Below, one piece after another: positions 1-23,992 of a stretch of DNA of 23,992 bases. This DNA is from a virus. The DNA lies in the IMG/VR virus record IMGVR_UViG_3300033148_002665, positions 1 to 23,992 of that record; one strand, written 5' to 3'. How positions within the stretch are numbered: the first letter of the stretch is position 1; the number at the start of each line of letters is the position of its first letter. The position numbers were made by a program, and so were the translations under genes. Under the pieces are notes generated by a model. That model saw only the letters and a list, made by a program, of their open reading frames with translations. It was not told where the DNA came from and made no database searches.

Positions 1-138
1 ATTGTTCGAGAGCCTAAGTCTATGGGAGATTATGACTTTGACGAGTACAGAGACTTTCTAAGCAGGATAAACGAATGGAGTGTAAATCATCTCGGTAGCG
101 AATTGCCTCCCGCCGAGCAAGTTGACGAAGGAGATTAA
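1..138 (+). CDS. 3' end of a truncated phage gene, function unknown
   Basis: An open frame runs from base 1 to a TAA at 136-138 and gives the last 45 residues of a protein whose start lies outside the window. The fragment is acidic and rich in Asp and Glu, and I recognise no motif in it. An AAGGAG site at its 3' end precedes the chain of tiny frames that leads to the next gene, so it probably belongs to the same operon. Confidence 0.6.
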   Translation: MVREPKSMGDYDFDEYRDFLSRINEWSVNHLGSELPPAEQVDEGD

Positions 139-141
139 AAA

Positions 142-179
142 ATGACTCAATCAAGCAAGCCATGAAAGGTGGTGAATGA
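142..179 (+). other. Chain of two micro-ORFs leading into the DUF551 gene
   Basis: After AAGGAG (129-134), an ATG at 142 opens a 7-codon frame (MTQSSKP) ending in TGA at 163-165. That stop overlaps an ATG at 162, which opens a 5-codon frame (MKGGE) ending in TGA at 177-179, and this overlaps the ATG of the next gene at 176. All junctions are ATGA overlaps, the arrangement used for translational reinitiation. The tiny frames may be decayed gene ends rather than functional peptides. Confidence 0.4.
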
Positions 180-499
180 TGGGATTTGTACAAGACATAG
201 CTCATTTCGACTCATGGACGGACGAGAAGCAGAAGAGAATACTTGCTGATGTTCAGGCATTGCTGGATAAGAATGATAAGCTCCGGGCCGAGCTTGACAA
301 GCATCGCTGGATTTCTGTGGGCGAGAGGTTGCCCGAAGATGAGGTTGAAGTTTTGGCATTGGTTGTTCGTGATGGAGAGCCAACTATTTATCAAGTTGAC
401 TATCAAGACGCACAACATAAATGGCGTAATGAAAACGGAGACACTATTGCTGTCGGAGCCACTCATTGGAAACCAATAATCCTGCCGGAAGGAGAATAA
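176..499 (+). CDS. DUF551 domain phage protein
   Basis: This 107-residue protein has a helical N-terminal half (about residues 1-43, charged, coiled-coil-like). A C-terminal half follows that starts WISVGERLPEDEVEVL and closes with THWKPIILPEGE. The W-I-S-V-x-x-R-L-P opening and the T-H-W-x-P ending are the signature of DUF551, a small domain common in phage genomes with no settled function. The start at 176 follows AAAGGTGGTGA; a second ATG at 179 is in frame and equally possible. It lies one base upstream of the next gene in an early operon. Family assignment is firm; function is unknown. Confidence 0.85.
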   Translation: MMGFVQDIAHFDSWTDEKQKRILADVQALLDKNDKLRAELDKHRWISVGERLPEDEVEVLALVVRDGEPTIYQVDYQDAQHKWRNENGDTIAVGATHWKPIILPEGE

Positions 500-500
500 A

Positions 501-800
501 ATGAACAAATTAGTGAACGCATTATTTGCCCAAGCCCGCAGACAAGATCCTATTCAGTCTCACCTTGCCGCAGATAGGAAAAACAAGAGCGGTACGCTAT
601 CCAGTGATAGGAAATGGGTATTGTTTGCTGTTAAGACACGCCCTGGTAAAACAGCAAAGCAACTTGACGAGATATATTCGTTCAAAGGTATAGCCCATCG
701 CCGTATGAAGGAACTCGAATCTATGGGCTACGTCCGGCGTGAAAAAAACGGGCGTGAAATGAAATGCTTTATCACCTTAGAAGGGATGAAGATGTTATGA
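501..800 (+). CDS. Small winged-helix DNA-binding protein
   Basis: The protein has 99 residues. Residues 1-35 are basic and probably disordered. Residues 40-99 read as a winged helix: a first helix (KWVLFAVKTRPGKTAKQL), a recognition helix near GIAHRRMKELESMGYV, and a hairpin wing (RREKNGREMKCFITLEGMKML). The pattern of a helix, L-x-x-x-G-Y-V and a basic wing resembles MarR and other phage helix-turn-helix proteins. The start follows GGAGAATAAA, a leader reused before many genes here. Its stop overlaps the methyltransferase start (ATGA). It is probably a transcription factor; the target is unknown. Confidence 0.7.
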   Translation: MNKLVNALFAQARRQDPIQSHLAADRKNKSGTLSSDRKWVLFAVKTRPGKTAKQLDEIYSFKGIAHRRMKELESMGYVRREKNGREMKCFITLEGMKML

Positions 801-802
801 AA
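781..802 (+). repeat. 22-bp direct repeat, left copy
   Basis: Bases 781-802 are repeated perfectly at 2023-2044. Here the repeat encodes the last residues of the winged-helix protein (GMKML, stop) and the start of the next gene through an ATGA overlap. The two copies bracket the methyltransferase and HNH genes. Confidence 0.8.
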
Positions 803-1390
803 ATATTGGTCGCGTGCGAATTTTCTGGAATTGTCAGAGACGCTTTTATTAAGCGAGGGCATGATGCGGTGAGTTGTGATTTGTTGCCTACAGAGAGACC
901 AGGGCCACATATTCAGGGCGATATATTGGAAATATTCAATGATGGATGGGATATGATGATTGCGTTCCCTCCCTGTACTTATTTGTGCAGTTCTGGCTTG
1001 CATTGGAATAAACGAATTCTTGGACGCAAGCAAAAAACGCACGAAGCAATGTTATTTGTATTTAATCTGGTTGACGCGCCAATACCAAAAATAGCCTTAG
1101 AGAACTCCATAGGGTGCATTTCTACGAACTATCGCAAGCCCGACCAAATAATACAACCTTGGCAATTTGGACATCCTGAAAGCAAGTCTACCTGTCTGTG
1201 GCTAAAAGGTTTATCAATTTTGCAACCAACTGATATTTTACACAAGCCTGCATCAGGGAGATGGAAAAATCAAACCCCATCGGGACAGAACAAATTGGGG
1301 CCGTCAAAAGATAGGTGGAAATTACGGAGCAAAACATATCAAGGCATAGCTGATGCAATGGCAAGTCAGTGGTCGGAAGATTTAACATAA
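797..1390 (+). CDS. Short cytosine C5 methyltransferase-like protein
   Basis: The protein has 197 residues. An N-terminal SAM-fold motif (MKILVACEFSG, then HDAVSCDL) corresponds to motifs I and II of C5-cytosine methyltransferases. FPPC at residues 57-60 matches catalytic motif IV (Pro-Cys), and LENS near residues 101-104 matches motif VI (Glu-Asn). It is well below the 300 or more residues of a complete enzyme, with no obvious target-recognition domain. Such short forms are common in phages and may be diverged or inactive; methylation to evade host restriction is the family-based guess. The ATG at 797 overlaps the previous stop; a longer start at 764 would lie deep inside the upstream gene and is less likely. 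Confidence 0.72.
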   Translation: MKILVACEFSGIVRDAFIKRGHDAVSCDLLPTERPGPHIQGDILEIFNDGWDMMIAFPPCTYLCSSGLHWNKRILGRKQKTHEAMLFVFNLVDAPIPKIALENSIGCISTNYRKPDQIIQPWQFGHPESKSTCLWLKGLSILQPTDILHKPASGRWKNQTPSGQNKLGPSKDRWKLRSKTYQGIADAMASQWSEDLT

Positions 1391-1395
1391 ATAGT

Positions 1396-1422
1396 TTGAC
1401 AACTGAATTCTTGTAGTATAAT
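1396..1422 (+). promoter_or_regulatory. Sigma70-type promoter for the HNH gene
   Basis: TTGACA at 1396-1401 and TATAAT at 1417-1422 are both perfect hexamers, 15 bp apart (shorter than the optimum of 17). The predicted start near 1429 falls at the ATG at 1430, which would give a leaderless mRNA. The short spacer is the main doubt. Confidence 0.6.
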
Positions 1423-1429
1423 GGGGAAC

Positions 1430-2002
1430 ATGAATACGAATAGAATGATAAAACCAGGCGATAGGTTTGCGAAGTTGACAGCAATTAAGCATGTGTGTAC
1501 TAAGGAACATTATAGGCGATACTTTTTGTTTCGGTGCGATTGCGGGAACGAAAAAATCCTGCAAATATCTAATGTCGCGACTGAAAACACTAAAAGTTGC
1601 GGGTGTTTAGCTAAAAATAATCATACAAAGAGAACGAATAAAATGGAAAAAACAAAACAGGGTGCTAAGACGGCTATTTATCTTCAGTATAAAAGGCACG
1701 CAAAAAGTAGGGGCATACCGTTCGAGTTGACTAAAGATGAGTTGATAGCAATAACACATCACGATTACCATTATTGCGGACAGCCTCCGTCTAATCTCAA
1801 AAAGACCAAGAATGACCAAAAGGGATTGTTATATAGTGGGGTTAACAGATGGGACAATAAAAAAGGGTACACCTTGGATAATTGCCAACCATGTTGCAAG
1901 ATATGTAATTACGCAAAACGAGATATGACTTGGCAGCAATTTAGAGCATGGATAACAAAGGCTCATAACCACCAAATCGCAATGGCAGAACAATGGGGTT
2001 AA
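1430..2002 (+). CDS. HNH-type homing endonuclease-like protein
   Basis: The protein has 190 residues from ATG 1430. It begins with a phage HNH-associated zinc module (FRCDCGNEK, then SCGCL). After a linker, CGQPPSN opens a second zinc/HNH region with SGVNRWDNKKGYTLDNCQPCCKICNYAKRDM, where Asn-Cys-x-x-C-C and Cys-x-x-C follow the typical 'GYT-xx-N-xx-P-CC' core of phage HNH nucleases. An in-frame ATG at 1421 overlaps the -10 hexamer and is unlikely. A private promoter and the flanking repeat suggest an independently inserted gene. Such proteins cut phage-family DNA and spread by gene conversion. Activity is not shown. Confidence 0.78.
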   Translation: MNTNRMIKPGDRFAKLTAIKHVCTKEHYRRYFLFRCDCGNEKILQISNVATENTKSCGCLAKNNHTKRTNKMEKTKQGAKTAIYLQYKRHAKSRGIPFELTKDELIAITHHDYHYCGQPPSNLKKTKNDQKGLLYSGVNRWDNKKGYTLDNCQPCCKICNYAKRDMTWQQFRAWITKAHNHQIAMAEQWG

Positions 2003-2003
2003 A

Positions 2004-2042
2004 ATGAACAACAAACGCAGTAAAGGGATGAAGATGTTATGA
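2004..2042 (+). pseudogene. Remnant tail of a winged-helix gene (12 codons)
   Basis: ATG at 2004 opens MNNKRSKGMKML and stops at 2040-2042. The last five residues and 22 bp of DNA are identical to the end of the winged-helix gene at 501-800, and the stop again overlaps the next ATG. It looks like a leftover 3' end retained after insertion of the intervening genes. It could still serve translational coupling. Confidence 0.5.
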
Positions 2043-2044
2043 AA
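2023..2044 (+). repeat. 22-bp direct repeat, right copy
   Basis: This is a perfect copy of 781-802. The spacing of about 1.24 kb covers exactly one methyltransferase gene and one HNH gene, the pattern left by cassette insertion or duplication. Confidence 0.8.
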
Positions 2045-2266
2045 GAAAAAACTTTAACCTGCAAATATTGCGGCAAAACAAAGCCGGTACACTTATTTCA
2101 CTCAACCCTCAAGTGTATTATGTGCCGCAACAAAGATGTGAAAAAGTACCGGCAAGAGCATAAAGAATATTTTCGTGAATACGGTAAAAAGTGGCGCAAG
2201 AAACATCCAGGCTACTTCAAGGCTTGGCTCAAGAAAAACCCGGATTATTTTAAGAAAGTAGGTTGA
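2039..2266 (+). CDS. Small zinc-finger protein, HNH-associated type
   Basis: The protein has 75 residues. CKYCGKTKP (Cys8, Cys11) and LKCIMCRN (Cys25, Cys28) form a two-knuckle zinc ribbon, followed by a strongly basic helix rich in Lys, Tyr and Arg. This 'ribbon plus RKYR helix' occurs at the N-terminus of many phage HNH proteins, but here the catalytic part is missing. It may be a truncated nuclease or a stand-alone DNA-binding peptide. The start overlaps the previous stop as ATGA. Confidence 0.65.
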   Translation: MKEKTLTCKYCGKTKPVHLFHSTLKCIMCRNKDVKKYRQEHKEYFREYGKKWRKKHPGYFKAWLKKNPDYFKKVG

Positions 2267-2269
2267 AAA

Positions 2270-2803
2270 ATGAAGATTACAAAAGAACATGGTTATCCAA
2301 AAATTGACAAAAAGTACGGCAGATTACTTAAGACTTGTCTGTCAAAAAAAGAAATTCGCTTCGCAATCCAGTACATAGAGGTTAGAAAAGATTCTCTGGT
2401 TGCGACGGATGGCAAAAAATTGTTGGTTATCTATTGTGAACACAATCTTAATATTGGATTATATTATTTATCGAGCGAGTTTTTGTTACTCAAAACTGAA
2501 TCCGATAAAAAATTTCCGAAATGGGAAGACATAATCAAAAAGGATTTGAAGCAAATCAAAATCGGATATTTTTATGACCAATCTATTCTCCTAAGCAATT
2601 TGATATACAAAATTAACAACGCAGGGGTGTTAATCAACTTTGATTTATACGAACCTGTGATGCGAAAAGTCGCTGCCTTAGGTGTATCTGATATGGTTTT
2701 AGAGGTTGGCACAGAAAACGCCAAAAATTATCCGATACAGCTAAAATTTACTAAGGGAAAGGACAAATTTGTATTTGCGTTAATGCCTTTGTTGAAACCA
2801 TGA
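2270..2803 (+). CDS. Putative sliding-clamp-like (DnaN-related) protein
   Basis: The protein has 177 residues. VRKDSLVATDGKKLLVI near residues 38-54 resembles the beta-clamp strand 'L-x-A-T-D-G-x-R-L'. KKFPKWEDIIKKD near residues 80-92 resembles the 'F-P-x-Y-x-x-V-I-P' segment. The C-terminus (YPIQLKFTKGKDKFVFALMPLLKP) resembles the closing 'I-M-P' strand of bacterial clamps. It is about half of the roughly 370 residues of DnaN, so it would be a reduced clamp. Its place just upstream of the initiator and DnaB fits a replication role. This is motif resemblance only; a structure prediction would settle it. Confidence 0.5.
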   Translation: MKITKEHGYPKIDKKYGRLLKTCLSKKEIRFAIQYIEVRKDSLVATDGKKLLVIYCEHNLNIGLYYLSSEFLLLKTESDKKFPKWEDIIKKDLKQIKIGYFYDQSILLSNLIYKINNAGVLINFDLYEPVMRKVAALGVSDMVLEVGTENAKNYPIQLKFTKGKDKFVFALMPLLKP

Positions 2804-2976
2804 ACGATAAACGCAAAGAAACCGAGCGCAAACGAATAGCGGCCCGCAAGGTCTATGCTGACCCCGACAATGCCCGACTGAGGTCATTTGGCTGGAGAAT
2901 GGCAGAGATATATCATATTCTTTATGGTATCGACTCATGGTGGACTTGCGTAGCTAAAGGATATTGGGTAGAGTAG
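2800..2976 (+). CDS. Small hypothetical protein
   Basis: The protein has 58 residues, starting at an ATG that overlaps the preceding stop (ATGA). The N-terminal half is very basic and charged. The C-terminal half is aromatic (GWRMAEIYHILYGIDSWWTC), possibly amphipathic. No family is recognised. It is the last gene before the replication promoter at 3012. Confidence 0.6.
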   Translation: MNDKRKETERKRIAARKVYADPDNARLRSFGWRMAEIYHILYGIDSWWTCVAKGYWVE

Positions 2977-3011
2977 CTATTAAAAAAAATCTTTAATATT
3001 TCAAAAAAATC

Positions 3012-3039
3012 TTGACAAATCCGCATAAGCGGGTAAAGT
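3012..3039 (+). promoter_or_regulatory. Sigma70-type promoter for the replication leader
   Basis: TTGACA at 3012-3017 and TAAAGT at 3034-3039 are separated by 16 bp. The spacer contains the dyad CCGC-ATAA-GCGG (3021-3032), a possible operator. The predicted start is near 3046, just before the structured leader begins. Confidence 0.65.
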
Positions 3040-3045
3040 GGAGAC

Positions 3046-3151
3046 TAATGCCGAAGATGAAGTTACATTGTTACAAATCGTTTTCCTCCCAGCAACCGGT
3101 GTCATTCCAGAATGACTTTATCTTTGGCAGGACCGGTTCGCTGGGTTTTTT
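3046..3151 (+). ncRNA. Structured leader or small RNA with pseudoknot and terminator
   Basis: From the predicted transcript start the RNA has two interleaved helices. Bases 3049-3061 pair with 3117-3129 (13 bp, two of them G-U), and 3088-3100 pair with 3132-3145 (13 bp, one bulged C at 3139). A third hairpin, GTCATT/AATGAC (3101-3106 with 3111-3116), fits between them without conflict. Six T residues (3146-3151) follow. All three helices can coexist as a pseudoknotted RNA of about 106 nt. It may be a free small RNA or an attenuator of the replication genes. I know of no named family that it matches. Confidence 0.6.
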
Positions 3152-3161
3152 AACAGGTTGA
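3048..3161 (+). CDS. Possible 37-residue leader peptide through the terminator
   Basis: ATG 3048 lies about two bases from the predicted transcript start and opens a 37-codon frame that crosses the whole pseudoknot and terminator. It stops at 3159-3161, three bases before the initiator ATG. There is no SD site, so translation would be leaderless. The peptide begins MPKMKLHCYKSF and has no known motif. The open frame could be chance, but its extent and the near-abutting stop and start suggest coupling. Confidence 0.3.
   Translation: MPKMKLHCYKSFSSQQPVSFQNDFIFGRTGSLGFLTG
3088..3151 (+). terminator. Intrinsic terminator upstream of the initiator gene
   Basis: CCCAGC-AACCGGT (3088-3100) pairs with ACCGGTT-C-GCTGGG (3132-3145), followed by six T. 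The stem is long and G+C rich. Because it lies between the promoter and the replication genes, it must be read through, or else the genes need upstream transcription. Confidence 0.75.
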
Positions 3162-3164
3162 CCA

Positions 3165-3929
3165 ATGGATACATTTATTATGGCTAAAAGAAACCAGAAA
3201 GCCGACGAACTTGACACAGATATGCCAGCAAGTCATTTGCTCAAAATAATAGCAAGCCGAGCAAGACGAACAAACGAATTTAACGCTCACAACTTAAAAA
3301 TAGGTGAGGCTTTTTTGGGCGACTTTCGCAATTATGGTATGTCTGAACAGCAGTATCGAACAGCAAAAGAGAAGTTAAATAGGTGGGGTTTTGCAAGTTT
3401 CCGGGCAACGAACAAAGGAACTATCGCAACTCTATTGAATGACGACATTTACGACATAAACCTAAAACAAAGCAACAGGCCAGCAACAGGCCAGCAACAG
3501 GCCAGCAACAGGCCAGCAACGACTAACAATAAAGATAATAATGTTAATAATGATAATAAGAAAGAATATAGTCCAAACTCTGACGAGTTCAGACTGTCTC
3601 TCTTGCTACTTAATTTAATCCTTGAAAGAAAACCCGACTATAAAAAGCCTGATTTGCAAAAATGGGCAGTAGAGATTGGACGCATGATTAGAATTGACCG
3701 CCGCAAGCCCGACAAGATTGAGCAGGTTATCCGTTTCGCGCAAGCAGATACCGGAAACGGAAACTGGAACGGCTGGCAAAACAATATTTTGTCGACCAGC
3801 AAACTTAGGGGTAAATTTGACAAGTTAGAATTGGCTATTGGAAAAAAAGACCCGTATAAGCCTAAGTATTACACCGTACCGGAAAACGAACGAAAGGCTT
3901 TTGAAAAGGCTTCGAAGGAGATGTTATGA
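3165..3929 (+). CDS. Replication initiator / helicase-loader-like protein with internal origin
   Basis: The protein has 254 residues. Residues 20-90 look like a winged-helix DNA-binding domain (RNYGMSEQQYRTAKEKLNRW is the likely recognition segment). Residues 103-119 are encoded by iterons, and residues 119-138 are an Asn/Asp/Lys linker. Residues 140-220 (LLNLILERKPDYKKPDLQKW, then FAQADTGNGNWNGW) resemble the C-terminal region of phage O-like or DnaT/DnaD-like proteins that contact the helicase. DnaB follows directly with an ATGA overlap. The layout matches lambda O. The start at 3165 has a weak AGG; ATG 3180 is an alternative. Confidence 0.72.
   Translation: MDTFIMAKRNQKADELDTDMPASHLLKIIASRARRTNEFNAHNLKIGEAFLGDFRNYGMSEQQYRTAKEKLNRWGFASFRATNKGTIATLLNDDIYDINLKQSNRPATGQQQASNRPATTNNKDNNVNNDNKKEYSPNSDEFRLSLLLLNLILERKPDYKKPDLQKWAVEIGRMIRIDRRKPDKIEQVIRFAQADTGNGNWNGWQNNILSTSKLRGKFDKLELAIGKKDPYKPKYYTVPENERKAFEKASKEML
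3471..3520 (+). repeat. Four 11-bp iterons inside the initiator gene
   Basis: AGCAACAGGCC is repeated perfectly at 3471-3481, 3482-3492, 3493-3503 and 3504-3514, with six bases of a fifth unit (to 3520). Since 11 is not a multiple of 3, the protein reads through all three frames, so conservation is at the DNA level rather than the peptide level. One unit is about one helical turn, so bound proteins would line up on one face. This is the likely initiator-binding part of an origin. Confidence 0.75.
3521..3575 (+). other. A+T-rich tract next to iterons, candidate unwinding element
   Basis: About 50 bp, roughly 80% A+T by eye, with repeated AATAAT-type runs (GATAATAATGTTAATAATGA), immediately downstream of the iterons and within the linker-coding region. 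In lambda the A+T-rich stretch beside the O-binding iterons is where the origin melts. It is also simply an Asn/Lys-coding linker. Confidence 0.55.
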
Positions 3930-5236
3930 CGAAAGAGTTATTTTCGATTGAAGCCGAATCTGCCGTGCTTGGAAGCATTATTCTTGAACCCTCACTGTTG
4001 GACAAAGCAATGATACGCCTAAGCGTTGACGATTTCTTTCTGGCTAACAACAAAACCGTGTACGACGCAATGATAACCGCAGGTATGCAAATAAAACCAG
4101 AGGACGAGGACGGGCTGGATATTGTAATTCTACGCAATATTTTATTAAAACAAGGAAAACTGGAGGCAGTAGGCGGCGTTCAGGGATTGGTTAGAATCGC
4201 AGAGTCCGTCCCGCACGCTGGCAACTTTGATTATTACGCGGATATAATGCAAGAGTATACTATTAAGCGCGACATGATACAAAAAACAGTTGTAATGCAA
4301 CAGATAGCTACAGGGCCGGAGTCTAATACTGACAAGATTGAACAGATACAGGAATTAGCGTTAGGAATTGAGCAGAAAAAAGAACTCGCTTCTACAAGCA
4401 AAATAAGCGACGTGATGGGCGAAGCCTACGAAACTATGTCTATGGTCAAAGAAGGTGTCAAGACTGGATTCAGGGCGATAGACTGGTGCCTGGGAGGGCT
4501 TGGCAAAGGCGAGGTAATTATCATAGCTGGACGGCCTTCGATGGGCAAAACGGCGTTGGCTTTATCGATGATAGCGCGGTTGGCTAAACAGGGATTAGGT
4601 TGTCTTATATTTTCACTCGAAATGGGTGGGCGGCAAATCGTCCAAAGGATGATATGCAGTGAGGCTCGTGTGAACGCAAAGAACGCCCGCAATAATGTTT
4701 TATCCGATAGCCAAAAAGATGAGATAAAGGCAGCGTGTAACCGGCTGTATAACGCACCCATTTATATTTCACAGGAAACAATGTTAACGCCGGACAATAT
4801 GAGGGCTTCGTTAAAGAACATAAAACGGAGAAACAAAATAGACTGTGTTATTATCGACTATCTCCAGTTGATACACATATCGTCGAAGGCGTCGAGAGAA
4901 CAGCAGATAACGTCAATCAGTAGGCGAATAAAGAGTATGGCGTTAGAGTTCGACGTTCCGATAGTTCTTCTTAGCCAGTTGAGCCGAAATGTAGAGTACC
5001 GAGACAACAAACGTCCAAGACTGGCAGACCTTAGGGACAGCGGCATGATAGAAGCCGACGCTGATATTGTTATGTTCTTATACCGTGATGACTATTACAA
5101 AAAACAATCCGACCCTTTTGCGATAATGGACAACAAGGCCGAAGTAATTATCGCTAAAAACAGGGAAGGCGAAACAGGCATATTTGAAGTAATGTTTCAC
5201 CCGGAATTTGTAAGTTTTGAGGACATGGCAGGTTAA
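3926..5236 (+). CDS. dnaB: Replicative DNA helicase, DnaB family
   Basis: The protein has 436 residues, close to the usual 440-470. Residues 5-110 are the N-terminal helical domain (EAESAVLGSIILEP). The RecA-like domain has Walker A GRPSMGKT at 202-209, catalytic Glu in FSLEM near 232, Walker B VIIDYLQL at about 308-315, and the conserved SQLSRNVEYR, LADLRDSGMIEADAD and FLYRDDYY segments near the end. It unwinds DNA 5' to 3' as a hexamer at the fork, probably loaded by the protein encoded just upstream, with which it overlaps (ATGA). No inactivating change is seen. Confidence 0.97.
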   Translation: MTKELFSIEAESAVLGSIILEPSLLDKAMIRLSVDDFFLANNKTVYDAMITAGMQIKPEDEDGLDIVILRNILLKQGKLEAVGGVQGLVRIAESVPHAGNFDYYADIMQEYTIKRDMIQKTVVMQQIATGPESNTDKIEQIQELALGIEQKKELASTSKISDVMGEAYETMSMVKEGVKTGFRAIDWCLGGLGKGEVIIIAGRPSMGKTALALSMIARLAKQGLGCLIFSLEMGGRQIVQRMICSEARVNAKNARNNVLSDSQKDEIKAACNRLYNAPIYISQETMLTPDNMRASLKNIKRRNKIDCVIIDYLQLIHISSKASREQQITSISRRIKSMALEFDVPIVLLSQLSRNVEYRDNKRPRLADLRDSGMIEADADIVMFLYRDDYYKKQSDPFAIMDNKAEVIIAKNREGETGIFEVMFHPEFVSFEDMAG

Positions 5237-5270
5237 TTACTAAAACACAAAGACGGGTTTAGGAAGAATA

Positions 5271-5447
5271 ATGAGTAAGCCTAAATGTTATTGTTGTGAT
5301 AAAACTGACGTGGCGTTTTGGGTACGCAAGGCCGGCCCTTTAAGAAACAGATATATATGTTGCAAGTGTTATGAAGATTATTACAAAAAAGAAAGATTAC
5401 AATTAAGGAGACAAAGGAATGTTAGTATTAAGAAGGGCAATAGATGA
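5271..5447 (+). CDS. Small cysteine-rich zinc-binding protein
   Basis: The protein has 58 residues. KCYCCDKT (Cys6, Cys8, Cys9) and [11 protein letters not shown] (Cys30, Cys31, Cys33) form a treble-knuckle or zinc-ribbon pattern, followed by a basic tail. SD AGGAAG lies 5' of ATG 5271. The last 29 bases overlap csrA in another frame, so the two are probably translationally coupled. No named family. Confidence 0.6.
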
Positions 5448-5598
5448 ATCAATTATGATAGGTGATAGTATTGAAGTAGTTATCGTTGATGTAAAAGGTG
5501 GCAAAGTTCGTTTGGGTATCTCTGCTCCGAAAAATATCGCGGTACACAGGCAAGAAGTTTACGAAGCTATTCAGAAAGAACAGGAAGGCGGTAAATGA
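5419..5598 (+). CDS. csrA: Carbon storage regulator CsrA
   Basis: The protein has 59 residues, the family's usual size. [20 protein letters not shown], then [22 protein letters not shown], matches CsrA throughout: the Leu-x-L-x-R start, the I-G-D turn, V-R-L-G-I, A-P, and the RNA-contacting V-H-R at residues 42-44. CsrA dimers bind GGA-containing hairpins in mRNA leaders, often over the ribosome site, to block or stabilise translation. SD AAGGAG (5405-5410) lies inside the previous gene. The product could redirect host metabolism or time phage genes; the target is inference. Confidence 0.93.
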
Positions 5599-5771
5599 TG
5601 AGTAATCCAACAGTAAAGATACACCCATTAAGCGAGATTTTAGAACGGAAATTATCTGGTTTTTGCGGTGTACCATATATCGAGCAAAGAAGAATGATAT
5701 GTCGGGCAATAAAATCAGCAGTGGCAGAGTACGACATCTTAAAAAAGGATATTGAGAATGAAAAAGGCTAA
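5595..5771 (+). CDS. Small hypothetical protein after csrA
   Basis: The protein has 58 residues, starting at ATG 5595 (or 5598), which overlaps the csrA stop; SD GGAAGGCGG. The sequence ([20 protein letters not shown]) looks helical and is unlike anything I know. The 3' end overlaps the HNH gene by 14 bases, so three genes in a row are coupled. Confidence 0.6.
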
Positions 5772-6141
5772 GTCAGCAATTTATTGGCGTAAGAAAGCAG
5801 ACAAGCTTTGGTCTGAAATTATCAGGGAGGTAGGTTATTGTGAAGTATGTGGCAAGCAGACAGGTCTTGTGGCTCATCACCTCATCAGCAAAGGCGGCAA
5901 TATGAAGTTCAGGCATGATATAAGCAATGGTATATGTTTGTGCCGGTATCATCATACTATGGGTAAAGACATATCTGCTCATGGTGCTATGGAAGCTGTT
6001 GACAACTTTTTGAAGTGGCTTAAGGATAAACGTGGGGGCGTTTGGCTCTGGTATATCGAACACAAAAACGATAAGAGATTTGAAAAGCAGGACTGGGAGC
6101 AGCACTATTCAGATTTAAAGACAATTTTAGAGAAAACATAA
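5758..6141 (+). CDS. HNH-type nuclease, NinG/phage recombination-like
   Basis: The protein has 127 residues from ATG 5758, with AAGGA about ten bases upstream. Zinc knuckle CEVCG (28-32), then the catalytic-type LVAHHLISKGG (His40, His41), then DISNGICLCRYHHTMG with Asn57, Cys60, Cys62, His65 and His66 make an H-N-H beta-beta-alpha metal fold. The C-terminal 50 residues are helical and aromatic (VDNFLKWLKD, VWLWYIEHKN). Its position in the replication/recombination block resembles lambda NinG, but homing-type or restriction-type use is possible. Catalytic residues appear intact. Confidence 0.78.
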   Translation: MKKAKSAIYWRKKADKLWSEIIREVGYCEVCGKQTGLVAHHLISKGGNMKFRHDISNGICLCRYHHTMGKDISAHGAMEAVDNFLKWLKDKRGGVWLWYIEHKNDKRFEKQDWEQHYSDLKTILEKT

Positions 6142-6166
6142 ATGTTTTTAGAAAGAGCAAGAAATG
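6123..6166 (+). repeat. 44-bp direct repeat, left copy
   Basis: This copy matches 6340-6384 except for one missing G in the ribosome site (AAAGAGC here, AAAGGAGC there). It contains the last codons of the HNH gene, the spacer, and the ATG of the next gene. Confidence 0.85.
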
Positions 6167-6337
6167 GCAGTACGAGACATACCCAAGAAGTACCAACCCC
6201 TATATAATCGGCGGGCAAAGAGCCGTAAGGCGGCGATAAGGTCTTTCTGCTTAGAATGTATGGGGTATTCAGAAAAAGAGACAAAATTCTGCTGTGATGC
6301 CGCTTGCCCCCTGTTTAAGTGGCGGCTAAAAGGTTAG
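6164..6337 (+). CDS. Small zinc-binding phage protein (C-x2-C ... C-x4-C-P-L type)
   Basis: The protein has 57 residues. A basic helix (KSRKAAIRSF) is followed by CLECMGYSEKETKFCCDAACPLFKWRLKG. The spacing Cys29-x2-Cys32, Cys44 and Cys48-Pro-Leu with a final aromatic/Arg is a widespread small phage family usually written C-x-x-C-x-G...C...C-P-L-x-x-x-R. The function is unknown; DNA or RNA binding is likely. The gene sits precisely between two 44-bp repeats and seems to be a late addition to the operon. Confidence 0.75.
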   Translation: MAVRDIPKKYQPLYNRRAKSRKAAIRSFCLECMGYSEKETKFCCDAACPLFKWRLKG

Positions 6338-6339
6338 TG

Positions 6340-6384
6340 AATTTTAGAGAAAACATAAATGTTTTTAGAAAGGAGCAAGAAATG
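6340..6384 (+). repeat. 45-bp direct repeat, right copy
   Basis: This copy carries a remnant of the HNH gene's final codons (ILEKT, stop), then a micro-frame (MFLERSKK) whose TGA overlaps the ATG at 6382. It has the intact AAAGGAGC site, so this is probably the older junction. Confidence 0.85.
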
Positions 6385-6537
6385 AACAAGAGATTCTCGG
6401 TAGATATAGGAGTTGGTTTTGGTTGTGCTTTAGCAATAGTTATTTCGTGGAGTCTGTACAAATCAATCCTATGGGCTATGATTCATGGTTTGTTTGGTTG
6501 GTTGTATGTAATTTATTATTTAATAAAAAGGAACTAA
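6382..6537 (+). CDS. Small membrane protein, two predicted spans
   Basis: The protein has 51 residues from ATG 6382 (SD AAAGGAG). Residues 9-24 (IGVGFGCALAIVISW) and 29-47 (ILWAMIHGLFGWLYVIYYLI) are hydrophobic; the ends are basic. It could be an inner-membrane peptide such as a holin-like or superinfection factor, but no family is recognised. A longer start upstream has no ribosome site. Confidence 0.65.
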   Translation: MNKRFSVDIGVGFGCALAIVISWSLYKSILWAMIHGLFGWLYVIYYLIKRN

Positions 6538-6540
6538 AAT

Positions 6541-6762
6541 ATGAAATGGCTGACGATTTTATTAATAATACTTTTGATTTTCATTATTTGGACTATTGCG
6601 TCAGGCTGTGCTTACGTCCATGTAATCGAATCTGAATGGACTTCGATTACCTGCATGAAGGATATAGCTATTGACCCGAACGGTGTAGTTAGCACGACAA
6701 CACCGGATGCTGAGGGTATAATAGGGGCTGTAGTCGGTGTGTTAATCGGTTGGTTGATTTAA
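6541..6762 (+). CDS. Small membrane-anchored or lipoprotein-like protein
   Basis: The protein has 73 residues. N-terminal span residues 3-20 (WLTILLIILLIFIIWTIA) end at ASGC, a possible lipobox with Cys23. A middle exposed segment follows, then a glycine-rich C-terminal span (GIIGAVVGVLIGWLI). It could be a lipoprotein or a two-span membrane protein; a spanin role is conceivable but unsupported. It lies three bases after the previous membrane gene, so the pair may act together. Confidence 0.6.
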   Translation: MKWLTILLIILLIFIIWTIASGCAYVHVIESEWTSITCMKDIAIDPNGVVSTTTPDAEGIIGAVVGVLIGWLI

Positions 6763-6774
6763 GGAGAATAAAAT

Positions 6775-7068
6775 ATGGCAGTACCTAAAACGAGAAGGTC
6801 AAGCATAGTAAAAACAATTACAGATATAAAAACGCACAATTTGCAAAGTCAGATTGAGCAACTTCAAGCCGAGCTTAACAAGGCAGTCGAAAAGCTTACA
6901 AAAGAAATGCTCAAAAATACTGACCTACAAGCCGAGAACGAGATAAAACATAAAGCATTGAAAGATGCCGAGATATTTATGCGTGAGTTTTTGGATACTT
7001 GCGAAACACCTATGCCAATCAGTAGAGAAATTTATCGAAATATCAAAGAAGCCCTGAAAGGAGAATAA
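6775..7068 (+). CDS. Coiled-coil phage protein
   Basis: The protein has 97 residues. A basic start (PKTRRSSIVK) is followed by a long coiled coil (about residues 20-72; LQSQIEQLQAELNKAVEKL). A short C-terminal motif ends in EIYRNIKEALKGE. The 65-residue protein at 7616 has the same plan and ends in a related EQALKGGK, so the two may be diverged copies. Start after GGAGAATAAAAT. Confidence 0.6.
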   Translation: MAVPKTRRSSIVKTITDIKTHNLQSQIEQLQAELNKAVEKLTKEMLKNTDLQAENEIKHKALKDAEIFMREFLDTCETPMPISREIYRNIKEALKGE

Positions 7069-7069
7069 A

Positions 7070-7207
7070 ATGACGCGAGACGGTGAATATAGCGGTGGCC
7101 GAGAAACGCCTACACGAAGCGAACGTGAACGAAAAAGAATTAAAAAAGGAGAACATGCTCGGTGGTGTTCTTACCCTAAAGAGCCGTGTTGTTGTGGAGT
7201 AAGTTAA
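7070..7207 (+). CDS. Small basic Cys-rich protein
   Basis: The protein has 45 residues. The charged N-terminal part (RSERERKRIKKGEHARW) is followed by CSYPKEPCCCGVS with four cysteines. The ribosome site GGAGAATAAA lies directly upstream. No family is recognised; zinc or nucleic-acid binding is possible. Confidence 0.5.
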   Translation: MTRDGEYSGGRETPTRSERERKRIKKGEHARWCSYPKEPCCCGVS

Positions 7208-7229
7208 ACCTGTTTAAGGAGAATAAAGA

Positions 7230-7475
7230 ATGCCAAAATATAAAAAAAAGCCAGTAATAGTTGAAGCAAAACAGTGGCACGAGTCCGAAATAGACGAATA
7301 TTTTAACGACAAAATTTGGTGGGACTCGCAAGCCAAAAAATATTATTGCGATACCCTTGAAGGTAAGCTGTTTGTGTCAGAGGACGATTGGATAATAACA
7401 GGAGTGCAAGGCGAATTTTATCCATGTAAAGACGAAATTTTCAAAGAGACTTATGAGTTTGTAAGCGATCTTTGA
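7230..7475 (+). CDS. Conserved phage protein, PGDYG-like
   Basis: The protein has 81 residues. It opens with YKKKPVIVEAKQWHE and closes with LEGKLFVSEDDWIITGVQGE, then FYPCKDEIFKETYEFV. Many phages carry proteins with a K-K-P-V-x-x-E-A start, a G-D-x-I centre and a F-Y-P-C-K-P-D-I-F-x-x-T-Y end, related to the PGDYG family; the role is unknown. The usual Gly-Asp is Asp-Asp here. A second copy's tail lies just downstream, and an antisense promoter points back into this gene. Confidence 0.75.
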   Translation: MPKYKKKPVIVEAKQWHESEIDEYFNDKIWWDSQAKKYYCDTLEGKLFVSEDDWIITGVQGEFYPCKDEIFKETYEFVSDL

Positions 7476-7516
7476 GTGGCTTCTCTCTGCTTTTGTTTCT
7501 GAAGTTCTGTTTTCAT
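7451..7516 (-). CDS. Possible 21-residue antisense peptide
   Basis: ATG at 7516-7514 lies exactly at the start predicted from the minus promoter at 7523-7551 and opens MKTELQKQKQREATQRSLTN, ending at 7451 within the 3' end of the plus-strand gene. It has no SD site, so it could only be leaderless. The peptide is polar and helical. The transcript, rather than the peptide, may be the functional item. Confidence 0.25.
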   Translation of the reverse strand: MKTELQKQKQREATQRSLTNS

Positions 7517-7522
7517 AATCGT

Positions 7523-7551
7523 ATTATAACAGTCAATAATTATGATGTCAA
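7523..7551 (-). promoter_or_regulatory. Perfect consensus promoter, antisense to the PGDYG-like gene
   Basis: On the minus strand TTGACA (7551-7546), a 17-bp spacer and TATAAT (7528-7523) match the sigma70 consensus at all 12 positions. The spacer has the palindrome ATAATTAT. Transcription would run leftward, antisense to the gene at 7230-7475. Confidence 0.75.
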
Positions 7552-7555
7552 GCAC

Positions 7556-7612
7556 TACCCATGCAAGCCAGACATATTTGAGCAGACATACGAATTTGTA
7601 AAAGGAGAATAA
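7556..7612 (+). pseudogene. Remnant 3' end of a second PGDYG-like gene
   Basis: The plus frame reads YPCKPDIFEQTYEFVKGE, then stop, matching YPCKDEIFKETYEFV at the end of the intact gene at 7230-7475. It lacks any start or the first 60 or so codons. It shows that two tandem copies once existed, or that an incoming segment replaced the body of one. Confidence 0.7.
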
Positions 7613-7615
7613 AAC

Positions 7616-7813
7616 ATGAGCAATGCTCAAAATTGGAAAACTATAAATGAACTACGAAAAGAAAATTCCCACTTGCAAACCGAGAATAAGGAATACAAAA
7701 AAATAATCGAAAGAATTGTTGAATATTTCTGCTCAGATAAGGCATTATTTCCCCAAGGAACACTTAAAGGGATTTATACTGATGCTGAGCAAGCCCTGAA
7801 AGGTGGTAAGTAG
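7616..7813 (+). CDS. Small coiled-coil protein
   Basis: The protein has 65 residues. Residues 8-40 form a coiled coil (INELRKENSHLQTENKEYKK), then a short C-terminal part with one Cys and EQALKGGK. It is similar in design to the 97-residue protein at 6775. SD AAAGGAGAATAAA spans the end of the remnant upstream. Confidence 0.6.
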   Translation: MSNAQNWKTINELRKENSHLQTENKEYKKIIERIVEYFCSDKALFPQGTLKGIYTDAEQALKGGK

Positions 7814-7814
7814 A

Positions 7815-8339
7815 ATGGCTAACTGTGAAATAAAAAGCTACAATATGGTCAGAGCCAAAATCTTCGGCAAGAAACCAACCCCAATGCAATGGCTTATCGC
7901 TCGGCGATCAAGTCCGCAAATACATTCCGAGTTTAGGTTTTCAAAGCGATATGACAGGGTAAGTTTTTCGGCTACTATGCAGGACGATTGCAAGTGTGCA
8001 AGATTTAAGCAGATTAAGTATTCGCATGAGCGGGAACGATGGGACACTGTTGTTATGCCACTGACAGACGAGCAAGAGGACGCAGCATATTGGCAAGCAA
8101 AAAAGGATGAAGGCACGCCCTATGATTTAGTCGGACAGTTGTGTCATATTTCAGACATGAAAATCTGGAAGCCGAACAAGAAAAAGATTTGGTGCAGTAC
8201 GCAAGTTGGTAAGTTATTTTATGCTGCAAGTGTAGGCTTTGGAAGTTTTTTGCTCGAACTCGATCCGCATTTGATTTTTGAGATTATGCCGAACGAATTG
8301 GATATGTTAGCAAGATATTATTTTGAACAAAACCGCTAA
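7815..8339 (+). CDS. Permuted papain-like (NlpC/P60-superfamily) protein
   Basis: The protein has 174 residues from ATG 7815 (AAAGGTGG upstream; a GTG at 7803 is less likely). His37 in PQIHSEF and Cys127 in KKIWCSTQVG occur in the order His before Cys, as in permuted NlpC/P60 proteins (YiiX or LRAT type), with the supporting EGTPYDLVGQL segment near residues 99-109. Such proteins act as amidases, peptidases or acyltransferases. In a phage this could serve wall lysis or protein processing. The substrate is unknown and there is no signal peptide. Confidence 0.62.
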   Translation: MANCEIKSYNMVRAKIFGKKPTPMQWLIARRSSPQIHSEFRFSKRYDRVSFSATMQDDCKCARFKQIKYSHERERWDTVVMPLTDEQEDAAYWQAKKDEGTPYDLVGQLCHISDMKIWKPNKKKIWCSTQVGKLFYAASVGFGSFLLELDPHLIFEIMPNELDMLARYYFEQNR

Positions 8340-8360
8340 TTAAAGAATGAGGTGTAAAGA

Positions 8361-9218
8361 ATGAATAAAACTAAAATATCGTGGACTGACTATACAATCA
8401 ATCCAAGTGTCGGCTGTCCGTTACCTTTATGCTCTGAGGGTTGTACTCACTGTTACGCTCGGAAACTACACAACTCCAGACATAAAGCGTTCAAGACGGG
8501 TAAGAAGCTGCCAATTCAGTACGCAAAACCATTCGAGGAAATGCAGTTATTTCCAGGGCGAATGGAAGCCGTTTTACGCAAGAAAAAGCCCTGCAAGGTT
8601 TTTGTAGGGTCGATGACAGATATTTTCCATAAGTCTATACCGTTTGAGTTTATTGATAAAGTAATGGCCGCGATAGCACTTTGTCCACAACATACTTTTC
8701 AGGTATTGACAAAACGGCCGGAGCGGATGTTGGAATATATCAACTGGGAAAGTGTCGAACCTGATATAATTGGTAGGCACAACAGAGGGCAAAAAATAGA
8801 TGCATCTGGGCATAGGGGTAGTCATATTTGCGGGTTTACAAATTGCCGATGGCCCATCAAAAACCTCTGGCTCGGAGTAACAGTTGAACACCCCGACTAC
8901 AAAAGTCGAATTGACACTTTACGGCAGATACCGGCAGCGGTTAGGTTTTTAAGTATTGAGCCGTGCATGGCAAATATGGGTGAATTGAATCTTGAGGATA
9001 TTGACTGGATAATAGTCGGAGTCGAATCTGGCCCGAAGGCTCGGTATTGCCCTGTAGAGAATATCAGGAGTATAGTTGAGCAGTGCAAAGCGGCGGGCGT
9101 GGCTGTGTTTGTCAAACAGATACACTTGAACGGCAAGGCTAAGGCGATTAAAGATATAAATTTATTTCCCGAAGACCTGAAAATCCGTCAATTTCCTGCT
9201 AAAATTTCCGAGGAATAA
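8361..9218 (+). CDS. DUF5131 (phage Gp37/Gp68) radical-SAM-type protein
   Basis: The protein has 285 residues. KISWTDYTINPSVGC is the standard DUF5131 opening, followed by Cys24-x3-Cys28-x2-Cys31-Tyr-Ala, the 4Fe-4S motif of radical SAM enzymes. VFVGSMTDIFH, VLTKRPERM, NLWLGVTVEH, FLSIEPCM and WIIVGVESGPKAR are the conserved core strands of the family, which is widespread in phages. The reaction is not established, but a SAM-dependent radical step on DNA, RNA or a nucleotide is plausible. SD GAGGTG upstream. It is the last plus gene before the convergent region. Confidence 0.88.
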   Translation: MNKTKISWTDYTINPSVGCPLPLCSEGCTHCYARKLHNSRHKAFKTGKKLPIQYAKPFEEMQLFPGRMEAVLRKKKPCKVFVGSMTDIFHKSIPFEFIDKVMAAIALCPQHTFQVLTKRPERMLEYINWESVEPDIIGRHNRGQKIDASGHRGSHICGFTNCRWPIKNLWLGVTVEHPDYKSRIDTLRQIPAAVRFLSIEPCMANMGELNLEDIDWIIVGVESGPKARYCPVENIRSIVEQCKAAGVAVFVKQIHLNGKAKAIKDINLFPEDLKIRQFPAKISEE

Positions 9219-9431
9219 AGCATAATTCGTGTTTTTCGCTCTTAGACAAACCGCCAGAATCTACACAGACCGCACACGGTTCGAAAAACAGGGGTAAAAA
9301 CAAAAAATACGTCCCGTTACAAGGGTAAAGAGTTTTTGGGGCCTTAAATTGGATTCTGAGAGCTTTTAGAATAAGGCCCGCCGATAGCTTTTGAATCGAC
9401 GGGCCGGAGGGGGAGATATGGGAATTTCATT
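9219..9431. other. Gene-free convergent region with several inverted repeats
   Basis: About 210 bases lie between the end of the plus genes and the end of the minus genes. TGTTTTTCG (9230-9238) pairs with CGAAAAACA (9282-9290), enclosing AACCG/CGGTT (9249-9253 with 9277-9281). The hairpins at 9339-9405 follow. I see no open frame with a ribosome site. It is probably a bidirectional transcription stop. Confidence 0.55.
9339..9405. terminator. Two overlapping, mutually exclusive hairpins
   Basis: Hairpin A: GGGCCTT (9339-9345) with AAGGCCC (9373-9379), extended by ATTCT/AGAAT. Hairpin B: GGCCCG (9375-9380) with CGGGCC (9400-9405), extended by CGAT/ATCG. They share 9375-9379, so only one can form at a time. 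Both loops contain AGCTTTT. No strong T-run follows on either strand, so the terminator role is inferred from the convergent position. Confidence 0.45.
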
Positions 9432-9548
9432 TTACCACAGCCGCCAGTCGGCCAGCTCAATTCTTTCGTAGTTTTCCTGCTCTCCAATATCCCTTAACGC
9501 TGATTGGGGACAAAAGAAAGCGTATATCATATAGAGTAGTGTTTTCAT
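9432..9548 (-). CDS. Very small protein at the end of the minus operon
   Basis: The protein has 38 residues (MKTLLYMIYAFFCPQSALRD and onward), with a hydrophobic first 12 residues that could be a membrane or signal segment. Its ATG overlaps the upstream stop (ATGA), and GAGGT lies 5-6 bases before it, so translation is probably coupled. No family is recognised. Confidence 0.5.
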   Translation of the reverse strand: MKTLLYMIYAFFCPQSALRDIGEQENYERIELADWRLW

Positions 9549-9781
9549 TTTACCTCTTTTCTGCGATTGAATTTTGCCCGTTCCTGCTCGATCCGTTTTT
9601 TAATATGCTCTTTCGGCAGTGGGCAAAAATGCGGGGAAACTTTACCAAATATGGAAATAGTCCACTTATGCGTAGCCCATCTGGATTTGCAATAGCGACA
9701 TTCTTTGCTTTGATAAAAATTACCGAGCGTGATATACAAGCCCTTTTTGCCGCATATTGGACACTTGCTATATTTGCTCAT
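9545..9781 (-). CDS. Small zinc-ribbon protein
   Basis: From ATG 9781 the product has 78 residues. CPICGKKG and CRYCKS give a Cys-x2-Cys pair twice, a zinc ribbon, followed by a basic tail (KKRIEQERAKFNRRKEVK). I prefer 9781 because AGAGGTTGAA precedes it and the ribbon then begins at once. The upstream in-frame ATG at 9811 (MAYSRKVEVE) has no SD but lies seven bases from a repeated hairpin leader, so it could be used. Nucleic-acid binding is likely. Confidence 0.65.
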   Translation of the reverse strand: MSKYSKCPICGKKGLYITLGNFYQSKECRYCKSRWATHKWTISIFGKVSPHFCPLPKEHIKKRIEQERAKFNRRKEVK

Positions 9782-9818
9782 TTCAACCTCTACTTTCCGG
9801 CTATAGGCCATTAAACTG

Positions 9819-9839
9819 TTTCTACCGCTTAGCGGCTAA
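9819..9839 (-). promoter_or_regulatory. Repeated leader dyad CCGCTTAGCGG, copy 1
   Basis: A 21-bp element identical to 10206-10226, centred on the dyad CCGCT-T-AGCGG. On the minus strand it ends seven bases before ATG 9811. It could be an operator or an RNA hairpin acting at the ribosome site. Confidence 0.55.
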
Positions 9840-9983
9840 TTAGCTGTATTTTAGTGTTTTATACCACAATACCAGTCGGGCAAAGCAAACCTTGCAGCCA
9901 TAACGGTTAATCTGAACGTAAAACTCTTTTTGTAAAGGCAGGGCGTTTCGTTCAATGTATATAACAAAATGGCCATTGAACAT
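9840..9983 (-). CDS. Small hypothetical protein
   Basis: The protein has 47 residues (MFNGHFVIYIERNALPLQKE and onward), with a beta-rich start and two cysteines (GCKVC). GAGGTGG lies just upstream of an ATG that overlaps the previous stop (TAATG), so coupling is expected. No family is recognised. Confidence 0.55.
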   Translation of the reverse strand: MFNGHFVIYIERNALPLQKEFYVQINRYGCKVCFARLVLWYKTLKYS

Positions 9984-10195
9984 TATACCACCTCTTTTCG
10001 GAAGTCATCAGGTAGGCACATTCTGAAGTTGTTCAAGGCCTCAAGCGATATTCTTAGTTGTTTGTACCTATATTGGTTCATCCTGTAAGCGTTCGTATCT
10101 TTTGTTTTTTGTTTTTTCATATCAGCAATAGACTGGCCGATACGAGTAATTTCGTCTTTTAGCTGTTCTGTTATTTCCCAAACTTTGAGTTCCAT
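9983..10195 (-). CDS. Small coiled-coil protein
   Basis: The protein has 70 residues, nearly all helical (ITEQLKDEITRIGQSIADMK, then YRYKQLRISLEALNNF), with a short C-terminal tail LPDDFRKEVV. The start is preceded by GTGGG and, eleven bases before the ATG, by the repeated dyad element. No function is recognised. Confidence 0.65.
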   Translation of the reverse strand: MELKVWEITEQLKDEITRIGQSIADMKKQKTKDTNAYRMNQYRYKQLRISLEALNNFRMCLPDDFRKEVV

Positions 10196-10205
10196 AATTT
10201 CCCAC

Positions 10206-10226
10206 TTTCTACCGCTTAGCGGCTAA
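10206..10226 (-). promoter_or_regulatory. Repeated leader dyad CCGCTTAGCGG, copy 2
   Basis: Identical to 9819-9839 over 21 bases and again immediately upstream of a minus-strand start codon (ten bases from ATG 10195). The same position relative to two genes argues for a regulatory role rather than chance. Confidence 0.55.
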
Positions 10227-10242
10227 ATAGATTAACATTAAA

Positions 10243-10288
10243 GCCGGTCATCTCATCGAAGCATAGAGCCGTATAGCTCACGACCGGC
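10243..10288 (-). terminator. Hairpin downstream of the 82-residue minus gene
   Basis: GCCGGTC (10243-10249) pairs with GACCGGC (10282-10288) around a smaller GAGC/GCTC hairpin (10266-10279). On the minus strand it is followed by TTTAATG. The T-run is short, so it may be a partial terminator or an RNA-stability element between two minus genes. Confidence 0.45.
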
Positions 10289-10295
10289 CGGGGGA

Positions 10296-10544
10296 TTAAG
10301 CCTGATTAAATAGGGCTGCGGGTTCTAAGCATTTTTTTTTTTTTTTTACAGCAACGGCAATAGCATCGTGTGGCCACATGCTGCCCGGTTTGTTGTCGTG
10401 TAAATTACAAACCCAATTTTCTTCCTCAGTTTCTTGCACCACAAAGGCTATCCTTGCTTCCCCACCGCAACCACACTTGGTAGTTTCGGGAAAGTCGTTC
10501 TGCCAAGTAAGTTCGAGTCCTTTTTTGCCTTTTCCTTTTTCCAT
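10296..10544 (-). CDS. Small protein with Cys cluster and A16 homopolymer
   Basis: The protein has 82 residues: basic start (EKGKGKKG), CGCGGEARIAFVV, then WVCNLHDNKPGSMWPHDAIAVAV, then KKKKKC. The Cys-x-Cys-Gly-Gly-Glu-Ala segment recalls Lar-like and related small phage zinc proteins, but the match is loose. SD AAGGAG lies nine bases upstream. A run of 16 A on the coding strand (10332-10347) encodes the lysines near the C-terminus and is prone to slippage; either shift gives a shorter or altered tail. Confidence 0.65.
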   Translation of the reverse strand: MEKGKGKKGLELTWQNDFPETTKCGCGGEARIAFVVQETEEENWVCNLHDNKPGSMWPHDAIAVAVKKKKKCLEPAALFNQA

Positions 10545-10599
10545 AATTCAAATCTCCTTAAAAAAGCGGTTAAATAGTTATCCTGAGACTCCATAGCTG

Positions 10600-10854
10600 C
10601 TATATGCCCATATCACGTCGAGCAGCGGCAGCAGAAGTGCCGCACAAAGTCTGCAATATATCGTTTTTTTCCCTTTGTAGTCGGTTTCGTCTGGCACGCT
10701 GCAAGGTAGTTTTCCAGTTAGACCAAAATAACTCCATATCAGACTTGTCCCATGTACGGTGGACAATGTAATTTAAGCATATCAACCCATTGTGCATTCG
10801 TGAAATTTCATAGCAGTATGATAATAGTTTTTTGCGTAATGTTTCATACTTCAT
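10600..10854 (-). CDS. Hypothetical basic protein
   Basis: The protein has 84 residues, helical and rich in Arg, Leu and Trp (WDKSDMELFWSNWKTTLQRA). SD AAGGAG lies seven bases before ATG 10854 in the leader TTTTAAGGAGATTTGAG. This leader is shared with neighbours at 10544 and 11096, suggesting common origin or common control. No family is recognised. Confidence 0.62.
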   Translation of the reverse strand: MKYETLRKKLLSYCYEISRMHNGLICLNYIVHRTWDKSDMELFWSNWKTTLQRARRNRLQREKNDILQTLCGTSAAAARRDMGI

Positions 10855-10889
10855 CTCAAATCTCCTTAAAATCTAAACCTTAATTATAG

Positions 10890-11096
10890 TTAAGCCGGAC
10901 GGTATTTTTTCAGACATACCGTACAACATTCGTGCTGTTGTAACATTCGTGGAGGCAATAATCCACTTTCCTGATAATCTGTTATTGTGTGTTTACGACA
11001 CAATGACTGTTTGTTTTTGAAATAATGGGCCTTTTTAGCCCGATAAGGAAAAAGCCATCCGACAGTAAGTTTTTCGTACAAGTTCATTGTTGCCAT
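10890..11096 (-). CDS. Small protein with C-terminal Cys knuckle
   Basis: The protein has 68 residues. An amphipathic start (MNLYEKLTVGWLFPYRAKKA) leads to a Cys/His-rich end (SLCRKH, then HECCTVCLKKY), perhaps one zinc site. AGGGAGATATGAATT precedes ATG 11096; the ATG three codons later is an alternative. It is the first gene after the minus promoter at 11216-11244. Confidence 0.62.
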   Translation of the reverse strand: MATMNLYEKLTVGWLFPYRAKKAHYFKNKQSLCRKHTITDYQESGLLPPRMLQQHECCTVCLKKYRPA

Positions 11097-11215
11097 AATT
11101 CATATCTCCCTTGAAATTGGACCGCCGGCCAACACGATAACTGCTCAGGTGAAGGTACCAGCCGGACGGCCCGTTGATTGGTAGTTTGATTTGATTGAGC
11201 AGCTATCATATTAGT

Positions 11216-11244
11216 ATTATCGACCATCGAGCAAAATAAGTCAA
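11216..11244 (-). promoter_or_regulatory. Minus-strand promoter for the leftward operon
   Basis: Minus strand TTGACT (11244-11239), 17-bp spacer, GATAAT (11221-11216). The predicted start near 11209 gives a leader of about 110 nt before ATG 11096. Confidence 0.65.
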
Positions 11245-11329
11245 GGAAATTATAAAAAAATCTTCGTCCATAACTACCTGCAAATAAAGGCTTTAGAAAG
11301 TTAGCAGAATAATTGCATACTATATTCGC

Positions 11330-11357
11330 TTGACAAATTTCGGGAAATTGCTATAAT
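11330..11357 (+). promoter_or_regulatory. Plus-strand promoter with dyad in its spacer
   Basis: TTGACA (11330-11335), 16-bp spacer, TATAAT (11352-11357). The spacer contains the dyad AATTTC-GG-GAAATT (11336-11349), ideally placed for a repressor to block RNA polymerase. The start near 11364 gives about a 20-nt leader with SD AAGGA. Confidence 0.78.
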
Positions 11358-11384
11358 GCGTGGCAGATTGTGAAGGAATAGATA

Positions 11385-11573
11385 ATGGGCGAAACATCGC
11401 AGGAATTAAAAATTTCGTTCAATGTTGTGGCGACTGACCACGAAGATTTTGAGTGTGAACTGGAAGAATTTTTAAGTTTACGAGGTTTTCGGTTTATTTT
11501 AAGCGGTGGTGGCCCGACTTCTGAGCGGAACATGCTTTTTGAGCGCGATCTTTGTGCAGGCGTGGACAAATGA
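11385..11573 (+). CDS. Small acidic protein, first gene of the rightward block
   Basis: The protein has 62 residues, acidic, with a beta-alpha-beta pattern (LKISFNVVATDHEDFECELE, then GFRFILSGGG). It follows the promoter at 11330 and AAGGAATAGATA. The next gene has a similar opening (RDITVTINHFCPEE) and overlaps by ATGA, so they may be distant copies. Function is unknown; its position fits a regulator. Confidence 0.65.
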   Translation: MGETSQELKISFNVVATDHEDFECELEEFLSLRGFRFILSGGGPTSERNMLFERDLCAGVDK

Positions 11574-11782
11574 CATTATCACAACAAAGAGATATTACAG
11601 TAACAATAAACCATTTTTGTCCTGAAGAATATAGCATTGATTTTGTTAGCCAAATAGAGGAGTCTGTCGATGAAGCTTTGCGGCATATTGGTTTTACTCG
11701 TTCTTCGACAGAGAAAGGGGACAAAGGGGACAAAGGGGACAAGGTGGAATTAGTTTATTATCAATTTGGCAGGGTTTTATGA
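11570..11782 (+). CDS. Small acidic protein with Gly-Asp-Lys triplet repeats
   Basis: The protein has 70 residues from ATG 11570, overlapping the previous stop. The N-terminal 45 residues (DITVTINHFCPEEYSIDFVS and onward) resemble its neighbour's fold. They are followed by GDKGDKGDK, encoded by three tandem 9-bp units (GGGGACAAA), then VELVYYQFGRVL. Copy number of such units can vary by slippage. Function is unknown. Confidence 0.62.
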   Translation: MTLSQQRDITVTINHFCPEEYSIDFVSQIEESVDEALRHIGFTRSSTEKGDKGDKGDKVELVYYQFGRVL

Positions 11783-11783
11783 A

Positions 11784-11798
11784 TAAAAAGGTAGGAAT
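11784..11798 (+). repeat. 15-bp repeat TAAAAAGGTAGGAAT, copy 1
   Basis: Perfect match to 12123-12137. Here it lies just upstream of the extended -10 promoter at 11801-11809, where a -35 element would sit. Confidence 0.55.
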
Positions 11799-11800
11799 AT

Positions 11801-11809
11801 TGTTATAAT
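11801..11809 (+). promoter_or_regulatory. Extended -10 promoter (TGTTATAAT)
   Basis: A perfect TATAAT with TG one base upstream; no good -35, as expected for extended -10 promoters. The predicted start near 11816 is five bases before ATG 11821. Confidence 0.55.
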
Positions 11810-11820
11810 GCATTTTATAA

Positions 11821-11904
11821 ATGGAAGGACTATTAAACATGGATATAACAGGTCGGGCATTGTACGTTCTGACAGACAACAATGTTCGGCCTGTTTTTTT
11901 ATAG
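11821..11904 (+). CDS. Possible leader peptide (27 or 21 residues) spanning a terminator
   Basis: ATG 11821 and in-frame ATG 11839 (with GGAAGGAC upstream) open a frame that ends at 11902-11904 and covers the complete terminator. The peptide (MEGLLNMDITGRALYVLTDN and onward) has no known motif. If translated, ribosomes would open the terminator stem. Confidence 0.35.
   Translation: MEGLLNMDITGRALYVLTDNNVRPVFL
11848..11900 (+). terminator. Strong intrinsic terminator with complementary downstream arm
   Basis: A 16-bp stem without mismatch (three G-U pairs) joins 11848-11863 to 11879-11894 and is followed by seven T (11894-11900). The loop segment 11863-11875 is perfectly complementary (13 bp) to 11906-11918 just past the T-run, so two interleaved inverted repeats exist. 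The gene at 11938 lies beyond. Confidence 0.8.
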
Positions 11905-11937
11905 ACTGTCAGAACGTATAAAGGTAGTGGATAAGCT

Positions 11938-12066
11938 ATGACGACAAGAGGACACAAAGAGAATTCCGGGGCTAAATACTACGGAATGTCCAGTCAAAGG
12001 GGTAATCAACGACTCGGTCATAGAATCCGTCCCGAATATATAGAGCTTACAATAAAAAAACCTTAA
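11938..12066 (+). CDS. Small basic protein after the leader terminator
   Basis: The protein has 42 residues (MTTRGHKENSGAKYYGMSSQ and onward), basic, with a C-terminal segment RPEYIELTIKKP resembling strands of small DNA-binding repressors, but too short to assign. SD AAAGGT lies about ten bases upstream. Expression would need read-through of the terminator. Confidence 0.45.
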   Translation: MTTRGHKENSGAKYYGMSSQRGNQRLGHRIRPEYIELTIKKP

Positions 12067-12122
12067 GCTTTGACAGATAGTGGGTAAAACCCCATTAAAC
12101 TCTTTATAGATTAAGAAGGAAG

Positions 12123-12137
12123 TAAAAAGGTAGGAAT
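12123..12137 (+). repeat. 15-bp repeat TAAAAAGGTAGGAAT, copy 2
   Basis: Perfect copy of 11784-11798, just upstream of the inverted repeat at 12143-12202. No promoter follows it here. Confidence 0.55.
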
Positions 12138-12142
12138 TAAGC

Positions 12143-12202
12143 TCAAAGCCCAAAAAAAACAAACATACAAATATATAAAGTTTTAAGGGCTTTGGGCTTT
12201 GA
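12143..12202 (+). other. Inverted repeat with 12-bp arms
   Basis: TCAAAGCCCAAA (12143-12154) pairs perfectly with TTTGGGCTTTGA (12191-12202) around a 36-nt A+T-rich loop; TTT follows. A second GGGCTTT at 12187-12193 offers an alternative partner. It may end the transcript from 11938 or act as a binding site. Bases 12067-12217 hold no convincing gene. Confidence 0.5.
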
Positions 12203-12217
12203 TTTAGGAAACAGAAA

Positions 12218-12355
12218 GTGTTTAAGTTAAGCGACCACGTTGCTGGAAAGACTACTCGATTTTCAGGATTGAGCCAGGCGGGTGAAAAGTGGGACGACGT
12301 TAAAAAGCACAAATTCGGGTTAAAACCAGAAAAACAACTGCAGCTTACAGAATAG
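12218..12355 (+). CDS. Possible small protein with GTG start
   Basis: The protein has 45 residues (MFKLSDHVAGKTTRFSGLSQ and onward), from GTG 12218 with AGGAAA about eight bases upstream. The composition is protein-like and basic, but no homolog is recognised. It is uncertain whether this is a gene, although it is the best frame in the 490-base gap before 12557. Confidence 0.4.
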   Translation: MFKLSDHVAGKTTRFSGLSQAGEKWDDVKKHKFGLKPEKQLQLTE

Positions 12356-12556
12356 GGTAGGTGGTATAAAATAGCAGGGAACAAAAGCAAAAACAACGAT
12401 AAAACACTAAAAAATCAAAAGCGAAGCTATTTATACAATGGTAACAAAATAACAAAAAGCAGTTTATACAGTAGCAATAAGGGCTATGCAAACGTGAAAA
12501 CGAGGATAAAAACCGTCTAACCGTCCGAAAAGACGGTTGTGGAATAAGGGGTTTAT
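12356..12556 (+). other. Gene-free leader with paired repeats and a hairpin
   Basis: Two similar 18-bp elements of the form AAGC-NN-TTTATACA-NT-NG lie at 12424-12441 and 12457-12474, 33 bp (three helical turns) apart. A hairpin AACCGTC/GACGGTT (12519-12525 with 12532-12538) sits before the SD of the next gene. This looks like the control region of the zinc-finger gene at 12557. Confidence 0.45.
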
Positions 12557-12982
12557 ATGAAAAAGCAATGTAAACTATGCGGTACAGAATACGAGGCCAA
12601 AAGGGCAACAAGTCGTTATTGCAGCCGCAAGTGCAAGTTAGCGTATCACCGCAAGACCGATCCTGCTGAAGTTACCGTCTCAAATGAGACGCTAAGGCCG
12701 ACAAATGAGACGCTAAGGGTTGATGCTGATGAGACGCTAAAAACAGACCATACTCAAGACATCATTCAGCTTGCGCAACACGAATCCAAACGCCAAAGCA
12801 GGGCTGATAACCAAAGGCCGCTTATGCCCGGCGATGCAGGCTACAACGGTGTATGTCATAAGGTCGATGGAGTATGGCAGGTCAAGCCTGAGTATACAGG
12901 CCCAATCACGCCAGATCTGATAGCAGAGATAAAAGCCACTGCCGCTCAATGCAGGGCCGAACAGCAGGCAAGGGTAATATAA
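12557..12982 (+). CDS. Zinc-ribbon protein with internal NETLR repeats
   Basis: The protein has 141 residues. Residues 4-33 (CKLCGTEYEAKRATSRYCSR, then KCKLAYHR) form a zinc ribbon of the Cys-x2-Cys...Cys-x3-Cys type seen in phage DNA-binding proteins. Residues 42-62 contain NETLRPTNETLR and then DETLK, encoded by three in-frame copies of ATGAGACGCTAA. The C-terminal third is helical (TPDLIAEIKATAAQCRAEQQ). SD AAGGGG. It may be a regulator binding DNA through the ribbon; the target is unknown. Confidence 0.68.
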   Translation: MKKQCKLCGTEYEAKRATSRYCSRKCKLAYHRKTDPAEVTVSNETLRPTNETLRVDADETLKTDHTQDIIQLAQHESKRQSRADNQRPLMPGDAGYNGVCHKVDGVWQVKPEYTGPITPDLIAEIKATAAQCRAEQQARVI

Positions 12983-13020
12983 GACCATGAACAAAAACAA
13001 AGCCTTAGAATCGAAGCAGG

Positions 13021-13104
13021 GTGTACCCCGGTGGGGTAGGGCCGGAGGCCGGGTGTGGGTGGGTGTGGGTGTGTGTTTGTATACACCTCTCTCTCTGTCC
13101 CTTT
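13021..13104 (+). other. Low-complexity G/T then C/T tract with a G-quadruplex motif
   Basis: GGG-TGT-GGG-T-GGG-TGT-GGG (13051-13069) is a canonical four-tract quadruplex with loops of 3, 1 and 3, formed by two copies of GGGTGTGGGT. It is preceded by GGTGGGGTAGGG and followed by (TG)n and (CT)n runs. A 43-codon frame (12987-13118) crosses it, but its product there is repetitive Val/Gly and not convincing. Confidence 0.7.
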
Positions 13105-13160
13105 GTATGTGGACATAATATATAAATCAGGTCATTATGGTTATTCAGACAAATAATAAT

Positions 13161-13234
13161 TGCGGAGTGGACTGGAGAGGTTCCAGCTCGGCCTCATAAA
13201 CCGAATGACGCAGGTTCGATTCCTGTCTCCGCTA
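13161..13234 (+). tRNA. tRNA-Met (CAT), initiator-like
   Basis: Acceptor helix GCGGAG/CTCCGC with a U-U mismatch at 1-72. The anticodon arm is TCGGC-CTCATAA-ACCGA with anticodon CAT; the last pair next to the loop is C-A. The T arm is perfect (GCAGG-TTCGATT-CCTGT). The D arm pairs CTGG/CCAG, shifted two bases from the usual place, with GG in the loop. The unpaired 1-72 position is the hallmark of bacterial initiator tRNA. CCA is not encoded. It may support phage translation starts or replace a cleaved host tRNA. Confidence 0.85.
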
Positions 13235-13287
13235 ATGTAGGAATGGGCACAATAAAGTAGAAAGTTCAAGAAATTACTAAATTTATC

Positions 13288-13315
13288 TTGACAATATCTT
13301 AACACATGGTATAAT
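13288..13315 (+). promoter_or_regulatory. Perfect-hexamer promoter overlapping a small gene start
   Basis: TTGACA (13288-13293), 16-bp spacer, TATAAT (13310-13315). The predicted start near 13322 falls just inside the frame that begins at ATG 13318, so it may serve the late block from 13533 rather than that ATG. Confidence 0.75.
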
Positions 13316-13317
13316 GT

Positions 13318-13494
13318 ATGAGTAAGATAGCAGTAGAGACGTTGTTGAGTCGGATAGAGAACGTGATAGACATTCATCGTGTGGCTGGGGACGTTACTAA
13401 CGCGGAGATAATAGGTCTATTAGAGATGGTTAAGTTAGCTATATACCAAGATACTATTGGCGATATTGGTGATATTGGCGATATTGAGGCGTAA
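13318..13494 (+). CDS. Small helical protein with Gly-Asp-Ile triplets
   Basis: The protein has 58 residues (MSKIAVETLLSRIENVIDIH, then GDVTNAEIIGLLEMVKLAIY), clearly protein-like and helical, ending in GDIGDIGDIEA encoded by tandem 9-bp repeats (GATATTGGC/T). No SD precedes ATG 13318 and the promoter's -10 lies two bases upstream, so either it is read from an upstream transcript or the true start differs. Function is unknown. Confidence 0.55.
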   Translation: MSKIAVETLLSRIENVIDIHRVAGDVTNAEIIGLLEMVKLAIYQDTIGDIGDIGDIEA

Positions 13495-13532
13495 TTGAAA
13501 AGAAACACACATGAAAATTGAAAGGAATTAAG

Positions 13533-13874
13533 ATGGGAACTGTAAAGGGTGGTAGGATAATTTGTGATGTTTGTGGTAAGGACTGCACTCGTTTGTACGG
13601 TATGCGTTTTGATGCTCGCAGGAACATAACTTATGATTCTGAGGTTCAGGCTGAGTTTGCCAAGGTTGACGAACTTTACGGCAAGCATGAGTTCGTATTC
13701 TGTTGGATATGTAGTATTAAGGCATTTGGGATGAAAACTTTATCGGAGAAGAAGGATTTGGTTAAGAACAAAGGTATCCCGGAATATGTGAAGGATGACA
13801 TTGAGAAAGAGAACAGGAAATTAGAGGAAAACAAGAAGTTGGAGGCTGGAAATGCCGGTAAAAAAAGCGGGTAA
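13533..13874 (+). CDS. Zinc-ribbon protein of the late operon
   Basis: The protein has 113 residues from ATG 13533 (SD AAAGGA). CDVCGKDC at residues 11-18 and CWICS further on give a split zinc ribbon around a beta-rich domain. A charged helical tail (IEKENRKLEENKKLEAGNAG) follows. A six-codon frame (13511-13531) ends two bases before the start. Unknown function; likely DNA or protein binding in head assembly or late control. Confidence 0.65.
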   Translation: MGTVKGGRIICDVCGKDCTRLYGMRFDARRNITYDSEVQAEFAKVDELYGKHEFVFCWICSIKAFGMKTLSEKKDLVKNKGIPEYVKDDIEKENRKLEENKKLEAGNAGKKSG

Positions 13875-13971
13875 AAAGTACAAGATAGGTTCAGGCAGGG
13901 CTATGTACAAAACTAAGTCTTCTGCCAAACGTGCTTATAGAGGATATTTAGCTAAAAAAGGAAAGAAATAA
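13852..13971 (+). CDS. Very small basic phage protein
   Basis: The protein has 39 residues (MPVKKAGKKYKIGSGRAMYK and onward), very basic, ending AYRGYLAKKGKK. GGAGG lies seven bases before ATG 13852. It overlaps both neighbours (23 bases upstream, TAATG downstream). Similar K-K-x-G-K-x-Y-K-I-G-x-G peptides occur beside head genes of other phages. DNA binding during packaging is a guess. Confidence 0.65.
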   Translation: MPVKKAGKKYKIGSGRAMYKTKSSAKRAYRGYLAKKGKK

Positions 13972-14297
13972 TGTCAGTAACATCAACTACAAATCATAAT
14001 ACAGCCTTAACATCTACTACAGGTGGTGCTGTGCGGGTAACGTGTTCTTCTAATGTAGGGCAGGGTAATGATGGTACTTCCCTACCGTGTAAGGGATGTT
14101 GGATTAGTACTCCAACGGGTTCTACTGCACCGACAAGGGTCAATATAGACTCTGCTGCTTCGGCTACTCTCGGTCTTACTTTTGACGAATCTGCTACTGG
14201 TACTACTCCAATGTGGATACCTATAGACGATGTGAGTAAGCTATATTTTTATAGTGCCGGCGAGTCCGATGTTATTGATATTCTTTACATATTATGA
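13971..14297 (+). CDS. Small beta-rich virion-associated protein
   Basis: The protein has 108 residues, rich in Thr, Ser and Gly and predicted all-beta (GGAVRVTCSSNVGQGNDG, then WIPIDDVSKLYFYSAGESDV). The composition fits head decoration or fibre-base proteins. The start overlaps the previous stop (TAATG). The last codons fall in a 16-bp tandem duplication (14284-14315). Confidence 0.6.
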   Translation: MSVTSTTNHNTALTSTTGGAVRVTCSSNVGQGNDGTSLPCKGCWISTPTGSTAPTRVNIDSAASATLGLTFDESATGTTPMWIPIDDVSKLYFYSAGESDVIDILYIL

Positions 14298-14315
14298 GAT
14301 TTACATATTATGAGA
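14284..14315 (+). repeat. Perfect 16-bp tandem duplication at the terS start
   Basis: TTTACATATTATGAGA occurs twice in a row. The first copy holds the previous gene's stop overlapping an ATG (ATGA); the second carries the terS ATG at 14310. The duplication moved the start away from its overlap and left a short out-of-frame ORF of ten residues. Confidence 0.85.
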
Positions 14316-14855
14316 ACAGAAGAAGGTAGAAAAGCACAACAGCAGGGAGCCATGAATTCTCATACGGGAGACTCGAATCTAAAGAGAAGTCTTTCTATTT
14401 ATAAGAAACGGTTCAACAAAGCCTATACCAAACTGATTGAATTGGGTATTACCAAGGAAACGATAGGTATATTATTTGGAATAAGCCGCAACTGTCCGAT
14501 TGGCAGGAAAGGAGACCCTGACTTTGAACTTGCTTACCAGGGAGCGTTGAGCGAACTTGAAAACAAGTTAACCGGCAGGTTAATTTCTCAGTCAGTTGGT
14601 TATGACTATGTGGAAACTAAAAGTGTTTCCAAAAAGAATAAAGATGGCAAATGGAGGATAGTAGAGAAACAAAAGATTAAGAAGCATTTTCCGGGTTCTG
14701 CTCAGTCTTTTCAGTTTTTAATGACTAACAGGTTTGGTCAGAACTGGAAAATCAGTAGAGAGCAGATAAACAAAAAAGAGAGTTACGATTCTCATCCCGG
14801 TTCGAGGGCCAGGAAACAAATCAATGCTCTTGCCAGGGATATTATAAAGAAGTGA
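14310..14855 (+). CDS. terS: Terminase small subunit
   Basis: The protein has 181 residues, directly before TerL. Residues 28-70 form a helix-turn-helix-type DNA-recognition region (YTKLIELGITKETIGILFGI). Residues 75-105 are the oligomerising helices (FELAYQGALSELENKLTGRL). The following beta segment (ISQSVGYDYVETKSV, then FPGSAQSFQFLMTNRF) is typical of phage small terminases. It recognises the packaging site and delivers DNA to TerL. No SD is visible; coupling through the upstream overlap is likely. Confidence 0.82.
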   Translation: MRTEEGRKAQQQGAMNSHTGDSNLKRSLSIYKKRFNKAYTKLIELGITKETIGILFGISRNCPIGRKGDPDFELAYQGALSELENKLTGRLISQSVGYDYVETKSVSKKNKDGKWRIVEKQKIKKHFPGSAQSFQFLMTNRFGQNWKISREQINKKESYDSHPGSRARKQINALARDIIKK

Positions 14856-14890
14856 TGTCAAATTAATGTCAAATTAATGGGAAATTAATG
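14855..14890 (+). repeat. 11-bp tandem ladder of micro-ORFs before terL
   Basis: Units ATGTCAAATTA, ATGTCAAATTA and ATGGGAAATTA (14855-14887) each form a three-codon ORF (MSN, MSN, MGN) ending in TAA, whose last A begins the next ATG. The first ATG overlaps the terS stop; the fourth is the terL start at 14888. Confidence 0.75.
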
Positions 14891-16861
14891 TCAATAACTG
14901 ATTATTTATCTCTTTCGCCAGAGACATTTTTAAAACAAGTCCCAACGGACCCGAAGGAGAATATTGAGTTCAGGGCGGATTTGCACGAATATTTAGCTGG
15001 TGCGATTAATGAAGAGAGGAACCTTTTCGTAGAGATGTGCAGGGCCAAGCCATCGATTGTTTTTAAGACAATGTATTGGACGTTCCAACCTCGTGTGGAC
15101 ATTGAGCCGAGGGGGATTCTTCCTTTTATAACGTGGGACTGGCAGGACAAGGCGATTGACGAACTTTATCATTACATGCTCAATGGAGGGAAGGTTCATA
15201 TAAAGAAATCCAGAGAAGTTGGTGGGACATGGATAATCCTCGGTTGTGGATTGGCTTTGTGGCTATTTACTCCGAACAATATGGGCTTGGTAACTTCGAG
15301 AAAAGAGGAGTTGGTAGACAAGAAAGGTAACCCTGCTGCCCTGTTTTGGAAATTGGACTTTATGCTGGATAGATTACCTGAATGGGCGATACCATCTTTT
15401 GTCCGAACCGACCGCCATTTAGAGAATAAGTGGAACAGTTCTGTGATAGACGGGGAAACTACTACGGCGGATGCTGGCAGGGCGGATCGTAGAGATTGGT
15501 CGTTTTGCGATGAGTTTCCCGCTGTTTCTTTCGCCGATGCCGAGGGTATCGACAGGGCATTAACCGATACCGCCGCTTGCAGGATATATTTAGGAACGTC
15601 AATTTATAGAAGTCATCCGTTCAGCAAAATAGGTAGGCAAAAAGGTGTTAAGAAAATGGCTTTCGGTTGGTGGTTACACCCGTTCAAGTCTAAGGGATTA
15701 TATTACTCTCCTGATATTAACAAGATAAAAATAGTTGACATAGGTTATTATCGAGCTTTGTATCCGAAAGTATTCAATACTATTGAAAACGAGCAGGAAC
15801 TAACATATTCTGAAATAGAAAAAGATATGTTCTTACATTATCCTGATTCGGAAATAAACTTTACTGCTGATGGTGGTGAGCCTAATGTTCCCAAATGGCG
15901 TTCCCCGTGGTATGACAAGACAATTATAGAAAGAACTGCCATTGACAGGGCGACTAATCTCGATATGAATGAAATTGGGTCAGGTGATGGTGTCTTTAAT
16001 GCTGTTACTTTATCCCAAATGACTGAACAGTATGTAGTGAAACCAAAATATACCGGCGAATTGATATTTAAGATAAGAGATGACAATATCTCTAATATCA
16101 AATTTATCGAAGGTGATAGAGGTAAATTGTTGTGGTGGGGTAAATTAGGTGGGTCAAGACCAGTCCAAAACCATAATTACGTTATAGGCTGTGATATATC
16201 GTTAGGCCAAGGCCAAAGTAATTCGGTATGTTCTATTTTTGATGTGGATACGAGAATAAAAGTCGGCAGATGGACAGACTCCAATACTCTGCCGGAATCT
16301 TTCGCCGAACAGGTTTATGCAATAGGTCATTGGATAGGTGGTATGAGCGGTGTTCCTCTTTTGAACTGGGAAGCCAATGGAATAGGGCAGGTATTCGGTA
16401 AAAGGATAAGAGAACTTTGCTACCCGTTTATATACAAGACCACTTCCGAGAGGAAAGGTTTTCACGAAAAAAAGATTACTGTAGGTTGGCACAGTACCAA
16501 AGATTCAAAACTTGAGCTATTAACCAATTACAACGCTGCCATGAGTGCATGTTTCAGCAAATCTGCGAAAAGGAAATTCATCAATCCCGATGAAGCAGCT
16601 ATAGCCGAAGCAGAGGATTATATTTTTAGTGGTACACAGTTGATTCCTTCAAGTGCGTTGGAAGAAATTGGTGGAGCCAAAGCGGCGCATGGCGATATTG
16701 TTATTGCTGACGCTATCGCAAACCTTACTGCCCAAGACCAGTTTAAAGCATCTGTCAGGTTTGAAGAGACTATCCCAGGCTCGTTTGCGTATAGAAAGAA
16801 GAGGATGGAAGAAAAGAAAAGAGAAAAAGCCAATAAACCTAAACTCTGGTTGGATTTGTAA
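14888..16861 (+). CDS. terL: Terminase large subunit (packaging ATPase/nuclease)
   Basis: The protein has 657 residues. The ATPase domain has the Walker A variant KKSREVGGTW (106-115), a form used by many TerL proteins, and Walker B with catalytic acid in WSFCDEF (204-210). The C-terminal nuclease has YVIGCDISLG with Asp436, NWEANGIG with Glu495, and HGDIVIADA near residue 620 as the metal-binding acidic triad. It pumps DNA into the procapsid and cuts the concatemer. Its start is reached by a ladder of micro-ORFs and its stop overlaps the portal start. Confidence 0.95.
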   Translation: MSITDYLSLSPETFLKQVPTDPKENIEFRADLHEYLAGAINEERNLFVEMCRAKPSIVFKTMYWTFQPRVDIEPRGILPFITWDWQDKAIDELYHYMLNGGKVHIKKSREVGGTWIILGCGLALWLFTPNNMGLVTSRKEELVDKKGNPAALFWKLDFMLDRLPEWAIPSFVRTDRHLENKWNSSVIDGETTTADAGRADRRDWSFCDEFPAVSFADAEGIDRALTDTAACRIYLGTSIYRSHPFSKIGRQKGVKKMAFGWWLHPFKSKGLYYSPDINKIKIVDIGYYRALYPKVFNTIENEQELTYSEIEKDMFLHYPDSEINFTADGGEPNVPKWRSPWYDKTIIERTAIDRATNLDMNEIGSGDGVFNAVTLSQMTEQYVVKPKYTGELIFKIRDDNISNIKFIEGDRGKLLWWGKLGGSRPVQNHNYVIGCDISLGQGQSNSVCSIFDVDTRIKVGRWTDSNTLPESFAEQVYAIGHWIGGMSGVPLLNWEANGIGQVFGKRIRELCYPFIYKTTSERKGFHEKKITVGWHSTKDSKLELLTNYNAAMSACFSKSAKRKFINPDEAAIAEAEDYIFSGTQLIPSSALEEIGGAKAAHGDIVIADAIANLTAQDQFKASVRFEETIPGSFAYRKKRMEEKKREKANKPKLWLDL

Positions 16862-18606
16862 TGAAGATAGACAAACCAGTAAAGACAAATTTCGTCGAAA
16901 GGCTTAACAAAGCGATAGATGCATGTAGGGCGTTATCCGTATCGACTAACCAGAAGACGGACAGGATGTTACGTTCTTATGCTTCTGGTTGGTATAAAGG
17001 TTATAAATATTCGGCGAACTACGATATTGGACCGAAAGCAACAGACCCACACCCGATAAACATGATTGACCGTGCTGTTTCTATCCAGCTTCCTTACTTG
17101 GTTGGCGGTAATCAGACGATGAAAGTCGAGCCGAGATTCAACTTGGAATATAAACCTTTTGCCCATACTTTCCAGCAGGCGTTGAATCAGCAGATTAGAA
17201 TAATGAAATTAGCTACGAGGACTATGGAGCCGGCGGTTTTGAACTCGCTCTTCAGTATGGGGATAGTAAAGACCGGAACTAAGAAGGCCGGAACGTTAAA
17301 TATCGAAGGTTCTCTGAGCGAATACGGTTCGCCTTTCGCTGAAGTGGTAGACAGGGCGAATTACGTATTCGATATTACAGCTAAAGACAGGGAACAGTAC
17401 GAGTTCGAGGGCGATTCTTACTACCTTCCAACCGAAGTTGCAAGAGATTTATTTCCTAAACACAGCGATAAGATAAACCCCGACTTCAAAATGTACGGAG
17501 AAGGAACGCAGAATGCCAGTCCAAAGACTATAACCAATCCCGAAAAAATAATTTATAACGAATTACACGAATATTCGGAATTTATAGACCTGTGGCTTCC
17601 TAAAGAGAAATTGGTTATAACTATCTTACCTTCTTATAAGGGTTACAAGAAGATTCTTCGCAGAGTCCAATATGAAGGCCCTGAAAGCGGGCCTTATGAC
17701 GTTCTTTTCTATAAATCGTTCCCCGAATCTACTATCCCTATCCCACCTATATTTACTTTAATGGAATTAGACGCTGCGATAAATACTTTATTTTCTAAGG
17801 CGAGGAACCAGGCAGAACGGTTAAAGAAAATTGGTGTATTCGAGGCCGGTGGTCAGGAGGACGCAGCAACCGCAAGAAACGCCAAAGATGGAGAGTTTAT
17901 CGGTCTTAATAACGTACAGAATACAAGAGAAGTTACTTTAGGCGGGGTAGTGCCTGAAATTTATAACTTTTTGGGTTTCTCTTTGCAGCAATTCTCGGAA
18001 CAGGGTGGTAACTTGAATACTACCGGCGGGAGGACGATTCAGGCCAATACGTTAGGGCAGGAAGAACTCTTAATGGCAAACGCGGGACGTTATTTAAATA
18101 TGATGAGCCAGAAAGTCCACACTTTTGCTTCGAGTATAGGCGAGAAATTAGCTTACGAAATGTGGAACAATCCTACTATCCAAATGGCTACGATTAAGAG
18201 GGCGGCGGGGATAGTTGATATTCCTATCCTTTACGACCAGACCGAGCAGTTAGGAGAGTTTACCGATTATGAATTAGATATTCAGATGTATTCAATGCAA
18301 AGAGCTACCCCCGAACAGAAGTTTACTAAGATGATGCAGTTATTGAACGGATGGATACTACCAACTGCCCAAATGGCTGCACAGCAGGGCAAGGTTCTCA
18401 ATATACCGGAAGTAACGAAAGATTTGAGTAATTATATAGATTTAGATACAGATTCATGGTTCTTGAGCGATACGCCCGTCTCACAGGGCATTTCAGGCTT
18501 GAATGCCTATCAACCTCAAGGTGGTGGCGATGAGATGGGAATGAATCTGAATAATACGATAGCTAAAGAAAATGCCCATGCAGGCAAGACTACAGCGGAG
18601 GTATAA
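16861..18606 (+). CDS. Portal protein
   Basis: The protein has 581 residues, immediately after TerL (TAATG overlap), the near-universal position of the portal. Features include a conserved helix/loop early on (KGYKYSANYDIGPKATDPHP), a beta-rich middle, and the long helical crown region with GGRTIQANTLGQEELLMANA. It forms the dodecameric ring through which DNA enters, joining TerL to the capsid. The call rests on position, size and general pattern, as portals diverge greatly. Confidence 0.82.
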   Translation: MKIDKPVKTNFVERLNKAIDACRALSVSTNQKTDRMLRSYASGWYKGYKYSANYDIGPKATDPHPINMIDRAVSIQLPYLVGGNQTMKVEPRFNLEYKPFAHTFQQALNQQIRIMKLATRTMEPAVLNSLFSMGIVKTGTKKAGTLNIEGSLSEYGSPFAEVVDRANYVFDITAKDREQYEFEGDSYYLPTEVARDLFPKHSDKINPDFKMYGEGTQNASPKTITNPEKIIYNELHEYSEFIDLWLPKEKLVITILPSYKGYKKILRRVQYEGPESGPYDVLFYKSFPESTIPIPPIFTLMELDAAINTLFSKARNQAERLKKIGVFEAGGQEDAATARNAKDGEFIGLNNVQNTREVTLGGVVPEIYNFLGFSLQQFSEQGGNLNTTGGRTIQANTLGQEELLMANAGRYLNMMSQKVHTFASSIGEKLAYEMWNNPTIQMATIKRAAGIVDIPILYDQTEQLGEFTDYELDIQMYSMQRATPEQKFTKMMQLLNGWILPTAQMAAQQGKVLNIPEVTKDLSNYIDLDTDSWFLSDTPVSQGISGLNAYQPQGGGDEMGMNLNNTIAKENAHAGKTTAEV

Positions 18607-18608
18607 AA

Positions 18609-19007
18609 ATGGCAGGTGTAGCACTATTAGCGGTAAGTTTGAAGGTAACAGGAATCGGCGATGAGATTCTAATGGCGAACAGCCAGACATTGACGGTTCC
18701 GGTAGAGGTTGCAAAGGGATATTCGATTGTAACTACAAAAGCAACTTCTCAAGCGCTGCCATTGGGCGATATAGAGATCGCAAAAGTGTATGGTGTTTAT
18801 CTGAAGGCGGAAGTTGGAGCAATCTATATTAAAATAAATTCAGACACTGTTGAGGCGATTACATCTACAAACGCTCATTTGATTCTAAATGAAGGCGAAG
18901 CTGTCTATATACCAATGAACGGTGCTATTACCTCACACTCCGGATTTATGATAGACGTAGGCACAAGTTTGGATGCCTATAGTTATGTTGTGTTAGGAAG
19001 TGCTTAA
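18609..19007 (+). CDS. Small beta-rich head-associated protein
   Basis: The protein has 132 residues, starting two bases after the portal stop. It is mostly predicted strands (LTVPVEVAKGYSIVTTKATS, then GAIYIKINSDTVEAITSTNA) with no motif known to me. The composition and position between portal and scaffold suggest a head decoration or stabilising protein. Confidence 0.62.
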   Translation: MAGVALLAVSLKVTGIGDEILMANSQTLTVPVEVAKGYSIVTTKATSQALPLGDIEIAKVYGVYLKAEVGAIYIKINSDTVEAITSTNAHLILNEGEAVYIPMNGAITSHSGFMIDVGTSLDAYSYVVLGSA

Positions 19008-19315
19008 TGGCGGTGTACGAATACAAATGTGATTGTGGAATAGAAAAAGAAGTAATATCTTCGATGAAAGATTCGGATACGCCCGTCCAGTGTGTTTGTG
19101 GCCAACGAATGAAGAGAATAATATCCTTGCCAAATACCGACTTAGTTAATAATGTAAGGTATTCGAGTTCTATGGGCGTGAATCCGAAACGGATACCGGA
19201 ATCCGAAAGAATGTACCCTGGAAGCAGATATACTCCCGACGGGAGATTGATAGTAAATAATCGTAAAGATAAATTGATGAAAATGGCCCAGCGAGGATAC
19301 GTGGAATTTGAATAA
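19007..19315 (+). CDS. FmdB-like zinc-ribbon protein
   Basis: The protein has 102 residues. MAVYEYKCDCG begins an FmdB-type zinc ribbon with Cys8, Cys10, Cys29 and Cys31. A phage-typical C-terminal part (SMGVNPKRIPESERMYPGSR, then YTPDGRLIVNNR) follows. Proteins of this plan are common in head modules, between portal and capsid genes. The role may be assembly or DNA binding. The start overlaps the previous stop (TAATGG). Confidence 0.75.
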   Translation: MAVYEYKCDCGIEKEVISSMKDSDTPVQCVCGQRMKRIISLPNTDLVNNVRYSSSMGVNPKRIPESERMYPGSRYTPDGRLIVNNRKDKLMKMAQRGYVEFE

Positions 19316-19325
19316 GGAGATAACA

Positions 19326-19490
19326 ATGGCAGATTCAAAAAAAGTTCAAGGGTACGAAGTATATGAAATTGAAAGCGCAGCCGACACTTTGGTTAGAGCA
19401 GAAACGATAAAGATAAAAGATAAAAAATTATACAAGTTGGCGTTGGCTGAGTTAAAAAAACGCAAAAAAACTATATCGACTATTGTATAA
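19326..19490 (+). CDS. Small helical protein
   Basis: The protein has 54 residues from ATG 19326 (AAGGAGATAACA upstream; a start 18 bases earlier has no SD). Charged helices (SAADTLVRAETIKIKDKKLY, then KLALAELKKRKK). No family is recognised. It lies between the FmdB-like gene and the scaffold. Confidence 0.6.
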   Translation: MADSKKVQGYEVYEIESAADTLVRAETIKIKDKKLYKLALAELKKRKKTISTIV

Positions 19491-19519
19491 AACAGAAACC
19501 TAAAATTAAGGAATGAATT

Positions 19520-20392
19520 ATGACAATTGAAAGTAATGAAACTGAGGTAGATGTTTTGGATTCCGTTATTAAAAAAGGCGAAGAAGAAACAAAAGAACAG
19601 ACAGTAGACCAGTTTGGTTCGGCATTGCCGGAAGGTTTTGCTGACCAGATGGACGAAGCGCTTAAAGAAAAATCTGAAACTACGGAAGTTCCTGAGGAAA
19701 CTACTGTAGAAGAAGAGGAAGTTACAATAGAGGAAACTGATGTTTCTGAGGAAACCACGAAAGTTTCTGACGCTGAAAAAGAAGAAAAAGAAGAAACTAC
19801 AGAGGCTGGGGCCGAAGTAACTAAAAAGACTTCCGAGGAAGTCGAGAAACCAGTTGTGGTAGAAAAACCGCAAGTAGAGGAAATCAAGTTCGACCTTGAC
19901 CCAGAACTCGTTGACCCGCAGGTAAAGGGTGCAATAGATTCTATTGCCGACACTCTCAATAAGCAACAAAAAGCTATTGCCGAAGAAAGAGAGTTCTTGC
20001 GGTTAGAGAGGGAAAAGGTTTATGAGAATCGGATAGATAAATGTTTTGATTCTTTCGCAACTGATTTGCCTGACGTAGGTAATTCGTCGTCCCTTACAGA
20101 GCAGAACGGCAAATATCGCCGAGAGTTATTCCAACACGCCCATGTAACGGCGCAAGTACATGGAGTAACTATCGAAGAAGCGATAAAAGATACCGTGCAG
20201 ATGTTCAAAAACAGGGACGGAGAAAAAGCCGCAGAGAAACGGCTTGTTACTAAGCTTCAGAAACAGAAAAGCAAGTTCACTAATCCGCCTACGAGGAAAA
20301 AGACCGATGTATCCAAACGGAAATTTGCCAACAAGACGGAGAGGGCAAACGCTATCATGACCGAAGCTTACAAAGAAGCCGGAATAGATTAA
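19520..20392 (+). CDS. Capsid scaffolding protein
   Basis: The protein has 290 residues. Residues 1-120 are extremely acidic and low in complexity (Glu/Thr/Val). Residues 120-185 form a coiled coil (LNKQQKAIAEEREFLRLERE). The basic C-terminal part (TKLQKQKSKFTNPPTRKKTD) can bind capsid subunits. This charge pattern and the place just before the major capsid gene are characteristic of scaffolds, which shape the procapsid and leave before DNA entry. No protease domain is seen. Confidence 0.82.
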   Translation: MTIESNETEVDVLDSVIKKGEEETKEQTVDQFGSALPEGFADQMDEALKEKSETTEVPEETTVEEEEVTIEETDVSEETTKVSDAEKEEKEETTEAGAEVTKKTSEEVEKPVVVEKPQVEEIKFDLDPELVDPQVKGAIDSIADTLNKQQKAIAEEREFLRLEREKVYENRIDKCFDSFATDLPDVGNSSSLTEQNGKYRRELFQHAHVTAQVHGVTIEEAIKDTVQMFKNRDGEKAAEKRLVTKLQKQKSKFTNPPTRKKTDVSKRKFANKTERANAIMTEAYKEAGID

Positions 20393-20415
20393 CTTAATAA
20401 AGAAAGGGGCTAAAA

Positions 20416-21492
20416 ATGGCTCTCACAATACAACAATGCCTTGATTTGGTTAACTCTACGAGAAACTATTTCACATTAGACAATCTCTCGGTATCTTTAA
20501 CCTATCCGAGATACGAAGTATTGAACAGGATACTTCCGAACTATAAAAAGATGGGTGCAGGTGAAAATTACGATACTGACATCCAATTAGAGGATGCAAC
20601 TAACGGTGGTCATGTCGGGATGTTGTTCTATAACGATGCTTCCAATGTAAACGATACCGACCAGAAGGTTACAACCCCCTGGAAAAGATATACGAACAAC
20701 TGTTCTTACGACAGGATTCAGTTATCAATTAACCAGCCCATTAAGACAAGAGTGTATAAGTACCTGGAGTCCAAGATGATTGCAATGTACCGCAAAGCTG
20801 CTGATGATTTGCAGGTGGCGTTCTGGTCTAATCCGTCGGGTACTGCTGATACCAATACTATTCGCGGCGTACCTGGCTGGATTACTATGGGTACAGACGA
20901 TTCCACTGGTGGTTTTACCGGCGGGGCCGCTTCTTATACGGACGGCACGGCTTTTGATGTCGGCGGGATTAGTTCTACCACTTACACCCGTTGGCAGAAT
21001 TGGTATGCCGACCATAAAGGTAATTTGAATGAGACTTTTCTTGATATGTTAGGCGATGCCTGTCGGGCAACTGATTTTGAAGCACCGAGAAGTCCAGGTA
21101 AAGTTGATGGCGTAAACGAACAGGGAGTTGCCGGCATGGAGTTTTTCACCAGTAACAACGTGATTAAGAATGTCGAGAAAATTGCCCGTAACTCAGACGA
21201 TAGGATTGGTAATGATTTAGGTAAATATGCAGGTAAGACTTTGTATAAGAATATTCCGTTTAATTACGTGAAGATTCTTGACACTGCTGTAGCGAATTTG
21301 TTCGGAACCGACCCGCTGTTCGCAATCAACTTTGACCAACTCTATCCCGTTGTTCTTGAAGACTGGTACTTCCAGCCCGACCAGGAGAAGAACGCTTTCT
21401 CCCATACAGTCTTAACCCAGTATATTGACTTGGTCTGGAATCTTCACGGCGAGAATAAACAAACTTTTGGTTTTCTAATTAGTGAGCAGTAA
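20416..21492 (+). CDS. Major capsid protein
   Basis: The protein has 358 residues, directly after the scaffold with a strong AAAGGGG site, as expected for a highly expressed HK97-fold shell protein. The sequence begins MALTIQQCLDLVNSTRNYFT, has a Gly/Thr-rich central part (GGFTGGAASYTDGTAFDVGG) and ends HGENKQTFGFLISEQ. I see no N-terminal propeptide and no protease gene nearby, so maturation probably lacks cleavage. The call rests on order, size and composition. Confidence 0.82.
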   Translation: MALTIQQCLDLVNSTRNYFTLDNLSVSLTYPRYEVLNRILPNYKKMGAGENYDTDIQLEDATNGGHVGMLFYNDASNVNDTDQKVTTPWKRYTNNCSYDRIQLSINQPIKTRVYKYLESKMIAMYRKAADDLQVAFWSNPSGTADTNTIRGVPGWITMGTDDSTGGFTGGAASYTDGTAFDVGGISSTTYTRWQNWYADHKGNLNETFLDMLGDACRATDFEAPRSPGKVDGVNEQGVAGMEFFTSNNVIKNVEKIARNSDDRIGNDLGKYAGKTLYKNIPFNYVKILDTAVANLFGTDPLFAINFDQLYPVVLEDWYFQPDQEKNAFSHTVLTQYIDLVWNLHGENKQTFGFLISEQ

Positions 21493-21615
21493 AGGACTTA
21501 CGTTAATTTTTTATCGTCCTCGTTTGAGTACAAGCCAGTGAAAAACTGGTAGTGCGAAGAGGACACCGATATGGCGGATTGTGCCCGCTAATCAAATTCT
21601 CGAAAGGAGAATATT
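21493..21615 (+). other. Structured intergenic RNA between capsid and next head gene
   Basis: TATCG (21512-21516) pairs with CGATA (21567-21571); TCCTC (21517-21521) pairs with GAGGA (21559-21563); and an inner CCAGT/ACTGG hairpin (21535-21539 with 21545-21549) has loop GAAAA. The sum is a long bulged stem without a T-run. It could protect or process the capsid mRNA. A six-codon frame at 21571 follows. Confidence 0.5.
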
Positions 21616-22407
21616 ATGGCAAGAGGTAAGAATAGGCAGTATGTAGTTAATGGCGACAAGCAGGTTGGTTATGGTAGTCAGGCTACGTGGGATTTTATCT
21701 ACGAAGCATCTACTACCAAGAATCCTTTATATAATCTTGGTGACAAGGTTACGCTTCCTGACGACCGTGAGTTTAGATACGCAAAAGCATTGACTGAAGT
21801 TCACGCTGCACACGGTTGCGAACAGACCTATACAGGTTTAATCAGTTATACATCGTTTGTTGTAGCTGCTTCTGCCGGTGATAGAGAAATAACTGTTCCT
21901 GCTGCAACACACGCGGCTTTAACTAAAGACCAACTTCGTGGCGGAATGGTTATTATCTTCGATGGCTCTGATGATAGCAATACTACGACAAGGGGTATTC
22001 TTGGTAATGATGCTTCCGATGCAGATGTTGCGTTCAAATTGTATCTGGATGCCAAAATTCACGCGGCGATTACAACCACTAATGCTATTGAGGTATATCG
22101 CAACGAGTGGGAGGCGTTACAGGATGGTTCTTCGGCAACTAATGCCAAGATGGGCGTTCCGGCTGTTAACGCAACTGCGTTGCAGTATTTCTGGGTTCAA
22201 ACCAAGGGTAAGACATGGATTGCACCGCAGGGTACTGTAATTGGCAACGAGGGTATGGGCGTCTATTGGAGGCATGATGGTTCACTTGAGGCTGCTGCTA
22301 CGGCACTTGGGGCCACTGTTCCAGATGCAGATAGTACACAGCTTGCAGGCCACCTTGTAATCGGAAATTATTCTGGTAATGGCCCAATAGTTTATTTGAA
22401 CGGCTAA
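21616..22407 (+). CDS. Virion structural protein, probably head decoration
   Basis: The protein has 263 residues, rich in Ala, Thr and Gly. It opens with MARGKNRQYVVNGDKQVGYG, then beta-rich segments including SFVVAASAGDREITVPAATH and LQYFWVQTKGKTWIAPQGTV. SD GAAAGGAGAATATT fits strong expression. Its position just after the major capsid gene suggests a decoration or minor capsid protein. No family is recognised. Confidence 0.65.
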   Translation: MARGKNRQYVVNGDKQVGYGSQATWDFIYEASTTKNPLYNLGDKVTLPDDREFRYAKALTEVHAAHGCEQTYTGLISYTSFVVAASAGDREITVPAATHAALTKDQLRGGMVIIFDGSDDSNTTTRGILGNDASDADVAFKLYLDAKIHAAITTTNAIEVYRNEWEALQDGSSATNAKMGVPAVNATALQYFWVQTKGKTWIAPQGTVIGNEGMGVYWRHDGSLEAAATALGATVPDADSTQLAGHLVIGNYSGNGPIVYLNG

Positions 22408-22418
22408 TTTAGTTTATG

Positions 22419-22446
22419 GGGCGGGTTTCGGCTCGCCCTATATTTT
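22419..22446 (+). terminator. Possible terminator after the decoration gene
   Basis: GGGCGGG (22419-22425) pairs with CTCGCCC (22432-22438), one G-U pair, loop TTTCGG, then CTATATTTT. The T-run is imperfect and the SD of the next gene follows at once, so read-through is likely; it may set relative expression. Confidence 0.5.
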
Positions 22447-22456
22447 GGAGAATATC

Positions 22457-22546
22457 ATGGAAAAGAAAAAAGAAAAGAAGGTTCTTATTGGTTCAGCTTA
22501 TAAAAAAGCAAAAGCCAAGAAAGAGGCAAAAAAAAAGGAAAAATAA
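22457..22546 (+). CDS. Very small lysine-rich peptide
   Basis: The protein has 29 residues, more than half Lys/Glu (MEKKKEKKVLIGSAYKKAKA and onward). GGAG lies eight bases before ATG 22457. It resembles the tiny basic peptides found in head modules of other phages. Without the ribosome site it would be dismissed as low-complexity sequence. Confidence 0.5.
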   Translation: MEKKKEKKVLIGSAYKKAKAKKEAKKKEK

Positions 22547-22580
22547 AGGAAAAATAAACTTTATTTTGAAAGGATGAATT

Positions 22581-22745
22581 GTGAAAAAAGAAGTTGAAGA
22601 GGCATTGAGAAATGTAGAATTAACGTGTGCCACTGCAAGACTTAGTCGCGAAGAACATTTAATACTGGCACGAAATATAAATCTACTACGAGAAAAGTGC
22701 GCAGATAAACCCAAGAAAAAGGGTAGTAAGGATGGGAACGATTAA
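22581..22745 (+). CDS. Small protein with GTG start
   Basis: The protein has 54 residues (MKKEVEEALRNVELTCATAR and onward), helical with a basic tail. GAAAGGATG precedes GTG 22581. The 3' end overlaps the next gene by 14 bases. Unknown function. Confidence 0.58.
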   Translation: MKKEVEEALRNVELTCATARLSREEHLILARNINLLREKCADKPKKKGSKDGND

Positions 22746-22929
22746 TATATCGGACATTGCTACATTCGTCTTAGATGAGGACGATAGTATAAAATTAGAG
22801 ACCCAGACTAACGGTGATAGAATAACTATTAAGACTCACTTAGATAAAGACACGGTTGCTGCAATTGCTTATCTTGCTAATTGCAAAGGTGAACCTATCC
22901 GTATCAGAATAAAGAAGGTGACAGAATGA
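22732..22929 (+). CDS. Small beta-rich protein
   Basis: The protein has 65 residues with alternating strands (DSIKLETQTNGDRITIKTHL, then GEPIRIRIKKV). The start lies inside the previous gene and the end overlaps the next start (ATGA), so it is embedded in a tightly coupled structural operon. No family is known. Confidence 0.58.
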   Translation: MGTINISDIATFVLDEDDSIKLETQTNGDRITIKTHLDKDTVAAIAYLANCKGEPIRIRIKKVTE

Positions 22930-23711
22930 GTACATTGGATTTGACCTATTCGGACATATACACCGCTGTTTCTAATTATCTGGGATTGGGTAATCCTACA
23001 ACCGATGCTACGGAATTGATTAAAGTTAAGAATATTACCAAACGTGGGTACAGGAAATTCCTAATGCCAATGGATTTGAGTACAGCCGCTTTCACTTCAG
23101 GAGGTAAGCAAAGAAGTCAGCCAAAACCTTATAGATGGTCGTTCCTCAGGCAGACTACTACTTTGGCGACTGTTGCAGCACAAGAGAAATATGATTTGCC
23201 AACGGGATATAACGGTATGATAATTCCTTTGAAGCATACCACAGATGATACATACAACCCGATGGAAGTACCTTTAGAGGTCATTTATCAGAAAAAGTCC
23301 GAGTCCACGAACGAGTCATATCCTCTTTACTTCGCTATTAAGGAAGGCGACTTCGATAAAATCGTAGGCAGGAAAAGAGAATTGATTTTCTATCCCGTTC
23401 CCGATCATGTGTATAATTACTATTACACCTACCGTTTCCTGCCGGAAGCGCCTGTAGAAGATGGAGATTTTTTCGTAGGCCCTGTAGGTAGTTCCGAAGC
23501 TATACTTGAATGCGCCTTAGCGGTAGCTGAATTGCAAGAGAAAGACATGATAAGTGTCCATAATGCCGAAGCTGATAGATTGGTTCAGCAGTTAATTGGA
23601 GATGATAAGTTAGGTTCCCTCGTAGGGAATATTGGTGGTATGATTAAAGAATGTGGACCGAGACGAACATCGGTAATTAGTTATGATAATACGCAGGTAA
23701 TACCTGCCTAA
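22926..23711 (+). CDS. Head-tail connector / adaptor-like protein
   Basis: The protein has 261 residues. An N-terminal helical part (YSDIYTAVSNYLGLGNPTTD, then ITKRGYRKFLMPMD) is followed by a beta region (EKYDLPTGYNGMIIPLK, then LIFYPVPDHVYNYYYTYRFL) and a helical end (ILECALAVAELQEKDMISVH). The helix-rich bundle with a central 'Y-D-L-P' and 'F-Y-P-V-P' is typical of gp6-like or podovirus adaptor proteins that attach beneath the portal. The assignment is by pattern and position. Confidence 0.6.
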   Translation: MSTLDLTYSDIYTAVSNYLGLGNPTTDATELIKVKNITKRGYRKFLMPMDLSTAAFTSGGKQRSQPKPYRWSFLRQTTTLATVAAQEKYDLPTGYNGMIIPLKHTTDDTYNPMEVPLEVIYQKKSESTNESYPLYFAIKEGDFDKIVGRKRELIFYPVPDHVYNYYYTYRFLPEAPVEDGDFFVGPVGSSEAILECALAVAELQEKDMISVHNAEADRLVQQLIGDDKLGSLVGNIGGMIKECGPRRTSVISYDNTQVIPA

Positions 23712-23726
23712 GGAAAGGAAATTAAA

Positions 23727-23992
23727 ATGCCAAACAAACAGTCAATGGGTTACGGGCTTGGAGCTACTGGAATTAGTATCCAAAGAAAGTCCTTACATCT
23801 ACTTCCAGGTATATTCACAGATAACGCTGATACGACAGGCTCGTATACGTGGGAAGACGCATTGCCGGCAGGTGCTTTTTATATCGGTTGCAGAGCGGAA
23901 ATCACAACTGCTTTCGATGAGGACACTACAGCTGCTATGACAGTTGGAAAGTCTGATGGTGCTGATGAATATTCTAATGGTACAAGTATAAG
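23727..23992 (+). CDS. Virion structural protein, 5' part only
   Basis: The frame from ATG 23727 (SD AAGGAAAGGA) stays open to the end of the window, giving 88 residues. The sequence is rich in Thr, Ala and Gly, beta-type (SLHLLPGIFTDNADTTGSYT, then GAFYIGCRAEITTAFDEDTT), as in tail or head-fibre proteins. The rest is beyond the window. Confidence 0.7.
   Translation, partial: MPNKQSMGYGLGATGISIQRKSLHLLPGIFTDNADTTGSYTWEDALPAGAFYIGCRAEITTAFDEDTTAAMTVGKSDGADEYSNGTSI

Follow-up and report, generated by a model that had tools for sequence, protein, structure and literature searches.

Three described systems come closest to the locus reported here, namely the C4 RNA of P1 and P7 (RF01695), IsrK of the Salmonella prophage Gifsy-1, and the CI RNA of P4. 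C4, a short structured RNA, is encoded on the same strand as its own target and lies directly 5' of it. In P1 (NC_005856), the annotation places C4 at 48343-48419, with its targets at 48423-48429 (a2) and 48452-48459 (b2) and the start of icd at 48470; the complements of these targets are found at C4 positions 51 and 37, with position 37 in a hairpin loop. IsrK is a terminated RNA whose read-through form holds a 45-codon frame, orf45 (PMC4825925). The short form of IsrK pairs with and activates the long form, and this terminated/read-through logic is experimental (PMC4825925). The P4 CI RNA pairs with sites on both of its own sides and causes termination (PMC4825925).

The locus described here belongs to an uncultured phage and lies in a virus record of 23,992 bases, analyzed over its whole length (the window) and probably a fragment. 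It resembles C4, IsrK and CI in logic at most and is not a member of any of these groups. We consider it plausible that this is a regulatory RNA with two stems that exclude one another. Its features are as follows:

11847-11895, + strand: stem A:A', 17 bp, an intrinsic-terminator-like hairpin with a T-run at 11894-11900
11863-11875, + strand: B, loop segment TACGTTCTGACAG, with pairing that extends from 11860
11906-11918, + strand: B', CTGTCAGAACGTA, exact reverse complement of B, with pairing that extends to 11921
11938-12066, + strand: 42-codon frame with a basic product, 3' of B', of uncertain coding status

Stem A:A' joins 11847-11863 to 11879-11895 and includes three G-U pairs, which confine it to RNA of the + strand. 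Folded alone, it reaches -24.7 kcal/mol. The preliminary description had given the stem as 16 bp followed by seven T; the hairpin and the seven T are present, and the stem is one pair longer. Since a stable stem is followed directly by a T-run, 11847-11900 has the form of an intrinsic (Rho-independent) terminator. The leader RNA from the predicted start to the T-run (11816-11901) gave a fold z-score of -4.7, and none of 200 shuffles was equally stable. The hairpin probably ends one short RNA near 11900.

The complementarity of 13 loop bases to the sequence just 3' of the T-run, noted previously, proved to be exact and extends with its flanks to 16 bp (11860-11875/11906-11921), with a duplex energy of -25.0 kcal/mol. 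As an alternative stem, these 16 bp fold at -22.5 kcal/mol, nearly as stable as A:A'. We infer that the two stems cannot both form fully because they share bases and the 13 bp of loop pairing leave no linker. B:B' is the sole perfect inverted repeat of at least 13 bp with a gap of at most 60 in the window, and none occurred in 30 dinucleotide shuffles. When the minimum is lowered to 11 bp at the same gap, one further repeat appears in the window (arms at 12143 and 12191):

12143-12202, + strand: second inverted repeat, TCAAAGCCCAAA/TTTGGGCTTTGA

An exact 15-bp copy of TAAAAAGGTAGGAAT lies ahead of this second repeat; TAAAAAGGTAGGAAT also precedes the -10 hexamer at 11804. Complementarity between the hairpin interior and the next 60 bases was also compared among 167 terminator-like hairpins in 270 kb (the window, related phage loci, other loci, P4 and half of P1), and it reaches 13 bases here and at most 8 in all others. 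Absent from shuffles and unique among these hairpins, the interleaved inverted repeats are therefore genuine and statistically outstanding, far beyond chance. Within this phage, B has no strong complement other than B', which pairs at -23.0 kcal/mol; the next + strand site in the window reaches -19.2 kcal/mol. A trans target of B at the start of 19007 gave a duplex of -17.5 kcal/mol; since -17 kcal/mol is attained in 12 of the 1197 stretches sampled, this candidate was dropped.

The likeness to C4 lies in the layout. Complementary bases sit in loops, and the target begins shortly past the RNA end (3 nt in P1, and 5 nt after the predicted end here) and precedes a small ORF, which is icd in P1 and here the 42-codon frame that begins 19 nt after B'. 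C4 differs in that it pairs with its targets over two short stretches (7 nt and 8 nt), has an additional upstream a1/b1 target set, and has an annotated 3' end without a T-run, whereas here one 13-nt pair occupies the loop of an intrinsic terminator and an antirepressor gene was not seen. RF01695 gave no match to this locus at the gathering score or at E up to 5, whereas the P1 control scored 68.8 bits. Likewise, no match to the upstream a1/b1 target copies (RF03163) was found, and the complement to the hairpin interior upstream of the hairpin never exceeds 6 bases.

With IsrK, the element shares a Rho-independent terminator, a small frame beyond it, complementarity to downstream RNA and two exclusive structures, with read-through being predicted here; the terminator and the small frame are present, and the promoter is weak. 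In IsrK, the pairing covers about 30 nt and joins the middle of the RNA to the 3' end of orf45, whereas here the terminator loop would pair 5' of the frame. IsrK itself gave no sequence match, and no known Rfam family matched the locus at the gathering score. Nor was the translationally coupled, antirepressor-like downstream gene of the IsrK type found at the next ORFs, 12218 and 12557, which are coding-like and gave no antirepressor match. The seqA-seqC immunity of P4 offers the third parallel, as the CI RNA is complementary to a site that follows it closely on its own transcript and is tied to premature termination (PMC4825925); P4 differs in that it has targets on both sides and a CI RNA made by processing, whereas here the downstream target alone was found.

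Homologues of the element were sought at several levels. Blastn against phages and plasmids returned no DNA homologue, the exact B-B' pattern had no match in viral and genome contigs, and no relatives of the neighboring proteins 11552 and 12557 were found in viral contigs. In the terminase-related phages L002-L013, the late genes are conserved and this segment is not. In phages whose terminases are 58-64% identical, the sequence upstream of the late genes differs, and the element was seen in none of the terminase-related phages that cover this region. Neither a homologue nor covariation was thus obtained from the viral contigs, phages, plasmids and genomes searched. A search of the whole window against Rfam at the gathering score gave no family besides tRNA, and at E up to 5 the region 11700-12300 gave weak unrelated matches alone. 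For the 42-codon product, tblastn, Pfam, PHROGs and two degenerate patterns yielded no relatives. The codon usage of its frame is ambiguous, and the Shine-Dalgarno sequence (AAGG) lies at a poor spacing, about 13 nt from the ATG.

Transcription could reach the hairpin from two places, which are given here with their surroundings:

11330-11357, + strand: consensus sigma-70-type promoter of the upstream operon (TTGACA, 16-bp spacer, TATAAT, extended -10)
11385-11782, + strand: two small overlapping ORFs of 62 and 76 codons, with coding-like codon usage and no family
11784-11798, + strand: TAAAAAGGTAGGAAT, exact 15-bp direct repeat of 12123-12137, directly 5' of the -10
11801-11809, + strand: extended -10 (TG-T-TATAAT) with no -35, predicted transcript start about 11816

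The promoter of the leader, TGTTATAAT, is an extended -10 alone (hexamer at 11804-11809), without a -35; it takes 15th place among the + strand sites, equal to one that falls within a coding gene. The promoter at 11330-11357 is far better and is among the two best in the ranking, and transcripts from it run into the hairpin too. Because stem A:A' lies about 65 bp past the last stop codon of the 11385-11782 operon, both promoters are expected to give an RNA that ends near 11900. From the hairpin to 12340, the promoter search turned up no good candidate, and the coding-like ORFs 12218 and 12557 therefore seem to depend on read-through. A search for AAAAAGGTAGGAAT beside TATAAT in viral contigs gave three matches, two of them the same coding sequence and one isolated and promoter-like, which is near chance, and the candidate was set aside. 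In an unrelated viral contig (L017, 5718-5743), AAAAAGGTAGGAAT is followed by TATAAT, which may be chance.

Our best reading of the locus, held tentatively, is an antisense regulator of read-through; an ordinary operon terminator beside a mutational inverted copy comes close behind in likelihood. It is hypothesized that transcription from 11330-11357, and perhaps also from the extended -10 at 11804, would mostly halt at A:A' near 11900, giving an RNA whose 3' end exposes loop B. A minority of polymerases would read through and produce an RNA with B' just 5' of the 42-codon frame and the genes beyond. The terminated RNA would then act as an antisense RNA, with B pairing to B' of the read-through RNA and altering translation or decay of the downstream frame. 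Within a single read-through RNA, B:B' would be an alternative stem exclusive with A:A'. Termination, read-through, and the trans pairing with its direction are what we infer from this arrangement. Since B' lies downstream of the terminator, it cannot be a classical antiterminator, and antisense or read-through logic is the better fit.

In the modelled read-through RNA, a weak stem hides the ATG. Opening the start region costs 8.5 kcal/mol with B' free and 5.5 kcal/mol with B' occupied, a 3 kcal/mol shift that is within model error. These modelled energies weakly favor activation, as in IsrK. By analogy with C4, the position of B' before the start codon would equally permit repression. The accessibility difference is too small to fix the sign of regulation.

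Should the pairing be functional, the locus would be a compact regulator of the phage, with a single hairpin serving both as the transcription stop and as the source of the antisense loop directed at the read-through RNA. Its signature, a terminator loop complementary to the bases just past the T-run, is easily searched and was found in one of the 167 terminators; a survey of phage genomes for it could tell whether such devices form a class.

A real possibility, ranked second, is that the hairpin may simply be the ordinary intrinsic terminator of the 11385-11782 operon, and that B' is a functionless inverted duplication made by a template switch near the hairpin during replication. Template switching at hairpins yields short perfect inverted copies, which is what B' would be. 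The short distance of the stem from the operon's last stop and the perfect consensus of the operon promoter agree with a plain terminator, as do the absence of the element from relatives and the chance-like nature of the frame over the stem. What speaks against this reading is that B' sits exactly in the first bases after the T-run and complements the loop, not the stem; an equally stable, switch-like second fold would have to be an accident.

A bolder form of the antisense reading, which we consider unlikely, holds that the transcription unit counts itself. The terminator hairpin that makes the short RNA would double as the antisense effector, directed at RNA from polymerases that did not stop, so that the downstream phage gene would respond to the proportion of terminated to read-through RNA. 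If true, the stop signal and effector would be united in one hairpin, a layout distinct from C4, CI and IsrK.

Translation-coupled attenuation was considered in view of two small frames over the hairpin:

11821-11904, + strand: 27-codon ATG frame spanning the hairpin, compatible with chance
11839-11904, + strand: inner 21-codon ATG frame, with GGAAGGA 9 nt before the ATG at 11839

Ribosomes on the 21-codon frame would open A:A' and allow read-through, B:B' would form behind them and set the exposure of the next start, and CsrA might block the frame. The frame does cover the whole stem and end just past the T-run, its ATG is preceded by GGAAGGA, and the phage encodes a CsrA (5419-5598; Pfam PF02599, E = 4.9e-24). 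We nevertheless regard this mechanism as improbable. The frames enclosing the terminator, as first described, exist as sequence, but an ATG frame over the hairpin arises in 53% of shuffles when the 5' part alone is shuffled and the hairpin is fixed (19% when the whole leader is shuffled). Leader-peptide attenuation was rejected because the upstream complement to the A arms, the would-be antiterminator partner, never exceeds 7 bases and the small frame over the stem contains no regulatory codon run. CsrA control of the leader was also rejected, as CsrA-like consensus sites (9/12 or better, + strand) occur at chance frequency, with 14 in the sequence, including one at 11835, vs 13.2 in shuffles.

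It is very improbable that the 23-nt inverted repeat at 11860-11882/11899-11921 (83%) serves at the DNA level as a protein-binding or recombination site, for although its B:B' core is perfect on DNA, whereas A:A' has G-U pairs, the repeat coincides precisely with the terminator loop and the edge of the T-run, has no second copy in the window, and has a spacer of less than 40 bp, which is too short for known DNA invertases.

The preliminary description had also drawn a parallel to a leader at 3046 and proposed that the two loci share a regulatory device. At 3012-3165, a promoter and a terminator-like hairpin lie directly 5' of genes for a helicase loader (DnaD-like) and a helicase (DnaB-like), possibly an attenuated replication operon. 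The loop of the 3046 terminator has complementarity of at most 6 bases upstream and 8 downstream, and alignment of the two leaders scored 25, no better than shuffles (mean 22.6, 95% point 30). With neither loop complementarity nor sequence similarity at 3046, the parallel is not confirmed and the shared device is unsupported. Of the original proposal as a whole, the element with two exclusive stems is the part that we retain as plausible; the shared device is not supported, the ORF over the terminator is compatible with chance, and CsrA sites are not enriched.

The window contains two perfect promoters, 11330-11357 and 13288-13315, each with full consensus hexamers, a 16-bp spacer and an extended -10. 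At 13288-13315, an ATG lies a few bases past the -10, which implies a leaderless mRNA. Close to the C-terminus, the small ORF 3' of each promoter has a tandem Gly-Asp repeat, at 11711-11746 (GDKGDKGDK) for the promoter at 11330 and at 13458-13491 (GDIGDIGDI) for the one at 13288.
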